Part shown: piece after piece, positions 1 to 64,000 of the stretch | How positions within the stretch are numbered: the stretch's first letter is position 1 | Layout of the letters: every line of letters begins with the position of its first letter | Assembly: GCF_001651875.1 (NCBI RefSeq) | Contig: NZ_LNQB01000102.1 | Span: 186,001 to 250,000, forward strand | Reading direction: 5' to 3' | Source: Sinorhizobium saheli | Lineage (GTDB): Bacteria > Pseudomonadota > Alphaproteobacteria > Rhizobiales > Rhizobiaceae | DNA length: 64,000 nt | Translations under genes and position numbers: made by a program | Notes under the pieces: generated by a model | Database searches by the model: none | Seen by the model: the letters and a program-made list of their open reading frames with translations, nothing else | Told to the model about the DNA's origin: nothing

Positions 1-768
1 AACGCGCTGGTGACGCTGGCCCATGATTGCCGCCGCCCGGAAATGTTTCGCCCGCAGCTTCTCGCCGCAATCGAAATGGTCAAGCACGGCGATCTCGACC
101 CGGCGACGACGACCGGCGCCTGGGCGGGCGAGATCGGCCAGGTGCAGATGCTGCCGGAGGACATCGTCGCCTATGGCGTCGATGGCGACGGCGACGGTCA
201 CGTCAACCTGAAGAAGAGCTCGCCCGACGCCATTCTGACGGCGGCGAAATTCATCCAGAGCCTCGGCTTCAAGGCGGGCGAGCCCTGGATCCAGGAAGTC
301 AGCGTTCCAGACTTGCTGCCCTGGGAAAAGACCGGTTTGCAGCCCGGCATGACGGCGGGGGACTGGTTTGCGCTCGGCGTCACGCCGCGCGACGGCAATA
401 CCTCCCACAGCGGGCTCGAAGCCTCGCTCGTCCTGCCGCAGGGGCACAAGGGGGCGGCGTTCCTCACCTACCCCAACTTCAAGATCTATCTCGAGTGGAA
501 CCAGTCGTTCATCTACACGACATCGGCCGCCTATTTCGCGACCCGCCTCGCCGGCGCTCCGCCCTATCAGCAGGGGAACCCGGAGCCGGGTCTCGGCGAC
601 GCCGAGATGAAGGCCTTGCAGCAGAGGCTCCAGGCCCTCGGCCACGACGTCGGCAAGGTCGACGGCATTCTCGGCTCCGGCACCCGCGCGGCCCTGCAGA
701 AGGAGCAGTTGAAGCTCGGCCTGCCGGCCGATGGCTGGGCGACGCCGGCCGTGCTGAACGCGCTCTAA
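1..768 (+). CDS. Lytic murein transglycosylase, C-terminal part (5' end outside window)
   Basis: This is an open frame from the first base of the window to a TAA at 766-768, so the N-terminus and the catalytic start of the domain are missing. The visible 255 residues begin inside an SLT_2/MltB-type domain; the stretch GAWAGEIGQVQMLP is the family's substrate-groove motif, followed by DGDGDGHVNL and a WNQS segment. The last ~65 residues form a PG_binding_1 domain (LQQRLQALGHDVGKVDGILG...). Known members are periplasmic or outer-membrane enzymes that cleave the MurNAc-GlcNAc bond to give 1,6-anhydro ends. No partner gene is visible; the next gene starts about 155 bases downstream. The family call is firm, the subclass less so. 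Confidence 0.9.
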   Translation, partial: NALVTLAHDCRRPEMFRPQLLAAIEMVKHGDLDPATTTGAWAGEIGQVQMLPEDIVAYGVDGDGDGHVNLKKSSPDAILTAAKFIQSLGFKAGEPWIQEVSVPDLLPWEKTGLQPGMTAGDWFALGVTPRDGNTSHSGLEASLVLPQGHKGAAFLTYPNFKIYLEWNQSFIYTTSAAYFATRLAGAPPYQQGNPEPGLGDAEMKALQQRLQALGHDVGKVDGILGSGTRAALQKEQLKLGLPADGWATPAVLNAL

Positions 769-785
769 GCGGGATGCGCTCACGA

Positions 786-814
786 TGATATTGGGTCGAA
801 CCGGCCCAATATCA
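786..814. repeat. Stem-loop downstream of the murein transglycosylase
   Basis: A perfect 10-bp inverted repeat (TGATATTGGG / CCCAATATCA) with a 9-base loop sits 18 bases after the stop codon. There is no T-run on either side, so it is a weak candidate for intrinsic termination. It may instead be an mRNA 3' end stabiliser or a dispersed palindrome. Confidence 0.5.
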
Positions 815-922
815 CAAACGTGATCGTGGTCGCTGATATGTCCCGCTGTCCTTCCTCATGGCTTGAGCCCAGGCGGCAGCTCATCTTGCTCGCGCTTGCG
901 CCGGGCACGGAGATCCTACGGA

Positions 923-1369
923 ATGAATGCCTTGATCAATGTACGCGACGCTCGCGCAGAAGACGAAGCGCCCTGGCGCAGACTCTGGGATGCCTATGCC
1001 GCCTTCTACGAGACGGTCGTCGCGCCGGAAATCACGACGCACACATGGCGGCGCATCCTTGATCCCCGCTCTCCGCTGATCGGCCGCATCGCCGCCGACG
1101 GTGATCAAGTCATCGGCTTCAGCGTCAGCGTCCTCCATGAAGGAACCTGGGCGTCCGATCAGGTGTGCTATCTGGAAGACCTCTTCGTGGACCCTGACTT
1201 CCGCGGCAAGGGCGCGGGCCGAAGATTGATCCAGGACCTCCTCGACCTGGGCAAGGAACGGAAATGGTCCGGGCTATATTGGCATACCCGGGCCGGCAAC
1301 CCTGCCCGCCGGCTTTACGACGAGTTCGTCGCAGCGGACGATTTCGTTCGTTATCGCATCCATCTTTAA
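923..1369 (+). CDS. GNAT-family N-acetyltransferase
   Basis: The 148-residue protein has the layout of a GCN5-related acetyltransferase. The acetyl-CoA pyrophosphate loop is DFRGKGAGRRL (about residues 89-99), preceded by the acidic strand CYLEDLFVDP and followed by WHTRAGNPARRLYDEF. The ATG at 923 was preferred over an upstream in-frame ATG at 863 because a GGAG at 909-912 lies at proper spacing and the upstream stretch is Arg/Ser-rich junk. The acceptor substrate cannot be predicted. It stands alone between the transglycosylase and the EamA transporter. Confidence 0.88.
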   Translation: MNALINVRDARAEDEAPWRRLWDAYAAFYETVVAPEITTHTWRRILDPRSPLIGRIAADGDQVIGFSVSVLHEGTWASDQVCYLEDLFVDPDFRGKGAGRRLIQDLLDLGKERKWSGLYWHTRAGNPARRLYDEFVAADDFVRYRIHL

Positions 1370-1554
1370 TCCGAGAGCTCCGGCTTTCCCGGTCCGACGG
1401 CCAGCCGATGCCATAGATCGCAATTCTTGTCGCGCGGCAAGAAGCGGGTGGCTGTGCCCGTCTTGTTGTATTAATGCTCGTACACTTCCAGATTGTTCGG
1501 GCCGGAACGCGCATTTGCATCTGGCCCCTCTCCCGATCGCAGCGCAGGCAGCAC

Positions 1555-2499
1555 ATGGCTTCAATGACAAACGCCATCAAAACCCAGATGACGCTACGCC
1601 TGTGGGCGCTGCTGGCGCTGCTCGGCCTGATCTGGGGCGGTTCCTTCTTCTTCGCCCGCATCGCCGTCGCCCACGTGCCGCCTTTCACGCTCGTGCTCCT
1701 GCGCCTCGGCCTCGCCGCCCTTGCGCTTCATCTCTATCTTCGCGGCCGTCACGGCCTCTATCCGGCGCTCAGGAAGCGCTGGCGCGAATTCTTGCTGATG
1801 GGGCTTATCAACAACGCCATACCGCATGCCCTCATCTTTTTCGGCCAGACGCATATCGGCGCCGGGCTTGCCGCAATCTTGAACGCGACGACGCCGGTCT
1901 GGACGGTGCTCATCGCCAACACCCTCACGGAGGATGAGAAACTGAGCGCGGCGAAGATCAGCGGCTGCCTGCTCGGACTTGCGGGCACGGTCGTGCTCAT
2001 CGGGCCGAGTGCGCTCGCCGGCGTCTTCGGCGACGCCAGCGACGTTCCGCTCTGGGCACTCGTCCTGCCGGTCCTGGCGGCCGTGAGCTACGGCTTTTCC
2101 GCCACCTACGGCAAACGCTTCCGCGATCTGGCGCCGCCGGTGACCGCCACCGGGCAATTGACCGCATCGACCATCGTCATGCTGCCGGTCGCCGCCTTTG
2201 CCGACACGCCATGGGCGCTGCCGCTGCCGCCCCTCGCCGCGCTCCTCGCGATCCTGGGGCTTGCCCTCCTATCCACCGCCTATGCCTATATCCTCTTCTT
2301 CCGGATCATGGCGCAGGCCGGCGCCACCAACACGTCGCTCGTGACCCTGCTCGTGCCGCCGAGCGCCATCCTGCTCGGCTATCTCTTCCTCGGAGAGACG
2401 CTGCAGGCGACGGATATCGCCGGAATGCTCGTCATTGCTGCCGGGCTTGCCGTCCTCGACGGCCGTGTGCTCAGGCGCGGATATGCCGCCGGAAGATAG
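1555..2499 (+). CDS. EamA/DMT-family inner-membrane transporter
   Basis: The 314-residue protein has about ten hydrophobic segments in two EamA repeats. The first opens with LLALLGLIWGGSFFFARIAV and the second begins near the middle (LVLPVLAAVSYGFSATYGKRF). The family (RhaT/YdcZ/RarD-type drug/metabolite transporters) exports amino acids, metabolites or drugs by proton exchange. The ATG at 1555 was chosen because the membrane region begins just after it and the upstream in-frame ATG at 1474 would add a basic, non-family extension. Alternative starts are at 1564 and 1588. Substrate unknown; no operon partner. Confidence 0.88.
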   Translation: MASMTNAIKTQMTLRLWALLALLGLIWGGSFFFARIAVAHVPPFTLVLLRLGLAALALHLYLRGRHGLYPALRKRWREFLLMGLINNAIPHALIFFGQTHIGAGLAAILNATTPVWTVLIANTLTEDEKLSAAKISGCLLGLAGTVVLIGPSALAGVFGDASDVPLWALVLPVLAAVSYGFSATYGKRFRDLAPPVTATGQLTASTIVMLPVAAFADTPWALPLPPLAALLAILGLALLSTAYAYILFFRIMAQAGATNTSLVTLLVPPSAILLGYLFLGETLQATDIAGMLVIAAGLAVLDGRVLRRGYAAGR

Positions 2500-2774
2500 G
2501 CCCGGCCCCCCTCTGCGTAGGTTACCACGTGCTCGGCCCGAAGTGATTCATTGCCGTTGCGCACCTTCACGGAGCGTTACAGGCGTTTACATTAACCGGG
2601 CCGAAGGAATTGTGAAAAAATTGTGGCAAACTGAAAAAGCAAGCGATTGTAGTCACTTAGGCCTGTGAATAGAGGATTTTAGCAATCCGCGTTTCGCAGC
2701 GCAGCACAAGTTTCGCTTTTACGTGCCGCTTTTTCGCCCTATGTTTTACCCGTCAACGCGAGGGAGGATCGTTT

Positions 2775-2852
2775 ATGGGACTTACACACTCGTTGAATGT
2801 CCTCATGATCAGTGCAGCGTTCGCATTCGTGGCCGTAATGCTTTTCGTATGA
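2775..2852 (+). CDS. Putative 25-residue single-span membrane microprotein
   Basis: A short frame with an ATG at 2775 and TGA at 2850-2852 encodes 25 residues: a short polar start (MGLTHSLN) followed by an uninterrupted hydrophobic run (VLMISAAFAFVAVMLFV). A near-ideal ribosome site, GGGAGG at 2762-2767, sits 7 bases before the ATG. The frame lies in an otherwise geneless stretch (2500-3024) whose upstream part is AT-richer, as a promoter region would be. No known family is assigned. The ribosome site plus a clean transmembrane helix make translation likely; the function is unknown, perhaps an accessory subunit or regulator in the inner membrane. Confidence 0.6.
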   Translation: MGLTHSLNVLMISAAFAFVAVMLFV

Positions 2853-2974
2853 TGCAGGGCCACTGAAAGTCCAAACCGAAACAGGGACTCTAATTTCCGG
2901 AAAATCCATTTTGCAGCAAAGCATGTCAGGTTGGCCGCTCTGAGAGCACCGTGATCGACAGGCTGCAACACCGA

Positions 2975-3008
2975 AAAGCCCATGAACCGCTCTGGTTTCA
3001 TGGGCTTT
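2975..3008 (-). terminator. Strong hairpin, terminator for metF (possibly bidirectional)
   Basis: A perfect 12-bp inverted repeat (AAAGCCCATGAA / TTCATGGGCTTT) with a 10-base loop lies 16 bases beyond the metF stop. On the minus strand the stem ends in a short run of T. On the plus strand it lies about 120 bases past the microprotein gene and could end that transcript too. Confidence 0.7.
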
Positions 3009-3024
3009 CATTCGTTTGCAGGCG

Positions 3025-3963
3025 CTACGCGCTCGCGGCTACCTGGGTGGGGCGCTCGGCGCGGTCCAATGCGGCAGTCTGCCTGCGCTCAACGCCGAGC
3101 AGGTCGCAGACGGCCGCCACGAGCGGCGAACGGTTCATCGTATAGAGGTGGAAATCGGTCACGCCGCGCCGGACGAGATCGACGATCTGCTCGGCCGCGA
3201 TATGCGTTGCCTCCCGGAAGCGCTCCTCCGGCCGCTCGTCGAGATGGCCGAGCCTGGAGACGATCGATTCCGGAACCCTGGCGCCGCAAAGCCCGGCGAA
3301 CTTCTGCACCTGGGCAAGGTTGTTGATCGGCAATATGCCCGGCACCACCGGGATCCCGATGCCGGCGTCCCTGACGCGCTCCAGATAGCGCTCGAAGTCG
3401 TCATTGTCGAAGAAGAACTGGGTGATTGCCCGCGTCGCGCCATTGTCGACCTTGCCCTTCAGCATGTCGATGTCGGCCGCCACGTCCCGGCTTTCCGGAT
3501 GCTTTTCCGGATAGGCGGAGACCGAGATTTCGAAATCGCCGCGCGCGCGCAACGCCTTGACGAGGGCGGCGGCATTCTCATAACCGCCGGGAAAGGGCTG
3601 GTAGGCACTGCCGATCCCGCCTTGCGGGTCGCCCCTCAACGCAACGAAGTGGCGGACGCCCGAGGCGAGGAACTCGTCGATCACCGCATCCACCTCCTCC
3701 TTCGGCGCGCCGACGCAGGTGAGATGGGCCGCGGTGTTGTGAAGTCCCATGTCCTTGATCATACGCTTGACGGCGGTCAGCGAACGCGCCTTGGTCGAGC
3801 CGCCGGCGCCGTAAGTCACCGTCACGAATGCCGGCGCGAAGGCGGAAAGGTCGCCGACGGTGCGAAAGAGCTGCGTTTCCATCTCCTCGTTCTTCGGGGG
3901 GAAGTATTCGAAGGACAGCCTGAGACTGCCGCATTCGGCGGGGTGTAGCGTCCGTTCGTTCAT
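3025..3963 (-). CDS. metF: 5,10-methylenetetrahydrofolate reductase
   Basis: The 312-residue protein matches the length and motifs of bacterial MetF: SFEYFPPKNEEME near the N-terminus (the E and the FPPK segment belong to the active site), FVTVTYGAGGST, HLTCVGAPKEEVD, FVALRGDPQGG, ITQFFFDNDDFERYL and the VPGILPINNLAQVQKFAGLCGA region. It uses FAD and NAD(P)H to make 5-methyl-THF, the methyl donor for methionine synthase. The ATG at 3963 has a GGGGGA site 8 bases upstream; the longer open frame to 4047 overlaps the upstream gene and is not family-like. It starts 2 bases after the ArsR-methyltransferase stop, so the two form an operon, presumably under the palindrome at 5007-5028. Confidence 0.96.
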   Translation of the reverse strand: MNERTLHPAECGSLRLSFEYFPPKNEEMETQLFRTVGDLSAFAPAFVTVTYGAGGSTKARSLTAVKRMIKDMGLHNTAAHLTCVGAPKEEVDAVIDEFLASGVRHFVALRGDPQGGIGSAYQPFPGGYENAAALVKALRARGDFEISVSAYPEKHPESRDVAADIDMLKGKVDNGATRAITQFFFDNDDFERYLERVRDAGIGIPVVPGILPINNLAQVQKFAGLCGARVPESIVSRLGHLDERPEERFREATHIAAEQIVDLVRRGVTDFHLYTMNRSPLVAAVCDLLGVERRQTAALDRAERPTQVAASA

Positions 3964-3965
3964 TC

Positions 3966-4991
3966 TCAAATTCCCCCTACCTGAAGGCGCTGGCGCGGCC
4001 TGTCGATGACGGCGTCGTTGGCCGCGCGCTGGTCCCGTGCCAGCCAAATGGTAACCGTCAGTTTCCCCTCCTCAGCGCCTTCCGGCGCAAGATCGGTCGT
4101 CTTCTCCAGCGACAGATTCGCCTTCTGAAGCCATTCGGACATCATCTGATGCGAGAAACCGAGGCGCGCATGAGCGTGCTCGTCGCGCAGATATTCAAGT
4201 CCGTGCGGCGCGAAGTCGATGATCACGAGCCGGCCGCCGGGCACGAGCATGCGGGCCGCTTCGGCGATCGCCGCCTCCGGCTCGTTGAGGTAGTGCAGCA
4301 CCTGGTGGATCGTGACGAGATCGAAGGACTGCCCGTCGAGCGGCAGATTGAAGATGTCGCCGTGACGGATCGAAGCCTTGGTGATGCCTGCCCGGTCGAG
4401 ATTGGAACGCGCCACCGCCAGCATGTCGCGGCTGGCATCGACGCCGATGCCGCGCCGGTAAATGCCCTCCAATAGCTGCAGGATACGCCCGGTGCCGGTG
4501 CCGAGGTCGAGCAGGCTGTCGACCGGCTCGTCGCCGACCATCGCCTTCAGCGCCGCCTCGACATCGCCTTCGGCGACGTGCAGGCGCCTGAGTTCGTCCC
4601 ATTCGGCCGCATTTCGGCTGAAATAGGCCTGCGCCTTCTCCGCCCGTGCTCTTTTGAGGGTGGCAAGTCTCGCCGCGTCCCGGGCGAGGATCGCATCGTC
4701 GGCCGCCGCGGCCGCGAGCAGTTCGCGGATCAGCGCCACGCGACCGCCCTCGTGGCGCAACCGGAAATAGGCCCAGGCGCCTTCCTGGTAACGATCGATG
4801 AGGGCAACCTCGGCCAGCAGTTTCAGATGGCGGGAGATGCGCGGCTGCGATTGCCCGAGAATCTCGGTGAGATCGGTGACCGTCAGGTCGCTCGCCGCCA
4901 GCAACGCCAGGAGGCGCATCCGCGTCGGCTCGCCCGCCGCCTTCAAGACGTCGACGAGCGCATCCAAGCCAAGCATCCCTCGATCAGTCAT
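3966..4991 (-). CDS. ArsR-type regulator fused to a SAM-dependent methyltransferase
   Basis: The 341-residue protein has two parts. Residues ~1-95 are a winged-helix ArsR domain (LKAAGEPTRMRLLALLAASDLTV then LGQSQPRISRHLKLL, the recognition helix). Residues ~130-330 are a class I methyltransferase with motif I DLGTGTGRIL, motif II GVDASRDML and the post-I segment HGDIFNLPL. It heads an operon with metF, which suggests it senses SAM or SAH and regulates methionine/methyl-cycle genes, as SahR/SamR-type ArsR regulators are proposed to do in other Proteobacteria. The ATG at 4991 is preceded by GGGGA and leaves the 22-bp palindrome just upstream. GTG 5009 and ATG 5003 would lie in or beside the palindrome without a ribosome site. 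Whether the methyltransferase half is catalytic or only a ligand sensor is unknown. Confidence 0.9.
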   Translation of the reverse strand: MTDRGMLGLDALVDVLKAAGEPTRMRLLALLAASDLTVTDLTEILGQSQPRISRHLKLLAEVALIDRYQEGAWAYFRLRHEGGRVALIRELLAAAAADDAILARDAARLATLKRARAEKAQAYFSRNAAEWDELRRLHVAEGDVEAALKAMVGDEPVDSLLDLGTGTGRILQLLEGIYRRGIGVDASRDMLAVARSNLDRAGITKASIRHGDIFNLPLDGQSFDLVTIHQVLHYLNEPEAAIAEAARMLVPGGRLVIIDFAPHGLEYLRDEHAHARLGFSHQMMSEWLQKANLSLEKTTDLAPEGAEEGKLTVTIWLARDQRAANDAVIDRPRQRLQVGGI

Positions 4992-5006
4992 CGCTTTCCC
5001 CATCAA

Positions 5007-5028
5007 CACATAAAGATATCTTTATGTG
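5007..5028. promoter_or_regulatory. Perfect 22-bp palindrome, probable operator of the ArsR-methyltransferase/metF operon
   Basis: Positions 5007-5028 are an uninterrupted, perfect palindrome with core ATAAAGATATCTTTAT, 15 bases upstream of the chosen regulator start. Size, symmetry and position fit an ArsR-family dimer site giving autoregulation. The assignment to this regulator is inference. Confidence 0.75.
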
Positions 5029-5240
5029 ATTTGCGGAAACTGCGCAAGTGAATTTGCGCAGGCAGGCAAGGGAATGGCGTGGGCAGGACATGGAGGCCGA
5101 CAAGGCACGGTCCTGCGCCCCAATGGGAAGCGAAGCGACGCCACGCTTCTATCCTGGCGCTCGTTCTGCTGGTCGTTGAGGTCGGCAAACTTGGTGACCG
5201 CAACAGGAGTTTAATGGATAAAGGGCCAAACTGCGCTGTC

Positions 5241-5345
5241 CTCATTCCTGTGCCTGTCACAGGAATCCAGCCGCGGCGCGTCGGCGCCGTGAATGACCCT
5301 GTTCAAGAACTGAAGCCCTGGATTCCAGGCACAGATATCTCCTGC
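5241..5345. repeat. Rhizobial-type intergenic palindromic repeat
   Basis: The geneless stretch 5029-5450 contains this element. A perfect 9-bp stem ATTCCTGTG/CACAGGAAT (5244-5252, 5258-5266) is followed by GGAATCCAGCCGCGGCGCG, and the inverted counterpart CTGGATTCC recurs at 5318-5326. I recall similar palindromes scattered between genes in rhizobial genomes. The rest of the stretch shows no convincing coding frame; the long plus-strand frame through it continues antisense to ettA. Confidence 0.5.
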
Positions 5346-5450
5346 ACCCAAAGACCCGGCGCGCTTCATCCCCGTGACGAGCAAGGCAATGAGGGCGGGC
5401 GAAATGCAGCGATCGACACCCGCCCCATCGCGGCCAACCGGCCGCCCCGT

Positions 5451-7100
5451 CTATCGCGTCAGGCGCTTGTAGGTCACCCGCTTCGGGTTGACCGAATCCG
5501 GGCCGAGGCGGCGGATCTTGTCCTTCTCGTAATCCTCGAAGTTGCCCTCGAACCATTCGACATGGCTGTCGCCCTCGAAGGCGAGGATGTGGGTCGCGAG
5601 CCGGTCGAGGAACATGCGGTCGTGGCTGATGATGACCGCGCAGCCGGCGAAGTTTTCGAGCGCGTCCTCGAGTGCCGCCAGCGTTTCCGTGTCGAGGTCG
5701 TTGGTCGGCTCGTCGAGCAGGACGACGTTGCCGCCCGACTTCAGCATCTTGGCGAGGTGCACGCGGTTGCGCTGGCCACCAGAAAGCGTGCCCACCTTCT
5801 GCTGCTGGTCGCCGCCCTTGAAGTTGAAGGACGAGCAATAGGCGCGCGAATTGACCTCGTGCTTGCCGAGCTTGATGACGTCATTGCCGCCGGAGATCTC
5901 CTCCCAGACGGTCTTGTTGGGGTCGAGCGCATCGCGGCTCTGGTCGACATAGGCGAGCTGCACGCTGTCGCCGATCCGGAACGAGCCGTCATCGGGCTGC
6001 TCCTGGCCGGTGATCATGCGGAAGAGCGTGGTCTTGCCGGCGCCGTTCGGACCGATGACGCCGACGATGCCGCCCGGCGGCAGCTTGAAGCTCAGGCCTT
6101 CGATCAGAAGCTGGTCGCCATAGCCCTTGGAAAGGTTGTCCGCCTCGATGACCACCTGCCCGAGGCGCTCGCCGACCGGGATGATGATCTGCGCGTCGCC
6201 CGGACGGCGATCGGCGGCTGCCTTGACCAGCTCGTCATAAGCGCGGACGCGGGCCTTGGACTTTGCCTGACGGGCCTTCGGGCTCGAGGCGATCCACTCC
6301 TGTTCACGGCTGATCGCCTTCTGGCGAGCGGCTTCCTCGCGGCCTTCCTGCGCCATGCGCTTGGCCTTGGCCTGGAGATAGGCGGAATAGTTGCCCTCAT
6401 AGGGAATGCCGCGGCCGCGGTCGAGCTCGAGGATCCAGCCGGTGACGTTGTCGAGGAAGTAGCGGTCGTGGGTGACCATCAGCACGGCGCCCGGATATTC
6501 GCGCAGGTGGCTTTCAAGCCAGGCGATCGTCTCGGCGTCGAGATGGTTGGTCGGCTCGTCGAGGAGCAAGAGGTCCGGCTGCGACAGCAGGAGCTTGCAA
6601 AGCGCGACGCGGCGCTTCTCGCCGCCCGAGAGATTGTTGACGTCGGCGTCGCCCGGCGGGCAGCGCAGCGCGTCCATCGCCATCTCCACCTGGCTGTCGA
6701 GGTCCCAGAGGTTCTGGCTGTCGATGATGTCCTGGAGCTTGGCGCCCTCTTCCGCCGTCTCGTCGGAATAGTTCATCATCAGCTCGTTGTAACGATCGAG
6801 GATCGCCTTCTTGGCGGCGACCCCTTCCATGACGTTGTCGAGCACCGTCTTTGCCGGATCGAGCTGCGGCTCCTGCGGCAGGTAGCCGACCGTCGCGCCT
6901 TCGGCGACCCAGGCCTCGCCGGTATATTCGTGGTCGATGCCCGCCATGATCCTCAGCACCGTCGACTTACCGGCGCCGTTGGGACCGAGGATACCGATCT
7001 TCGCGTCCGGATAGAACGAGAGATGGATGTTCTCGAGGACCTTCTTGTTGCCGTAGGCCTTGTTGAGCCCGGCCATGTGATAGATGAACTGACGTGCCAT
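5451..7100 (-). CDS. ettA: Energy-dependent translational throttle, ABC-F ATPase
   Basis: The 549-residue protein is full length for EttA (about 555 in E. coli). It has two ABC domains: Walker A at 39-47 (GPNGAGKST) and 350-357, signatures LSGGE (157-161) and LSGGQ (439-443), Walker B plus ABC-F signature DEPTNHLD (181-188) and DEPTNDLD (463-470). The EttA arm insertion is about residues 95-130 and the inter-domain linker is Lys/Arg-rich (~240-300). No membrane segment is present, as expected for a soluble ribosome E-site factor that gates the first elongation steps according to ATP/ADP ratio. It appears monocistronic; its leader holds a long inverted repeat (7112-7205). The start is ATG at 7100. 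Confidence 0.96.
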
Positions 7101-7111
7101 AAAGCAATGCT

Positions 7112-7205
7112 CCGCATCGGAAGGAAAATTTGCCCGCTATGTAGGCGAATTATGGTGGCGGGGCAATCCGCCAAAGGCTTGCCCACGCCGATCCTTCCGA
7201 TGCGG
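7112..7205 (-). repeat. Long-range inverted repeat in the ettA leader
   Basis: A perfect 14-bp inverted repeat (7112-7125 and 7192-7205; arm CCGCATCGGAAGGA) spans 66 bases. It fills the gap between the RNase T2 stop and the ettA start. In the ettA transcript the 3' arm ends in GCGG and the following AG completes a GGAG-like ribosome site before the AUG, so folding could partly hide it. An inner stem GGGCAA/TTGCCC (7154-7182) lies between the arms. Confidence 0.55.
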
Positions 7206-7219
7206 CCAACCCGTCCGGG

Positions 7220-7999
7220 TCACCCTCGCCCGGCGGCGTCCGCGACGCCCTTCGCGCATTTGAACTCGGTCGGCCCCGCCGCCTGGATCAGGTCCGAAAG
7301 CCCGGCCTTGCCCGAGAGATCGCCGGAAAGCCCGATCGTCAGCCCGGTGATCACACTGCGCCCGTCGACCGTTTGGCAGCGCATGCGCACCCGGTCGCCG
7401 GCGCCCGTCCCGAAGCTCCGGTCGAAGGCCTGCTTGATCTGCTTCTCGTCGATTTCCTTGCCGATCTCATCGGCAAAGAGCGCGCGCACGGCCGAGCGGT
7501 TGAGCTCGTCCAGCAGCCGGAGCTGCAGCGTGAAATATTCCTCGGCGTTGGCCGTCTGGCAGGTGCCGCTGCGCAGCCACTGATGCCGGTCGAGACCGGA
7601 TTTGACGCCCGGCATGGCGACGAGCAGGCGCTCGGCCGTCGCCTCCGCCATCGCGAGCTTCGGTAGATCCAGCCAGTCGCCCTTGCGGTCGCGCGCCTTC
7701 AGATCCGCCTCGACGCCGCAATAGCTCTTCTTGAGCGGCCACAGGCCGTGAAGCGAGAAATGCGTCGCGTCGAACCGGTCCGTGGTCTGGTCGACGCATT
7801 CCTTGCGCGTCGGCCGCGTCTCGCAGAAACCCGGCTGCCAGCTCACGGCGAGCACATATTCGGTCTTCCCGGCGCCGCGCGCCTCCGCGCCGTCGTCTGC
7901 CGAAGGCTCCTCAGCCGCGGCGAAGGACGCCAGTCCCAGCCCAGCGGCCACTGCCGCAATCCTCACCAAATTCACCATTGCCCTTGCCCGCACTGTCAT
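7220..7999 (-). CDS. Periplasmic ribonuclease T2-family protein
   Basis: The 259-residue protein has a signal peptide (basic start, then AAVAAGLGLASFAAAEE). The T2 fold is marked by the first active-site block HFSLHGLWP (His84) with WQPGFC upstream and KSYC after it. The second block, usually HEWxKHGTC, reads HQWLRSGTC (139-147), so the general acid Glu and second catalytic His are replaced by Gln and Ser. The ATG at 7999 was chosen because GGAGG lies 6 bases upstream. T2 enzymes cut RNA via 2',3'-cyclic phosphates in the periplasm; with this active site the activity may be reduced or altered. It lies upstream of ettA on the same strand and divergent from the 8237 hydrolase. Confidence 0.85.
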   Translation of the reverse strand: MTVRARAMVNLVRIAAVAAGLGLASFAAAEEPSADDGAEARGAGKTEYVLAVSWQPGFCETRPTRKECVDQTTDRFDATHFSLHGLWPLKKSYCGVEADLKARDRKGDWLDLPKLAMAEATAERLLVAMPGVKSGLDRHQWLRSGTCQTANAEEYFTLQLRLLDELNRSAVRALFADEIGKEIDEKQIKQAFDRSFGTGAGDRVRMRCQTVDGRSVITGLTIGLSGDLSGKAGLSDLIQAAGPTEFKCAKGVADAAGRG

Positions 8000-8236
8000 G
8001 ATCGCCTCCGCCATGAAAACAAAACGAGAACAAATATCGACAAATGCGGGAGAAATACAACCCCCAAATGCAATGTTGCTCCCGAATTCAGGAGGACTGT
8101 CGGATTCGTTGTGATCTCATGCGCAACGAGCAACAAGCGGCGATTGCCTTTGCGGGCCAAATCGATTTGATATCTGCCACGGCATCTGCAGGGAAAATGC
8201 CGCGCCTTTCGGCGGCGAGATGGGAGAGTGCATGGC

Positions 8237-9184
8237 ATGTTCGGGCAGGTGAGGACGCATCAGAGCCCGACCGGCGCGAAGCTCGGCTGGCGTCACGTCA
8301 CCGCCTCTGCCGAGCCCCGGGGCATCCTGGTCGTCAGTCACGGACTCGCCGAGCATTCCGGGCGCTATCGCCGCTTCGCGGAGGCCATGGCCGCCCAAGG
8401 GTTCCATGTCTATGCCCATGACCATCGCGGCCACGGGGCGACCCGTGCGCCGGACGCACCCTCCGCCATGTTCGCGCCGCGTGACGGCGCCCGGAAGGTG
8501 CTCGTGGACCTTAGGGCAGTCCGCGATCTCGCCGCCGCCGATCATCCAGGCCTGCCGGTCATCCTCTTCGGCCACTCGATGGGCGGGCTGATCGCCCTCA
8601 ACGCCGCCGAGTCGGATCCCGGACTTTGCGATGCGCTCGCCGTCTGGAACGCCAATTTCAGACCGGGACTTGCCGGCCGCGCCGGCCAGTTGCTGCTGGC
8701 GATCGAGAGGATGCTGAAGGGCTCCGACGTGCCGAGCCCTCTCTTGACGAAGCTGACCTTCGGCGCCTGGAGCAGGAGCGTTTCGGACCCGAAGACCGCG
8801 TTCGACTGGCTGTCGCGCGATGAGCGCGAGGTCGCCAAATATGTCTGCGACCCCCTTTGCGGCTTCGACGCGACCGTGTCGCTGTGGATCGACGTCTTCG
8901 CCTTTGCCTCTGCCGGGGCCCGGCGCGATCGGCTGGCGCTATTGCCCGCGGACCTGCCGGTGCACCTCGTCGGCGGCAGCGCCGATCCTTCCACCGTCAA
9001 CGGCGCCGCGGTTCGCTGGCTCGCCGGCCGGATGAAGGCACGCGGCATGACCGACGTCACCGTCACCATTTATGAAGGCATGCGCCACGAGACACTCAAC
9101 GAGATCGGCCGCGAGCAGGCGACGGAGGACTTTGCCGCCTGGTGCCTGCAGGCCGTGGGCGGCAGGCGTCGGACCGCGATCTGA
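8237..9184 (+). CDS. Alpha/beta hydrolase, lysophospholipase/monoglyceride-lipase type
   Basis: The 315-residue protein is a Hydrolase_4/serine aminopeptidase S33 member. It shows HGLAEHSGRYRRFAEAMAAQG and YAHDHRGHG (oxyanion side), nucleophile elbow GHSMGG (Ser114), acid Asp in GGSADPST and His in GMRHETLNE near the C-terminus. That pattern is typical of PldB-like and monoacylglycerol lipases; the molecule cut is likely a lipid or other ester but is not defined. There is no signal peptide. The ATG at 8237 has GGGAG about 10 bases upstream; a GTG at 8228 lies too close to that site. Confidence 0.88.
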   Translation: MFGQVRTHQSPTGAKLGWRHVTASAEPRGILVVSHGLAEHSGRYRRFAEAMAAQGFHVYAHDHRGHGATRAPDAPSAMFAPRDGARKVLVDLRAVRDLAAADHPGLPVILFGHSMGGLIALNAAESDPGLCDALAVWNANFRPGLAGRAGQLLLAIERMLKGSDVPSPLLTKLTFGAWSRSVSDPKTAFDWLSRDEREVAKYVCDPLCGFDATVSLWIDVFAFASAGARRDRLALLPADLPVHLVGGSADPSTVNGAAVRWLAGRMKARGMTDVTVTIYEGMRHETLNEIGREQATEDFAAWCLQAVGGRRRTAI

Positions 9185-9220
9185 CGTCGGCGGGATGAAA
9201 ACCAGCATGGGAGGTGCAGG

Positions 9221-10867
9221 ATGAAGACGGGTGGGCAACTGGTGGTGGAGGCTTTCGTCGCGAACGGCGTCAAGCGCGTCTCGTGCGTCCCGGGCGAAAG
9301 CTATCTCGCCGTGCTGGACGCGCTCCACGACACCGACATCGACGTCGTCGTCTGCCGGCAGGAGGGTGGCGCGGCGATGATGGCCGATGCCTGGGGGCGG
9401 CTCAGCGGCGCGCCTGGCATCTGCATGGTCACCCGCGGCCCCGGCGCCACCAATGCCTCGGCCGGGCTGCATGTGGCGCGGCAGGATTCGGTGCCGATGA
9501 TCCTGTTCATCGGTCAGGTGCAACGCGACGCCCGCGAGCGCGAGGCCTTCCAGGAGATCGAGTATCGCCGCGCCTTCACCGAGGTGGCGAAATGGGTGGG
9601 GGAAATCGACGATGCCGCGCGCATTCCCGAATTCGTGACCCGCGCCTTTGCCGTGGCGACTTCCGGCCGCCCAGGTCCCGTGGTGCTGACCTTGCCGGAG
9701 GACATGCTCACCGAGCGCGCCGAGCCCCCGGCGGCACGCGCCTACCAGCCGGTCGAAAGCCATCCGGGCCCAGCCCAGATCGCCCGGCTGGCGGAGCTCC
9801 TCGCCGCCGCACGGCGGCCGATCGCCGTTCTCGGCGGCACACGCTGGTCGCCCGAGTCCGTCGCCGGGTTCCAAGCCTTCGCCGAACGCTGGCACCTTCC
9901 CGTCGGCTGCTCCTTCCGCCGGCAGATGCTCTTCGACCACCTCAATCCGAATTATGCCGGCGATGTCGGGATCGGCATCAATCCGGCGCTGGCGAGCGAA
10001 ATCAGGGATGCCGATCTCGTTCTCCTCGTCGGCGGCCGCTTCTCGGAAATGCCCTCGTCCGGCTACACGCTCATCGACGTGCCCTACCCCCGTCAGACGC
10101 TGGTCCACATCCATCCGGACCCGACCGAACTCGGCCGCGTCTATCGCCCGGATCTCGCGATCGCCGCAAGCCCGCGCGATTTCGTCGCCGCGCTCGCTGG
10201 CATTGCGCCCGCCGGCGAACCGGCCTGGTCCGCGCGCACTGCCGCCATGCACGCCGCCTACCGCCAGTGGTCGACGCCGCCCGAAAGAGGACCGGGCGAC
10301 GTGCAGATGGGGCCGATCATGAACTGGCTGGAGGCGAACACCGCGCCCGACACCATCTTCACAAATGGCGCCGGCAACTACGCCACCTGGCTGCATCGGT
10401 TCCATCGCTTCCGCCGTTACGGTACGCAGGCCGCACCCGCCTCGGGCTCCATGGGCTACGGACTGCCGGCGGCGGTCGCGGCCAAGCATCTTCATCCCGA
10501 TCGCGAGGTCATCTGCTTTGCCGGCGACGGCTGCTTCCTGATGCACGGCCAGGAATTCGCGACGGCGGTTCGTTACGAGCTGCCGATCATCGTCCTCGTC
10601 ATCAACAACAACATCTACGGCACGATCCGCATGCATCAGGAGCGCGAGTATCCCGGCCGCGTCAGCGCAACGGATCTGACGAACCCGGATTTCGCAGCAC
10701 TCGCCCGCGCCTATGGCGGTCACGGCGAGACGGTGGCACGGACGGAGGAGTTCGCCGAAGCCTTCCTGAGGGCGCGCGCCAGCGGCAAGCCGACGATCAT
10801 CGAGGTCAAGCTCGATCCGGAAGCGATCACGCCGACGCGCACGCTCACCGAAATCCGCAACGGCTGA
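9221..10867 (+). CDS. Thiamine diphosphate-dependent enzyme, acetolactate synthase-like
   Basis: The 548-residue protein has the three TPP domains in the usual order: N-terminal pyrimidine domain with catalytic Glu48 in CRQEGGAAMMADAWGR, then VTRGPGATNA; a middle Rossmann-like domain; and a C-terminal PP domain with the Mg-TPP motif GDGCFLMHG...NNN near residue 435. No regulatory subunit gene is adjacent and the long N-terminal extension of plant AHAS is absent, so it may be a catabolic ALS-like decarboxylase or ligase rather than the biosynthetic enzyme. GGGAGG precedes the ATG. It follows the hydrolase by 36 bases and could be cotranscribed. Confidence 0.88.
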   Translation: MKTGGQLVVEAFVANGVKRVSCVPGESYLAVLDALHDTDIDVVVCRQEGGAAMMADAWGRLSGAPGICMVTRGPGATNASAGLHVARQDSVPMILFIGQVQRDAREREAFQEIEYRRAFTEVAKWVGEIDDAARIPEFVTRAFAVATSGRPGPVVLTLPEDMLTERAEPPAARAYQPVESHPGPAQIARLAELLAAARRPIAVLGGTRWSPESVAGFQAFAERWHLPVGCSFRRQMLFDHLNPNYAGDVGIGINPALASEIRDADLVLLVGGRFSEMPSSGYTLIDVPYPRQTLVHIHPDPTELGRVYRPDLAIAASPRDFVAALAGIAPAGEPAWSARTAAMHAAYRQWSTPPERGPGDVQMGPIMNWLEANTAPDTIFTNGAGNYATWLHRFHRFRRYGTQAAPASGSMGYGLPAAVAAKHLHPDREVICFAGDGCFLMHGQEFATAVRYELPIIVLVINNNIYGTIRMHQEREYPGRVSATDLTNPDFAALARAYGGHGETVARTEEFAEAFLRARASGKPTIIEVKLDPEAITPTRTLTEIRNG

Positions 10868-10909
10868 AGTCGAAAAGGTTGCCTGCACCCGCGGCCGGCG
10901 GGCGTTGCC

Positions 10910-11248
10910 TCAACCGCGAATGTGCAGAGTCTGCTGGTAGACGGCCGTCGAACGTGCGCCGGAACGGCAATAGCCGAGCATCGGGCGCGGGAACTCGTCG
11001 AGCGCATCGACCATGCGGGTGACCGCATCGGCCGTCACGCCCATCGGGCCGACGGGAATATGGGCGATCTCCAACCCCAGTTCCTGGGCCCGCGCGGCAA
11101 TCGCATCGAAGGTCGGCTGGTCCGCCGCCTCGAAATCCGGGCGGTGGCAGACGATGGACTTGAATCCGAGCGCCTTGATCTCGTCGAGGTCCTCAACGGT
11201 GATCTGGCCGGAGACCGAATACTCATCGTTGATCGGGCGAATGTCCAT
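10910..11248 (-). CDS. DUF442/TIGR01244-family rhodanese- or phosphatase-like protein
   Basis: The 112-residue protein begins MDIRPINDEYSVSGQITVEDL and carries the active loop YCRSGARS near the C-terminus, with the conserved CHRPDFE segment earlier. The same domain forms the N-terminal part of Blh in the BigR sulfide-detoxification system and is proposed to act as a sulfur transferase; the C-x4-R spacing fits a rhodanese loop better than the C-x5-R of tyrosine phosphatases. The ATG at 11248 has GAGGAG 7 bases upstream. No Blh or BigR partner is seen nearby, so this is a stand-alone copy. Confidence 0.82.
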   Translation of the reverse strand: MDIRPINDEYSVSGQITVEDLDEIKALGFKSIVCHRPDFEAADQPTFDAIAARAQELGLEIAHIPVGPMGVTADAVTRMVDALDEFPRPMLGYCRSGARSTAVYQQTLHIRG

Positions 11249-11321
11249 GTCGGCGCTCCTCAAGAAATGCGTTGCCCTGATGTAGGCCCGCCGCCGCGCG
11301 GCGTCAATCGAGAAGGCGTTT

Positions 11322-12161
11322 TCAGGCGACCGCGAAGGCAAGCGCGTAGCTGCGCGATTGCCCGGGCTCGAGCCGGTCGAGTTCCCCGTGCGCGGCGAGA
11401 TCCGGCCGCTTTGCCAGGCGGTGTGATGCCGGCTCGATGCTGATTACATTCGCCCCGCCGCGCTGGCAGCGCCACATCTGCAGGAAGGGCAGCGTGTCGG
11501 TCCGGAAACGCACGCTGAGCGTGCGGTCTTGCAGCCCCGGCAGCGCCGCCAGCGCCACCTCCGCCCATCGGCCGTCGCCGGCGACGGCCTTGCGGCAGAA
11601 ATGCGCGCTTTCCCCTTCCCCGAAGCGCCAGGCGAGCGACCCGCCCTCGACCGACGGGCTTTCGATCCGCGTGTCGTCGCCGAGGAGCCGCCCGGCAATG
11701 TTCATGTGATACATCATCATCGGAGCGAAAGCCGCTGCGCCGATATTGATGACGCGATCGGAAAGTGTCACGCTGCCCGTCGGCTCATCGATCTGCCAGA
11801 GGCGCTCGACGGCGGCACGGCCGCCGCAGGCGAGATCGACCTCGATCGCGCCGCTGCAGCGGTCGCCGCCGGCCGACATCGTCGTCCGGGTGACGGGCGT
11901 CCCCGCGAGGGAGCCGTGCAAGGGATAATGCCTGCCGCCGCCGCCTTCCACAGGCTCCGGGTGACGGATGTGGTCGGGACCGCAGGTGAAGAGGAAGCCG
12001 GCGAGCGCGCGGTCGATGCGCGGATCACCATCGGAGGGAATTGCGGTGCCGGGCGACAGGTCGATGCCGGCGACAACGAAGGCGGCGATATCGAGCGCCG
12101 ACGAACGGTCGAAGAGGATATGTCTCTCGCTGCCCTCGCCGGCGCTGAGCACGGTCTGCAT
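11322..12161 (-). CDS. DUF4432 family protein, aldose-1-epimerase-like fold
   Basis: The 279-residue protein matches DUF4432/galactose-mutarotase-like proteins: FLFTCGPDHIRHP, YPLHGSLAGTPV, the central SVTLSDRVINIG strand, MMMYHMNIAGRLL and a C-terminal ISIEPASHRLAKR segment with the Glu expected of mutarotase-type active sites. The His residues in HGS and YHMN sit where mutarotases place catalytic histidines. It probably acts on a sugar or sugar acid in the cytosol, but the substrate is unknown. It lies 73 bases upstream of the DUF442 gene on the same strand and could share its transcript. Confidence 0.75.
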   Translation of the reverse strand: MQTVLSAGEGSERHILFDRSSALDIAAFVVAGIDLSPGTAIPSDGDPRIDRALAGFLFTCGPDHIRHPEPVEGGGGRHYPLHGSLAGTPVTRTTMSAGGDRCSGAIEVDLACGGRAAVERLWQIDEPTGSVTLSDRVINIGAAAFAPMMMYHMNIAGRLLGDDTRIESPSVEGGSLAWRFGEGESAHFCRKAVAGDGRWAEVALAALPGLQDRTLSVRFRTDTLPFLQMWRCQRGGANVISIEPASHRLAKRPDLAAHGELDRLEPGQSRSYALAFAVA

Positions 12162-12395
12162 TCCTGGCCCCCAGAATCAGGCGGATCAGGGCATAATAGC
12201 GCAAGCGGGCCCCGCCGTGTGTGTTGCGGGCGAACCATCCCGACGAAAAAACGTTATGGATTCAACAAGGTCGAGCGGCGGATGCCGCGTTTCGGGCGCC
12301 GTGTCCCGTTGCAACGCTCGAAGGGGTCGCTTAACTAGGATTTAAGGGAATGTTCATGATGAATTCATTTTTTTCACATTAACGTCGGAATCGGC

Positions 12396-13790
12396 ATGTA
12401 CCGCGCCAGGAAAACCACCAGAAAGACGGGTTCTATCGTGACGTCAGCGCCTCGCTTTGGCCTTTCGCTTGTTGCCGCACTTGGGCTTCTCGCCGGTGAG
12501 TTCGCCCCGGCCCATGCACAGGAAGGCTATGGCGACTATTGGAGCGACCGCGATGTGATGCTGGTCACCCCGGAAGGCGATATCCTCGACTATATGCCGG
12601 GCCGCGACGAGGTCCAGGTCATGCGTGACCGGCGTGGTCGCACCGTATTGGTCGACCCCTGGGGCAATATCGTCGCGACCGTGGTGCCGAATGATGGCTA
12701 CGGTGCCGTCCGTCGCCGGCAGTATGACGCCGGGGGCTATTCGGAGCGCGACCGCGGCTACGGCTATTCCGAGCCGGGCGAATTTACCGGCACCGTCCCC
12801 GACTACCGCGATGTGCAGCCGGCTCCGGTGGAGCGTGAAGAGCTTCCGAACAGTCTTCCGTCGCTCTCCGAGGAGGCGGCCTACGACCCGCAATATGAAA
12901 ATCCGCTCAAGCAGCCGATGCCGCCGGCGGCCGCGGTGAAGGGCAAATCGAGCGCGGAGATCACGGCGCTGCAGGTCTTCCTCGACCGCGAAGGCTTCTC
13001 CCCCGGCGTCATCGACGGCAGGATGGGCTCGAACGTCACCAAGGCGATCGAAGCCTGGCAGCAGGCGACCGGCGAGACGCTCGACCCCAACAACACCGAG
13101 GATATCCTCGAACGCCTGCGCTTCAACGGCGGCCTGCCGATCACGAACTATACGATCACCGCCGCCGATGCGGCCGGCCCCTACGTCGCCTCGATCCCCG
13201 AGGATTATGCGCACAAGGCGATGCTCCCGCATCTGTCCTTCACGTCGACCACCGAAATGCTCGGCGAAAAGTTCCATATGGACGAGAACTACCTGCGCGA
13301 ACTCAATCCCGGCGTCGATTTCACCATCCCCGGCACGACGATCAAGGTCATCAATCCCGGCGCGAACAAGACGGGCAAGGTGGCGCGGATCATCGCCGAC
13401 AAGGGGCGCAAGCAGGTGCTCGCCTATGACGACGCCGGAAACCTCATCGCCGCCTATCCGGCCAGCATCGGCTCGGCCGACACGCCTTCGCCGTCCGGCA
13501 CGGTGAGCGTCGAGCGGATCGCCTTCGACCCGGGCTACACCTACAATCCGAAGATCAATTTCCAACAGGGCGCGAACGACAAGATCCTGCAACTGCAGCC
13601 CGGCCCGAACGGCCCGGTGGGCACCGTCTGGATCGCGCTTTCGCGGCCGACCTATGGAATCCACGGGACGCCGGAGCCGTCGAAGATCGGCAAGACCCAG
13701 AGCCATGGCTGCATCCGTCTGACCAATTGGGATGCGACGGAACTCGGCAAGATGGTGAGCCCCGGCGTAACCGTCGAGTTCGTCGATTAA
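12396..13790 (+). CDS. Secreted L,D-transpeptidase with peptidoglycan-binding domain
   Basis: The 464-residue protein has an N-terminal signal (FGLSLVAALGLLAGEFAPAHA-QE). A Tyr/Gly/Arg-rich segment (about 90-140) follows, then a PG_binding_1 domain (about 183-235, ITALQVFLDREGFSPGVIDG) and a C-terminal YkuD domain with IHGT (His near 423) and the catalytic SHGCIRL (Cys439). YkuD enzymes make 3-3 peptidoglycan crosslinks or attach outer-membrane proteins to peptidoglycan, which is prominent in Rhizobiales. A GTG at 12438 is an alternative start that keeps a shorter signal. Single gene, divergent from DUF4432. Confidence 0.92.
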   Translation: MYRARKTTRKTGSIVTSAPRFGLSLVAALGLLAGEFAPAHAQEGYGDYWSDRDVMLVTPEGDILDYMPGRDEVQVMRDRRGRTVLVDPWGNIVATVVPNDGYGAVRRRQYDAGGYSERDRGYGYSEPGEFTGTVPDYRDVQPAPVEREELPNSLPSLSEEAAYDPQYENPLKQPMPPAAAVKGKSSAEITALQVFLDREGFSPGVIDGRMGSNVTKAIEAWQQATGETLDPNNTEDILERLRFNGGLPITNYTITAADAAGPYVASIPEDYAHKAMLPHLSFTSTTEMLGEKFHMDENYLRELNPGVDFTIPGTTIKVINPGANKTGKVARIIADKGRKQVLAYDDAGNLIAAYPASIGSADTPSPSGTVSVERIAFDPGYTYNPKINFQQGANDKILQLQPGPNGPVGTVWIALSRPTYGIHGTPEPSKIGKTQSHGCIRLTNWDATELGKMVSPGVTVEFVD

Positions 13791-14013
13791 GGCCACCGCG
13801 CTCCTCGCTCCTGCAGCGCCGGTTCGTCCGTCGACCGAAGCGTGATCTCATGCTAGTGCGGCCCTGACTGCGGCCGCTAACCAGCTGTCACCGTAGCGGA
13901 AAGCGCAACGTTGCGGCCCTCATGACATCATGAAACATTGTCATGAAAAACTTTGCCGCATTGGCCTTATCACGAGGTTCAGTACCCTCAATCACCGCAA
14001 AGGAATGTCCGCG

Positions 14014-15303
14014 ATGGCGACGGAGCGCCCTCTCCCCAATCTCTGGCATGCGACGGCACCGGCCGCCCCGAAAACGGCGCCGCTCACCGGCGCGGTGACG
14101 ACCGAGGTGGCGATCGTCGGAGGCGGCTTCACCGGTCTCTCCGCCGCGCTTCATCTGGCCGAAATGGGCGTCAAGGCGACGGTGATCGAAGCGCGGATGA
14201 TCGGCTTCGGCGGTTCGGGCCGCAATGTCGGCCTCGTCAATGCCGGCATGTGGGTAAAGCCCCACGACCTGATCGCAACGCTTGGAGCCGCGGCCGGAAA
14301 CCGGCTGCTCGACGAACTGGGCGAAGGTCCCTCCTTCGTCTACGAGCTCGTCGCCAAGCACGGCATCGAATGCGAAGCGGTGCGCAACGGCACCCTGCAC
14401 ATGGCGGTCGGCGACGAGGGGCTGAAGGAGATCGAGGAGCGCGAGGCGCAATGGCAGAAGCGCGGCGCGCCGGTCGAGGTGCTTTCGGCCGAGAAGGCGC
14501 AGGCGCTCTCCGGAGCAGCGGGCTTTACCGGCGCGCTGCTCGACAGGCGGGCGGGGACCATCCAGCCGCTCGCCTATGCGCACGGACTGGCCCGAGCGGC
14601 ACTTGCGGCCGGCGCCGAGATTTTCACGGATACGCCGCTTCTTGCGGCCGAGCGCAAAGGCGATCTCTGGAAGCTGAAGGCCGGGCAAGGTACGGTTACG
14701 GCGCGCCACGTCATCCTTGCGACCAATGCCTATGGCGGCGTCGTTGCCGACGTGCCCTGGAAGGAGTACCGGCAGGAACTGACGATCCTGCCCTTTTTTC
14801 AGATGGCGACCAATCCCCTCCCGGAAAAGGTCGCCGCGCGGATATTGCCGCAACGCCAGGGCGCCTGGGACACGGGCCTCGTCATGACCTCTTTCCGCAT
14901 GGACCGGCAGAACCGGCTGATCTTCGGCTCGATCGGCCGCCTCGACGCGCTCGCCGCCAGCACACATCGGGCCTTCGCCGCCCGTTCAGTGCGCAGACTA
15001 TTCCCCTATATCGGCGACTTCCGCTTCGAATACTGGTGGGACGGCCGCATCGGCATGACCACCAACAACCTGCCGGCGATGCACGTGCTCGCCCCCAATG
15101 TCGTAACGGTCAGCGGCTACAACGGCCGCGGCATCGCGCCGGGCACCGTCTTCGGCCGCGCGCTCGCCCGCTATGTCACCGGCGACAGCTCAGCAATCCC
15201 GCTCGCCGAATCGCCGATCACGGCGGATCCCTGGCGGAACCTGAAGTCCGCCTTCTATCACGTCGGCGCCCAGGCCAAGCACTTCATCGACCGGCGGTTC
15301 TGA
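14014..15303 (+). CDS. FAD-dependent amine oxidase of the DadA/PuuB type
   Basis: The 429-residue protein has the FAD dinucleotide fold VAIVGGGFTGLSAALHLAEMG about 30 residues in, the GGSGRNVGLVNAG segment, and the C-terminal FAD motif VVTVSGYNGRGIAPGTVFGRALA. The closest-looking known members oxidise D-amino acids or gamma-glutamylputrescine. A GS-like gene and an aldehyde dehydrogenase occur 2-4 kb away on the other strand, so a role in glutamylated-amine oxidation is possible but not shown. The ATG at 14014 has AAAGGA 9 bases upstream; the ATG at 14005 is too close to it and 13930 adds a non-family extension. Confidence 0.85.
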   Translation: MATERPLPNLWHATAPAAPKTAPLTGAVTTEVAIVGGGFTGLSAALHLAEMGVKATVIEARMIGFGGSGRNVGLVNAGMWVKPHDLIATLGAAAGNRLLDELGEGPSFVYELVAKHGIECEAVRNGTLHMAVGDEGLKEIEEREAQWQKRGAPVEVLSAEKAQALSGAAGFTGALLDRRAGTIQPLAYAHGLARAALAAGAEIFTDTPLLAAERKGDLWKLKAGQGTVTARHVILATNAYGGVVADVPWKEYRQELTILPFFQMATNPLPEKVAARILPQRQGAWDTGLVMTSFRMDRQNRLIFGSIGRLDALAASTHRAFAARSVRRLFPYIGDFRFEYWWDGRIGMTTNNLPAMHVLAPNVVTVSGYNGRGIAPGTVFGRALARYVTGDSSAIPLAESPITADPWRNLKSAFYHVGAQAKHFIDRRF

Positions 15304-15357
15304 AGCACGCGTCTCCGCTCCCTCCATGCCCGCGCCTGTCACCGGGACGGAAGCGTC

Positions 15358-16074
15358 TCACGCCGCCCGCGGCAAGGCCGAGCGCAAGCGGGACATCAGG
15401 GCGCGGCGCGCCGACATCGGGAGCAGGTTCTGCACCTCGCTTGCAAGCGCGAAGGCGTTTTCGCGTGCCTTATCGAGATTGCTGACCCGGTTCGGGTCCA
15501 TCGTCTGCAGGGTGCCGCCGCATTCGAAGATCTCCCGATAGGCGACGCGCTCGACGATCGGCGTATCGAGGACCGAGACGCCGCGCGAGGCAAGCAGCGC
15601 CTTGATCGTCTGCAGCGCCCGCGTCGTCACCAAAGAATTGACGCGCGTCAACACGACCGAGTGATTGATGCGGACCCTCGCCCTTTCCTCGATCTGGCGG
15701 ATGAGTTCGAGGATCTGCACCGCACCGCGCGCATCCATCGCGCAGCCTTGAACGGGGATCAGCACCTGATCGGAAAGCCCGAGCGCCAGCGCGACGATCG
15801 CGTCCCTGGCGCCGGCGAGATCGATGACGATGAAATCGACCTCGCCCTTGAGCTCGCGAATGTGACAGGGCAGCGAGGCCGGGGTGACATGCGAGATCAC
15901 TTCCAGGTTGGCGATGTGCCCGGACACTTCGGACCAGCTGGTGATCCAGCGCTGCGGATCGGCGTCGAGCACCACGACGCGGTTGCCCTGTCTCGCCAGC
16001 TCCGTCGAAAGAATCAGCGCCGCGGTCGTCTTGCCCGCACCGCCCTTCGCATTGGCGAATGTGATGACCGCCAT
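15358..16074 (-). CDS. Orphan ParA/MinD-like ATPase
   Basis: The 238-residue protein has the deviant Walker A KGGAGKTT (residues 10-17), the switch LDADPQRWITSW and the Walker B-like FIVIDLAG. This is the ParA/VirC1/Soj layout without an N-terminal HTH, as in small ParA proteins. No parB, centromere-like repeat array or replication gene is next to it, so it is unlikely to be a plasmid partition pair; small orphan ParAs often position protein complexes in the cell. Single gene on the minus strand, convergent with the oxidase. Confidence 0.88.
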   Translation of the reverse strand: MAVITFANAKGGAGKTTAALILSTELARQGNRVVVLDADPQRWITSWSEVSGHIANLEVISHVTPASLPCHIRELKGEVDFIVIDLAGARDAIVALALGLSDQVLIPVQGCAMDARGAVQILELIRQIEERARVRINHSVVLTRVNSLVTTRALQTIKALLASRGVSVLDTPIVERVAYREIFECGGTLQTMDPNRVSNLDKARENAFALASEVQNLLPMSARRALMSRLRSALPRAA

Positions 16075-16236
16075 CTTCCACCTCGTTTTTGCATGTTCTT
16101 TTTGCAGGCCGGTCCCAGGCAGGACGGGCGCGCCGGTTTCTTAATAGAACCTTTCAGAACATGGTTAACAAAATGGAAACTTTCGGCCCCCAAATATTAA
16201 TAAAAACATCTTATTGCCGGTGAAGCGCAATGAAAA

Positions 16237-16263
16237 AGCCCGGAAAACCAGGGTTTCCGGGCT
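16237..16263 (-). terminator. Rho-independent terminator of the amine operon
   Basis: A perfect 10-bp stem (AGCCCGGAAA / TTTCCGGGCT) with a 7-base loop lies 26 bases past the stop of the iron alcohol dehydrogenase gene and is followed on the minus strand by five T. This marks the end of the operon coming from the right. Confidence 0.85.
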
Positions 16264-16288
16264 CCGAAAAAATTAACGCGAGCTCCCG

Positions 16289-17434
16289 TCAGATGCACTC
16301 GGCAAAGAGCTTCTTCGCCGCATCGAGCGTCAGCTCGACCGGGTTGCCTCCGGCCGTCGGATCGACGATCGCCATCTCCGCCATCTCGTCGATGCGGTCG
16401 GTGCCGACACCGAGTGCGGCGAGCTTGTCCGGAACGCCGAGCGCCTCGCGCAGTTGCAGAACGTAATCGTAGAAGCCGTCGAAGCCGCCGGCGATCCCGA
16501 GATAGGCGGCCGCGCGCGCGATCTTCTCCTCGATCGCCGGGCGATTGAAGCGCAGCACCGGCGGCATCACGACCGCATTGGTCATGCCGTGATGGGTGTT
16601 GTAGATCGCCCCGACCGGATGCGAGAGCGAGTGGATCGCGCCGAGACCCTTCTGGAACGCGACTGCGCCCATCGCCGCGGCACTCATCATATTGGCCCGC
16701 GCCTCGATGTCAGCACCGTCCTTGTAGGCGCACGGCAGGTATTCCTTGACGAGCCGCATGCCTTCGAGCGCGATGCCGGCCGACATCGGGTGGTAGAACG
16801 GCGAGGAATAGGCTTCGAGGCAATGCGCGAAGGCGTCCATCCCCGTGCCGGCGGTAATCACTTTCGGCATCCCGACCGTCAGCTCCGGGTCGCAGATGGT
16901 GACGCCCGGCAGGAATTTCGGATGGAAGATCACCTTCTTCACGTGGCTTGCCGAATTGGTGATGACGCTGGCGCGGCCGACTTCGGAGCCGGTCCCTGCC
17001 GTCGTCGGGACGGCGACGATCGGCGCGATGCCCCCGACGCTCGCCCGCGTCCACCAGTCGCCGATATCCTCGAAGTCCCAGACCGGCCGGGTCTGGCCGA
17101 CCATGAAGGCGACGCACTTGCCGAGATCGAGGCCGGAGCCGCCGCCGAAGGCGACGACGCCGTCATGGCCGCCGTCCTTGAACGCCTTGACCCCGGCTTC
17201 CAGGTTCCTGTCGTTCGGGTTCGGATCGACGTCCGCGAAGATCGCGCGGCCGAGGCCGCCGGCTTCCAGGATGTCGAGCGCATTCTGGGTGATCGCCATC
17301 GGGGCGAGCCCCCGGTCGGTGACGAGCAGCGGCTTCTTCATGCCGAGCGCCTTGCAATGGTCGGCGAGCTCCTTGATCCGGCCGGCGCCGAACTTGACGG
17401 CGGTCGGATAGCTCCAATTGGCGGTGATGGTCAT
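16289..17434 (-). CDS. Iron-containing alcohol dehydrogenase
   Basis: The 381-residue protein is a group III Fe-ADH. The NAD-binding motif is GGGSGLDLGK near residue 97, followed by PTTAGTGSEVGR. The metal site has D in TAGTGMDAFAHC (Asp, His) and downstream HSLSHPVGAIYNTHHG. It interconverts an alcohol and an aldehyde with NAD(H). Its ATG overlaps the aldehyde dehydrogenase stop by 4 bases (ATGA), which implies translational coupling and a shared pathway. As the last of five genes that also include a glutamylating ligase, it could oxidise the hydroxyl of an N-glutamylated amino alcohol; the exact substrate is inference. Confidence 0.93.
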   Translation of the reverse strand: MTITANWSYPTAVKFGAGRIKELADHCKALGMKKPLLVTDRGLAPMAITQNALDILEAGGLGRAIFADVDPNPNDRNLEAGVKAFKDGGHDGVVAFGGGSGLDLGKCVAFMVGQTRPVWDFEDIGDWWTRASVGGIAPIVAVPTTAGTGSEVGRASVITNSASHVKKVIFHPKFLPGVTICDPELTVGMPKVITAGTGMDAFAHCLEAYSSPFYHPMSAGIALEGMRLVKEYLPCAYKDGADIEARANMMSAAAMGAVAFQKGLGAIHSLSHPVGAIYNTHHGMTNAVVMPPVLRFNRPAIEEKIARAAAYLGIAGGFDGFYDYVLQLREALGVPDKLAALGVGTDRIDEMAEMAIVDPTAGGNPVELTLDAAKKLFAECI

Positions 17435-18816
17435 GCGGTCACTTTCTTCAGGTGATAGGATTTCGGGCGGGTGAGATTATGGAAGCCGAGGATCGAGAGC
17501 GAGCCGCCGCGGCCGGTCTCCTTGACGCCCGTCCAGCAGAGCGCCGGGTCGAGATAGTCGGCGCGGTTCATGAAGACGGTGCCGGTTTCAAGCTCGCGGC
17601 CGATGCGGCCGGCGCGCTCGGCGTCCTTCGTCCAGAGCGAGGCGGTGAGGCCGTACTGGCTGTCGTTCATCAGTTCGATCGCCTCGGCGTCGTTCCTGAC
17701 CTTCATGATGCCGACGGCCGGGCCGAAGGTCTCCTCGCGCATGAACTCCATCGAGTGATCGACATCGACGAGGATCTGCGGCGCGAGGTAGGCGCCGCCG
17801 TCGTCCTGCGGGAAAAGCTTCGGGTCGACCAGCGCCCTGGCGCCCTTGGCCACCGCGCCGGCGACCTGACGGCGCACGGTTTCGGCGAAACGCCTGTTGG
17901 CCATCGGACCGAGCGTCGTCTCCGGATCGAGCGGGTCGCCGAGCCTGTAGTTGGAGACCCAGGCAACGGACTTCTCGACAAAGGCGTCGTAGAGCGATTC
18001 ATGCACGTAGATGCGCTCGATGCCGCAGCAGCATTGGCCGGAATTATAGGTCGCGCCGTCCATCAGCGTATCGACGGCAGCCTCAAGGTCCGCGTCCTCC
18101 ATCACGTAGCCCGGATCCTTGCCGCCGAGTTCGAGGCCGAGGCCGGTGAAGGTGCCTGCCGCGGCGCGCTCGATCGAGCGCCCGCCTTCGACCGAGCCGG
18201 TGAAATTGATGAAGTCGAAGCTCTTGGCGGCAATCAGCGCCGCCGTCGTCTCATGATCGAGGAAGAGGTTCTGGAACACGTCCGCGGGCACGCCCGCTTC
18301 GACGAAGGCGCGCACCATGCGCTCGCCGACGAGGATCGTCTGGCTCGCATGCTTGAGGATCACCGTATTGCCGGCCATCAGCGCCGGGGCGACCGTGTTG
18401 ATGGCGGTCATATAGGGATAGTTCCACGGCGCGATGACGAAGACGACGCCATGCGGCTCGCGCTCGATGCGCCGCTCGAAGCGGTCGCTCTCCTCGACGA
18501 CGATCGGCTTCAGCGCGTCGGCCGCGATCGAAGCGACGTAGTTGGAGCGCTCGTTGAAGCCCTTGAACTCGCCGCCATAGCGCACCGGCCGGCCCATCTG
18601 CCAGGCAAGCTCCGGCACCACCTCGTCCACCATCTCGTTGAGCCGCGCGACGCCGGCAAGCACCAGCTTGACGCGCTCATCGAGCGGGCGCTTCGCCCAG
18701 CCCTTCTGCGCGAGACGCGCGCGTGCCACGGCGTCCTTGGCGCGCTCGAGCGGCATGGCCGGACGTTCGGCGTAAACCGAGCCGTCGACGGGCGAAATGC
18801 ACTGGATCATCGTCAT
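17431..18816 (-). CDS. NAD(P)-dependent aldehyde dehydrogenase
   Basis: The 461-residue protein has the full ALDH pattern: APWNYPYMTAINTVAPAL, FTGSVEGGRSI, the catalytic Glu in LELGGKDPGYV and the catalytic Cys263 in NSGQCCCGIER, where three Cys in a row are notable. It converts an aldehyde to its acid. The ATG at 18816 has AGGAAG 6 bases upstream; a long in-frame extension to 19068 runs through a GC-rich mosaic repeat and is not coding. It overlaps the alcohol dehydrogenase start by 4 bases, so the pair would carry a primary alcohol to a carboxylate. Confidence 0.93.
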   Translation of the reverse strand: MTMIQCISPVDGSVYAERPAMPLERAKDAVARARLAQKGWAKRPLDERVKLVLAGVARLNEMVDEVVPELAWQMGRPVRYGGEFKGFNERSNYVASIAADALKPIVVEESDRFERRIEREPHGVVFVIAPWNYPYMTAINTVAPALMAGNTVILKHASQTILVGERMVRAFVEAGVPADVFQNLFLDHETTAALIAAKSFDFINFTGSVEGGRSIERAAAGTFTGLGLELGGKDPGYVMEDADLEAAVDTLMDGATYNSGQCCCGIERIYVHESLYDAFVEKSVAWVSNYRLGDPLDPETTLGPMANRRFAETVRRQVAGAVAKGARALVDPKLFPQDDGGAYLAPQILVDVDHSMEFMREETFGPAVGIMKVRNDAEAIELMNDSQYGLTASLWTKDAERAGRIGRELETGTVFMNRADYLDPALCWTGVKETGRGGSLSILGFHNLTRPKSYHLKKVTA

Positions 18817-18864
18817 GATCGTCTTCCTGCTTCTGCTTTCAAATTGAAATGCGGGTCGGGGGTT

Positions 18865-19020
18865 TCCCCTCCCAACCCCTCCCCACAAGGGGGAGGGACT
18901 TACCCTGCGGCACCGCCTCGCGCCACGCAACGCCTCCACAAGTGGTGGCGGGTCAGGCGAGCGAAGTCGGTGCCGCAGGCTAGGCCCCTCCCCCTTGTGG
19001 GGAGGGGTTGGGGAGGGGTA
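18865..19020. repeat. GC-rich mosaic inverted repeat
   Basis: Two ~50-base imperfect inverted arms are built on ACCCCTCCCCACAAGGGGGA and its complement. They flank a short centre and fill the space between the aldehyde dehydrogenase and glutamine-synthetase-like genes. The same arms recur at 30147-30350 and 33300-33454, so this is a dispersed intergenic element. Inside an operon it could fold in mRNA and uncouple expression of the flanking genes. Confidence 0.8.
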
Positions 19021-19034
19021 AAACCCGCAAGCTC

Positions 19035-20405
19035 CTACGCCCTTTCGAAACCGCGCGCGACCTCCCAATCGGTCACCCGCCGGTCATATTCCGTCTGCTC
19101 CCACCGCGCGGCATGGACATAGTGGTCGACGACCTCCTCGCCGAAGGCCGCACGCAGCATCGTCGAGCCGGAAAGCGCCTCTGTCGCATCCCGGAGCGTG
19201 TGCGGAATCTCGCGCACGTCCGTGCCGTGATAGGCGTCGCCGACGAACGGCGCTTCCAGTTCCATCTTGTTCTCGATGCCGGAGATGCCGGCGGCGAGCA
19301 GAGCGGCAAAGGCGAGATAGGGATTGAGATCGGAGCCGCCGACGCGGCATTCGATACGGATCGCCTTGGTGTCCTCGCCGCAGAGGCGATAACCGGCCGT
19401 CCGGTTGTCCTTGCTCCAGATCGCCTTGGTCGGCGCGAAGGTGCCTGCCATGAAGCGCTTGTAGGAGTTGATATAGGGCGCCAGGAAATAGGTGATCTCG
19501 CTCGCATGGGCAAGCAGCCCCGCCACATAATGGCGCATCAGCTCCGACATGCCGTATTGCGCCGCCTTGTCGAAGAACAGCGGCGTCTCGCCGTCGGCGC
19601 TCCAGAGCGACTGGTGGATGTGAGACGAGGAGCCGGCGGCCGAATAGTTCCACTTGGCCAGGAAAGTGATCGCCTTGCCGCGCTGCCAGGCGATCTCCTT
19701 GCAGCCGTTCTTGATGATTGCATGGCGGTCGGCCATCGTCAGCGCGTCGGCATAGCGCACGTTGATCTCCTCCTGGCCGGCGGAAGCCTCGCCCTTGGAG
19801 TTCTCGACCGGGATGCCGGCACCCTGGAGGCCGTTGCGGATCGCCCGCATCACGTCCTCTTCCTTGGTCGTCTGGAAGATGTGGTAATCCTCGTTGTAGC
19901 CGCTGGCGAGCTGCAGGTCGCGATATCCGGAGAGCCGCGCATCGTCATAGGACTGGTCGAACAGGAAGAATTCGAGCTCGCTCGCCATGAAGGCCTTGAG
20001 GCCCATGGCTTCCAGCCTCGCCACCTGCTTCTTCAGGATCGCCCGCGGCGAATGCGGCACCTCTTCGTGGGTATGGTGGTCGAGGACGTCGCAGAGGACC
20101 AGCGCGGTGCCTTCGAGCCAGGGAATGCGCCGGAGCGTCGAGAGATCCGGCTTCATCGTATAGTCGCCGTACCCCTTCTCCCAACTCGTGGCCTTGTAGC
20201 CCTGGACGGTCTCCATCTCGAGGTCGGTCGCCAGCAGGTAGTTGCAGCTATGCGTCTCCTTCCAGGCGCTCTCGACGAAGTACTCCGCGTGAAACCGCTT
20301 GCCCATCAGGCGGCCCTGCATGTCCACCTGGCAGGCGAGCACCGTGTCGATGCGGCCCTCGGCCACGTCCTTCTTCAGCTCGTCAAACGTATAAGTCGCA
20401 CTCAT
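19035..20405 (-). CDS. Glutamine synthetase-family gamma-glutamyl-amine ligase
   Basis: The 456-residue protein has GS catalytic blocks: metal-binding Glu in FMASELEFFLF, NSKGEASAGQEEINVRYADAL, the ATP/metal GSSSHIHQSLW and substrate Arg segments (AGYRLCGEDTKAIRIECRVGGSDLNPYLAFAALLAAG). Length and the LACQVDMQGRLMGKR start fit PuuA/IpuC-like ligases that join glutamate to an amine rather than the classical nitrogen-assimilation GSI (about 470 residues, regulated by adenylylation). Neighbours are an APC permease upstream and aldehyde and alcohol dehydrogenases downstream, which suggests an imported amine is glutamylated before oxidation. Classical GS activity cannot be excluded. Confidence 0.88.
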   Translation of the reverse strand: MSATYTFDELKKDVAEGRIDTVLACQVDMQGRLMGKRFHAEYFVESAWKETHSCNYLLATDLEMETVQGYKATSWEKGYGDYTMKPDLSTLRRIPWLEGTALVLCDVLDHHTHEEVPHSPRAILKKQVARLEAMGLKAFMASELEFFLFDQSYDDARLSGYRDLQLASGYNEDYHIFQTTKEEDVMRAIRNGLQGAGIPVENSKGEASAGQEEINVRYADALTMADRHAIIKNGCKEIAWQRGKAITFLAKWNYSAAGSSSHIHQSLWSADGETPLFFDKAAQYGMSELMRHYVAGLLAHASEITYFLAPYINSYKRFMAGTFAPTKAIWSKDNRTAGYRLCGEDTKAIRIECRVGGSDLNPYLAFAALLAAGISGIENKMELEAPFVGDAYHGTDVREIPHTLRDATEALSGSTMLRAAFGEEVVDHYVHAARWEQTEYDRRVTDWEVARGFERA

Positions 20406-20481
20406 CTGTGCCGTCCAATCCCGTTTTCATTTTCCTGAGCAGACGCGACCCGGCCATGGCCGGGTCGCGCTTTCGAAATGG

Positions 20482-21978
20482 TCAGACCGTAACGGCCGTC
20501 GCCGCCTTTTCCTGGTGCTCGAGCGCGAACTCCTCCTCCGGCGAAAGGATGAGCCGGTGCCGGCCGACGAGCGCGAAATAGGCGATGCCGATCGCAAACC
20601 ATGCGGCCACCCCGTACACGCCAGCACGGTATGCCGGGTCGAGCAGTTGGAAGTAGACCGTGACGAGCGCGATGACGATCGTCGCGACTGCCCCCGGTAT
20701 GCCGAACGGGCTCACATAAGGCCGTTCGATATAAGAATGGCCCTTCCTCAATATTATGAACGAAATCGCTTGAGCCACATAGGAGCACATGGCGCCGAAG
20801 ACCGCCATGTTCAGCAGCGTGCCGCCGATCGCGACCGCGGACTTGTCCGCCTCGAGGGTGAAGAACAGGAACAGCATGATGGCGAGACCGACGCATGCCC
20901 CGAAGATCATGGCGAAATGCGGCGTCTTGCCCTTGTGGTGCGTCACCGACAGGAAGGTCGGAAAGTAACCTGCCCGCGACAGCGAATAGATCTGTCGTCC
21001 CTGCGCGAAGATGATGGTGTGGAAGGAGGCAATCAGCCCGATGATCGCGACGAAGGCCAGAAGCTTGGCCGCGGTGTCGCCGTAGATCGCCCGGAAGCCG
21101 TCGAGCAGCGGTTCGCCCGACTTGCCGAGCGCGGCTGCGCCGACGCCAACCACGGAAGGGTTGAGGAACAGGATCATGGTGGCGGAGAAGATGAGGGTCA
21201 GCATCCCCAGGATGATGCCCTTCGGCATGTCCCTCTGGGGCGCAATCGACTCTTCCGCCGCAAGAGGCAGCTGTTCGATCGCGAGGAACAGCCAGACCGC
21301 GAAGGGAAGGCACGCGAGCGCACCGCCGAGACCCATCGGAAGGAACGGCCCGTTGCCGCCTTCGATCGCCGCACCGTCCGGGCCGATATTCATCGCCCAG
21401 GTCATGAAGTCGATGTTCGGGATCGCCGAGACCCAGAAGACGCCGAGCACCGCCAGTGCCATCAGGCAGACGATCACCGTCACCTTGAAGGATAGCTCGA
21501 CGCCGATGATGTTGAGACCGACGAAGACGATATAGCCGACGATCCACCAGACCGGCTGGAAGGAAGCGGACGTGCCGAAGATGCTCCCGAGATAGGAACC
21601 GATGAAGAAGACGATGACCGCCGGCGTCAGCACGTATTCGACGTTTTCACAAAGGCCGGTGACGAAGCCGCCCCACGGGCCCATCGACGTACGGGCAAAG
21701 GAATAGGCCGCGCCGGTATGCGGCAGGGCGGCGCCCATCTCGGCGATCGAGAACGTCAGACCGAGATACATGATCGCGATCAGCACCGTGGCGATTGCCA
21801 TTCCGCCCCAGCCACCGCTCGCGAGCCCGAGGTTCCATCCCGAAAAATGACCGGAAATGACGGCGCCGACGCCGAGCGCCCAGAGCGACCAGACGCCTGC
21901 ATATCGCCTGAGGCCGCGCTGCTCGAAATAGGTAGTATCCGCCTTCTTGTATTTCACACCTGCTGGTTGGCTCTCCAT
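20482..21978 (-). CDS. APC-superfamily permease, ethanolamine-permease-like
   Basis: The 498-residue protein has about twelve hydrophobic segments starting at residue ~28 (WSLWALGVGAVISGHFSGWN), with the APC consensus GVGAVISG in helix 1 and ALPHTGAAYSFARTSMGPWGGF around helix 3. The helix 1 pattern GHFSGWNLGL and the C-terminal RLILSPEEEFAL tail resemble the Eat ethanolamine-permease branch. It is a secondary amine/amino-acid symporter in the inner membrane. It lies 76 bases upstream of the GS-like ligase on the same strand, so it probably feeds that enzyme. Ethanolamine or a related amino alcohol is the best guess. Confidence 0.85.
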   Translation of the reverse strand: MESQPAGVKYKKADTTYFEQRGLRRYAGVWSLWALGVGAVISGHFSGWNLGLASGGWGGMAIATVLIAIMYLGLTFSIAEMGAALPHTGAAYSFARTSMGPWGGFVTGLCENVEYVLTPAVIVFFIGSYLGSIFGTSASFQPVWWIVGYIVFVGLNIIGVELSFKVTVIVCLMALAVLGVFWVSAIPNIDFMTWAMNIGPDGAAIEGGNGPFLPMGLGGALACLPFAVWLFLAIEQLPLAAEESIAPQRDMPKGIILGMLTLIFSATMILFLNPSVVGVGAAALGKSGEPLLDGFRAIYGDTAAKLLAFVAIIGLIASFHTIIFAQGRQIYSLSRAGYFPTFLSVTHHKGKTPHFAMIFGACVGLAIMLFLFFTLEADKSAVAIGGTLLNMAVFGAMCSYVAQAISFIILRKGHSYIERPYVSPFGIPGAVATIVIALVTVYFQLLDPAYRAGVYGVAAWFAIGIAYFALVGRHRLILSPEEEFALEHQEKAATAVTV

Positions 21979-22137
21979 GCCCTTCTCTCCTGTTCAAGCT
22001 TGTGTGGGCGCATACAAACGTGGGCTTTCCGCCTTCGTCTCGAATGTCAGCGCCGGCTCTTGATCAGCACCGCCCTCTGTCCCCGTCTTTGCCGGTGGGC
22101 GATGCATTCACCGCGGCTTTGCCGCTCCCCAGGGTCT

Positions 22138-22962
22138 TTATTGTGCCGGAAGGGCGGCTACGCCTTTGGCGAGCAGTCCTGCCAGATAATCGGCCATGAC
22201 CCTCTGGCCGATCTCGTTGCGGATGAGATCGTTGCGGATCTCGATCATGACGTTCGGCACCCGAAAGCGGATGCCGTATTCGATCAGGCTGTGCGTGACG
22301 CCGTCGGCCGGCCCGTAGGGCTCGTTGCGGCGGATGTCGTAACCCACGTCTCCGTCGGCAGCGGCCGCGAGCATGCGGTCGGCCAGCCGGCTGTCGGCGT
22401 CGTGCAGGATGCCGATTTCGACGGAGCGGGGCTCGCCGAAATAGACCGGCGTGAAGCTGTGCATGGTGACGAGAACGGGCCGCCCGCCAGCGGCCTTGCG
22501 GTCGCCGACGAGCCGCGAAACCGCATCGTGAAACGGCTCGTAGATCTCCTCCACCCTCGCCTGCCGCTCCGCCGCCGACATCGTCCCGTTGCCCGGCACC
22601 TCGTAGACTTCGCTGACGACCGGCGTCGCGGCATCGGACTCGGGCGGCCTGTTGCAGTCGTAGACGAGCCGCGAAAAGCGTTGATGAACGAGCGTCGCGT
22701 CGAACCGTTCGGCGAGCAGCCTCGCGACCGCCAACGCCCCCGGATCCCAGGCGATGTGGCTCTCGAGCGCCTCCTTCGAGAGGCCGAGCGTTCCCAGGCG
22801 CTCGGGCAGACGGCTGGACGCGTGCTCGCAGACGAAGAGGAGTTCTCCCTTCGCGTTTGCGTTCTCGATGGCGACCGGGCCGCCCTCTGCCTGCGTCAAA
22901 AGCCCCGTCAAAACCGGTTCCCCACTGCCTCGCCTGACGATTTTGTGAAGAGAATTCTTCAC
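22138..22962 (-). CDS. N-formylglutamate amidohydrolase-family hydrolase
   Basis: The 274-residue protein belongs to PF05013: LLFVCEHASSRLPERLGTLGL, HIAWDPGALAVARLLAE, FSRLVYDCNRPP, VTMHSFTPVYFGEPRSVEIGILHDAD and MIEIRNDLIR, all blocks of the zinc-dependent amidohydrolases that release glutamate from N-acyl glutamate. It is the first gene of the minus-strand amine run, so it may release glutamate from a gamma-glutamyl product instead of serving histidine breakdown (no hut genes are nearby). The start is a GTG at 22962 without a clear ribosome site and within a palindrome; a leadered or somewhat later start is possible. Confidence 0.87.
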   Translation of the reverse strand: MKNSLHKIVRRGSGEPVLTGLLTQAEGGPVAIENANAKGELLFVCEHASSRLPERLGTLGLSKEALESHIAWDPGALAVARLLAERFDATLVHQRFSRLVYDCNRPPESDAATPVVSEVYEVPGNGTMSAAERQARVEEIYEPFHDAVSRLVGDRKAAGGRPVLVTMHSFTPVYFGEPRSVEIGILHDADSRLADRMLAAAADGDVGYDIRRNEPYGPADGVTHSLIEYGIRFRVPNVMIEIRNDLIRNEIGQRVMADYLAGLLAKGVAALPAQ

Positions 22963-23005
22963 GAATCAAGGCATGTCAATGAGAATTTGAAACGATCTCT
23001 TCAAA
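22945..23005. promoter_or_regulatory. Paired palindromes between amine operon and RpiR gene, candidate operators
   Basis: Two interrupted palindromes lie in the divergent region: GTGAAG-N6-CTTCAC at 22945-22962 and TTTGAA-N8-TTCAAA at 22986-23005. Both have GAA/TTC half-sites, as expected for one dimeric regulator acting on both transcripts. The RpiR product encoded beside them is the natural candidate, by inference. Confidence 0.5.
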
Positions 23006-23081
23006 ATTGCGATTGACTTCGATTGTGACGGCGATGTTTAATTTCTCACAAGCCGGCGAAGACCGGCCGAGGGGCAGAACA

Positions 23082-23960
23082 TTGAACGGTAATGCGACAT
23101 CCATGACGGTGTCGGATGTGATCAACGCACATTTCCCGGCGCTGACGCGCGCCGAGAAACGATTGGCGGAGACACTTCTCGACAACTATCCCGTGTCCGG
23201 TCTCGGCTCGATCACGACGGTCGCCGAGAACGCCGGCGTATCGACGCCGACGGTCGCCCGCATGGTTCAGAAGCTCGGCTTCCGCGGATTTCCGGACTTC
23301 CAGGCAAGGTTGCATCAGGAACTCGAGGCGACGATCTCCAATCCGATCGCCAAGCATGACCGCTGGGCGGCGAGCGCCCCGGGCACGCACACGCTCAACC
23401 GCTTCGCCGACGCGATCATGGGCAACATGCGCGAGACGCTGTCGCAGATCGACCCCGCCGAATTCGACGCCGCCGCAGCCCTGGTCGCCGATCGCAAGCG
23501 CCACGTCTATCTCGTCGGCGGGCGCATCACCCGCTCGCTTGCCGACTATCTCTTCACCCATCTCCAGGTCATCCGCACCGGCGTCACCCAGATCGCCGTC
23601 AATCCGAGCTCCTGGCCGCATTACGTGCTCGACATGAAACAGGACGACGTCCTGATCCTGTTCGACATCCGCCGCTACGAGCAGGAGATGGAAACGCTCG
23701 CCCGTTTCGCTCGCAGCCGCGGCGTCGAGATCGTCCTCTTCACCGACCAATGGGGTTCGCCCGTCGCCAAATCCTCGTCCAAGGTCTTCCGCGCCCAGAT
23801 CGAGGTGCCCTCGGCCTGGGACAGTTCTGTCATGCTCCTCTTCCTCGTCGAGGCCCTGATCGAGGCCGTGCAGAGCACGAACTGGGACGCGACCCGCGAT
23901 CGCATGAAGACGCTGGAAGGGCTGTTCGATTCAACGCGCATCTTTCGCAAGCCGGTCTAG
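23082..23960 (+). CDS. MurR/RpiR-family transcriptional regulator
   Basis: The protein (292 residues from the chosen start) has an N-terminal HTH_6 domain (LTRAEKRLAETLLDNYP then TTVAENAGVSTPTVARMVQKLGFRGFPDFQ, the recognition helix) and a C-terminal SIS phosphosugar-type domain (VYLVGGRITRSLADYLFTHLQ...). It is divergent from the five-gene amine operon, whose promoter it likely controls. Starts considered: TTG 23082 with GAGGGG 7 bases upstream (used here), ATG 23103, and ATG 23034 without a good site. In this branch the SIS domain may bind a non-sugar effector. Confidence 0.87.
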   Translation: MNGNATSMTVSDVINAHFPALTRAEKRLAETLLDNYPVSGLGSITTVAENAGVSTPTVARMVQKLGFRGFPDFQARLHQELEATISNPIAKHDRWAASAPGTHTLNRFADAIMGNMRETLSQIDPAEFDAAAALVADRKRHVYLVGGRITRSLADYLFTHLQVIRTGVTQIAVNPSSWPHYVLDMKQDDVLILFDIRRYEQEMETLARFARSRGVEIVLFTDQWGSPVAKSSSKVFRAQIEVPSAWDSSVMLLFLVEALIEAVQSTNWDATRDRMKTLEGLFDSTRIFRKPV

Positions 23961-24088
23961 GAGGATCCGGCCGAAGCATGACGTTCCCGAAACGGAAGAC
24001 ATCAAGGGAGGTGCAAAAGACGCCGTCACGCAGGGGCTCGACAGCGGGTCATTCCGAAGCCGGCACCTCGGCGCGGACGGGACAGAGC

Positions 24089-24106
24089 CTGTCACATAAG
24101 TTTCAT
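24089..24106 (+). promoter_or_regulatory. Pho-box-like site upstream of the ABC importer
   Basis: The sequence CTGTCAC-ATAA-GTTTCAT has the 7-4-7 direct-repeat design of PhoB boxes (consensus CTGTCAT-N4-CTGTCAT), with three departures from consensus and the usual A/T spacer. It lies 57 bases before the GTG start of the binding-protein gene. Binding by PhoB is inferred. Confidence 0.55.
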
Positions 24107-24162
24107 CGCACCTCTTTAACAGCATCGCCGAAATTGGCTGAAAACCCATAAGGAGAACACCA

Positions 24163-25266
24163 GTGATTTCAAAGACTCAACGCCTGCTCTCGCTCTCGAC
24201 CGCCATGCTGCTCGCAACGACGGCCATCGCCGCGGCCGAGCCGAGCGAAGAGCTGATCGCCGCCGCCAAGAAGGAAGGCACGCTGACCACGATCGCCCTT
24301 CCGCATAGCTGGTGCGGCTACGGCGACATCATTGCCGGCTTCAAGGCCAAGTACGGCATCGAAGTCAACGAACTGAACCCCGACGCCGGCTCCGGCGACG
24401 AGATCGAAGCCATCAAGGCCAACAAGGGCAACACCGGCCCGCAAGCCCCCGACGTCATCGACGTCGGCCTCTCCTTCGGTCCCTCGGCCAAGGCCGAAGG
24501 CCTGATCCAGCCCTACAAGGTCTCGACCTGGGACACGATCCCGGACAGCGCCAAGGACGCCGACGGCTACTGGTACGGCGACTATTACGGCGTTCTCTCC
24601 TTCGTCGTGAACACCGATATCGTCAAGGAAGTGCCGAAGGACTGGGCCGACCTCAAGAAGCCGGACTATGCGAACGCGGTCGCGCTCGCCGGCGATCCGC
24701 GCGCCTCGAACCAGGCCGTGCAGGCCGTCTATGCCGCCGGTCTCGCCGCCGGTGAAACGGACGCCGCCAAGGCGGGTGAAGCCGGCCTCGCCTTCTTCGC
24801 CGAAGTCAACAAGGCCGGCAATTTCGTCCCCGTCATCGGCAAGTCCGCCTCGCTCGCCCAGGGCTCGACGCCGATCATCATCGCCTGGGACTATAACGGC
24901 CTCTCCTGGCGCGACAGCCTGAACGGCAACCCGCCGGTCGAGGTCGTTGTTCCGGCCTCCGGCGTCGTCGCCGGCGTCTATGTCCAGGCGATCTCCGCCT
25001 TCGCCCCGCATCCGAACGCCGCCAAGCTCTGGATGGAATATCTCTATTCGGACGAAGGTCAGCTCGGCTGGCTCAAGGGCTATTGCCACCCGATCCGCTT
25101 CAACGACCTCGTCAAGAACGGCAAGGTTCCGCAGGAAATGCTCGACAAGCTGCCGCCGGCGGCCTCCTACGAAAAGGCCGTCTTCCCGACCCTCGAAGAG
25201 CAGGCCAAGGGCAAGGAAGCGATCACCACCAAGTGGGACAGCGTCGTCGGCGCCAACGTCCAGTAA
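24163..25266 (+). CDS. ABC transporter periplasmic substrate-binding protein (Fbp/PotD/PhnS type)
   Basis: The 367-residue protein has a signal peptide (RLLSLSTAMLLATTAIAAAEP) and a class II/type F binding-protein body (KKEGTLTTIALPHSWCGYGDIIAGFKAKYG, APDVIDVGLSF, PIIIAWDYNG, AFAPHPNAAKLWMEYLYSDEGQ). It starts at a GTG with a strong AAGGAG site. It leads a four-gene importer. Members of this family bind ferric ion, polyamines, or 2-aminoethylphosphonate; the Pho-box-like site upstream favours a phosphorus-containing ligand, but this is inference. A stem-loop separates it from the permease genes, in line with higher expression of the binding protein. Confidence 0.9.
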   Translation: MISKTQRLLSLSTAMLLATTAIAAAEPSEELIAAAKKEGTLTTIALPHSWCGYGDIIAGFKAKYGIEVNELNPDAGSGDEIEAIKANKGNTGPQAPDVIDVGLSFGPSAKAEGLIQPYKVSTWDTIPDSAKDADGYWYGDYYGVLSFVVNTDIVKEVPKDWADLKKPDYANAVALAGDPRASNQAVQAVYAAGLAAGETDAAKAGEAGLAFFAEVNKAGNFVPVIGKSASLAQGSTPIIIAWDYNGLSWRDSLNGNPPVEVVVPASGVVAGVYVQAISAFAPHPNAAKLWMEYLYSDEGQLGWLKGYCHPIRFNDLVKNGKVPQEMLDKLPPAASYEKAVFPTLEEQAKGKEAITTKWDSVVGANVQ

Positions 25267-25274
25267 TCTCCTTT

Positions 25275-25303
25275 GCCTCCCCGCCTTCGCCGGGCGGGGA
25301 GGC
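25275..25303 (+). terminator. Stem-loop after the binding-protein gene (attenuator or mRNA stabiliser)
   Basis: A perfect 11-bp GC-rich stem (GCCTCCCCGCC / GGCGGGGAGGC) with a 7-base loop lies 8 bases after the stop at 25266 and is followed by only a short mixed CTTCCCCTT tract. This is the common binding-protein/permease arrangement that lets the first gene be expressed above the rest. Confidence 0.7.
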
Positions 25304-25335
25304 TTCCCCTTGAAGACGGGATAGCCGAAGCCTCG

Positions 25336-26220
25336 ATGACCACGACAACAACTGCAGCAGCACCCCTGATCAGCAAACGGGCCATAATCGATTGGCTCGG
25401 CATCGCGCCCTTCATGATTTTCGCGCTGATGTTCCTGGTCGTCCCGACGCTCTATCTCGTGACCGGCGCCTTTCTGACGCCGGACGGCGCGTTCACCTTG
25501 AAGAACATCGCCGATCTCTTCACGCCCTCGATCCTCTCCGCCTACTGGATCTCGATCCGCGTATCGGTCGCCTCGTCGCTCGGCGGCGCGCTGATCGGCT
25601 TCTTCCTCGCCTGGGCGATCGTGCTCGGCGGCGTGCCGAACTGGATCCGCTCGAGCCTCCTCACCTTCTCCGGCGTCGCCTCGAACTTCGCCGGCGTGCC
25701 GCTCGCCTTCGCCTTCCTCGCCACGCTCGGCCGCACGGGTCTCGTCACCGTGTTCCTGCGCGAGTGGTTCGGCTTCAATCTCTATGCGACCGGCTTCAAC
25801 CTCCTGAGCTTCCTCGGTCTCACCATCACCTACATGTATTTCCAGATTCCGCTGATGGTCCTGATCCTCACGCCGGCGCTCGACGGCATGAAGAAGGAAT
25901 GGCGCGAGGCCTCCGAGATCCTCGGCGCTTCCACCTGGCAATATTGGCGCATGGTGGCGCTGCCGATCCTCTGGCCGAGCCTGCTCGGCACGACGCTGCT
26001 GCTCTTCGCCAATGCCTTCGGCGCGATCGCGACCGCCTATGCGCTGACGGGAAGCTCGCTCAACATCGTGCCGATCCTGCTCTATGCGCAGATCCGCGGC
26101 GACGTTCTGCACAATCCGAATCTCGGCTATGCGCTGGCGCTCGGCATGATCGTCATCACCGGCATCTCCAACATTCTCTATATCTGGCTGCGCATGCGCG
26201 CCGAACGGTGGCAGAAATGA
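25336..26220 (+). CDS. ABC transporter permease (first)
   Basis: The 294-residue membrane protein has about six helices and the BPD_transp_1 EAA loop EWREASEILGASTWQYWRMVALPILWP. The ATG at 25336 gives a short Thr/Ala-rich cytoplasmic start before helix 1 (WLGIAPFMIFALMFLVVPTLYL); the earlier frame from 25273 runs through the hairpin. The stop overlaps the next permease start by 4 bases (ATGA). It forms the heteromeric channel with the following permease. Confidence 0.92.
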   Translation: MTTTTTAAAPLISKRAIIDWLGIAPFMIFALMFLVVPTLYLVTGAFLTPDGAFTLKNIADLFTPSILSAYWISIRVSVASSLGGALIGFFLAWAIVLGGVPNWIRSSLLTFSGVASNFAGVPLAFAFLATLGRTGLVTVFLREWFGFNLYATGFNLLSFLGLTITYMYFQIPLMVLILTPALDGMKKEWREASEILGASTWQYWRMVALPILWPSLLGTTLLLFANAFGAIATAYALTGSSLNIVPILLYAQIRGDVLHNPNLGYALALGMIVITGISNILYIWLRMRAERWQK

Positions 26221-27005
26221 AAGCACGACGTATCGGCGCCTGGATCGCCATCGCCATCGGGGCGAGCTATTTCATCATCCCGCTGCTCGGCACGCTGGAA
26301 TTCTCGCTGCGCATGCGCCGCGGCGCCTATTCCTTCGACGCCTATCGATCGGTCTTCGCCGACATCCAGTTCCGCGAAACCTTCGGCTATTCGATGCTGA
26401 TGGCGCTACTCACCATCGTCTTCGGCATGCTGCTGGTGGTGCCGACGGCCTATTGGGTTCGGCTGCGCCTGCCGCAGGTGCGGCCGATCGTCGAATTCAT
26501 CACGCTGCTGCCGCTCGTCATCCCGGCGATCGTCATCGTCTTCGGCTATCTGCGCCTCTACAATTCCTCCTCGGTGCTGCCGCTGACCGGCTCGACCTCC
26601 GGCACCAATGCGCTGCTGATGTTCTCCTATATGACGCTGTCGCTCCCCTACATGTATCGCGCCGTCGATACCGCCATGCGGGCGATCGACGTCAGGACGC
26701 TGACGGAGGCGGCCGAAAGCCTCGGCGCCAGATGGCCGACGATCCTCTTCCGCTGCATCTTCCCGAACGTCATGAGCGGGGTGCTGTCCGGCGCGTTCAT
26801 CACGCTTGCGATCGTCATGGGCGAATTCACCATGGCGGCGCTGCTCAACCGGCCGGCCTTCGGCCCCTATCTGCAGCTCGTCGGCGCCAACAAGGCCTAC
26901 GAGCCTTCGGCGCTCGCGGTCATCGCATTCGCTATCACCTGGCTCAGCATGGGCCTGATCCAGCTCGTCTCCCGTTTCCAGAAATCCGCTCCGGCCAAGG
27001 CATGA
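26217..27005 (+). CDS. ABC transporter permease (second)
   Basis: The 262-residue membrane protein has about six helices, beginning with IGAWIAIAIGASYFIIPLLG. The EAA loop is TEAAESLGARWPTILFRCIFPNVMSG, typical of PotC/PhnV-like subunits. The ATG at 26217 overlaps the stop of the first permease (ATGA), so translation is coupled. Four bases separate its stop from the ATPase gene. Confidence 0.92.
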   Translation: MKARRIGAWIAIAIGASYFIIPLLGTLEFSLRMRRGAYSFDAYRSVFADIQFRETFGYSMLMALLTIVFGMLLVVPTAYWVRLRLPQVRPIVEFITLLPLVIPAIVIVFGYLRLYNSSSVLPLTGSTSGTNALLMFSYMTLSLPYMYRAVDTAMRAIDVRTLTEAAESLGARWPTILFRCIFPNVMSGVLSGAFITLAIVMGEFTMAALLNRPAFGPYLQLVGANKAYEPSALAVIAFAITWLSMGLIQLVSRFQKSAPAKA

Positions 27006-27009
27006 TCAC

Positions 27010-28071
27010 ATGGCATTCCTGACACTCACCAATATCCAGAAGTCCTTCGGCCCGGTTCAGGTCGTGCACAACTTCGACATGGGCATCGACAAGGGCGAGT
27101 TCGTCTCCTTTCTCGGCCCCTCCGGCTGCGGCAAGACGACGATCCTGCGCATGATTGCCGGCTTCGAGACGCCGTCGGGCGGATCGATCCTCATCAACGG
27201 CAAGGACCAGGGCGCGCTGAAGCCGAACCAGCGCAACATCGGCATGGTCTTCCAGGCCTATGCGCTCTTTCCGAACATGAACGTCCACGACAATGTCGCC
27301 TTCGGCCTCAAGGTCGCGGGCGCAACCAAGGCGGAAATCGATCAACGGGTGAAGCAGATGCTCGGGCTCATCAAGCTCGAGCACCTGGCGGACCGTTACC
27401 CCTATCAACTGTCCGGCGGCCAGCAGCAACGCGTGGCGCTTGCGCGCGCGCTTGCGGTCAAGCCGCAGGTGCTGCTGCTCGATGAGCCCCTCTCCGCGCT
27501 CGATGCGAAGATCCGCATCTCGCTGCGCGAGGAGATCCGGCAGATCCAGCAGCAGCTCGGCATCACCACCGTCTTCGTGACGCACGACCAGGAGGAGGCG
27601 CTGTCGATCTCCGACCGGATCGTCGTCATGAATGCCGGCCGCGCCGACCAGATCGGCACGCCATTCGAGATCTACAACACGCCGGCGACGCGTTTCGTCG
27701 CCTCCTTCGTCGGGACGCTCAACATCATCGAGGGCAAGGTGGCGGACCCGGCAGCGGGCGCCGTGACCATCGGAGGCCAGCGCATTTCGCTGAAGGAGCC
27801 GATCGCTGGCTTCAAGGGGGGCGACAGCATCTCGCTGGCGCTCCGGCCCGAGGCGGGCTCGATCGCCGAAAACGGACGCGGCGACACGGCCCTTCCCGGC
27901 GAGGTGGTCTCGACGAGCTTCCTCGGCTCGGTGATCCGCACCAAACTGCGCGTCGGCAGCGACATCATCTCCTTCGACATGTTCAACAATCCAGGCATGA
28001 CGCCGCCGGTTGCCGGCGATAACGTCACGCTCCGCTTCGCCGCAAAGGACCTGCTCGTCATCCGCGAATGA
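27010..28071 (+). CDS. ABC transporter ATP-binding protein (PotA/FbpC type)
   Basis: The 353-residue protein has Walker A GPSGCGKTT (about residues 36-44), Q-loop GMVFQAYALFPNMNV, signature LSGGQQQRVALARAL, Walker B VLLLDEPLSALDAKIR, and the H-loop in FVTHDQEEA. A C-terminal TOBE domain follows (LALRPEAGSIAENG..., STSFLGSVIRTKL), as in spermidine, iron and phosphonate importers. It is the last gene of the importer; the next gene is on the opposite strand. Its ATG follows the permease stop by 4 bases. Confidence 0.94.
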   Translation: MAFLTLTNIQKSFGPVQVVHNFDMGIDKGEFVSFLGPSGCGKTTILRMIAGFETPSGGSILINGKDQGALKPNQRNIGMVFQAYALFPNMNVHDNVAFGLKVAGATKAEIDQRVKQMLGLIKLEHLADRYPYQLSGGQQQRVALARALAVKPQVLLLDEPLSALDAKIRISLREEIRQIQQQLGITTVFVTHDQEEALSISDRIVVMNAGRADQIGTPFEIYNTPATRFVASFVGTLNIIEGKVADPAAGAVTIGGQRISLKEPIAGFKGGDSISLALRPEAGSIAENGRGDTALPGEVVSTSFLGSVIRTKLRVGSDIISFDMFNNPGMTPPVAGDNVTLRFAAKDLLVIRE

Positions 28072-28159
28072 TCAATGCGAGGCGGCAGGAGCCGGCGATA
28101 AATGATTGATCCGATTCACTCAATTGGCGCGGACTGAATCGATCTCTGAAGTTCTTGAC

Positions 28160-29131
28160 TCAACTTTTGAGCTTCAGCCGCCGGCGTGTCTCGCTGGGGC
28201 TTTCGCGATAATGGGCGCGGTAGCTGCGCGAGAACGACGATGAGGAATTGAAGCCGGAGATCGCCGCGATGTCGGCGAACTCCATCCGCGTCTCGATCAC
28301 CTTGCGACGCGCCGCGTTGAGCCTGAGCGCCAGATAATGTTCGTGCGGCGCCACCCCCATCGTGTCCTTGAAGAGGTCCTGCAGATGGCGGGCGCTGACG
28401 CCCACCCGACGCGCGAGCCTCGCAAGCGTCAGCGGCGCCTCGACCGTCTCCTCCATCAGCCTGACCGCCGCGCCGACACGGGCATCGAGGATGCGCATGT
28501 TGCCGATCGCCGGCATCTGCAGGAGGTCGCCGCGCGTGCGCTCCTGCTCGTAGATGAAGAGCCGCGACACCTCGAGCGCCAGCGAATAGCCATGCGCCCT
28601 ACGGATCAGTTCCAGCATCAGGTCGAGCGTCGGCAGCGAACCGCCGGTGGTGATCCGCTTGCCATCGATCACGAAACGCTCGCGCACCATGGTCACCTGC
28701 GGATAGGCGGCCGCGAAATCCTCGAAATCCTCCCAGTGCGTCGTGGCGGAGAAGTTGTCGAGAAGACTGGTCTCCGCAAGCAGCCAGGAGCCGGACTCGA
28801 TCCCCGCCATCATCTCGCGATGCCGCGCCGTCTGCGAGAGCAGCATCTTCAGTTGCGAGGTTGCGCTGCGCTGCCACTCGTAGCTCGAAAGCACGAAGAG
28901 CGGCGCCGTCTCGCGCTGCGGCCGGAACGGTCCTGCAACCGGAATGGGGATGCCGCTCTTCGTTTCGATCGCATGGCCATCCGGGCTGAACATCGTCCAG
29001 GTGTAAAGGCTGCGCCCGGCAATGCGGTTGGCGGCGCGCAACGGCTCGACGACGGAGGCGACGAGGATGAGATTGGTCTCCGGTAGCACCAGCAAGTCGA
29101 TATGCTGCGCCCCCTGACCAGCGCGATCCAT
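28160..29131 (-). CDS. GlxA-family transcriptional regulator of carnitine/betaine genes (CdhR-like)
   Basis: The 323-residue protein has an N-terminal DJ-1/PfpI-like sensor domain (LLVLPETNLILVASVVEPLRAAN, SSYEWQ, GIESGSWLLAETSLLDN, the FVIDGKRITTGG segment). A C-terminal AraC HTH pair follows (LTLARLARRVGVSARHLQDLFKDTMGVAPHEHY and FADIAAISGFNSSSSFSRSYRAHYRESPSETRRR). In Pseudomonas, relatives of this type (CdhR, GbdR) activate carnitine and glycine-betaine genes. It is divergent from the BKACE and carnitine dehydrogenase genes, so it is the likely activator of that run with carnitine or betaine as signal. The ATG at 29131 has GGAGGAAG 5-7 bases upstream. Confidence 0.9.
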   Translation of the reverse strand: MDRAGQGAQHIDLLVLPETNLILVASVVEPLRAANRIAGRSLYTWTMFSPDGHAIETKSGIPIPVAGPFRPQRETAPLFVLSSYEWQRSATSQLKMLLSQTARHREMMAGIESGSWLLAETSLLDNFSATTHWEDFEDFAAAYPQVTMVRERFVIDGKRITTGGSLPTLDLMLELIRRAHGYSLALEVSRLFIYEQERTRGDLLQMPAIGNMRILDARVGAAVRLMEETVEAPLTLARLARRVGVSARHLQDLFKDTMGVAPHEHYLALRLNAARRKVIETRMEFADIAAISGFNSSSSFSRSYRAHYRESPSETRRRLKLKS

Positions 29132-29239
29132 GGCGAACTTCCTCCGTCTTTCGCCGAGATTGTATAGAATGGTTCCGATCGAGAAAAGCAGTGCGGCGCT
29201 TTCTGGCTCGTAATGGGTCTCAACAAAAAGGAGACAGCC

Positions 29240-30142
29240 ATGCCGCTCAGCATGAACCGCGAGGTTTTCATCACCTGCGCCGTCACCGGTTCCGGAGACA
29301 CCGTTTCCAAATCCAGCCACGTTCCGGTCACGCCGAAACAGATCGCCGAAGCGGCGGTCGAGGCCGCCCGGGCGGGCGCGGCGGTCGTCCATTGCCACGT
29401 TCGCGATCCGGAGACCGGCGCCCCGTCCCGGCGCCTCGATCTCTACAGGGAAGTGACCGACCGCATCCGCTCCGCCGACATCGACGTGGTCCTGAACCTC
29501 ACCGCCGGCATGGGCGGCGACCTCGTCTTCGGCAATGTCGAAAGCCCCTTCCCGGTCAACGAGAAAGGCACCGACATGGCCGGCGCCAGCGAGCGCGTCG
29601 CCCATGTTGCCGCGTGCCTGCCGGAGATCTGCACCCTCGACTGCGGCACGATGAACTTCTCGCTCGGCGACTATGTGATGACCAACACGCCGTCGATGCT
29701 GCGCGAGATGGCGCGCCAGATGACGGCGCTTGGTGTCCGGCCCGAGATCGAGGCCTTCGACACCGGCCATCTCTGGTTCGCCAAGCAGCTCGTCGAGGAA
29801 GGCCTGATCGAGGACCCGGTCCTGATCCAGCTCTGCATGGGCATTCCGTGGGGGGCGCCGGACGACCTCAACACCTTCATGGCGATGGTCAACAACGTGC
29901 CGTCGAACTGGACCTTCTCGGCCTTCTCGATCGGCCGCAACGCCATGGCCTATCCGGCCGCCGCGATCCTCGCCGGCGGCAATGTCCGCGTCGGGCTGGA
30001 GGACAACCTCTATGTCGGCAAGGGCCAACTCGCGACCAACGGCCAGCTTGTCGAAAAGGCCGTGTCGGTGATCGAGGGCATGGGGGCGAAGATCATCGGA
30101 CCCAAAGAGGTCCGCGAGAAATTGAAACTGACGAAGCGGTAG
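29240..30142 (+). CDS. BKACE (DUF849) beta-keto acid cleavage enzyme, probable dehydrocarnitine cleavage
   Basis: The 300-residue protein is a TIM-barrel DUF849/3-keto-5-aminohexanoate-cleavage-family enzyme. It carries the zinc-binding VVHCHVRDPETG near residue 50, VVLNLTAGMGGD, CTLDCGTMNF, and FDTGHLWFAKQL. BKACE enzymes join a beta-keto acid to acetyl-CoA, giving acetoacetate plus a new CoA ester; in carnitine users dehydrocarnitine yields betainyl-CoA. The downstream neighbour is the carnitine dehydrogenase-thioesterase fusion, which supplies the substrate and clears the product, so this role is strongly supported by context. The ATG at 29240 has AAGGAG at good spacing; the ATG at 29213 is upstream of that site. 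Confidence 0.93.
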   Translation: MPLSMNREVFITCAVTGSGDTVSKSSHVPVTPKQIAEAAVEAARAGAAVVHCHVRDPETGAPSRRLDLYREVTDRIRSADIDVVLNLTAGMGGDLVFGNVESPFPVNEKGTDMAGASERVAHVAACLPEICTLDCGTMNFSLGDYVMTNTPSMLREMARQMTALGVRPEIEAFDTGHLWFAKQLVEEGLIEDPVLIQLCMGIPWGAPDDLNTFMAMVNNVPSNWTFSAFSIGRNAMAYPAAAILAGGNVRVGLEDNLYVGKGQLATNGQLVEKAVSVIEGMGAKIIGPKEVREKLKLTKR

Positions 30143-30146
30143 CAAA

Positions 30147-30350
30147 AACCCCTCCCCAACCCTCCCCACAAGGGGGAGGGCTTAACCTGCGGCAACGTCC
30201 GTGCCCGGAAGAGGCGTCAGCTTCGGCTGAAATGTCCGGTTCGGGGAAATCCGGAGAGGCAGGTGGGCAGTTCGAGAGGGACAGAGAGGATCCGGAGCCA
30301 CCCATCCCTCCCCCTTGTGGGGAGGGTGGCCCAAAGGGCCGGGAGGGGTT
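30147..30350. repeat. GC-rich mosaic inverted repeat
   Basis: Arms based on ACCCTCCCCACAAGGGGGAGG (30148-30181) and the complement (30304-30350) enclose a ~120-base centre without a gene. It is the same family as 18865-19020 and 33300-33454. It separates the BKACE gene from the carnitine dehydrogenase gene but need not break the transcript. Confidence 0.78.
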
Positions 30351-30377
30351 CCGCGGCAACAGTTGGATGGAGAGACA

Positions 30378-31868
30378 ATGACCATCATCACCAAGGCCGC
30401 CTGCGTCGGCGGCGGCGTCATCGGCGGGGCCTGGGCGGCGCGTTTCGCGCTGGCCGGCATTGACGTCAACATCTTCGATCCGCATCCGGAAGCCGAGCGC
30501 ATCATCGGCGAGGTGATGGCCAATGCGGAGCGCGCCTATGGCATGCTGACCATGGCGCCCTTGCCGCCGCGCGGCAAATTCACCTTCTGCAAAAGCATCC
30601 AGGAAGCCGTGCAGGACGTTGACTGGATTCAGGAAAGCGTCCCCGAGCGGCTGCCGCTGAAGCGCGGCGTGATCACCGAGATCGACGCGGCTGCCAAGCC
30701 GGCTGCCTTGATCGGCTCGTCGACTTCCGGACTGCTGCCCTCGGACCTCCAGGCCGAAATGAAACATCCCGAGCGCATGTTCGTGGCGCACCCTTATAAC
30801 CCCGTCTACCTGCTGCCGCTGGTCGAACTCGTCGGCGGCAAGAAGACCTCGCCCGAGACGATCAAGCGCGCTCAGGCAGCCGTCGCCGAGATCGGCATGA
30901 AGGGCGTCGTCATCGCCAAGGAGATCGAGGCCTTCGTCGGCGACCGGCTGCTCGAGGCGCTGTGGCGCGAGGCGCTCTGGCTGATCCAGGACGACATCTG
31001 CGATACCGAGACGCTCGACGATGTGATGCGCTATTCCTTCGGCATGCGCTGGGCGCAGATGGGGCTTTTCGAGACCTATCGCATCGCCGGCGGCGAAGCC
31101 GGCATGCGCCACTTCCTTGCGCAGTTCGGCCCCTGCCTGAAGTGGCCATGGACGAAGTTCACCGATGTCGTCGATCTCGACGACGCACTTGTCGAGAAGA
31201 TCGGCGCCCAATCGGACGCCCAGGCTGCCGGCCGGTCGATCCGCGAACTCGAACGCATCCGTGACGAGAACCTCGTCGGCATCATGCAGGCGCTGAAGGC
31301 TGGCAATGGCGGCGAAGGTTGGGGTGCCGGCAAGCTGCTCGCCGATTTCGAGAAGCGCCTCTGGGCAAGGGGTGGAGACCAGTCGAAGACCTACGACCCC
31401 TCCGGCCCGCTGCGCCTCGTCGAGACCAAGGTCAACGCCGCCTGGGTCGACTACAACGGCCACATGACCGAGCATCGCTACCTGCAGCTCTTCGGCGATA
31501 CGTCGGATGCGCTGCTCCGGCTGATCGGCGTCGATTTCGCCTATGTCAAAGCCGGCCACAGCTACTACACGGTGGAGACGCATATCCGCCATCTCGGCGA
31601 GGCCAAGCTCGGCCAGGCACTCTATACGACGCTGCAAATACTCGCCTCGGACGAGAAGCGCATCCACTTCTTCACCAGGATTCACGACACCGTCTCAGGC
31701 GAAGTGATCGCTACCGCCGAGCAGATGATGCTGCATGTCGACGCCCACGCCGGCAAGTCTGTCGCCGCACCGACCGAGGTATTGGAGAAGCTGAAGCCGA
31801 TCGCGGAAGGGCATGCGAGGCTTGGGGTGCCGGATGGCGCGGGCAGGCACGTCGGACAGAAACGCTGA
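30378..31868 (+). CDS. lcdH: L-carnitine dehydrogenase fused to a betainyl-CoA thioesterase domain
   Basis: The 496-residue protein is a fusion. Residues 1-~340 are a 3-hydroxyacyl-CoA-dehydrogenase-like NAD enzyme (CVGGGVIGGAWAARFALAG near residue 9; IQESVPERLPLKR; FVAHPYNPVYLLPLVELVGG; the helical C domain with EIEAFVGDRLLEALWREA). From about residue 345 a hot-dog domain follows, with the 4HBT motif AAWVDYNGHMTEHRYLQLF. The dehydrogenase turns L-carnitine into 3-dehydrocarnitine; the thioesterase should release glycine betaine from betainyl-CoA made by BKACE. This two-domain form is known from Sinorhizobium. The ATG at 30378 fits a GGAGAG site; the frame extends upstream only through repeat DNA. 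Confidence 0.95.
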   Translation: MTIITKAACVGGGVIGGAWAARFALAGIDVNIFDPHPEAERIIGEVMANAERAYGMLTMAPLPPRGKFTFCKSIQEAVQDVDWIQESVPERLPLKRGVITEIDAAAKPAALIGSSTSGLLPSDLQAEMKHPERMFVAHPYNPVYLLPLVELVGGKKTSPETIKRAQAAVAEIGMKGVVIAKEIEAFVGDRLLEALWREALWLIQDDICDTETLDDVMRYSFGMRWAQMGLFETYRIAGGEAGMRHFLAQFGPCLKWPWTKFTDVVDLDDALVEKIGAQSDAQAAGRSIRELERIRDENLVGIMQALKAGNGGEGWGAGKLLADFEKRLWARGGDQSKTYDPSGPLRLVETKVNAAWVDYNGHMTEHRYLQLFGDTSDALLRLIGVDFAYVKAGHSYYTVETHIRHLGEAKLGQALYTTLQILASDEKRIHFFTRIHDTVSGEVIATAEQMMLHVDAHAGKSVAAPTEVLEKLKPIAEGHARLGVPDGAGRHVGQKR

Positions 31869-31887
31869 GACGACAAGGTGGCGGCCC

Positions 31888-32040
31888 CTCATCCGGCTGC
31901 CGCCACCTTCTCCCCGCAGGCGGACCGCAGGCGGGGAGAAGGGACATGCCGCGGCGCCGGGCACCAAAAGTCCCCTCTCCCCGCGTGCGGGGAGAGGGTT
32001 AGTCCTCGGGTCAAACCCGAGGAGAGGGGCAAGCCACATC
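31888..32040. repeat. Mosaic repeat of the CTTCTCCCCGC type
   Basis: Several small stems are packed together: TTCTCCCCGC/GCGGGGAGAA, CTCTCCCCGCGTGCGGGGAGAG, and CTCGGGTCAAACCCGAG. The same modules recur at 47327-47470, 51708-51870, 52709-52765, 54411-54512 and 60418-60540. This is a dispersed rhizobial intergenic mosaic, here in the gap between the carnitine dehydrogenase and acyl-CoA dehydrogenase genes. Confidence 0.75.
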
Positions 32041-32108
32041 CGGGAAGCCTGCGGATCGCCAGGGAGATCGGTCCGGAAATGGCGAGAGCGAAACGACGAG
32101 GGAGAACG

Positions 32109-33269
32109 ATGAATTTCGCACTGTCTGAAGAACAGCAGATGATCGTCGATACGGTCCGCGGCTTCGTTGAGACCGAGATCTATCCGCACGAGAACGAAGT
32201 CGAGCGCACCGGCGTCGTGCCGCGCGAGCTCGGCCAGGAAATCGCCCGCAAGTGCAAGGAGCTCGGGTTCTTCGCCTGCAATTTTCCCGAGGAGGTCGGC
32301 GGCGCCGGGCTCGATCATCTGACCTTCACCCTCGTTGAGCGCGAGCTCGGCCGCGGCTCGATGGGGCTCACCGTCTTCTTCGGCCGCCCCTCGGGCATCC
32401 TGATGGCCTGCAACGACGAACAGCGCGAGCGCTATCTGCTGCCGGCCGTGCGCGGCGACAAGTTCGACGCGCTTGCGATGACCGAGCCGGACGCCGGCTC
32501 GGACGTGCGCGGCATGAAGTGCTTCGCGAAACAGGACGGCGACGACTGGGTCGTCAACGGCACGAAGCACTTCATCAGCCATGCCGATATCGCCGATTTC
32601 GTCATCGTCTTCATCGCCACCGGCGAGGAAGAGACGCCGCGCGGGCCGAAGAAGAAGATCACCTGCTTCCTGGTCGACCGCGGCACGCCCGGTTTCGAAA
32701 TCCGTGACGGGTACAATTCCGTATCGCATCGCGGCTACAAGAACTGCATCCTCACCTTCGACGACTGTCGCCTGCCCTCCTCTCAAGTGCTCGGCGAGGT
32801 TCACAAGGGTTTCGACCTCGCCAATGACTGGCTTTATGCGACCCGCCTGACCGTTGCCGCCACCTCGGTCGGCCGCGCCCGCCGCGCCTTCGACTATGCG
32901 CTCTCCTACGCCGCCGAGCGCAAACAGTTCGGCAAGCCGATCGGCGCCAACCAGGGCGTCTCCTTCAAGCTCGCCGACATGATCACCGACATCGATGCAG
33001 CCGACCTCCTGACGCTGTCGGCCGCCTGGCGGCTCGACCAGGGCCTGCCGTCGAACCGCGAGATCGCCTCTGCCAAGCTCTTTGCCACCGAAATGCTCGC
33101 CCGGGTCACCGACGAGGCGATCCAGATTTTTGGCGGCATGGGACTGATGGACGACCTGCCGCTCGCCCGCTTCTGGCGCGACGCCCGCGTCGAGCGCATC
33201 TGGGACGGCACCTCGGAGATCCAGCGGCACATCATCAGCCGCGATCTTTTGCGGCCGCTGGGGGCGTAG
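32109..33269 (+). CDS. Acyl-CoA dehydrogenase, possibly acting on gamma-butyrobetainyl-CoA
   Basis: The 386-residue protein is a full-length ACAD: N-terminal helical domain (LSEEQQMIVDTVRGFVETEIYPHE), FAD/substrate block ALAMTEPDAGSDVRG, NGTKHFISHADIADF, AAERKQFGKPIGANQGV and the C-terminal QIFGGMGLMDDLPLARFWRDARVERIWDGTSEIQ. It introduces a 2,3-double bond into an acyl-CoA using FAD and ETF. The setting between carnitine dehydrogenase and an acyl-CoA synthetase/CaiD pair suggests a CaiA-like enzyme working in the oxidative direction on gamma-butyrobetainyl-CoA. That substrate is inference. The ATG at 32109 lies just after an AGGGAG site. Confidence 0.93.
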   Translation: MNFALSEEQQMIVDTVRGFVETEIYPHENEVERTGVVPRELGQEIARKCKELGFFACNFPEEVGGAGLDHLTFTLVERELGRGSMGLTVFFGRPSGILMACNDEQRERYLLPAVRGDKFDALAMTEPDAGSDVRGMKCFAKQDGDDWVVNGTKHFISHADIADFVIVFIATGEEETPRGPKKKITCFLVDRGTPGFEIRDGYNSVSHRGYKNCILTFDDCRLPSSQVLGEVHKGFDLANDWLYATRLTVAATSVGRARRAFDYALSYAAERKQFGKPIGANQGVSFKLADMITDIDAADLLTLSAAWRLDQGLPSNREIASAKLFATEMLARVTDEAIQIFGGMGLMDDLPLARFWRDARVERIWDGTSEIQRHIISRDLLRPLGA

Positions 33270-33299
33270 GCGATGGCGGTTTTCTTTTGCGCTGATAGA

Positions 33300-33454
33300 G
33301 CCCCTCCCCAACCCCTCCCCACAAGGGGGAGGGACTTGCAAGCGGCACCGTCTCACCCCACCCGACATCACCACAAGCGGTCAGGGGTCGGGCAACACAA
33401 GGAGCGTGCCGCAAGGAAGCCTCTCCCCCTTGTGGGGAGGGGTTGGGGAGGGGT
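33300..33454. repeat. GC-rich mosaic inverted repeat
   Basis: The third copy of the ACCCCTCCCCACAAGGGGGA element, with arms at 33300-33334 and 33421-33454, lies between the acyl-CoA dehydrogenase and acyl-CoA synthetase genes. The right arm ends just before the ribosome site of the synthetase. Confidence 0.8.
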
Positions 33455-33478
33455 CTTTTGTGGAAGTGGGGGGCAGGC

Positions 33479-35542
33479 ATGACCCGTCCTCCCCGCCCCC
33501 TCGACCGCCTCATCCGCCCGCACTCGATCGCCGTCTTCGGCGGCAAGGAAGCCCGCCGTGTCATCGAGCAATGCGACAAGATGGGCTTTGCGGGCCATAT
33601 CTGGCCGGTGCACCCGCGCGAGGAGGAAATCCTCGGCCGCCGCTGCTTCCGCTCCGTCGCCGATCTGCCGGAGGTGCCCGACGCCGCCTTCGTCGGCGTC
33701 AACCGGGCGCTGACGGTCGAGATCATCCGGGAGCTCGCAGCCCGCGGCGCCGGCGGTGCGGTCTGCTACGCCTCCGGCTTCCGCGAGGCGGCAAGCGAGC
33801 TTGCCGACGGCAACGACCTGCAGGAGGCACTCGTTGCGGCAGCCGGCGACATGCCGATCGTCGGGCCGAACTGCTACGGCTTCATCAACATGCTGGACGG
33901 CGCGCTTCTGTGGCCGGATCAGCACGGCATGCTCCGCGTCGAGCGCGGCGTCGCGATCCTGACGCAATCCTCCAACATCGCCTGCAACATCTCCATGCAG
34001 AAGCGCGGGCTGCCGCTCGCCTATCTCATGACCGCCGGCAACCAGGCCCAGACCGGTCTTTCCGACATCGCCTGCGCCGCGCTCGAAGACCCGCGTGTCA
34101 CGGCGGTCGGCCTGCATATCGAGGGCTTCGACAGCATCGAGGCCCTGGAGCGGCTGGCGACGCGCGCCCGCGTTTTGCGCAAGCCTGTCGTCACGCTGAA
34201 GGTCGGCAGGTCGGAGGCAGCCCGGCTTGCGACCGTTTCCCACACGGCGTCCCTCGCCGGCAACGACCGCGTCTCCTCGGCCCTCCTCGCCCGCCTCGGC
34301 ATCGGTCGCGTCGACACGCTGCCGGAGCTTCTCGAGACCCTGAAGCTCCTGCACCTGCATGGCCCCCTCGCCAATGCCGACATTTCCTCGATGAGCTGTT
34401 CGGGCGGCGAGGCCTCGCTGATGGCGGATGCCGGCGTCCGGCGCAGGGTCAACTTCCGCCCGCTCAAGGAGGAGCAGCGCCTGCCGCTCAGGGAAAGCCT
34501 CGGCGAGATGGTGACGATCGCCAACCCGCTCGACTACCACACCTTCGTCTGGGGCAATCGCGACAAGCAGACGACCGCCTTCGCCGCCATGATGCGGGGC
34601 GGCTATGCGCTGAACCTGATCGTGCTGGATTTCCCCCGCCTCGACCGCTGCGACGCCGCCGACTGGGTGACGACCTGCGATGCGGTCATCGATGCGGCAA
34701 GGGCGACCGGCGCCAGCGCCGGCATCGTCGCGAGCCTCGGCGAAAACATGCCGGAGGAAACCGCCCTCTCCCTGATGAAGGCTGGCGTCGTTCCCTTCTT
34801 CGGCATCGACGAAGCGCTTGCCGCCGCCGAAACCGCGGCCGCGATCGGCTCGGCCTGGGCACGGCCGGTCCCGCCGCCCCTCCTCCGCACGCGACCGGAA
34901 GAGTCAGAGGTGGTGACGCTGACGGAGGCGGAGGCCAAGGCGGAACTCGCCCGGGCCGGGATAGTCGTCCCGGAGGGCCGGACCGCCACGACCGCAGAAG
35001 CGGCCGCGGATGCCGCCGAAGTGCTCGACTTTCCCGTGGTGCTCAAGGGCCTCGGCGTCGCCCATAAGACGGAAGCGGGCGCGGTCAAGCTCGGCCTTGG
35101 AAGCCGTGAAGACGTGCGCGCAGCCGCAGAGGCGATGGCGTCCGTCGCCCGCGGCTATCTTGTCGAGAGGATGATCCCGCAGCCCGTTGCGGAACTCATC
35201 GTCGGCGCCAGGCGCGATCCTGTCGCCGGCCCGGTGCTGACGATCGGCGCGGGCGGAGTTCTCGTCGAATTGCTCGACGATGCAGCAATCCTGACGTTGC
35301 CCGCGACCGAAGAGGCAATTCGCGAGGCGATCGCCGGCCTCAAGGCCGGCAGGCTGCTGGACGGGTACCGCGGCCGCCCGAAGGGCGATGTGGCCGCGCT
35401 CGCGGACATTGTCGCTGCCGCGGCATCCTATGTCGTTGCAAACGCTTCCAAACTCGAAGAACTCGATATCAATCCTATAATGGTGTTGCCGGAAGGCCAT
35501 GGAGCCGTTGCCGCCGATGCCTTGATCCGCCGGAGGAAATGA
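33479..35542 (+). CDS. ADP-forming acyl-CoA synthetase (ACD type)
   Basis: The 687-residue protein has the fused alpha-beta order of nucleoside-diphosphate-forming acyl-CoA synthetases. It starts with a CoA-binding domain (LIRPHSIAVFGGKEARRVIEQ..., CYASGFREA, VGPNCYGFIN). A succinyl-CoA-ligase-like domain follows with the phospho-His motif VSHTASLAGND, and a C-terminal ATP-grasp_5 domain comes from about residue 475 (TEAEAKAELARAGIVVPEG, FPVVLKGLG.AHKTEAGAVKLGL, ELDINPIMV). It would activate a carboxylate with ATP and CoA, giving ADP, and is reversible. It is a potential replacement for the AMP-forming CaiC ligase of enterobacterial carnitine operons. It overlaps the crotonase frame at its 3' end, so the two are coupled. 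Confidence 0.9.
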   Translation: MTRPPRPLDRLIRPHSIAVFGGKEARRVIEQCDKMGFAGHIWPVHPREEEILGRRCFRSVADLPEVPDAAFVGVNRALTVEIIRELAARGAGGAVCYASGFREAASELADGNDLQEALVAAAGDMPIVGPNCYGFINMLDGALLWPDQHGMLRVERGVAILTQSSNIACNISMQKRGLPLAYLMTAGNQAQTGLSDIACAALEDPRVTAVGLHIEGFDSIEALERLATRARVLRKPVVTLKVGRSEAARLATVSHTASLAGNDRVSSALLARLGIGRVDTLPELLETLKLLHLHGPLANADISSMSCSGGEASLMADAGVRRRVNFRPLKEEQRLPLRESLGEMVTIANPLDYHTFVWGNRDKQTTAFAAMMRGGYALNLIVLDFPRLDRCDAADWVTTCDAVIDAARATGASAGIVASLGENMPEETALSLMKAGVVPFFGIDEALAAAETAAAIGSAWARPVPPPLLRTRPEESEVVTLTEAEAKAELARAGIVVPEGRTATTAEAAADAAEVLDFPVVLKGLGVAHKTEAGAVKLGLGSREDVRAAAEAMASVARGYLVERMIPQPVAELIVGARRDPVAGPVLTIGAGGVLVELLDDAAILTLPATEEAIREAIAGLKAGRLLDGYRGRPKGDVAALADIVAAAASYVVANASKLEELDINPIMVLPEGHGAVAADALIRRRK

Positions 35543-35547
35543 CGCCT

Positions 35548-36330
35548 ATGACCGGACCGATCCGCACACATCGCGAAGGCGGCATTCTCGAGGTCACGAT
35601 CGACCGGCCGAAGGCCAACGCCATCGACCTGAAGACCAGCCGGCTAATGGGCGAAATCTTCCGTGATTTCCGCGACGACCCGGAGCTTCGGGTTGCGATC
35701 GTCACCGGTGCCGGCGAGAAATTCTTTTGCCCCGGCTGGGACCTCAAGGCGGCGGCGGAGGGCGATCCCGTCGATGGCGACTATGGCGTCGGCGGCTTCG
35801 GCGGCATGCAGGAGCTGCGCGACCTCAACAAGCCGATCATAGCCGCCGTCAACGGCATCTGCTGCGGCGGCGGGCTGGAAATCGCGCTCTCGGCCGACCT
35901 CATCCTCGCCGCCGAGCATGCGACCTTCGCGCTTCCGGAGATCCGCTCGGGCACGCTCGCCGATGCCGCCTCGATCAAGCTGCCGAAGCGCATCCCCTAC
36001 CACATCGCCATGGATATGCTGCTGACGGGTCGCTGGCTCGACGCGGTCGAGGCCAACCGCTGGGGTTTCGTCAACGAGATCCTGCCGGCCGAACGGCTGA
36101 TGGAGCGCGCATGGGAACGCGCCCGCCTGCTCGAAAGCGGACCGCCGCTCGTCTACGCCGCCATCAAGGAAGTGGTGCGTGAGGCCGAGAGCCGTGATTT
36201 CCAGACGACGATGAACAGGGTGACCCGTCGGCAGTTCAGGACTGTCGACACGCTTTATTCGAGCGAGGACCAGCTGGAGGGCGCGCGAGCCTTCGCTGAA
36301 AAGCGCGAGCCCGTCTGGAAGGGACGGTGA
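35548..36330 (+). CDS. Enoyl-CoA hydratase/isomerase, CaiD-like crotonase
   Basis: The protein (260 residues from ATG 35548) is a crotonase: VTIDRPKANAIDLKTSRLM, the oxyanion block GAGEKFFCPGWDLKAAAEG, and IIAAVNGICCGGGLEIALSADLILAAEHATFALPEIRSG with the acidic residues expected for hydration. Length and motifs match carnitinyl-CoA dehydratase (CaiD, 261 residues), which interconverts crotonobetainyl-CoA and carnitinyl-CoA. An ATG at 35539 overlaps the synthetase stop, but only 2 bases separate it from the GGAGG site; the ATG at 35548 is better spaced. As the last gene of the carnitine run it fits a hydration step feeding carnitine dehydrogenase. Confidence 0.87.
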   Translation: MTGPIRTHREGGILEVTIDRPKANAIDLKTSRLMGEIFRDFRDDPELRVAIVTGAGEKFFCPGWDLKAAAEGDPVDGDYGVGGFGGMQELRDLNKPIIAAVNGICCGGGLEIALSADLILAAEHATFALPEIRSGTLADAASIKLPKRIPYHIAMDMLLTGRWLDAVEANRWGFVNEILPAERLMERAWERARLLESGPPLVYAAIKEVVREAESRDFQTTMNRVTRRQFRTVDTLYSSEDQLEGARAFAEKREPVWKGR

Positions 36331-36668
36331 GATGGGGGCCGCTCCACGGCCCCGCGGAAAGGTCTTTGAGCCGGGTGGAACCGGCATCCGAGCGTGGTGC
36401 GCGGCGGCCGTCGGCGCGCGCGTCGAGGTCGGACATCCATAGGCTATGCTTATGAAAAAGATCGTTATTTAGGGCGTTACAAGCCGGGTCCAAACGGCTA
36501 GCCTTATGGATCAGGATGGCGGCGGACGCCGAAGAAGGAGGAGGTCAAGACGGCAGGATTAATCGGGGCAGCAGCCCGAAGTCAGGGCCATCGCGCGCGG
36601 TGGCGGTACGCGAACACTCTACCAATCACAATGAACGGCGAATGCCGATTAACGAAGGGAACAGGGGA
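36331..36668. other. Intergenic stretch with hairpin and promoter of the peptide importer
   Basis: There is no convincing gene. A 7-bp GC stem (GGGGCCG / CGGCCCC, 36335-36353) lies 5 bases after the crotonase stop but lacks a T-run, so it may be a weak terminator. The AT-richer segment around 36440-36490 is the likely promoter region for the binding-protein gene. A long in-frame extension of that gene from 36516 lacks a ribosome site and would put a long leader before the Tat signal. Confidence 0.5.
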
Positions 36669-38258
36669 ATGAGCGATTACAAGGACTATCTGACACGGCA
36701 GGTCATGCTGGGCAAAATGAACCGGCGGGAGTTTCTCGGGCGCGCGGCCGCCTTCGGCATTGCCGCATCGGCCGCGAACACGCTGTTTGCGGCAAGCGCC
36801 GCGGCGCAGGAGCCGAAGCGCGGCGGGCACCTGAAGCTCGGCCTCGAAGGCGCGGCCGCAACCGATTCGCGCGATCCGGCAAAGGCCCTCTCGCAATTCC
36901 TGTTCGTCGTCGTTCGGACCTGGGGCGATCTCCTCGTGGAGAGCCATCCGACGACCGGCGCGCCCGTGCCGGCGCTTGCCGAATCCTGGGAGCCTTCAAC
37001 CGACGCGGCCACCTGGACCTTCACGATCCGCAAGGGCGTCAAGTTCCATGACGGCAAGGAACTGACCGTCGAGGACGTCGTCAAGACGCTGCAACGTCAC
37101 ACCGACGACAAGTCGGAGTCGGGCGCCCTCGGCGTCATGAAATCCATCAAGGAAATCAAGGCCGATGGCGGCAAGCTCGTGCTGACCTTGACGGAAGGCA
37201 ATGCCGACCTGCCGCTGCTGCTTTCGGACTACCACCTCGTCATCCAGCCGAACGGCGGCATGGACAACCCGGACGCCATGATCGGCACCGGCCCCTACAA
37301 GGTCGCGAGCTTCGAACCGGGCGTGCGCGCCACTTTCGAGAGGAACCCGGACGATTGGCGCACGGATCGAGGTTATGTGGATTCGATCGAACTGATCGCC
37401 ATGAACGACGCGACGGCGCGCATCGCGGCGCTTTCCTCCGGCCAGGTGCACTTCATCAACCGTGTCGACCCCAAGACGGTGAACCTGTTGAAGCGCGCGC
37501 CGACCGTGGAAATCCTCAACACCTCCGGCCGCGGTCACTACGTCTTCATCATGCATTGCAACACCGCGCCGTTCGACAACAACGATCTGAGGATGGCGCT
37601 GAAACTGGCGATGGATCGCGAGACCATGGTCCAGCGCATCCTCGGCGGCTACGGCAAGGTCGGCAATGATTTCCCGATCAACGACACCTACGCCCTCTTC
37701 CCGGAGGGCATCGAGCAGCGCGTCTATGATCCGGACAAGGCCGCCTTCCACTACAAGAAGTCCGGACACAGCGGACCGGTACTGTTGCGCACCTCCGACG
37801 TCGCCTTCCCGGGCGCGGTTGATGCAGCCGTTCTCTACCAGGAGAGCGCCAAGAAGGCCGGCATCGAGATCGAGGTCAAGCGCGAGCCGGGCGACGGCTA
37901 CTGGACCAATGTCTGGAACGTCCAGCCGTTCTGCACCTCCTACTGGGGCGGCCGTCCGACGCAGGACCAGATGTACTCGACGGCCTATCTGTCGAACGCC
38001 GACTGGAACGACACCCGCTTCCAGCGTGAGGACTTCGACAAGCTCCTGCTCGAGGCCCGCTCCGAGCTCGACGAGGCCAAGCGCAAGGACATGTACCGTA
38101 CCCTGGCGACGATGGTGCGCGACGAAGGCGGGCTGATCCTGCCGATGTTCAACGATTTCGTGAACGCTTCCACCAAGCAGGTGAAGGGCTATGTCCACGA
38201 CATCGGCAACGACATGTCGAACGGCTATGTCGCAACCCGGGTGTGGCTGGACGCATGA
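36669..38258 (+). CDS. ABC transporter substrate-binding protein, SBP_bac_5 (peptide type), Tat-exported
   Basis: The 529-residue protein has a twin-arginine signal: MNRREFLGRAAAFGIAASAA with RREFLG at residues 19-24, cleavage near AAAQ-EP (about residue 46). The body is a DppA/OppA-type binding protein (RGGHLKLGLEG, PALAESWEPSTDAATWTFTIRKGVKFHDGKELTVEDVV, NPDAMIGTGPYKV, LRMALKLAMDRE). Its ATG at 36669 has AAGGGA 8 bases upstream. It is the first of four importer genes and a CocE hydrolase. Tat export means it folds before secretion. Ligand unknown; peptides, amides or betaine derivatives are possible given the carnitine genes upstream. Confidence 0.93.
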   Translation: MSDYKDYLTRQVMLGKMNRREFLGRAAAFGIAASAANTLFAASAAAQEPKRGGHLKLGLEGAAATDSRDPAKALSQFLFVVVRTWGDLLVESHPTTGAPVPALAESWEPSTDAATWTFTIRKGVKFHDGKELTVEDVVKTLQRHTDDKSESGALGVMKSIKEIKADGGKLVLTLTEGNADLPLLLSDYHLVIQPNGGMDNPDAMIGTGPYKVASFEPGVRATFERNPDDWRTDRGYVDSIELIAMNDATARIAALSSGQVHFINRVDPKTVNLLKRAPTVEILNTSGRGHYVFIMHCNTAPFDNNDLRMALKLAMDRETMVQRILGGYGKVGNDFPINDTYALFPEGIEQRVYDPDKAAFHYKKSGHSGPVLLRTSDVAFPGAVDAAVLYQESAKKAGIEIEVKREPGDGYWTNVWNVQPFCTSYWGGRPTQDQMYSTAYLSNADWNDTRFQREDFDKLLLEARSELDEAKRKDMYRTLATMVRDEGGLILPMFNDFVNASTKQVKGYVHDIGNDMSNGYVATRVWLDA

Positions 38259-39373
38259 CGATGGAAAGCGGACCGATCACTGGTCCGGTTCTGACGGATG
38301 CGGCCGCGGGGGAGACGCCCCTGCGGCCCGCCGATCTTTCCGGAGTACCAGCAAAACCCAACCCCGCCGTCGCCACGGGCGAGATCGGCGGCACGTTCTG
38401 GCGGCGTTTCATCTTCCGCCGCCCTCTCGCGGCGCTGATCCTGCAGCGCCTCGGCTTGAGCGTCGGCCTGCTTTTCGCGGTGTCGCTGATGATCTTCGGC
38501 GGCATCGAAGCGCTGCCCGGCGATTTCGCCACCACCTATCTCGGCCAGTCGGCGACGCCTCAGGCGGTCGAGAACATCCGCCGGGATCTCGGCCTCGACC
38601 GGCCATGGAGCGAACGCTATCTCGACTGGCTCGGCGGAGCCGTGCAGGGTGACTTCGGCACCTCCTGGGCAAGCAAGAACTCGGTCAGCGAGCAGATCGG
38701 CAACCGGCTCGGCAATTCGCTGTTCCTCGCCTTCTTCGCCGCGCTCATCTCGGTGCCGCTTGCCGTCGGTCTCGGCATGCTCGCGGTCCAGTTTCGCAAC
38801 CGCATGCCGGACAAGATCATCAACGTGATTTCGCTGGCGGCGATCTCGCTGCCGGAATTCTTCATCGGCTACCTGTTGATCATGTTCTTCGCCGTCAAAT
38901 GGGGCGTCGCCACCTTCCCGGCGACGGTCTACGACAGCATGAGCTTCGCCGAGCGCCTGTCGGCAATCGCCCTTCCCGTCGCCACCCTCGTGCTGGTCGT
39001 TCTCGCCCACATGATGCGCATGACGCGGGCGGCGATCCTCAACGTCATGTCCTCCGCTTACGTCGAGACCGCCGAACTCAAGGGCCTAGGCACCTTCCGC
39101 ATCATCGCCCGCCATGCGGCTCCCAACGCCGTGGCGCCGGTGATCAACGTCATCGCACTCAACCTCGCCTATCTCGTCGTCGGCGTCGTCGTCGTGGAAG
39201 TCGTCTTCGTCTATCCCGGCATGGGGCAATATATGGTGGATGCGGTGACCGTGCGCGACATGCCCGTCGTGCAGGCCTGCGGCCTGATCTTCGCGGCCTT
39301 CTACATCTTTCTCAACATGGCGGCCGACATTCTCGCCATTCTCGCCAACCCGAGACTGAGGCACCCGCGATGA
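38255..39373 (+). CDS. ABC transporter permease, DppB type
   Basis: The 372-residue membrane protein begins with a ~50-residue polar extension before helix 1 (LILQRLGLSVGLLFAVSLMIFGGIEALPGD, the DppB/OppB consensus). It continues with the periplasmic LGLDRPWSERYLDWLGGAVQGDFGTSW and the C-terminal EAA-type loop TAELKGLGTFRIIARHAAPNAVAPVINV. It overlaps the binding-protein stop by 4 bases (ATGA) and the next permease by 4 bases. The N-terminal extension is longer than usual and may reflect a later true start at 38261 or beyond. Confidence 0.92.
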   Translation: MTMESGPITGPVLTDAAAGETPLRPADLSGVPAKPNPAVATGEIGGTFWRRFIFRRPLAALILQRLGLSVGLLFAVSLMIFGGIEALPGDFATTYLGQSATPQAVENIRRDLGLDRPWSERYLDWLGGAVQGDFGTSWASKNSVSEQIGNRLGNSLFLAFFAALISVPLAVGLGMLAVQFRNRMPDKIINVISLAAISLPEFFIGYLLIMFFAVKWGVATFPATVYDSMSFAERLSAIALPVATLVLVVLAHMMRMTRAAILNVMSSAYVETAELKGLGTFRIIARHAAPNAVAPVINVIALNLAYLVVGVVVVEVVFVYPGMGQYMVDAVTVRDMPVVQACGLIFAAFYIFLNMAADILAILANPRLRHPR

Positions 39374-40197
39374 ATCTTCGATCTATCCCCCTCAGCGCCT
39401 GGGTCGGCATCATCGGCATTGCAATCGCCGCCCTCTGCGCCATCTTCGCCCCGGTCATCGCTCCCTTCGGCGAGCGGGACGTCGTCGGCGAAATCTGGGC
39501 GCCGGCCGGCGGCGACTTCCTGCTCGGCACCGACAATCTCGGGCGCGACCTGCTCTCGCGCCTGATCTACGGTGCCCGCACGACGATCTTCGTCGCGCTG
39601 GCGGCAACCCTGATCTCCTTCGCGCTCGGCATGATCCTGAGCTTCACCGCAGCCGTGACCGGCGGCTTCGTCGACCAGCTCTTCTCGCGCTTCAACGACC
39701 TGATGATGGCCGTTCCGACGCTGATTTTCGCGCTGGTCGTTCTCGCCGTGCTGCCGCAGCATCTGTGGATCCTGATCCTCGTCATGGCGGTGCTCGACTC
39801 CACCCGCGTCTTCCGCATCGGCCGCGCCGTCGCGCTCGACGTGGCGGTGATGGAATTCGTCGAGGCGGCGCGGCTGCGTGGCGAAGGCTCGCTGTGGATC
39901 ATCTTCCGGGAGATCCTGCCGAACACGCTGTCGCCGCTGCTTGCCGAATTCGGCCTGCGCTTCGCCTTCTCGATCCTGTTCCTCTCCACCCTTTCCTTCC
40001 TCGGCCTCGGCATCCAGCCGCCGGCCGCTGACTGGGGCGGCATGGTCAAGGACAACAAGGACGGCATCATCTTCGGCATCTCCGCCGCGCTCGTTCCGGG
40101 CGCGGCGATCGCCGCCCTCGCCATCTGCGTCAATCTCGTCGTCGACTGGCTGATGAAGCGCACTTCGAGCCTGAAGGGAGGACGCGGCGATGCCTGA
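39370..40197 (+). CDS. ABC transporter permease, DppC type
   Basis: The 275-residue membrane protein has the OppC/DppC signature FLLGTDNLGRDLLSRLIYGARTT after helix 1 and the EAA loop EAARLRGEGSLWIIFREILPNTLSPLLAEF, then ILFLSTLSFLGLGIQPPAADWGGMV. It pairs with the DppB-type subunit. Its ATG overlaps the preceding stop by 4 bases; its end overlaps the ATPase gene by 8 bases, so expression of all subunits is tightly coupled. Confidence 0.94.
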   Translation: MNLRSIPLSAWVGIIGIAIAALCAIFAPVIAPFGERDVVGEIWAPAGGDFLLGTDNLGRDLLSRLIYGARTTIFVALAATLISFALGMILSFTAAVTGGFVDQLFSRFNDLMMAVPTLIFALVVLAVLPQHLWILILVMAVLDSTRVFRIGRAVALDVAVMEFVEAARLRGEGSLWIIFREILPNTLSPLLAEFGLRFAFSILFLSTLSFLGLGIQPPAADWGGMVKDNKDGIIFGISAALVPGAAIAALAICVNLVVDWLMKRTSSLKGGRGDA

Positions 40198-41821
40198 GCT
40201 GCTATCCGTCAAGAACCTGAAGATTGAGGCGACGAGCTATCCGCCGGGTGAGCCGCCGAAGGTGGTGACACTGGTCGAGGGCGTCTCGTTCGATCTCGAG
40301 AAGGGCAAGGTCCTCGGCCTCATCGGCGAGTCCGGCGCCGGCAAGTCGACGATCGGCCTTTCGGCGCTCGCTTATGGCCGCGGCGGATGCCGCATCACCG
40401 GCGGCGAGGTGCTGCTCAATGGCAAGGACATCCTGAAGCTCGACCGTTCCGGCATCAATGCCGTCCGCGGCTGCCATGTCTGCTATGTCGCCCAATCGGC
40501 TGCGGCCGCCTTCAACCCCGCCCACAAGCTCGGCGACCAGGTGATCGAGGCTTCGCTCCGTCACGGGCTCATGACGCGCGAGGAAGCGAGGAAGCGGGCG
40601 CTCTACCTCTTCCGGGTCCTCGGCCTTCCCGATCCGGAAACCTTCGGCGATCGCTATCCGCACCAGGTTTCGGGCGGGCAGTTGCAGCGCGCCATGACCG
40701 CCATGGCGCTCTGCCCCAATCCCGAACTGATCGTCTTCGACGAGCCGACGACAGCCCTCGACGTGACGACGCAGATCGACGTTCTGGCGGCGATCAAGCA
40801 CGCGATCGAGGAGACGCATACGGCGGCGCTCTATATCACCCACGACCTCGCCGTGGTCGCCCAGATCTCCGACGACATCATGGTGCTCCGCCACGGCAAG
40901 ACCGTGGAATACGGCACGACCAAGCAGGTGATCGAGGCGCCGAAGGAGGACTATACCCGCGCGCTCGTCAGCGTCCGCCAGACCAGGCGCGACGAAGCCG
41001 CGGACCAGTCCGGCACGCTCCTCGAGATCGAGCACGTCCATGCCGCCTACGGCAACGGCTTCAAGGTCCTGCACGACGTCTCGATGCACCTGCCGAAGGG
41101 CCAGACGCTGGCGATCGTCGGCGAATCCGGCTCCGGCAAGTCGACCCTTGCGCGCGTCATCACCGGCCTCCTGCCGCCGACGGAAGGCCGGATCACCTTC
41201 GACGGCACGGAACTGCCGAAGGCGCTCAAGGGGCGGACGCACGAGCACCTGCGTCGCATCCAGATGATCTACCAGATGGCGGATACGGCGATGAACCCGC
41301 GCCAGACGGTCAGGAACATCGTCGGCCGGCCCCTTTCCTTCTATTTCGGCATGCATGGCGCTCAGAAGACCGAGCGCGTCAAGGAGCTGCTCGACCAGAT
41401 CGAAATGGGGTCGCGCTTCCTCGACCGCTACCCGGCCGAGCTTTCCGGCGGACAGAAGCAGCGCGTGGCGATCGCCCGGGCGCTTGCCGCGAAGCCCGAG
41501 CTCATCCTCTGCGACGAGCCGACCTCCGCCCTCGATCCGCTGGTCGCCGAAGGCATCCTGAATCTGCTTCTGAAGCTTCAGGAGGAAACCGCTGTTTCCT
41601 ATGTCTTTATCACGCACGACATCGCCATCGTCAGGGCGATCGCCGACTCGGTCGCGGTGATGCATCGCGGGCGGCTCGTGCGCTTCGGCCCGAAATCGAA
41701 GGTGCTCTCGCCGCCCTTCGACGACTACACCGACCTTTTGTTGAAGTCGGTGCCGGAAATGGAGATCGGCTGGCTCGAAAAGGTGCTGAAGACCCGCCGG
41801 ATGGCAAGCGCCGGAAACTGA
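40190..41821 (+). CDS. ABC transporter ATPase with two fused ABC domains (DppD-DppF type)
   Basis: The 543-residue protein carries two ATPase domains. The first has Walker A GESGAGKST, signature VSGGQLQRAMTAMAL and Walker B LIVFDEPTTALD. The second begins after residue ~275 with GESGSGKST, LSGGQKQRVAIARAL and ELILCDEPTSALD. Each is followed by an H-loop (YITHDLAVV; FITHDIAIV). Peptide importers normally use two separate ATPases; the fusion keeps the pair at 1:1. The variant VSGGQLQR signature in half 1 is usual for DppD-like halves. Confidence 0.94.
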   Translation: MPELLSVKNLKIEATSYPPGEPPKVVTLVEGVSFDLEKGKVLGLIGESGAGKSTIGLSALAYGRGGCRITGGEVLLNGKDILKLDRSGINAVRGCHVCYVAQSAAAAFNPAHKLGDQVIEASLRHGLMTREEARKRALYLFRVLGLPDPETFGDRYPHQVSGGQLQRAMTAMALCPNPELIVFDEPTTALDVTTQIDVLAAIKHAIEETHTAALYITHDLAVVAQISDDIMVLRHGKTVEYGTTKQVIEAPKEDYTRALVSVRQTRRDEAADQSGTLLEIEHVHAAYGNGFKVLHDVSMHLPKGQTLAIVGESGSGKSTLARVITGLLPPTEGRITFDGTELPKALKGRTHEHLRRIQMIYQMADTAMNPRQTVRNIVGRPLSFYFGMHGAQKTERVKELLDQIEMGSRFLDRYPAELSGGQKQRVAIARALAAKPELILCDEPTSALDPLVAEGILNLLLKLQEETAVSYVFITHDIAIVRAIADSVAVMHRGRLVRFGPKSKVLSPPFDDYTDLLLKSVPEMEIGWLEKVLKTRRMASAGN

Positions 41822-41912
41822 GATCGCGGGGCCCGATGAAAATCGGGCCTCCTTCCGCTTCAACCCGCTACAATCAATCTGCCGGCGAAGAAGAATTCGC
41901 GAGGGAGGCGAG

Positions 41913-43910
41913 ATGGTCGACCGCAGCTTCACCGTCATCGAAAACGAATGGATCCCGCTCAAGGACGGGACCCGGCTTGCCGCGCGCATCTGGATGCCGG
42001 AAGGAACCGAGCAGAGCCCCGTACCGGCCGTGCTCGAATACCTGCCCTACCGCAAGCGCGACGGGACCTCTGCCCGGGACGAATCCACCTACCCCGTCTT
42101 CGCGGCGGCCGGCATCGCCGGCGTGCGCGTCGACATCCGCGGCTCCGGCGAATCGGAAGGCGTGATCGACGGCGAATATACGCCGCGCGAACTTTCCGAC
42201 GGCTGCGAGATCATCGAATGGATCGCCGCACAGCCGTGGTCGAACGGCAAGGTCGGCATGATGGGCATCTCCTGGGGCGGCTTCAACTGCCTGCAGGTGG
42301 CTGCGCTGAAACCGCCGGCGCTGAAGGCGGTCATCTCCATCGCCTCGACCGTCGACCGCTATAATGACGACATCCATTACAAGAACGGCTGCCATCTCTC
42401 GGCGCAGCTTTCCTGGGCTGCCACCATGCTCGCCTACCAGTCGCGCTCGCCCGATCCGGAGCTCGTCGGCGAAGGCTGGAGGGAGATGTGGCTGGAACGG
42501 CTCGAGAACGAACCGTTCTTCCTGGAGGAATGGCTGGAACATCAGCGCCGCGACGATTTCTGGCGCCACGGTTCGATTTGCGAGGACTTCGACGGCTTCC
42601 CTGTCCCTGCCCTCGTTATTGCCGGCTGGGCCGACGGCTACCGCAATACGCCGATCAAGGCCGTCGAGGGCCTGGGCAGCAGGGCCAAGGCACTGATCGG
42701 GCCCTGGGTCCACAAGTATCCGCATTTCGCCTGGCCGAAACCGCGGGCGGACTTCCACAGCGAAGCGATCCGCTGGTGGAACCGGTGGCTGCGCGACGAG
42801 CTGAACGATGCCGAGAAGCTGCCGCAGATGCGCGCCTATATCCTCGACGGGCCGAGGCCGGCGCTCCGGCGCGAAGCAGACCCGGGCCGCTGGGTCGCCA
42901 AGGACGCCTGGACCCCGCCCGCAATGCAGACCCTCGCCGTTGCGGGCGACGGCAGCCTTATTGCAGCGGGCTCCGCCGCGAAGGGGATCGGTGACGTCTA
43001 TCTCCGCTCGCCGCTCGACACCGGCACCGCCGCCGGCGAATATTTCACGCTGAAGCCGGACGCCGAAATGGCCGGCGACCAGCGCATCGATGACGCCGGC
43101 TCCCTCGTCTTCCAAACGCATCCCCTGCTCGAAGCAGAGGACTATCTCGGCCAGCCGGTTCTGACCCTCGATGTCGCCTGCGGTGCCGAGACCGCCAACC
43201 TCGTCGCGCGCCTCGTCGATGTCCACCCGGACGGCACGGCGACCCGCGTCGCCTTCGGCGTCCTCAACCTCGCGCACCGCAACGGCAATGCCAAGCCGGC
43301 ACCGATGCAGAAGAACCACAAGACGCGCGTCACCCTGGTGCTCGACGCCTGCGGCTATCGCTTCCGCGCCGGCCACCGCATCCGCCTGTCGCTGTCGACA
43401 TCCTACTGGCCGATGATCCTGCCGCCGCCGAACGATCCCGGCCTCACGATCGACACCGCCACGCTGTTCCTGTCGCTGCCGCTTCTCGGCGACCACCGCG
43501 AAATCGTCGTGCCGCGGCCGGCCAATCCGGATCCGCTGCCCAGCTACATAGAGCATTCGCCGGCGAAAACGCGCCGCAGCGTCGAGCGCGACATGACGAA
43601 GGGCGTGACGCATTACCGGATCTACGAGGACACCGGCCTCGTCGAGCACCCCGAAACCGGCAACGCGACGCAGGACATCCGTGATGAAACCTGGTCGATC
43701 AAGCCCGATGATCCGCATTCGATGACGGGCGTTTCGACCTGGACCTGCATCGCCAGACGCGGCGAGCAGTCCCTCCGGACGATCGCAACCTCCCGCCTTA
43801 GCTGCACGGAAACGGAATGGATCACCGCGGCCAAGGTCGAGGCCTTCGAGGGTGAGGAGAAGATTTTCGAGAAGATTTTCGAGAAGCGGATCGGGCGGGA
43901 CTTCATGTGA
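41913..43910 (+). CDS. CocE/NonD-family hydrolase (X-Pro dipeptidyl-peptidase/esterase fold)
   Basis: The 665-residue protein has an N-terminal alpha/beta hydrolase domain with nucleophile elbow MGISWGGF (Ser120), VDIRGSGESEG, and later the acid/His region around IAGWADGYRNTPI and GPWVHKYPHFAWP. A C-terminal jelly-roll XPepD_C domain follows (YLRSPLDTGTAAGEYF, GHRIRLSLSTSYWPMILPP). Known relatives are cocaine esterase and alpha-amino-acid ester/amide hydrolases. It starts 92 bases after the ATPase gene on the same strand with GGGAGG upstream, so it likely processes the imported ligand, an ester or amide. No signal peptide, hence cytosolic. Confidence 0.92.
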   Translation: MVDRSFTVIENEWIPLKDGTRLAARIWMPEGTEQSPVPAVLEYLPYRKRDGTSARDESTYPVFAAAGIAGVRVDIRGSGESEGVIDGEYTPRELSDGCEIIEWIAAQPWSNGKVGMMGISWGGFNCLQVAALKPPALKAVISIASTVDRYNDDIHYKNGCHLSAQLSWAATMLAYQSRSPDPELVGEGWREMWLERLENEPFFLEEWLEHQRRDDFWRHGSICEDFDGFPVPALVIAGWADGYRNTPIKAVEGLGSRAKALIGPWVHKYPHFAWPKPRADFHSEAIRWWNRWLRDELNDAEKLPQMRAYILDGPRPALRREADPGRWVAKDAWTPPAMQTLAVAGDGSLIAAGSAAKGIGDVYLRSPLDTGTAAGEYFTLKPDAEMAGDQRIDDAGSLVFQTHPLLEAEDYLGQPVLTLDVACGAETANLVARLVDVHPDGTATRVAFGVLNLAHRNGNAKPAPMQKNHKTRVTLVLDACGYRFRAGHRIRLSLSTSYWPMILPPPNDPGLTIDTATLFLSLPLLGDHREIVVPRPANPDPLPSYIEHSPAKTRRSVERDMTKGVTHYRIYEDTGLVEHPETGNATQDIRDETWSIKPDDPHSMTGVSTWTCIARRGEQSLRTIATSRLSCTETEWITAAKVEAFEGEEKIFEKIFEKRIGRDFM

Positions 43911-43962
43911 ATTGGGTGAGCCGGCGCCCCTGATCCCGCTGCCGCTCGTTCACGGTCGCCTT

Positions 43963-44886
43963 TCAAGCCGTTCCCGCCAACCTTGCCACCCCCTGCACCA
44001 GATGGCGAAATCCGTCTCGCGCGCCCGGGCTCATGTGCCGCGCCCGGAGCCAGGCATGGATCATCTGCGGTTCCTCGCGGTAGGTGACGTCGACGCCCGC
44101 TTGCGCGAGCCGGGCGGCATAGGTTCGCGCATCGTCGCGCAAGGGATCGAAATGCGCGGCCGAAATATAGGCCGGCGGCAGCCCGGAGAGATCGCCTGCC
44201 TTCAGCGGATGAGCAAAGACGTCTGCCGCCGGCGCCTTCAGCACCTCCCGATAGTAGGCGACGTCCGCCGTCGATAACCCCGGTGCTTCGGCCATCTCGG
44301 CATAGGAACCGCCAGCGAGCTCGCCGCCGAGCGCAGGATAGACCAGCGCCTGGCCGACGATGCCGGAACGCCCCTCCTCCTTGGCCCTGAGCACGATGCC
44401 GGCGGCGAGATTACCGCCGGCACTGTCGCCCACGACGACGAGCGGGCGTCCGCCGGCAAGGAGACTTTCGAGCACCGCATAACTATCCTCGAAGGCGGCT
44501 GGCCAGGCATGCTCCGGTGCCAGCCGATAGTCGACCGCGACCAGTTCGGCGCGCGCACCATGCGCGAGTTCGGCACAGATGGCATCATGGCTTTCCAGCG
44601 ACCCGAAGACGAATCCGCCGCCATGAATGTAGAAAATCCGGGTCTCGGTCGCGATGTCCGCTGGCCGATAGTGCCGGATTGGTATGCGTCCGGCCACGAC
44701 CTCGTCGCGCCGCTTCAGCCCCTCCGGCGACGGCGCGTCGAATTCGGCGCAAAGGGCATCGTACCATTGCCGCTGTTGCTTGACCGAAGCGTTCACGGCG
44801 TCGGCCGGATAAAAAGCCTCACAACGCGCGTGAAAGGCGAGAATGCCGGGCTCCGTCGGCATCGGTTTTGATCGTCTCGAATCCAT
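43963..44886 (-). CDS. Alpha/beta hydrolase, hormone-sensitive-lipase family
   Basis: The 307-residue protein has the HSL-family oxyanion motif IHGGGFVFG (about 88-95), YRLAPEHAWPAA and nucleophile GDSAGGN (Ser155). The acid is near SAAHFDPLRDDA and the His in EEPQMIHAW. It acts on short acyl esters. It is transcribed toward the CocE gene (convergent), so it is a separate unit. The ATG at 44886 has AGGGAG 6 bases upstream; a second ATG occurs 8 codons later. Confidence 0.9.
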   Translation of the reverse strand: MDSRRSKPMPTEPGILAFHARCEAFYPADAVNASVKQQRQWYDALCAEFDAPSPEGLKRRDEVVAGRIPIRHYRPADIATETRIFYIHGGGFVFGSLESHDAICAELAHGARAELVAVDYRLAPEHAWPAAFEDSYAVLESLLAGGRPLVVVGDSAGGNLAAGIVLRAKEEGRSGIVGQALVYPALGGELAGGSYAEMAEAPGLSTADVAYYREVLKAPAADVFAHPLKAGDLSGLPPAYISAAHFDPLRDDARTYAARLAQAGVDVTYREEPQMIHAWLRARHMSPGARDGFRHLVQGVARLAGTA

Positions 44887-44896
44887 CCTGTGCTCC

Positions 44897-45003
44897 CTAC
44901 AGCGCCGCGCGCCTTATCAGGCGCGCAAAGGTCGCTGTAGCGCTTTGAATTGCTGCATGTCTTTTTCCTTAAATCGAGGTCGAATTAAGGAGACATGCAG
45001 TAG
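44897..45003. repeat. RIME1-like rhizobial intergenic mosaic element
   Basis: Two adjacent palindromes make up about 107 bases. The first is CTACAGCG ... CGCTGTAG (44897-44940) with inner stem GCGCGCCT/AGGCGCGC. The second is CTGCATGT ... ACATGCAG (44953-45000) with inner TCCTTAA/TTAAGGA. Size and double-palindrome design agree with RIME1 described from Sinorhizobium and Rhizobium. It lies between divergent genes. Confidence 0.82.
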
Positions 45004-45108
45004 AGCACCTTAGCACCGCCGGGCCACCGCGCATGCTGAAATGCGCCAAGTCATAGCGCTTCACGCCTCTGACTTGCCATCCCCTCGTCGCCCGGTGTTA
45101 ATTCGCTC

Positions 45109-46017
45109 ATGGCCTTCACACTCCGCCAATTGCAGTATTTCGTCGCTGTCGCCGAGCAGGGCTCGGTCACCCGCGCGGCGCAGAACCTGTCGATCTCGCA
45201 ATCCTCGATCACCGAGGCGATCAAGGAGCTCGAAACCGATCTTGGCGTCGAGCTCTTCGACCGGCATCCGCGCGGCCTTTCGATCACCCACAACGGTCAC
45301 CAGTTCCTGCGCCACGCGACGAAGATCCTCGCCGATGTCTCCGATGCCCGGCGCAGCTTCTCCGACAGCCGCGAGGAGCGCGGCGGCAAGCTCAATCTCG
45401 GCGTCACCTCGCTCGTCGCCGGCTATGTGCTCTCCGACCTCCTTGCCCGCTACCGCCGCGCCTGCCCCGGCGTCGAGGTGAGCGCCATCGAGGACAACGG
45501 CTCCTATCTCGAGCACCTGCTGGTCGGCGGTGAGCTCGATGTCGCCGTGATGGTCATCTCCAACCTGCGTGATCGCATGGCGCTGCAGGCGGAAATTCTC
45601 GAAACCTCGCCCTACCGCCTGTGGTTGCCGATCGGCCATCCGCTCGTTGCCGCCGACATCATCTCGGTGGAGGATATCGCCAGGGAGCCGCTGATCATGC
45701 TGACGGTGGACGAGATCGAGGAGAACACCGGCAAGCTGCTGACGGCGTTGGGCGCCCGGCCGCATGTCGCCTTCCGCACCCGCTCGGTCGAGGCGGTCCG
45801 GAGCCTGGTCGCGACCGGGGCCGGAATCGCCCTTTTGCCCGATCTCGTCTATCGCCCCTGGTCGCTCGAAGGCGACCGCATCGAGAGCCGCGACGTCTCC
45901 GGCGCGCTGCCGGTCGTGCAGGTCGGCATGGTCTGGCGGAAAGGCTCGAGCCTGCCGCAATCGGCGCGCGACTTCGTCGGCATCGCCGAGGCGCTGCGCA
46001 GCGCCCGCCCCCGCTGA
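45109..46017 (+). CDS. LysR-family transcriptional regulator
   Basis: The 302-residue protein has the LysR HTH at the N-terminus (FTLRQLQYFVAVAEQGSVTRAAQNLSISQSSITEAIKELETDLGVELFDRHPRG). The LysR_substrate domain begins at about residue 92 (GKLNLGVTSLVAGYVLSDLL). It is encoded 130 bases upstream of and in the same direction as the polyamine importer, and probably regulates it. Divergent orientation is more usual for LysR, so the pairing is likely but not certain; the other neighbour is the HSL-type hydrolase beyond the RIME1 element. Confidence 0.92.
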   Translation: MAFTLRQLQYFVAVAEQGSVTRAAQNLSISQSSITEAIKELETDLGVELFDRHPRGLSITHNGHQFLRHATKILADVSDARRSFSDSREERGGKLNLGVTSLVAGYVLSDLLARYRRACPGVEVSAIEDNGSYLEHLLVGGELDVAVMVISNLRDRMALQAEILETSPYRLWLPIGHPLVAADIISVEDIAREPLIMLTVDEIEENTGKLLTALGARPHVAFRTRSVEAVRSLVATGAGIALLPDLVYRPWSLEGDRIESRDVSGALPVVQVGMVWRKGSSLPQSARDFVGIAEALRSARPR

Positions 46018-46147
46018 GTCGGCAGGCATGTATCGGAAAAATCGATAGCGGCATTCTGATTAATGAATTTGCGAATGCGGTGAAATAGAGGCACGCTTCA
46101 TCTCAGGGAACGAGCCCGCGAACGCGGCATAACCTGGGGAGATTTCC

Positions 46148-47305
46148 ATGAAGCAGATGTTGAGATCCTGCACGGCGCTTACCCTTTCACTTGGCCTCTT
46201 CGCCCCGGCACTCGCGCAGGAGCCGCTGAAGGAACTCGGCAAGGGCGAAGGCGAGCTCTCGATCGTCACCTGGCCCGGCTATATCGAGCGCGGCGAAACC
46301 GACAAGAATTACGACTGGGTCACCGACTTCGAGAAGAAAACGGGCTGCAAGATCAGCGTCAAGACCGCCGCCACCTCCGATGAAATGGTCGCGCTGATGA
46401 ACGAAGGCGGCTTCGACCTCGTCACCGCCTCCGGCGACGCCTCGCTCCGCCTCGTCGCGGGAAAGCGTGTCCAGCCGATCAACACCGACCTCATCCCGAG
46501 CTGGAAGACGATCGACGAGCGCATGCAGAATGCGCCCTGGCACACGGTCGACGGCGTCCATTACGGCACCCCCTACGTCTGGGGGCCGAACGTCCTGATG
46601 TACAATACGGAGGCCTTCAAGAACGAGCCGCCGACGAGCTGGAAGGTCGTCTTCGAGGAGATGACGCTGCCCGACGGCAAGTCCAACAAAGGGCGCGTCC
46701 AGGCCTATGACGGCCCGATCCATGTCGCCGACGCCGCCAACTACCTCATGGCACACAAGCCCGACCTCGGCATCAAGGATCCCTACGAGCTCAACGAGGA
46801 CCAGTACAAGGCCGCCCTCGACCTTCTGCGCGTACAGCGCACGCTTGTCGGCCGGTACTGGCACGATGCGATGATCCAGATCGACGACTTCAAGAACGAA
46901 GGCGTCGTCGCCTCCGGCTCCTGGCCCTTCCAGGTCAATCTGATGCGATCCGAGAAGCAGCCGATCTCCTCCATCATTCCGGAGGAAGGCGTGACGGGCT
47001 GGGCCGATACGACAATGCTGCATGCCGACAGCGAGCATCCGAACTGCGCGTATATGTGGATGGAGCACACGCTGTCGCCGAAGGTCCAGGGCGACGTCTC
47101 CGCCTGGTTCGGCGCCAACCCCTCCGTCGGCGCCGCCTGCAAGGGCAACGAGCTCCTGACCGACGAGGGCTGCGCAACCAACGGCTACAACGACTTCGAA
47201 AAGGTCAAGTTCTGGAAGACGCCGGTGACGAAATGCAGCCAGGGTGAATGCGTGCCCTATCACCGCTGGGTGTCCGATTATATCGGCGTGATCGGCGGAA
47301 GGTAA
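46148..47305 (+). CDS. ABC transporter substrate-binding protein, PotD/YdcS type
   Basis: The 385-residue protein has a signal peptide (MLRSCTALTLSLGLFAPALA-QE). The polyamine-binding-protein body carries GELSIVTWPGYIERGETDKNYDWVTDFEKKTGC, DLVTASGDASLRL, GTPYVWGPNVLMYN and the EHPNCAYMWMEHTLSP segment. A strong GGGGAG site precedes the ATG. It heads the set SBP-ATPase-permease-permease-aldehyde dehydrogenase, the order of E. coli ydcSTUV-ydcW. The ligand is probably putrescine, GABA-like or another polyamine-derived amine. Confidence 0.93.
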   Translation: MKQMLRSCTALTLSLGLFAPALAQEPLKELGKGEGELSIVTWPGYIERGETDKNYDWVTDFEKKTGCKISVKTAATSDEMVALMNEGGFDLVTASGDASLRLVAGKRVQPINTDLIPSWKTIDERMQNAPWHTVDGVHYGTPYVWGPNVLMYNTEAFKNEPPTSWKVVFEEMTLPDGKSNKGRVQAYDGPIHVADAANYLMAHKPDLGIKDPYELNEDQYKAALDLLRVQRTLVGRYWHDAMIQIDDFKNEGVVASGSWPFQVNLMRSEKQPISSIIPEEGVTGWADTTMLHADSEHPNCAYMWMEHTLSPKVQGDVSAWFGANPSVGAACKGNELLTDEGCATNGYNDFEKVKFWKTPVTKCSQGECVPYHRWVSDYIGVIGGR

Positions 47306-47326
47306 CCCGGCCAGCGCATCGCAAGC

Positions 47327-47470
47327 ATCGCCCTCCCCTAACCCTCTCCCGCTCGCGGGGAGAGGGAACGCCTGCGGCAAAGCCCTTGCGTGATCTTGGG
47401 CGAGGCGCCGGCTGCGTGTCCCTTCTCCCCGCGTGCGCGGAGAAGGTTGCTGCAGGCGGATGAGGGGCCA
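47327..47470. repeat. Mosaic repeat between binding-protein and ATPase genes
   Basis: Modules CTCTCCCGCTCGCGGGGAGAG and CTTCTCCCCGCGTGCGCGGAGAAGG fill the 183-base gap inside the importer operon. Stable stems at this place, after the binding-protein gene, could protect the upstream mRNA and lower downstream expression. Confidence 0.72.
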
Positions 47471-47488
47471 GAATCCCGGAGCATTTCC

Positions 47489-48487
47489 ATGACCACCGCC
47501 GTCCTCTTCGACAATGTTTCCCGCCACTTCGGCATCGTTCGCGCCGTCGACCGGGTGAACCTCTCGATCGCCGAGGGCGAGTTCTTCGCGATGCTCGGTC
47601 CCTCCGGCTCGGGCAAGACGACCTGCCTGAGGCTGATGGCCGGCTTCGAGCAGCCGACCGGCGGGCATATCGAGATTTTCGGCGAGACGGCGGAAGGCGT
47701 GCCGCCCTATCGCCGCAGCGTCAACACCGTCTTCCAGGACTACGCCCTGTTTCCGCATCTCTCGATCCTCGACAACGTCGCCTATGGGCTGATGGTCAAG
47801 GGCATCGGCCGCGAGGAGAGGCGAAAAGCGGCGGAAGATGCGCTCGCCATGGTCAAGCTGCCGGGCTACGGCACCCGCCGCCCCGGGCAGTTGTCCGGCG
47901 GCCAGCGCCAGCGCGTGGCGCTCGCCCGCGCCCTCGTCAACAAGCCGAAGGTGCTGCTCCTCGACGAGCCGCTCGGCGCACTTGACCTGAAGCTGCGCGA
48001 GCAAATGCAGGAGGAACTGAAGAGCCTGCAAAAGTCGCTCGGCATCACTTTCGTCTTCGTCACCCACGACCAGGGCGAGGCGCTCTCGATGGCAGACCGC
48101 ATCGCCGTCTTCAACGACGGCCGCATCCAGCAGCTCGGCAGCCCGGAAGACGTCTATAACCGCCCGAAGACCCGCTTCGTCGCCGATTTCGTCGGCTCGT
48201 CCAACGTGCTTTCTGCAGATCTCTGCCGGAGACTCGGCCTGAAGGCGGCCTTCGCCAGCCTCCGGCCGGAGGCGGTCGCGATTGCGCCGCCCCATAATGG
48301 GGCGCTCAGCCTCTCCGGCACCGTCGCCTCGCAGAGCTTCCTCGGCGCCACCAACCGCATCGTCGTCGATGTCGAGGGAGCCCGCATCGCAGTGGCGAGC
48401 CCCGCCACCCAGGGCTTTCCCCCGATCGGCAGCGCCGTCACGATCAGCTTCGCGGCGCGCGACCTTTACCCGATGGACGACGCATGA
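47489..48487 (+). CDS. ABC transporter ATP-binding protein, PotA/YdcT type
   Basis: The 332-residue protein has Walker A GPSGSGKTT, Q-loop NTVFQDYALFPHLS, signature LSGGQRQRVALARAL, Walker B VLLLDEPLGALDLKLR and H-loop FVTHDQGEA. A C-terminal TOBE region follows (SLRPEAVAIAPP, ASQSFLGATNRIVVDV). The ATG at 47489 has CGGAG 8 bases upstream and avoids the repeat in the longer frame from 47390. It overlaps the following permease by 4 bases. Confidence 0.94.
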   Translation: MTTAVLFDNVSRHFGIVRAVDRVNLSIAEGEFFAMLGPSGSGKTTCLRLMAGFEQPTGGHIEIFGETAEGVPPYRRSVNTVFQDYALFPHLSILDNVAYGLMVKGIGREERRKAAEDALAMVKLPGYGTRRPGQLSGGQRQRVALARALVNKPKVLLLDEPLGALDLKLREQMQEELKSLQKSLGITFVFVTHDQGEALSMADRIAVFNDGRIQQLGSPEDVYNRPKTRFVADFVGSSNVLSADLCRRLGLKAAFASLRPEAVAIAPPHNGALSLSGTVASQSFLGATNRIVVDVEGARIAVASPATQGFPPIGSAVTISFAARDLYPMDDA

Positions 48488-49434
48488 CCATATTGGCTGA
48501 ACGCGTAATCCTGCCCGAACGCCGCAGCACGGCCGGCCGCCTCTCGGATTTCTTCTGGCGGCACCCGCATGTGCTGCTGGCGCTGCTCCTTGGCCCGCCG
48601 CTGCTCTGGCTCGGGGTCGTCTATCTCGGCTCGCTCTTCGCACTGCTCCTGCAGAGCTTCTTCTCGATCGACGATTTCTCCGGCCTCATCAATTACGAGT
48701 TCACGCTCGCCACCTACCGCCAGCTCTTGAGCGATACCCATCTCGACATCATCATCCGCACCGTGTCGATGGCGGCGATCGTGACGTTCGTCTCGGCGCT
48801 CATCGCCTTCCCGATCGCCTATTACGCCGCCCGCTACGCCCGCGGAAAGTGGAAGGCGCTGTTCTACCTCGCCGTCATGCTGCCGCTCTGGTCGAGCTAC
48901 CTCGTCAAGATCTACGCCTGGAAGCTGATCCTCGCCAAGGAAGGCATCCTCACCTGGTTCTTCGAGAAGCTGAACCTCCTCTGGCTGCTCGAAGCCTGGC
49001 TCACGCTTCCGGTCGTCGGCGGCAATTCGCTGTCGGTCAGCTACACCGGCACCTTCATCGTCTTCGTCTATGTCTGGATGCCCTTCATGATCCTGCCGAT
49101 CCAGGCGGCGCTCGAGCGCGTGCCGGCAAACCTGATCGAGGCCTCCTGGGACCTCGGCGGCACGCCGGCCCAGACCTTCCGCTACGTGCTCTTTCCGCTC
49201 GCGCTGCCCGGCATCGTCGCCGGTTCGATCTTCACCTTCTCGCTGACGCTCGGCGACTACATCATCCCGCAGATCGTCGGCTCGTCGCGGCTCTTCATCG
49301 GCCAGGCCGTCTACGCCCAGCAGGGCACTGCCGGCAATATCCCGCTTGCCGCCGCCTTCACCGTCGTGCCGATCGTCATCATGGGCGCCTATCTCTGGAT
49401 GGCCAAGCGCATGGGGGCCTTCGATGCGCTCTGA
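48484..49434 (+). CDS. ABC transporter permease, PotB/YdcU type
   Basis: The 316-residue membrane protein has a ~25-residue cytoplasmic start, then helix 1 [31 protein letters not shown]. The EAA loop is [32 protein letters not shown], with [10 protein letters not shown] after it, as in PotB-like subunits. It overlaps both the ATPase gene (4 bases) and the next permease (11 bases). Confidence 0.94.
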
Positions 49435-50239
49435 GAAGTCGAACTCCGCTCCCCTTGGCCTGAAGATCGCCGCAGCGGCAGGCCTCGCCTTCATGCACCT
49501 GCCGATCCTGCTGATCTTCCTCTATGCCTTCACGACGGAGGAGAAGAGCTACCAGTTCCCGCCGCCCGGTCTCACGACCCAATGGTTTGCGGTGGCCTGG
49601 AACCGGCCGGATGTCTGGGCGGCGCTGACGCTCTCCGTCAAGGTCGCCTCGATCGCGACCGCGGCCGCGCTCGTGCTCGGCACGCTCTGCGCCGCCGCCG
49701 TCAGCCAGACCCGCTTCTTCGGCCGCGAGGCGGTGTCGCTCCTCGTCATCCTGCCGATCGCCCTGCCCGGCATCATCACCGGCATCGCGCTCCGCTCAGC
49801 CTTCTCGATCGCCGACATACCGTTCTCCTTCTGGACGATCATGCTCGGCCACGCGACCTTCTGCATCGTCGTCGTTTACAACAATGCGGTCGCCCGCTTC
49901 CGGCGGATTTCCGGCTCGCTGATCGAGGCGTCCATGGATCTCGGCGCCGACGGCTTCCAGACCTTCCGCTACGTGATCCTGCCGAACATCGCCACGGCGC
50001 TGCTTGCCGGCGGCATGCTCGCCTTCGCCCTTTCCTTCGACGAGGTGATCGTCACGACCTTCACCGCCGGCCAGCAGTCGACGTTGCCGATCTGGATGCT
50101 CGAAGAGCTCATCCGTCCGCGCCAGCGCCCGGTGACCAACGTCGTCGCCATGGTCGTCGTCATCGTCACCTTCCTGCCGATCCTCGGCGCCTACTACCTC
50201 ACCCGCGACGGCGACCAGATCGCCGGCGCCGGCAAATGA
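49424..50239 (+). CDS. ABC transporter permease, PotC/YdcV type
   Basis: The 271-residue membrane protein has helix 1 [23 protein letters not shown], the motif [16 protein letters not shown] (PotC consensus) and the EAA loop [46 protein letters not shown]. Its ATG at 49424 lies 11 bases inside the preceding gene. It is followed by the aldehyde dehydrogenase gene after 25 bases. Confidence 0.94.
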
Positions 50240-50264
50240 AATCGCACCTGAAGGGAGAACAGCC

Positions 50265-51692
50265 ATGGACACCCAACTCTTGATCGGATCGCGCTTCGAG
50301 GCCGGAACCGAGGCCGAGGAGCACATCCTGAACCCCCGGACGGGCGCCAGGATCATCGATCTCGCCGAGGCCTCCCATGCCCAGGTCGACGCCGCCGTCG
50401 ACGCCGCCGAGCACGCTTACACCGGCTGGTCGCAGACGACGCCCACCGAGCGCTCGAATGCCCTCTTGAAAATCGCCGACGCCATCGAAAGGAACGCCGA
50501 CCAGTTCGCCGCGCTCGAGGCGTTGAACTGCGGCAAGCCGATCAATGCGGTCAGGAACGACGAGTTGCCGGCAATCATCGACTGCTGGCGCTACTTCGCC
50601 GGCGCGGTACGCAACCTGCACGGGCCGACCGCCGGCGAATATCTGCCGGGCCACACCTCGATGATCCGCCGCGACCCGATCGGCGTGGTCGGCTCGATCG
50701 CCCCCTGGAATTATCCGCTGATGATGATGGCCTGGAAGCTCGCACCGGCGATCGGCAGCGGCAACACCGTGGTCTTCAAGCCCTCGGAGCAGACGCCCCT
50801 GACGGCGCTGAAGCTCGCCCGGCTCCTGGCCGACATCCTGCCTCAGGGCGTCGTCAACGTCATTGCCGGGCGCGGCGAGACCGTGGGCAACGCGCTGATC
50901 AACCATCCGAAGGTGGCGATGGTGTCGATTACCGGCGATATCGCTACCGGCAAGAAAGTGCTCACCGCCGCCGCCAAGACGGTGAAGCGCACCCATCTCG
51001 AGCTCGGCGGCAAGGCTCCCGTGATCGTCCATGACGACGCCGACCTCGAAGCGGTCGTCAACGGCATCCGTACCTTCGGCTACTACAATGCCGGCCAGGA
51101 CTGCACCGCCGCCTGCCGCATCTATGCGGAGGCCGGCATCTACGAGAAGCTCGTCGCCGATCTCACCTCCGCCGTCGCGACCATCCGCTACAATCTCGAC
51201 GACGACACCGAGAACGAGATCGGTCCGCTGATTTCGCAACGCCAGCGCGATCGCGTCGCGAGCTTCGTCGAGAGGGCGGCCGACCAGAGGCATATCGAGA
51301 TCACCACCGGCGGCCGCGCCGGCAGCGAGCACGGCTTCTTCTTCCAGCCGACGGTCGTCGCCGGCGCCACCCAGGCGGACGAGATCGTCCGCCGCGAGGT
51401 CTTCGGGCCCGTCGTCTCCGTCACCCGCTTCACCGACCGCGACGATGTCGTCGCCTGGGCGAACGACAGCGACTACGGCCTCGCCTCGTCCGTCTGGACC
51501 AGGGACATCAGCAAGGCGATGCGGGCCGCGTCGCGCCTGCAATATGGCTGCACCTGGATCAACACCCATTTCATGCTGACCAACGAAATGCCCCATGGCG
51601 GCGTCAAGCAGTCGGGCTACGGCAAGGACATGTCGGTCTATGCCCTCGAAGACTACACGGCCGTCCGCCACATCATGATCAACCACGGCTGA
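50265..51692 (+). CDS. patD: Gamma-aminobutyraldehyde dehydrogenase (PatD/YdcW type)
   Basis: The 475-residue protein is an ALDH with [33 protein letters not shown], catalytic Glu in [12 protein letters not shown] and catalytic Cys280 in [11 protein letters not shown]. This last block and the length match gamma-aminobutyraldehyde dehydrogenases, which make GABA from the product of putrescine transamination. It lies at the end of the importer operon, as ydcW does in E. coli, which supports the call. A betaine-aldehyde or related amino-aldehyde substrate is an alternative. AAGGGAG precedes the ATG. Confidence 0.88.
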
Positions 51693-51707
51693 GGCGACGG
51701 GGCAGCG

Positions 51708-51870
51708 ACCCTCATCCCGCTGCCGCGACCTTCTCCCCGTTCCGACGGGGAGAAGGGACCGACCCGCAAACTCCGATCCACATCTGCGCGAACGAACAAG
51801 GCGGCGCAACGAGTCCCCTTCGCCCGCCTGCGGCCGCCTGCGGGGAGAAGGTGGCCGGCAGGCCGGATGA
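51708..51870. repeat. Mosaic repeat after the polyamine operon
   Basis: Two mosaic units occur in inverted orientation: CCTTCTCCCCGTTCCGACGG (51730-51749, then GGAGAAGG) and CTGCGGGGAGAAGGTGGCCG. They are separated by a GC-rich centre. The unit family is the one seen at 31888, 47327, 52709, 54411 and 60418. It is part of the geneless stretch 51693-52167. Confidence 0.72.
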
Positions 51871-51880
51871 GAGGAACACA

Positions 51881-51925
51881 ATGCCCTCCGATCGTCGGAA
51901 GCGATCGGAGGGCATGTCCTTTTCG
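51881..51925 (+). terminator. Rho-independent terminator of the polyamine importer operon
   Basis: A perfect 14-bp stem (ATGCCCTCCGATCG / CGATCGGAGGGCAT at 51881-51894 and 51902-51915) with a 7-base loop is followed by GTCCTTTTC. The stem is strong and the T-tract short. Confidence 0.8.
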
Positions 51926-51939
51926 CGCCCACACCCCCG

Positions 51940-52059
51940 CCTCGCCGCTTCACGCCGCGGCTTGCAGATCCGGCGGCGAGCCTTGCCGAGATCAACCGGC
52001 GCTTCGCCGCCGTTCCCTTCGAGGGCGCCTACTGGACGAGCCTCAAGGCATCGCAGTGA
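51940..52059 (+). pseudogene. Possible remnant of a coding sequence (C-terminal tail)
   Basis: One frame between the terminator and the next gene reads like real protein, ending LAEINRRFAAVPFEGAYWTSLKA-S-Q and a TGA at 52057-52059. It has no start codon and no ribosome site; a stop precedes it at 51868. It may be the tail of a deleted gene. I do not recognise the family and the call is weak. Confidence 0.25.
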
Positions 52060-52167
52060 CCCTCGTGCCCGCGGTGCGGCTCGGCGGAACGCCTGCGACC
52101 GACACCGACGACCCGCTCATTGCCAGTCACGCGCCACCCTATATAAGACTCCGTCAGGAGGATTTGC

Positions 52168-52689
52168 ATGTTGTGGTTGGTTGCGTTGCCTCTGGGCGTG
52201 GCGCTCGTGTATCTCGCCGTGCGCTACGGCCGATTTCGCAGTTGGCTGGAGCCGGTCCTGTCGATTGCCGTGGCACTGGGGCTGACCGCCGCCTTCCTGA
52301 TCTGGCTCAGCGAGGGTACGCCGGAGCAGGGCCCGGCGCCCGCCACTCCAGAGCCCGCCGCCGCTCTCGCCGCTTCCGATATCCTCCTCGAAGACATGAC
52401 CTTCGAGGCCAACCAGTCCGAGCGCAGCTACCGCGTTCGCGGCACGGTCACCAATTCGTCGGAGGTGGCGCTGGAATATTTCCGGATTACCGTCACGCTC
52501 GAGGATTGCCCGCAAGGCGCCTGCAGGCGCATCGGCGACGACACGGCGCTCGTCCTCGTGCGCGTCCCGGCCGGCCAAAGCCGTGCTTTCGAGACGTTCC
52601 TCACCTTTCGTTACCGGGAAGATGAAGCCCCGACCGCACCGAAATGGAGCTACGGCGTCAGCGATGTCAGGGGTGCGGCCGGGCGGTAA
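52168..52689 (+). CDS. Conserved hypothetical membrane-anchored protein
   Basis: The 173-residue protein has two N-terminal hydrophobic helices (LWLVALPLGVALVYLAVRYG and WLEPVLSIAVALGLTAAFLIWL), a Pro/Ala-rich linker (about 51-70) and a C-terminal beta-rich domain (ILLEDMTFEANQSERSYRVRGTVTNSS...). That domain resembles the small Ig-like/FxLYD folds of envelope proteins, with a CPQGAC pair that could form a disulfide. AGGAGG precedes the ATG. No named family is certain, and the neighbours give no hint. Confidence 0.8.
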   Translation: MLWLVALPLGVALVYLAVRYGRFRSWLEPVLSIAVALGLTAAFLIWLSEGTPEQGPAPATPEPAAALAASDILLEDMTFEANQSERSYRVRGTVTNSSEVALEYFRITVTLEDCPQGACRRIGDDTALVLVRVPAGQSRAFETFLTFRYREDEAPTAPKWSYGVSDVRGAAGR

Positions 52690-52708
52690 TCGGCAGTGCA
52701 CAGTGGTT

Positions 52709-52765
52709 GCCCATCATCCGCCTGCCGGCACCTTCTCCCCATTTTGATGGGGAGAAAGGACTCGC
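52709..52765. repeat. Short mosaic repeat unit
   Basis: One unit of the CTTCTCCCC family, with a stem TCTCCCCATTTTGATGGGGAGA, lies between the convergent hypothetical and MttB-like genes. It could also serve as a two-way transcription stop. Confidence 0.65.
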
Positions 52766-52795
52766 GGGGCACCGCCATCCCCAATCGCAATTGCC

Positions 52796-54340
52796 TCAGC
52801 AATAGATCCTGAACTTCTCCCGGATCGCCCGGTCGATCTCCGAAGCGATCACCGACGGTGCGGCTTCCGCGAGAATGCGGTTCTTCCTCTCGATCGCACG
52901 CGCGACGAGATCGGGCCGCCCGATCTCGGCCCATTCCTTCGGGCTCGTCCGGTCCGCGACCGCCGGGTAGATATATTCCGTCTGCATCAGGCCCAGCGTC
53001 TGCGGGTGGCCGAGATAGTGGCCTGGCCCGTCCAGGCAGACGGAGCGCATGGTTTCGAGCGAGACCGAGTCCTCGGTGACCTCGATACCGCGGATGCAGC
53101 GCTGTACCTGACCGAGTAAGTCGTCGCCGAGCACCAGCGACTCCAGGCAGAAGCCGAGCAGCGAGGCATGCATGCCCACCGCCTCGTAGACCATGTTGAG
53201 GCCGGAGAGGCCCGCCATGACGTTGGAGATCGCCTGCTCCCAGCCGGCCTGCATGTCGGGAAGCTTCGCATCCGCGATACCGGCGGCGGCACCGCCCGGC
53301 AGACGGTAGAACTGGTGCATCTGCGCGCAGCCCGCGGTCAGCAGCGCCTGCTCGCCGGAGCCGCCGGACATGGCCCCGGTCCTCAGGTCGGAAACGAACG
53401 GCCAGGTGCCGAAGACGGCCGGATGGCCGGGGGCCATGGCGTTGACATAGACGACGCCCGCGAGGCATTCCGCGACCGCCTGAACGATCGCTGTCGCCAG
53501 CGGCGCCGGCGCCGTTGCACCCGCCTGCCCCGCCGAAAGCAGCAGGATCGGCATGCCGCCGCGGATACACTTTTCCATGGTGATGCAGCTCTCTTCCGCA
53601 AACTTCATCGGCGGCACGACGAAGCAGTTGGAATTCGAGACGAAGGGCCGCGCCCGCCACTTGTCCTCGCCGCCGGCGATCATGTGGATCAGATCGAAGC
53701 AGCCCTCGACATGCGACGGATCGGAGAAGCTGGTGCCGACATGTTTGGTGGTCCCGGCGCAGCAGGCATAGAGGGTGTTGATGTCCATCAGGAAATTGTC
53801 GGGGACATCCCGGCAGACCATTGCGCGCTGGAAGAAATGCACGTTGTCGAGATGATCGACGAGTTGCGCCGCATTCAAAAGGTCCTTCGCCGTCGACTCG
53901 CGATATTCCCGCTTCTCGACGTCGACGACGTGCACCGCGGCGCCCGCCGTGCCGTAATAGACGCGGGTGCCGCTCAAGTTCAGGTCCTGCTTCGGATCGC
54001 GGGCATAAAGCGTGATGTCGCGCGCGGCGACGGCGAGCATGTCTTCGACCAGTGCGCGGGGGAAGCGGATGCGCCCGTCGTCGCCGAGGATCGCGCCGGC
54101 GCCGGTCATGATCTCGATGCCGGATTTCGGCGCATTGGCGAGCCCGATCTCTTCCAAGGCATCGAGCGCCGCCGCGTGAATGCGCTTCACCTCCGCCTCC
54201 GTCAGCGGCTTGTACTGACCGCCCGAAAGGCCGGGGCGTACCGGCCGGATGTTCTCGGCAAGCGGTGCCGAGCGAAGCGCCACGCGCGCCGCCCGACCGC
54301 CGGACCGTCTCGAAGCCGCAACTGCGCATTCCTCAGCCAT
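52796..54340 (-). CDS. MttB-family methyltransferase without pyrrolysine
   Basis: The 514-residue protein belongs to the trimethylamine methyltransferase family (PF06253): LTEAEVKRIHAAALDALEEIGL, IRFPRALVEDMLAVAARDITLYARDP, YGTAGAAVHVVD, DLRTGAMSGGSGEQALLTAGCAQMHQFYRLP and the C-terminal SPKEWAEIGRPDLVARAIERKN. The frame is open without an internal UAG, so it is a non-pyrrolysine member like MtgB, which moves a methyl group from glycine betaine to a corrinoid protein. No corrinoid protein or RamA-like activator is in the window. It is the last gene after two DMGDH-like oxidases, which points to N-methylated glycines. The start at 54340 keeps GGGAG 6 bases upstream; an ATG at 54346 abuts it. 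Confidence 0.9.
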   Translation of the reverse strand: MAEECAVAASRRSGGRAARVALRSAPLAENIRPVRPGLSGGQYKPLTEAEVKRIHAAALDALEEIGLANAPKSGIEIMTGAGAILGDDGRIRFPRALVEDMLAVAARDITLYARDPKQDLNLSGTRVYYGTAGAAVHVVDVEKREYRESTAKDLLNAAQLVDHLDNVHFFQRAMVCRDVPDNFLMDINTLYACCAGTTKHVGTSFSDPSHVEGCFDLIHMIAGGEDKWRARPFVSNSNCFVVPPMKFAEESCITMEKCIRGGMPILLLSAGQAGATAPAPLATAIVQAVAECLAGVVYVNAMAPGHPAVFGTWPFVSDLRTGAMSGGSGEQALLTAGCAQMHQFYRLPGGAAAGIADAKLPDMQAGWEQAISNVMAGLSGLNMVYEAVGMHASLLGFCLESLVLGDDLLGQVQRCIRGIEVTEDSVSLETMRSVCLDGPGHYLGHPQTLGLMQTEYIYPAVADRTSPKEWAEIGRPDLVARAIERKNRILAEAAPSVIASEIDRAIREKFRIYC

Positions 54341-54410
54341 CTTCATCTCCCAATGGCGTTATAGCTCTTGTCTCGCGCTTGCCACCCCTCTCCTCGGCCA
54401 GCGATTGCCC

Positions 54411-54512
54411 TTCACCCTAGCCCTCTCCCCGCACGCGGGACTGGACGGCGCGGCATACCCCATCTCCCCGTCAAAAAGGGGAGAAGGTGCCGGCAGGTGG
54501 ATGAGGGGCGAA
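54411..54512. repeat. Mosaic repeat unit
   Basis: Modules of the CTCTCCCCGC and CTCCCCGTCAAAAAGGGGAG type lie in the 203-base gap between the MttB-like gene and the upstream oxidase gene. As at 47327, it splits an operon and may adjust relative expression. Confidence 0.7.
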
Positions 54513-54543
54513 TCATTGCCGCGAGGGTCCATCCGACACGGAA

Positions 54544-56991
54544 TTAAGCCCGCACCCGCTCCGCCTTCGGGTCATACATCGGCTTCAGCGAAGCCTCGGC
54601 CTTGACCCGCGCTCCGGCGATTTCGATCTCGTAGCCCGAGGCCAGCACGTCCGCCTCGCTCTGCCCTTGGCACGGCACGTAGCCAAGCCCGATCGCGCCG
54701 CCGAGGTGATGCCCGTAATTGCCCGAGGTGATCGTCCCGACGATCTCGCCGTCACGGACAATCGCCTCGTTGTGGAAGAGCAGCGGCTGCGGATCGGTAA
54801 GCCTGAACTGCACCAGCCGGCGCGTGAGCCCCGTGTCACGTCTGGCGAGCACCGCCTCGCGGCCGATGAAATCGCCCTTGTCCGGCTTGACCGCAAAGCC
54901 GAGCCCCGCTTCGAGCACATGGTCCTCGTCGGTGATGTCGTGGCCGAAATGACGGAACGCCTTTTCGATGCGGCAGCTGTCGAGCGTGTGAAGACCGCAG
55001 AGTTTGAGCCCCAGGCCGGCTCCCGCTGCCTCGAGCGTCTCGAAGACATGCGCCGCCTGGTCGGTCGAAACATAGAGCTCCCAGCCGAGTTCGCCGACAT
55101 AGGTGACCCGATGCGCGCGGGCGAGCCCCATGCCGATCTCGATCTCGCGGGCGGTACTGAAGGGATGCGCCGCGTTGGAGAAATCGTTCGTGCTCACCAC
55201 TTGCATCAGCTCGCGCGCGCCTGGCCCCATGACGCAGAGCACGCTTTCGGCGGCGGTGACATCGGTGATCACCACGAACGCGTCGCCAAGATGCTTGCGC
55301 AGCCAGGCGAAATCGCGCTGCAGCGTCGCGCCCGGCACGACGAGCAGGAAAGCGGTCTCCGAAAGTCGCGTCACGGTCAGGTCGCTCTCGATGCCGCCGC
55401 GGGCGTTGAGCATCTGGGTGTAGACGATGCGGCCGGGCTCGACATCCATCTCGTTGGCGCAAAGCCGCTGCAGAAAGGCGAGCGCATCGCGCCCCTCGAC
55501 GCGGATCTTGCCGAACGACGTCATGTCGAAGAGGCCGACGCCATTGCGAACCGCAAGGTGCTCCTCCCGCTGGTTCTCGAACCAGTTCTGCCGCTTCCAG
55601 GAATAGCGGTACTCGCGTTCCTGGCCTTGCCGCGCGAACCAGTTGGCGCGCTCCCATCCCGCCACTTCGCCGAAGACGGCGCCGCGGGCTTTCAGATGCT
55701 CGTGCAGGGGCGAGCGGCGAACGCCGCGCGCCGTCGCCATCTGGCGATAGGGGAAATGATCCGCATAGAGGAGGCCCAGCGTCTCCGATACGCGTTCCCT
55801 GAGATAGCTGCGGTTCTTCTGGAACGGCTGCGCGCGGCGGATATCGACCTCCCAGAGATCGAAGGGCGGCTCGCCGTCGTTCATCCATTGCGCCAGCGCC
55901 ATGCCGGCACCGCCGGAGGAGACGATTCCGATCGAGTTGTAGCCTGCCGCCACCCAAAAGCCTTTGAGCTCCGGCGCCTCGCCGAGATAGTAGCGGTCGT
56001 CGGGCGTAAAACTTTCCGGACCGTTGAAGAAGGTATGGATACCCGCCGTCTCCAGCATCGGCATCCGGTTGACCGCCATTTCGAGGATCGGGGCGAAATG
56101 ATCGAAATCCTCCGGCAGCTGGTCGAAGCAGAAGTCCTCGCTGATACCTTCCATGCCCCAGGGCTTGGCCTTCGGCTCGAAGGCGCCGACCAGCATCTTG
56201 CCGGCATCTTCCTTGTAATAAGTGCACTCGTCGGGCACGCGCAGCACCGGCAGGCGGCTTAAGCCCGGGATTGCCTCGGTGACGATATAAAAGTGCTCGC
56301 AGGCATGGAGCGGCACCGTGACGCCGGACTGGCGGGCAAGCTCCCGGCCCCACATGCCGGCGCAGTTGACGACGTTTTCGGTCTCGATGGTAAAGCGCTC
56401 GCCGTCCTGCTCGCAGGTGACGCCGGTGACGCGCCCGTCCTTCTTCAGGACCGAGGTGACCTTGACGCCCTCGATGATCGTCGCGCCGTTCTGCCGCGCG
56501 CCCTTGGCAAGCGCCATGGCGATATTGGCGGGATCGCATTGGCCGTCGAGCGGCAGATGCACCGCCGCCTTGACATCGGTGACGTTGAGATGCGGATAAA
56601 GCTCCTTCACCTCGTCCGGCGCAATCTCGCGCACATCGACATTGAAGGCGCGGGCGAGCGAGGCTTGGCGGTAGATTTCTTCCTTGCGCTCATCCGTCAG
56701 CGCAACGGTGATCGAGCCGTTCTGGCGCATACCGGTCGAAATGCCGGTTTCGGCCTCCAGCTTGACATAGAGGTCGGCCGAATATTTCGCCAGCCGCGTC
56801 ATGTTCTGCGAAGCGCGAAGCTGGCCGATCAGCCCGGCCGCGTGCCAGGTGGTGCCTGAGGTCAGCTGCTTGCGCTCCAGCAGCACGACATCGGTCCAGC
56901 CGAGCTTCGCCAGGTGATAGGCGACCGAGCAGCCGGACACGCCGCCGCCGATGATGACCGCGCGCGCCTTCTGAGGAATGGGCTTCGTCAT
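54544..56991 (-). CDS. FAD/folate-type dimethylglycine or sarcosine dehydrogenase-like protein (second of tandem)
   Basis: The 815-residue protein has an N-terminal DAO domain (AVIIGGGVSGCSVAYHLAKLGW) with the covalent-FAD His motif GTTWHAAG near residue 50. The FAO_M middle region follows, then a GcvT-like aminomethyltransferase domain from about residue 430 (REYRYSWKRQNWFENQREEHLAVRNGVGLFDMTSFGKIRVEG...) ending in GCV_T_C. Relatives oxidise N-methyl groups of dimethylglycine or sarcosine and pass the C1 unit to tetrahydrofolate. Its ATG overlaps the stop of the upstream paralogue by 4 bases (ATGA). Confidence 0.93.
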   Translation of the reverse strand: MTKPIPQKARAVIIGGGVSGCSVAYHLAKLGWTDVVLLERKQLTSGTTWHAAGLIGQLRASQNMTRLAKYSADLYVKLEAETGISTGMRQNGSITVALTDERKEEIYRQASLARAFNVDVREIAPDEVKELYPHLNVTDVKAAVHLPLDGQCDPANIAMALAKGARQNGATIIEGVKVTSVLKKDGRVTGVTCEQDGERFTIETENVVNCAGMWGRELARQSGVTVPLHACEHFYIVTEAIPGLSRLPVLRVPDECTYYKEDAGKMLVGAFEPKAKPWGMEGISEDFCFDQLPEDFDHFAPILEMAVNRMPMLETAGIHTFFNGPESFTPDDRYYLGEAPELKGFWVAAGYNSIGIVSSGGAGMALAQWMNDGEPPFDLWEVDIRRAQPFQKNRSYLRERVSETLGLLYADHFPYRQMATARGVRRSPLHEHLKARGAVFGEVAGWERANWFARQGQEREYRYSWKRQNWFENQREEHLAVRNGVGLFDMTSFGKIRVEGRDALAFLQRLCANEMDVEPGRIVYTQMLNARGGIESDLTVTRLSETAFLLVVPGATLQRDFAWLRKHLGDAFVVITDVTAAESVLCVMGPGARELMQVVSTNDFSNAAHPFSTAREIEIGMGLARAHRVTYVGELGWELYVSTDQAAHVFETLEAAGAGLGLKLCGLHTLDSCRIEKAFRHFGHDITDEDHVLEAGLGFAVKPDKGDFIGREAVLARRDTGLTRRLVQFRLTDPQPLLFHNEAIVRDGEIVGTITSGNYGHHLGGAIGLGYVPCQGQSEADVLASGYEIEIAGARVKAEASLKPMYDPKAERVRA

Positions 56992-59435
56992 GCCTTCAAT
57001 CTTTCGTTCGAGGGATCCCAGAGCGGCTGGTCGGGCTCAACGATCGCCTTGAAGCGGTCGCCGAAAATCTCGACCTCGATCTCCTGGCCGGGTACGGCGA
57101 GATCGGCGCGCAGCATGCCGAGCGCGATCGACTTGCCGACGCGATAACCCCAGTTGCCGGACGTCGTCTCGCCGACCACCTCGCCGCCCGACCAGAGCGT
57201 CGACATATAGGGCGCGTCGCATTCTCCCGCCTCGACCGTCAGCGTCACGAAGCGCTTGGCGACTCCCTGCTGCTTCTCGCGCTCCAGTGCCGCCTTGCCC
57301 TTGAAGCTCGGCTTCGACCAGTCGACGAAACGGTCGAGCCCGCCCTGAAGGATCGTGTAGTCGGTCGAAAGATCGCCCTTCCAGGCGCGATAGCCCTTTT
57401 CGATCCGCACGCTGTCGAGCGCCTCCATGCCGAAGGGCTTGAGGCCGTGTTTCCGGCCGGCCTCGCAGACCGCGTCGAAGATCGCGCCGGTATCATCGAC
57501 CTTCGTGTGGATTTCCCAGCCGAGCTCGCCGGCAAAGGAGACGCGCACCAACTGGCAATAGCGTCCTGCGATCTCAGCGGTCTGATGTGTCAGCCAAGGC
57601 TTGGCAAGATCGGCATCCGTCACCTCCGCGAGGATCGCGCGCGACTTCGGTCCCGTCAGGATCTGGCAGGCGAAATTCGCCGTCACGTCGTCGAGCGTGA
57701 AGGCGGCATTCGCCGGGCGGTGCTTCTGCAGCCACTCGAGATCATGCCACTGCGCCGTCGCCGCAGTGATCAGGAAGAAGAAATCCTCCTCGATCGCCAT
57801 AACCGACATTTCCGTGACGATGCGGCCCTTGTCGTCGGCGAAATAGGCGAGCCCGATGCGTCCCGCTTTCGGCACCCGGCCGGTGATGAGGCCGGAGAGC
57901 CATTCGCGCGCCCCCTCGCCCTTCACCCGGAAGCGCGAGAAGCCCGGCAGGTCGAGAATGCCGGCGGCATCGCGCACCGCCAGGCACTCCTCCTCGATGC
58001 GCTTCGCCCAGGGGCCCTCCCGCCCCCAGGTCTGCGTCGCCTCTTCGGAGGTGTCGTCGGCGGGCTTCGCATACCACATGGCACGCTCCCAGCCGTTATA
58101 GGGCTTGAACTGCGCGCCGAGCGCGGCGATCCGATCATGGATCGGCGACAGCTTCCTGTTGCGCCCCGCCGGCCAGTAATGCTTCGGGAAATGCATCGCA
58201 TATTCGTGGCCGTAGATTTCCTTGCCCTTGGCGACGCAGTAGTCCCGGTCGGTATAGTCGGTATAACGGCGCGGATCGCAGGACCACATGTCCCATTCCG
58301 TCTGGCCTTGGGTCACCCATTCGGCGAGCACCTTGCCGGCGCCGCCCGCCTGGCAGATCCCGAAGGTGAAGACGCAGGCCTCGAAGGCGTTCGGCACGCC
58401 GGGCATCGGCCCGATCAAGGGGTTACCGTCCGGTGCATAGGGGATCGGCCCGTTGATGACGCGCGACAGACCGGCAGTGCCGAGGATCGGCACCCGCTCG
58501 ACGGCGTCGTTCAGGTACCATTCCAGCCTTTCGAGGTCGTCCGGGAAGAGCTGGAAGGAGAAATCCTCCGGCATCGGATCGTCGGGCGTTACCCAATGGG
58601 CGCGGCAGTTGCGCTCATAGGGCCCGAGATTCATGCCGTATTTCTCCTGCCGCAGATAATAGGAGGAGTCGACGTCGCGTAAGAGCGGCAGCTTGTGCCC
58701 GGCATCCTTCGACCAGGCTGCAAGCTCCGGGATCTCCTCGAAGAGGATGTATTGATGGCTCATCACCATCATCGGCACGTCGCGGCCGAACATCTTGCCG
58801 ACCTCGCGCGCATAGTAGCCTGCGGCATTCACCACATATTCGCAGCGTATCTCGCCTTGCGGCGTGGAGATCACCCACTCATCGTTTTCGCGGCGCGCTC
58901 CGTTGGCCGGACAGAAGCGGATGATCTTCGCGCCCATGTCGCGCGCACCCTTTGCCAGAGCCTGCGTGAGCTGGGCCGGGTCGATATCACCGTCATGGGG
59001 GTCGTAAAGCGCGCCGGTCAGATCATGCGTTTCGAGGAAAGGATAGCGGCTGCGCATCTCGTCGGGCGTCAGGATATCGAGCTCCATGCCCTGATACCGC
59101 CCCATGCCGACGACGCGCTTGAACTCCTGCAGCCGCTCCCTGGAATGCCCGAGACGGATCGAGCCCGTGACGTGGTAGTTCATCGGATAGTCGACCAGCG
59201 CGCCGAGCTCCCGGTAGAGCGAGGCCGAATAGCGCTGCATGTTCATGATTGACCATGACGCGGAAAACGTCGGCACATTGCCGGCCGCATGCCATGTCGA
59301 GCCGGCCGTGAGCTCGTTCTTCTCCAGAAGCACGCAATCGGTCCAGCCGGCCTTGGCGAGATGGTAGAGCGAGGAGGCGCCGACCGCGCCCCCGCCGATG
59401 ATCACGACACGTGCATGTGACGGCAAATTCGACAT
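56988..59435 (-). CDS. FAD/folate-type dimethylglycine or sarcosine dehydrogenase-like protein (first of tandem)
   Basis: This is also 815 residues. It has the DAO motif VVIIGGGAVGASSLYHLAKAGW, covalent-flavin motif GSTWHAAGNV near residue 50, and a C-terminal GcvT half (LAVRDAAGILDLPGFSRFRVKG, VSFAGELGWEIHTKVD, ALDSVRIEKGYRAW). It differs clearly from the downstream copy in sequence, so the two probably act on successive or different methylamines. The ATG at 59435 has GAGGG 9 bases upstream; the longer frame to 59486 runs into the promoter. It is first in a LysR-divergent operon with the second oxidase and the MttB-like gene. Confidence 0.93.
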   Translation of the reverse strand: MSNLPSHARVVIIGGGAVGASSLYHLAKAGWTDCVLLEKNELTAGSTWHAAGNVPTFSASWSIMNMQRYSASLYRELGALVDYPMNYHVTGSIRLGHSRERLQEFKRVVGMGRYQGMELDILTPDEMRSRYPFLETHDLTGALYDPHDGDIDPAQLTQALAKGARDMGAKIIRFCPANGARRENDEWVISTPQGEIRCEYVVNAAGYYAREVGKMFGRDVPMMVMSHQYILFEEIPELAAWSKDAGHKLPLLRDVDSSYYLRQEKYGMNLGPYERNCRAHWVTPDDPMPEDFSFQLFPDDLERLEWYLNDAVERVPILGTAGLSRVINGPIPYAPDGNPLIGPMPGVPNAFEACVFTFGICQAGGAGKVLAEWVTQGQTEWDMWSCDPRRYTDYTDRDYCVAKGKEIYGHEYAMHFPKHYWPAGRNRKLSPIHDRIAALGAQFKPYNGWERAMWYAKPADDTSEEATQTWGREGPWAKRIEEECLAVRDAAGILDLPGFSRFRVKGEGAREWLSGLITGRVPKAGRIGLAYFADDKGRIVTEMSVMAIEEDFFFLITAATAQWHDLEWLQKHRPANAAFTLDDVTANFACQILTGPKSRAILAEVTDADLAKPWLTHQTAEIAGRYCQLVRVSFAGELGWEIHTKVDDTGAIFDAVCEAGRKHGLKPFGMEALDSVRIEKGYRAWKGDLSTDYTILQGGLDRFVDWSKPSFKGKAALEREKQQGVAKRFVTLTVEAGECDAPYMSTLWSGGEVVGETTSGNWGYRVGKSIALGMLRADLAVPGQEIEVEIFGDRFKAIVEPDQPLWDPSNERLKA

Positions 59436-59508
59436 CAGTGGTTCCCTCTTTCTCGCGATTTTTGACGAGGAGCGGGGCGCCATCAAGCGTATGGCGGGAG
59501 CTTTATTG

Positions 59509-59523
59509 ATCGAAGAATTCGAT
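59509..59523. promoter_or_regulatory. LysR-type T-N11-A box, candidate operator
   Basis: ATCGAA-GAA-TTCGAT is a 15-bp palindrome with T at 59510 and A at 59522, the T-N11-A pattern of LysR sites. It lies 33 bases before the LysR start and 74 before the oxidase start, in the shared promoter region. Binding by the adjacent regulator is inferred. Confidence 0.6.
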
Positions 59524-59555
59524 TAGATTGGCTCGGCCGAACCGAGGAGCGCGCG

Positions 59556-60407
59556 ATGCAGGTGGACCTGATCGAGACCTTTCTGGACCTTATGGAGACG
59601 CGGAGCTTCAACCGCACCGCCGAGCGACTGAACGTCACGCAGTCGACAGTCTCCCATCGCGTCAAGGCACTCGAGGCGCAGTTCAGCCGCAAGCTCTTCA
59701 CCCGCAACAAGGGCGGCACCGTTCCGACGGCCGCGGGTTTGCGCTTTCTCGACTATGCAAAGGCTCTGCAAAATCAATGGCATGAGGCGACGCGCGCGGT
59801 GGCGAGCGCCGGTGCCCTGGAGCGCTCCATGCGGCTCGGCATCCAGCACGACCTGGCCGAGGCCCTTGCCGGCCGCTGGGTCGCCGCCATCCGCCGGGAA
59901 CTGCCAACGACGGAGATCTATATGGAAGCGGACTATTCCGGCCAGATGAACCGCGATCTCGCCGCCGGGGAACTCGATCTCGCCATTCTCTACACCCCAC
60001 ACTACCTGCCCGACCTTCACTATGAACGGATCGGCGAGTTGCATTACGTACTGGTCAGCACCGAGGCGAGTGAAATGGCCGGCGTGCGACCCGACACCTA
60101 TATCCGCGCCAGCTATTCGCCGGCCTTCGACCGCGCCCATCGGCTCGCCCTGCCGCATCTCTCGGTCGCTTCGCTTGCCGCCGGACAGAACATGGCGATC
60201 GCCGGTTTCCTGCGCGCGCTCGGCGGCGCGGCCTATGTGACGAGAGCCACCGCAGAGCGGCTTTCCCACGACGGCATCGCGGCTATTGTCGACGACGCGC
60301 CGGTCATTCCGCAGGCGATCTATGCTGCGACGAGTCTTCGCACCCGCCACGCCCACCAGCACCGCAAGATCATCGGCGCCATGGAGGGGCTCCTCGTCGC
60401 CGCGTAA
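59556..60407 (+). CDS. LysR-family regulator of the methylamine oxidase operon
   Basis: The 283-residue protein has the LysR HTH (DLIETFLDLMETRSFNRTAERLNVTQSTVSHRVKALEAQFSRKLFTRNKGG) and a substrate-binding domain (MRLGIQHDLAEALAGRWVAAI, GELDLAILYTPHYLPDL). It is slightly shorter than typical (about 300). It is divergent from the two-oxidase/MttB-like operon with a T-N11-A site between them, the classical LysR layout, so it likely controls that operon and itself. Confidence 0.92.
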   Translation: MQVDLIETFLDLMETRSFNRTAERLNVTQSTVSHRVKALEAQFSRKLFTRNKGGTVPTAAGLRFLDYAKALQNQWHEATRAVASAGALERSMRLGIQHDLAEALAGRWVAAIRRELPTTEIYMEADYSGQMNRDLAAGELDLAILYTPHYLPDLHYERIGELHYVLVSTEASEMAGVRPDTYIRASYSPAFDRAHRLALPHLSVASLAAGQNMAIAGFLRALGGAAYVTRATAERLSHDGIAAIVDDAPVIPQAIYAATSLRTRHAHQHRKIIGAMEGLLVAA

Positions 60408-60417
60408 AGGCAGCAAA

Positions 60418-60540
60418 TGGCCCCTCTCCTCGGGTTTAACCCGAGGACTAACCCTCTCCCCAGAGGGGACTGGGGGGCGCGGCATGCCCCTTCGCCCCGC
60501 TTGCGGGGAGAAGGTGCCGGCAGGCGGATGAGGGGCGCTC
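60418..60540. repeat. Mosaic repeat between convergent genes
   Basis: CTCCTCGGGTTTAACCCGAG, CTCTCCCCAGAGGGGA and CTTGCGGGGAGAAGG units lie side by side. These are the same modules, including the CTCGGGT/ACCCGAG stem, as at 31888-32040. It lies between the LysR and membrane-hydrolase stops and may act as a two-way terminator. Confidence 0.75.
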
Positions 60541-60557
60541 AAGGAAACGGGACGCCC

Positions 60558-62237
60558 TCACCGCGCCTTGAATTTTTCCTTCAGCCGCACGACATCCCGG
60601 GCCGTCACCCCGGGCGGATCGACGACCGCCATCCATGCGTCGATATAGTGCTCCGGTGCGTAGACATGGCCGTAGCCGATCGGCGAGGTCGTCGCCAGCG
60701 CCATGTCCGCAAGCAGTTGCAGGCCCGTGACGACCGGGAACCAGCGGAAAGCCGGTGAGACGTCCGGCCCGCGCGGCGCCTTCATCCAGTCCGGCTCACG
60801 GTAGAAGGCACGCGGATCAAAGAAGGTCACCGGGTCGCTCGCATATTGCAGATAAACGATCCGCATCGCCCCCCAGCGGGCACCCGGGATATCGAGTGCA
60901 TTCATCTGGTTGGTGAAGCGGATGACGGAACTGTCGCGATAGCGCGGCAGCCATGCGGGCGAACCGGGCACCCGGTCGGCCGTAATCGAACGCCAAAGTC
61001 CGCTCTGGAACGGCGGCCCGCTCCAGAGCGCCCCCTGGAAGGGATCGCTGATGACATCGAAGGGATCGACCGAACCTTGCGAATTCATCGCGCCGAGGCT
61101 CAGTCCATGCAGATAGAGCTTCGGACGCCGGTCCCTCGGCAGCGTCGTCCAGTATCGATAAACCTCGTCGAAGAGCGCGTTCGCCGCGTCGGCACCGTAG
61201 CCCGGTTCGACGAGCAGCGACAACCAGCTCGTGAGATAGGAATACTGCACCGCGACGCTCGCCACGTCGCCCTTGAGCAGATATTCGAGCGTGTCGAGCG
61301 CCGCCGGATCGATCCACCCGGTTCCGGTCGGCACGACGACGATGAGCGCGTTCCGCTCGAAGCCGCCGGCGCGTTTCAATTCCTCGAGCGCGAGCTTAGC
61401 CCTTTCCCGTGCGGTCTCGGCCGAGTTCAGGCCGACATAGACCCGCACGGGGTCGGGTGCCGTGCCGCCGAAAAAGGCGCCGATCTCGGCGCCCGTCGGC
61501 CCCGAGGCGATAAACTGCCGTCCCTGCCGCCCGAGCTCGTCCCAGCGCACGAGCGAGGCCTCGCTGCCGGTTTTAGCGGGATCGGCGGGCGGCGCGATTT
61601 CAGGGTCGACAAGCGCATCGAGTTGCTGGAAGGAACTGTCTGCCGCACGAAGCGCCAACTTGAAGATGACGCCGTTCGCAACGGACCAGAAAAGCGCAAG
61701 GGCCATCAGCCCTCCAAGCGCGTTGGCGATCGGTCGGGTCAGGACATATTGCAGCCATCGAGAAAAAACGCGGAACGTCAACCGGAAAAGCCGCGCCAGG
61801 AAGACGATCGCGACGAAGAGCAGGGCTGCGATGAGGCCGAGCATAAACGGCTCGGCGCTCTCGATCGGTTCAAGGCCCATGACGCGGCGCACGGTATTCT
61901 GCCAGCCCGCAGCCTGCCAGAGGAAGACGGCCGCGGCCGCCATGCAGACGATGGCCGCGGCGATCTTCAGCGTGCGCGCCCGCCGGGACGTCGGCTCCGG
62001 CAACTCGAAAAACGACCAGAGCCAGCGCAGGAACACGCCGATGGCGTAGCCGGCGGCCAGCGAGGCACCGGAGATCACCGCCTGCACCAGATGGGGACGT
62101 GGGATCAGGCTTGGCGTCAAGGAGACCGCGAAAAAGATCACGCCGACAAGCAACCCGCTCGTCGAAAAGGAGCGCAGGACGCTTGGCAGATGGAGCCGCG
62201 TCGGCCTCGACAGGTCCGTCTGTTGAAGGTGTTCCAT
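60558..62237 (-). CDS. Membrane protein with alpha/beta-hydrolase domain (Abhydrolase_9 family)
   Basis: The 559-residue protein has about five hydrophobic helices in its first ~200 residues (LLVGVIFFAVSLTPSLIP, AVISGASLAAGYAIGVFL, AAAIVCMAAAAVFLW, LGLIAALLFVAIVFLARL, ALGGLMALALFWSVANGVIF). A hydrolase-like domain follows, with RVYVGLNSAETARERAKLALEELKRAGGF, VVVPTGTGWIDP, nucleophile-like LHGLSLGAM, and ALWSGPPFQSGLW. This matches the PF10081/PF15420 pair. Family members are of unknown substrate; the active site probably faces the cytosol or periplasm next to the membrane. Single gene with a start at ATG 62237. Confidence 0.9.
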   Translation of the reverse strand: MEHLQQTDLSRPTRLHLPSVLRSFSTSGLLVGVIFFAVSLTPSLIPRPHLVQAVISGASLAAGYAIGVFLRWLWSFFELPEPTSRRARTLKIAAAIVCMAAAAVFLWQAAGWQNTVRRVMGLEPIESAEPFMLGLIAALLFVAIVFLARLFRLTFRVFSRWLQYVLTRPIANALGGLMALALFWSVANGVIFKLALRAADSSFQQLDALVDPEIAPPADPAKTGSEASLVRWDELGRQGRQFIASGPTGAEIGAFFGGTAPDPVRVYVGLNSAETARERAKLALEELKRAGGFERNALIVVVPTGTGWIDPAALDTLEYLLKGDVASVAVQYSYLTSWLSLLVEPGYGADAANALFDEVYRYWTTLPRDRRPKLYLHGLSLGAMNSQGSVDPFDVISDPFQGALWSGPPFQSGLWRSITADRVPGSPAWLPRYRDSSVIRFTNQMNALDIPGARWGAMRIVYLQYASDPVTFFDPRAFYREPDWMKAPRGPDVSPAFRWFPVVTGLQLLADMALATTSPIGYGHVYAPEHYIDAWMAVVDPPGVTARDVVRLKEKFKAR

Positions 62238-62447
62238 CGCGGGCCTCCACTCTGCGGGCGTTGTCGCCTTGTCGCCCGAGGCGAGCGGCGCGTTGGCGGC
62301 AATGTCGCCTTCCGCTTCCGAACAGTCAATCGGCGCAACCCGAAGGTAAGTGACGGCCGCACACCTTTGCCCCTTAATGGCGACGCATTAGGGTCTGTTG
62401 ACAAAGTTTGTGCTAAGACCCCTAACTTGGGTTTAAGTGAGCACTTT

Positions 62448-62909
62448 ATGAAGACAGTCAGAGTTTATGGCCCGCCCGAGACGGCGCTCCCCTTCGACCT
62501 GCGAGATTTCCTGGAGCTCTTGGCTCCTCGCGCTCGGACCGCCTTGTGGACAGTGTCAGCGGTCGATGCAGGCTATCAGTGGTTCGATGCGACTGGTCCA
62601 GGTGGCGCCAATTTGGAGGCGATGGCTCAATCGGATAAGAGGGTAACTGGCCAACTTTTGACGGAGGCGGCTCGAGATACTCTTCAAGTTATATGGGGAG
62701 AGTTTACAGGTTCACTGCCTCAAGCCCCGGATCAAGACTGGGTTATCATACGCGCGATTGACAGCACGTTTTACGAAGTAACCACCAACGACGACGAAGT
62801 GCTCAGGCAGGTTGAAGCATCTTTTGGAGACGTTCGCTTTTGCGACAAAGTCTGGAAACCGTCGTCCGACGAGGCGGTTGTTGCCTCCACGCACGACAGT
62901 GACCGATAG
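62448..62909 (+). CDS. Orphan hypothetical protein with atypical composition
   Basis: The 153-residue protein begins MKTVRVYGPPETALPFDLRDFLELL and shows mixed alpha/beta character without signal or membrane segments. I do not recognise the family. It is less GC-rich than its neighbours (31 of 60 bases are G or C in 62641-62700, which I counted) and uses codons rare elsewhere here (TTG, ATA, TTT, ACT). The upstream region is AT-richer and carries TAGGGTCT (62389-62396) and AGACCCCTA (62416-62424) as an inverted pair. The features suggest recent gain, perhaps as an immunity-type or other accessory protein. The start lacks a strong ribosome site. Confidence 0.7.
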   Translation: MKTVRVYGPPETALPFDLRDFLELLAPRARTALWTVSAVDAGYQWFDATGPGGANLEAMAQSDKRVTGQLLTEAARDTLQVIWGEFTGSLPQAPDQDWVIIRAIDSTFYEVTTNDDEVLRQVEASFGDVRFCDKVWKPSSDEAVVASTHDSDR

Positions 62910-62947
62910 AAGGGTGCCGCGAGCCACAATCTTCTCACCGGCAAGCG

Positions 62948-63406
62948 CTAGATCCTCCGCTCCTTGATCGTATTCATCACGAAGCTCGTCTCGATCGAGG
63001 CGACGCATTTGAGCCGGGCGATCTTTTCCTTGATGAAGCGCTCGTACTGATCGAGCCCGGCGCTCATCACCTTCAAGACATAGTCGCGCGAGCCGGTGAC
63101 GAGATGGCATTCGAGTACCTCGTCCCATTGGCGGATCGCCTCCTCGAACATCACGATCTCGTCCTCGTGCTGGCGGCTCAGGCGCACCGTGGCGATCGCG
63201 GTCATCGTCCAGCCTTCGATCGCCGGATCAACCAGTGCCGTGTAGCCGCGGATGACCCCGGTCTCCTCCAGCCGGCGCAGGCGCCGGAGGCAGGGCGAAG
63301 GCGAGAGGCCGACGCGCTCGGCAAGCTCGTTATTGGTGATCCTCGCGTCGGCGAGCAGCTCTTTCAAAATGCGGCGATCGGTCTCGTCGGCAATTTTCTG
63401 CGCCAT
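62948..63406 (-). CDS. Lrp/AsnC-family transcriptional regulator
   Basis: The 152-residue protein has an N-terminal HTH (DETDRRILKELLADARITNNELAERVGLSPSPCLRRLRRLEETGVIRGYTALVD) and a C-terminal RAM ligand-binding domain (VLECHLVTGSRDYVLKVMSAGLDQYERFI). It is divergent from a PLP-dependent gamma-lyase/synthase gene. In other bacteria Lrp-type genes (MdeR) sit beside methionine gamma-lyase and sense amino acids, so control of the neighbour is likely. Confidence 0.94.
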   Translation of the reverse strand: MAQKIADETDRRILKELLADARITNNELAERVGLSPSPCLRRLRRLEETGVIRGYTALVDPAIEGWTMTAIATVRLSRQHEDEIVMFEEAIRQWDEVLECHLVTGSRDYVLKVMSAGLDQYERFIKEKIARLKCVASIETSFVMNTIKERRI

Positions 63407-63532
63407 ATCTTTTCAATTCCGCCAGATATTTGCGCTCCATCAAACCGAAGTGATCGCAAATAGCAAGGATCGGCCCAAGCGTTTGATATAATTTAGCCGG
63501 TAGTCGAGTCCGCCTGCGCCAAGGAGAAAACC

Positions 63533-64000
63533 ATGACCGCGCCGCACCCGTCCAAAACCCATATCGGCAACCACAAACTGCATCCGGAAACGCTGATGCT
63601 GAACTATGGTTACGATCCCGAGCTTTCGGAGGGCGCCGTCAAGCCGCCGGTTTTCCTCACCTCCACCTTCGTCTTCCACTCCGCCGAGGAAGGCCGCGAC
63701 TTCTTCGATTTCGTCTCCGGGCGGCGCGAGCCGCCGGCCGGTGTCGGCGCCGGTCTCGTCTATTCCCGCTTCAACCATCCGAACAGCGAGATCGTCGAAG
63801 ATCGGCTCGCCGTCTACGAGCGGGCCGAAGCGGGCGCGCTCTTTTCCTCCGGCATGGCGGCGATCGCCACCACGCTGCTCGCCTTCGTGCGTCCGGGCGA
63901 TGTCGTCCTGCATTCGCAGCCGCTCTATGGCGGCACCGAAACGCTGCTCGCCAAGACCTTTGCCAATCTCGGTGTTGCCGCCGTCGGCTTTGCTGACGGC
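63533..64000 (+). CDS. Cystathionine gamma-synthase/methionine gamma-lyase family enzyme, N-terminal part (runs past window end)
   Basis: The first 156 residues of a Cys/Met-metabolism PLP enzyme are visible. They carry [46 protein letters not shown] (the YSRxxNPT-like phosphate/PLP contact, with H in place of the usual residue) and [38 protein letters not shown]. The PLP-binding Lys lies beyond the window end. The start at ATG 63533 has AAGGAG 6-7 bases upstream. Whether it is a synthase or a methionine lyase cannot be told here; the adjacent Lrp regulator favours the catabolic role slightly. Confidence 0.92.

Follow-up and report, generated by a model that had tools for sequence, protein, structure and literature searches.

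Gene content of the operon

The window analysed here is a 64,000-nucleotide stretch of the Sinorhizobium saheli genome (contig NZ_LNQB01000102.1, positions 186,001 to 250,000), and in its region 29240..36330 both ORF coordinates and Pfam/NCBIfam matches confirm a run of five plus-strand genes with a divergent regulator. Genes were named from Pfam and NCBIfam profile matches judged against curated cut-offs, and the presence, domains and order of the genes, as well as the conservation and catalytic residues treated below, are direct observations. A preliminary description of this DNA had listed a BKACE, a carnitine dehydrogenase-thioesterase fusion (LcdH), an acyl-CoA dehydrogenase (ACAD), an ADP-forming (ACD-type) synthetase and a CaiD-like crotonase opposite a regulator, and both the domains and the order are borne out, the five enzymes forming a single co-directional run. 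The features are as follows.

28160..29200 (true start not fixed), minus strand: GATase1-like AraC-family regulator of the GbdR/CdhR kind (HTH_18, weak DJ-1/PfpI)
29240..30142, plus strand: BKACE, putative 3-dehydrocarnitine cleavage enzyme (PF05853, 331 bits)
30378..31868, plus strand: L-carnitine 3-dehydrogenase fused to a 4HBT-type thioesterase, LcdH (NF005716; 3HCDH_N, 3HCDH and 4HBT_2)
32109..33269, plus strand: acyl-CoA dehydrogenase, predicted gamma-butyrobetainyl-CoA dehydrogenase (Pfam ACAD domains)
33479..35542, plus strand: fused ADP-forming-type acyl-CoA synthetase, putative BcoAB orthologue (PF13380, PF13607 and PF13549)
35539..36330, plus strand: CaiD-like crotonobetainyl-CoA hydratase (51% identical to E. 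coli CaiD; its start overlaps the ligase stop, ATGA)
36516..41821, plus strand: dipeptide/nickel-type ABC transporter directly downstream of the hydratase (SBP_bac_5, two permeases and a fused double ATPase)
41913..43910, plus strand: CocE/NonD (S15-type) hydrolase (TIGR00976, 230 bits, cut-off 66)

The LcdH fusion matches the carnitine 3-dehydrogenase model NF005716 at 944 bits against a cut-off of 592 and carries its 4HBT_2 thioesterase domain C-terminally, while BKACE is the sole match to PF05853 in the genome at E <= 0.001. The ligase combines CoA_binding_2, Succ_CoA_lig and ATP-grasp_5 on one chain, all above Pfam cut-offs; the genome also encodes two further strong ATP-grasp_5 ligases, as well as CaiC-like AMP-forming ligases, none of them above the family cut-off. 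The dehydrogenase and the hydratase both score under the curated cut-offs of all NCBIfam models listed for each, the top model for the hydratase being crotonobetainyl-CoA hydratase (312 bits, under a cut-off of 500). In the regulator, HTH_18 is accompanied by a sub-threshold DJ-1/PfpI match, and the GlxA/CdhR-type protein that had been predicted on the opposite strand is indeed present, being GbdR-like by its best NCBIfam model at a score below cut-off (222.6 bits against 480).

The Sinorhizobium meliloti counterpart and the predicted pathway

Both the operon and its ligase have been recognised before in Sinorhizobium meliloti, a close relative, and the pathway is not new. The S. meliloti 4H41 locus (L043) has the same five-gene order, the same divergent regulator and the same downstream ABC transporter as the window, and over the best aligned segment the two strains are 93% identical in the regulator, 95% in BKACE, 92% in LcdH, 96% in the acyl-CoA dehydrogenase, 87% in the ACD-type ligase and 93% in the hydratase. 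We found no difference of substance between them; in S. meliloti 4H41 the transporter and the S15 gene are separated by a further SBP_bac_5 gene (69%). Because S. meliloti has the same operon, ligase included, we regard that of S. saheli as a typical case of a pathway already described, leading from gamma-butyrobetaine (GBB) to glycine betaine, and its genes can therefore be named with confidence.

Work by Bazire and colleagues in 2019 is reported to have shown that S. meliloti converts GBB into glycine betaine by five enzymes in seven steps. In passages of Rajakovich et al. (PMC8364193), S. meliloti BcoAB is named a gamma-bb:CoA ligase, and BcoAB together with MgCl2, ATP, CoA and gamma-bb gave gamma-bb-CoA, which was purified; the bcoAB plasmid is credited there as a gift of A. 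Perret. A passage of PMC12482172, citing Bazire et al. 2019, states that S. meliloti SM2011_c01638 turns carnitine into 3-dehydrocarnitine and betainyl-CoA into glycine betaine. Carnitine and betainyl-CoA are published substrates of the S. meliloti fusion. We take BcoAB to be the ligase of L043, because the name suits a fused two-subunit enzyme and the species is the same.

It is highly likely that the window holds the rhizobial GBB utilisation operon, and its five genes very probably convert gamma-butyrobetaine into carnitine and then into glycine betaine. The following roles are those predicted for the window's own proteins. The fused ACD-type ligase (BcoAB) would phosphorylate its own His255 with ATP and pass the phosphate to GBB, which would then become GBB-CoA, with ADP as the expected by-product. 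The acyl-CoA dehydrogenase would oxidise GBB-CoA to crotonobetainyl-CoA, and the CaiD-like hydratase would convert this into L-carnitinyl-CoA. The simplest candidate for then removing CoA is the LcdH thioesterase domain, and the alternative is the ligase working in reverse. LcdH would subsequently turn L-carnitine into 3-dehydrocarnitine. BKACE enzymes carry out an acetyl-CoA-dependent cleavage that gives betainyl-CoA and acetoacetate, and the BKACE of the operon would act in this way on 3-dehydrocarnitine, leaving the thioesterase domain of LcdH to release glycine betaine from betainyl-CoA. The GbdR-like regulator, and perhaps the dipeptide-type ABC importer, would accompany the pathway, which in the cell would presumably run in the oxidative direction. 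In the portions of the literature covered by our search we found no statement that the S. meliloti-type ligase yields ADP, and one may be in print.

A different purpose for the same chemistry is conceivable, whereby the main purpose of the operon would be to supply carnitine or glycine betaine for osmoprotection, and feeding on GBB would matter less. Glycine betaine, with which the route ends, protects cells against osmotic stress, and the divergent regulator is GbdR-like. However, carnitine is broken down by BKACE and LcdH of the very same gene run, and we consider the osmoprotectant role unlikely relative to GBB utilisation.

Several known systems resemble the GBB utilisation operon in part. 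The enterobacterial cai operon (CaiABCD) has its CoA-level chemistry in common with the window operon, and in blastp comparisons with E. coli the window hydratase is 51% identical to CaiD and the dehydrogenase 30% identical to CaiA. However, E. coli CaiB and CaiC found no match among 15 window proteins (blastp, E <= 1e-5), and the window operon differs from the cai operon in its predicted oxidative direction and in its linkage to LcdH and BKACE. The bbu cluster of Emergencia timonensis, according to passages of PMC8364193, likewise converts GBB to a CoA ester and employs an ACAD-like flavoprotein, but class III CoA transferases replace the ligase, TMA is released and the process is anaerobic. 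A carnitine dehydrogenase and a BKACE occur together in a SAR11 island as they do in the window, yet the relevant passage of PMC12421898 names a GBB dioxygenase (BBOX) in place of the CoA route. A search for BBOX in the genome of the window gave no match, but the search's own controls gave none either.

Distribution of the operon within the order

Relatives were gathered by a genome scan with the ligase as query, and the best 80 of 255 were retained as a near set, with titles naming either rhizobial genera (Sinorhizobium/Ensifer, Rhizobium and Shinella, for example) or Rhizobiales/Hyphomicrobiales bacteria. A ligase search across 297 genomes of the order found matches in 57 genomes at E values up to 1e-100, and 40 of the 70 listed matches were chosen as a far set, mostly the best together with a spread of weaker ones. 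The preliminary description had suggested looking for the five-gene order in other Rhizobiales, and the full order BKACE-LcdH-ACAD-ligase-hydratase is found on one strand at 74 of the 80 near loci and in full at 23 of the 40 far loci. The remaining six near loci are cut by contig ends (the ligase lying <=3.3 kb from the end in each), and with the order complete at all the others it cannot be ascribed to chance. Among the far loci, 36 of 40 have a match to LcdH, 32 to BKACE and 33 to the hydratase, with all five genes close together at 25, and the association of the operon extends far into the order. Weak LcdH matches (31-46% identity) are among the 36, and other dehydrogenases are therefore possible at some far loci, while at four (L124, L131, L132 and L149) the ligase and the acyl-CoA dehydrogenase occur without LcdH within the stretch.

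The acyl-CoA dehydrogenase adjoins the ligase at 77 of the 80 near loci and, on the same strand, at 39 of the 40 far loci. This pairing bears upon a second reading of the activation genes, namely that they serve mainly to convert crotonobetaine or D-carnitine to L-carnitine via CoA esters, with GBB as a side substrate. The ligase and hydratase could also take crotonobetaine, and CaiD, to which the hydratase is 51% identical, is annotated as a crotonobetainyl-CoA hydratase. However, crotonobetaine needs no acyl-CoA dehydrogenase, and GBB-CoA is reported to have been made with S. meliloti BcoAB (in the passages of PMC8364193 cited above), so that we judge crotonobetaine or D-carnitine quite unlikely as the main substrate and retain GBB in that role.

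As a converse control, LcdH was used as the query, and matches were found in 99 of the 297 genomes at E values up to 1e-40, a threshold that admits other dehydrogenases. By hand count, LcdH scores above 300 bits in 56 genomes, 40 with a ligase match and 16 without (stretches L169-L172 were left out of the 16, their genomes having a ligase match). In 13 of these 16 ligase-less genomes BKACE and/or LcdH are present and their surroundings lack ACAD, hydratase and CaiC-like genes alike, and among the remaining loci L158 has a dehydrogenase at a contig end and L162 a weak CaiC-like gene (28%); L158, L164 and L168 are short contigs. It follows from the 13 genomes that the activation genes are mostly gained or lost jointly, and their joint presence or absence beside the carnitine module is as an add-on for GBB predicts. 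One exception to the joint pattern is L161 (genome G013), where LcdH, an acyl-CoA dehydrogenase and a CaiD-like hydratase stand together with no ligase in the stretch; inspection of the L161 ORFs by eye for another activating enzyme beside these three genes recognised none. As loci were chosen via ligase or LcdH queries, triads with another activating enzyme could escape.

These counts also alter how the ligase itself should be viewed. The preliminary description had called an ACD-type ligase unusual in a position where AMP-forming CaiC or transferase CaiB would be expected, whereas in this order the ligase accompanies LcdH in 40 of the 56 genomes above, and a CaiC-like alternative lies near LcdH just once among the other 16, as the weak match at L162. 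Across the order, an ACD-type ligase is what normally accompanies this operon as activating enzyme, and it represents no oddity. The route first proposed stands in outline, complete with its ACD-type ligase, on S. meliloti orthology, gene order and the published use of BcoAB, while the supposed strangeness of the ligase falls away.

At two loci, L148 and L152 (genomes G068 and G036), BKACE-like (54-55%) and LcdH-like (35-38%) genes are accompanied by a second ligase, 41% identical, which may point to a kindred pathway acting on some other substrate.

Genes flanking the operon are less uniformly retained. A homologue of the divergent regulator occurs at 72 of the 80 near loci, and homologues of the ABC binding protein and permease fall within the stretch at 65 near loci and 7 of the 40 far loci, the transporter being a possible importer of GBB or carnitine compounds. 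The CocE/NonD hydrolase, which might free betaine compounds from esters or amides, is more loosely linked than the transporter (33 of the 80 near loci and a single one of the 40 far loci have it within the stretch). Within the operon, the gaps 30143-30377, 31869-32108 and 33270-33478 bear palindromic repeats that recur in the window (e.g. 18866-19019 and 60420-60536). The matching gaps measure <=40 bases in some relatives (21 of 74, 11 of 75 and 36 of 78, respectively), and the repeats may therefore have invaded a tight operon.

Catalytic and putative substrate-binding residues

In the hydratase, E114 and E134, which we take to align with the Glu pair of crotonase, are conserved in all 80 near and all 33 far aligned hydratases. 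Near its C-terminus the acyl-CoA dehydrogenase bears the motif IWDGTSE, in which, upon alignment to short-chain acyl-CoA dehydrogenase, Asp takes the place of a Glu that is presumably the catalytic base of that enzyme. This Asp is found in all 77 near rows, the 39 far rows divide into 17 with Asp and 22 with Glu, largely split by clade, and the corresponding residue of E. coli CaiA is Gly. A tree built from 12 of the 77 near rows, all 39 far rows, the window and CaiA resolves two main clades, one with Glu and one with Asp, the latter including the window and S. meliloti. The tree's count of two Glu/Asp changes is rough given its long branches, on which CaiA, L149, L148 and L147 lie, and the joining of L148 with L149 may be wrong. 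Because both forms adjoin LcdH and BKACE, the choice of Asp or Glu is no sign of a separate pathway.

Four ligase residues, H255, W358, H529 and K530, are kept in all 80 near and all 40 far relatives, and H255 aligns with the His of solved relatives, including His292 of DddX, as a conserved phosphorylated His. The closest solved match is DddX itself (7cm9), at 23-24% identity, and solved relatives of the ligase use 3-hydroxypropionate, 4-hydroxybutyrate and acetate. DddX is an ATP-dependent DMSP lyase of the ACD superfamily for which the aromatics Trp391 and Phe435 are proposed to accommodate the sulfonium substrate, and the window ligase is aromatic at both places. Judged from sequence positions alone, position 358 is Trp throughout both sets (80 near and 40 far relatives), and position 396 is Trp in all 80 near relatives and Trp, Phe or Tyr in 39 of the 40 far ones.

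The substrates of the solved relatives, together with the distant loci that are missing LcdH, would suit a third reading, in which the substrate of the three activation genes would be an unrelated short acyl group and the carnitine module no more than a neighbour. We find this very improbable in view of the LcdH matches at most far loci (36 of 40), the S. meliloti ligase described in passages of PMC8364193 and the aromatic pair W358/W396.

DddX further differs from the window ligase in its proposed lyase base, Glu432, which aligns with Ala at position 393 of the window protein. None of the 80 near or 40 far relatives has Glu at position 393, where 10 of the far ones carry Asp, although Glu occurs at the adjacent position 394 in 10 of 80 near and 4 of 40 far relatives, such that an alignment shift would alter the comparison with Glu432. 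On these residue patterns we tentatively entertain, as a suggestion more doubtful than not, that BcoAB and DddX form an onium-acid branch of the ACD superfamily sharing the aromatic pair, with the added base making a lyase of DddX, alongside the swap of Glu and Asp as base in the dehydrogenase. If this were true, the pair common to BcoAB and DddX would cradle a trimethylammonium or dimethylsulfonium group. The DddX-like aromatics and the Glu/Asp split of the dehydrogenase offer small, testable points on how onium acyl-CoAs are handled.
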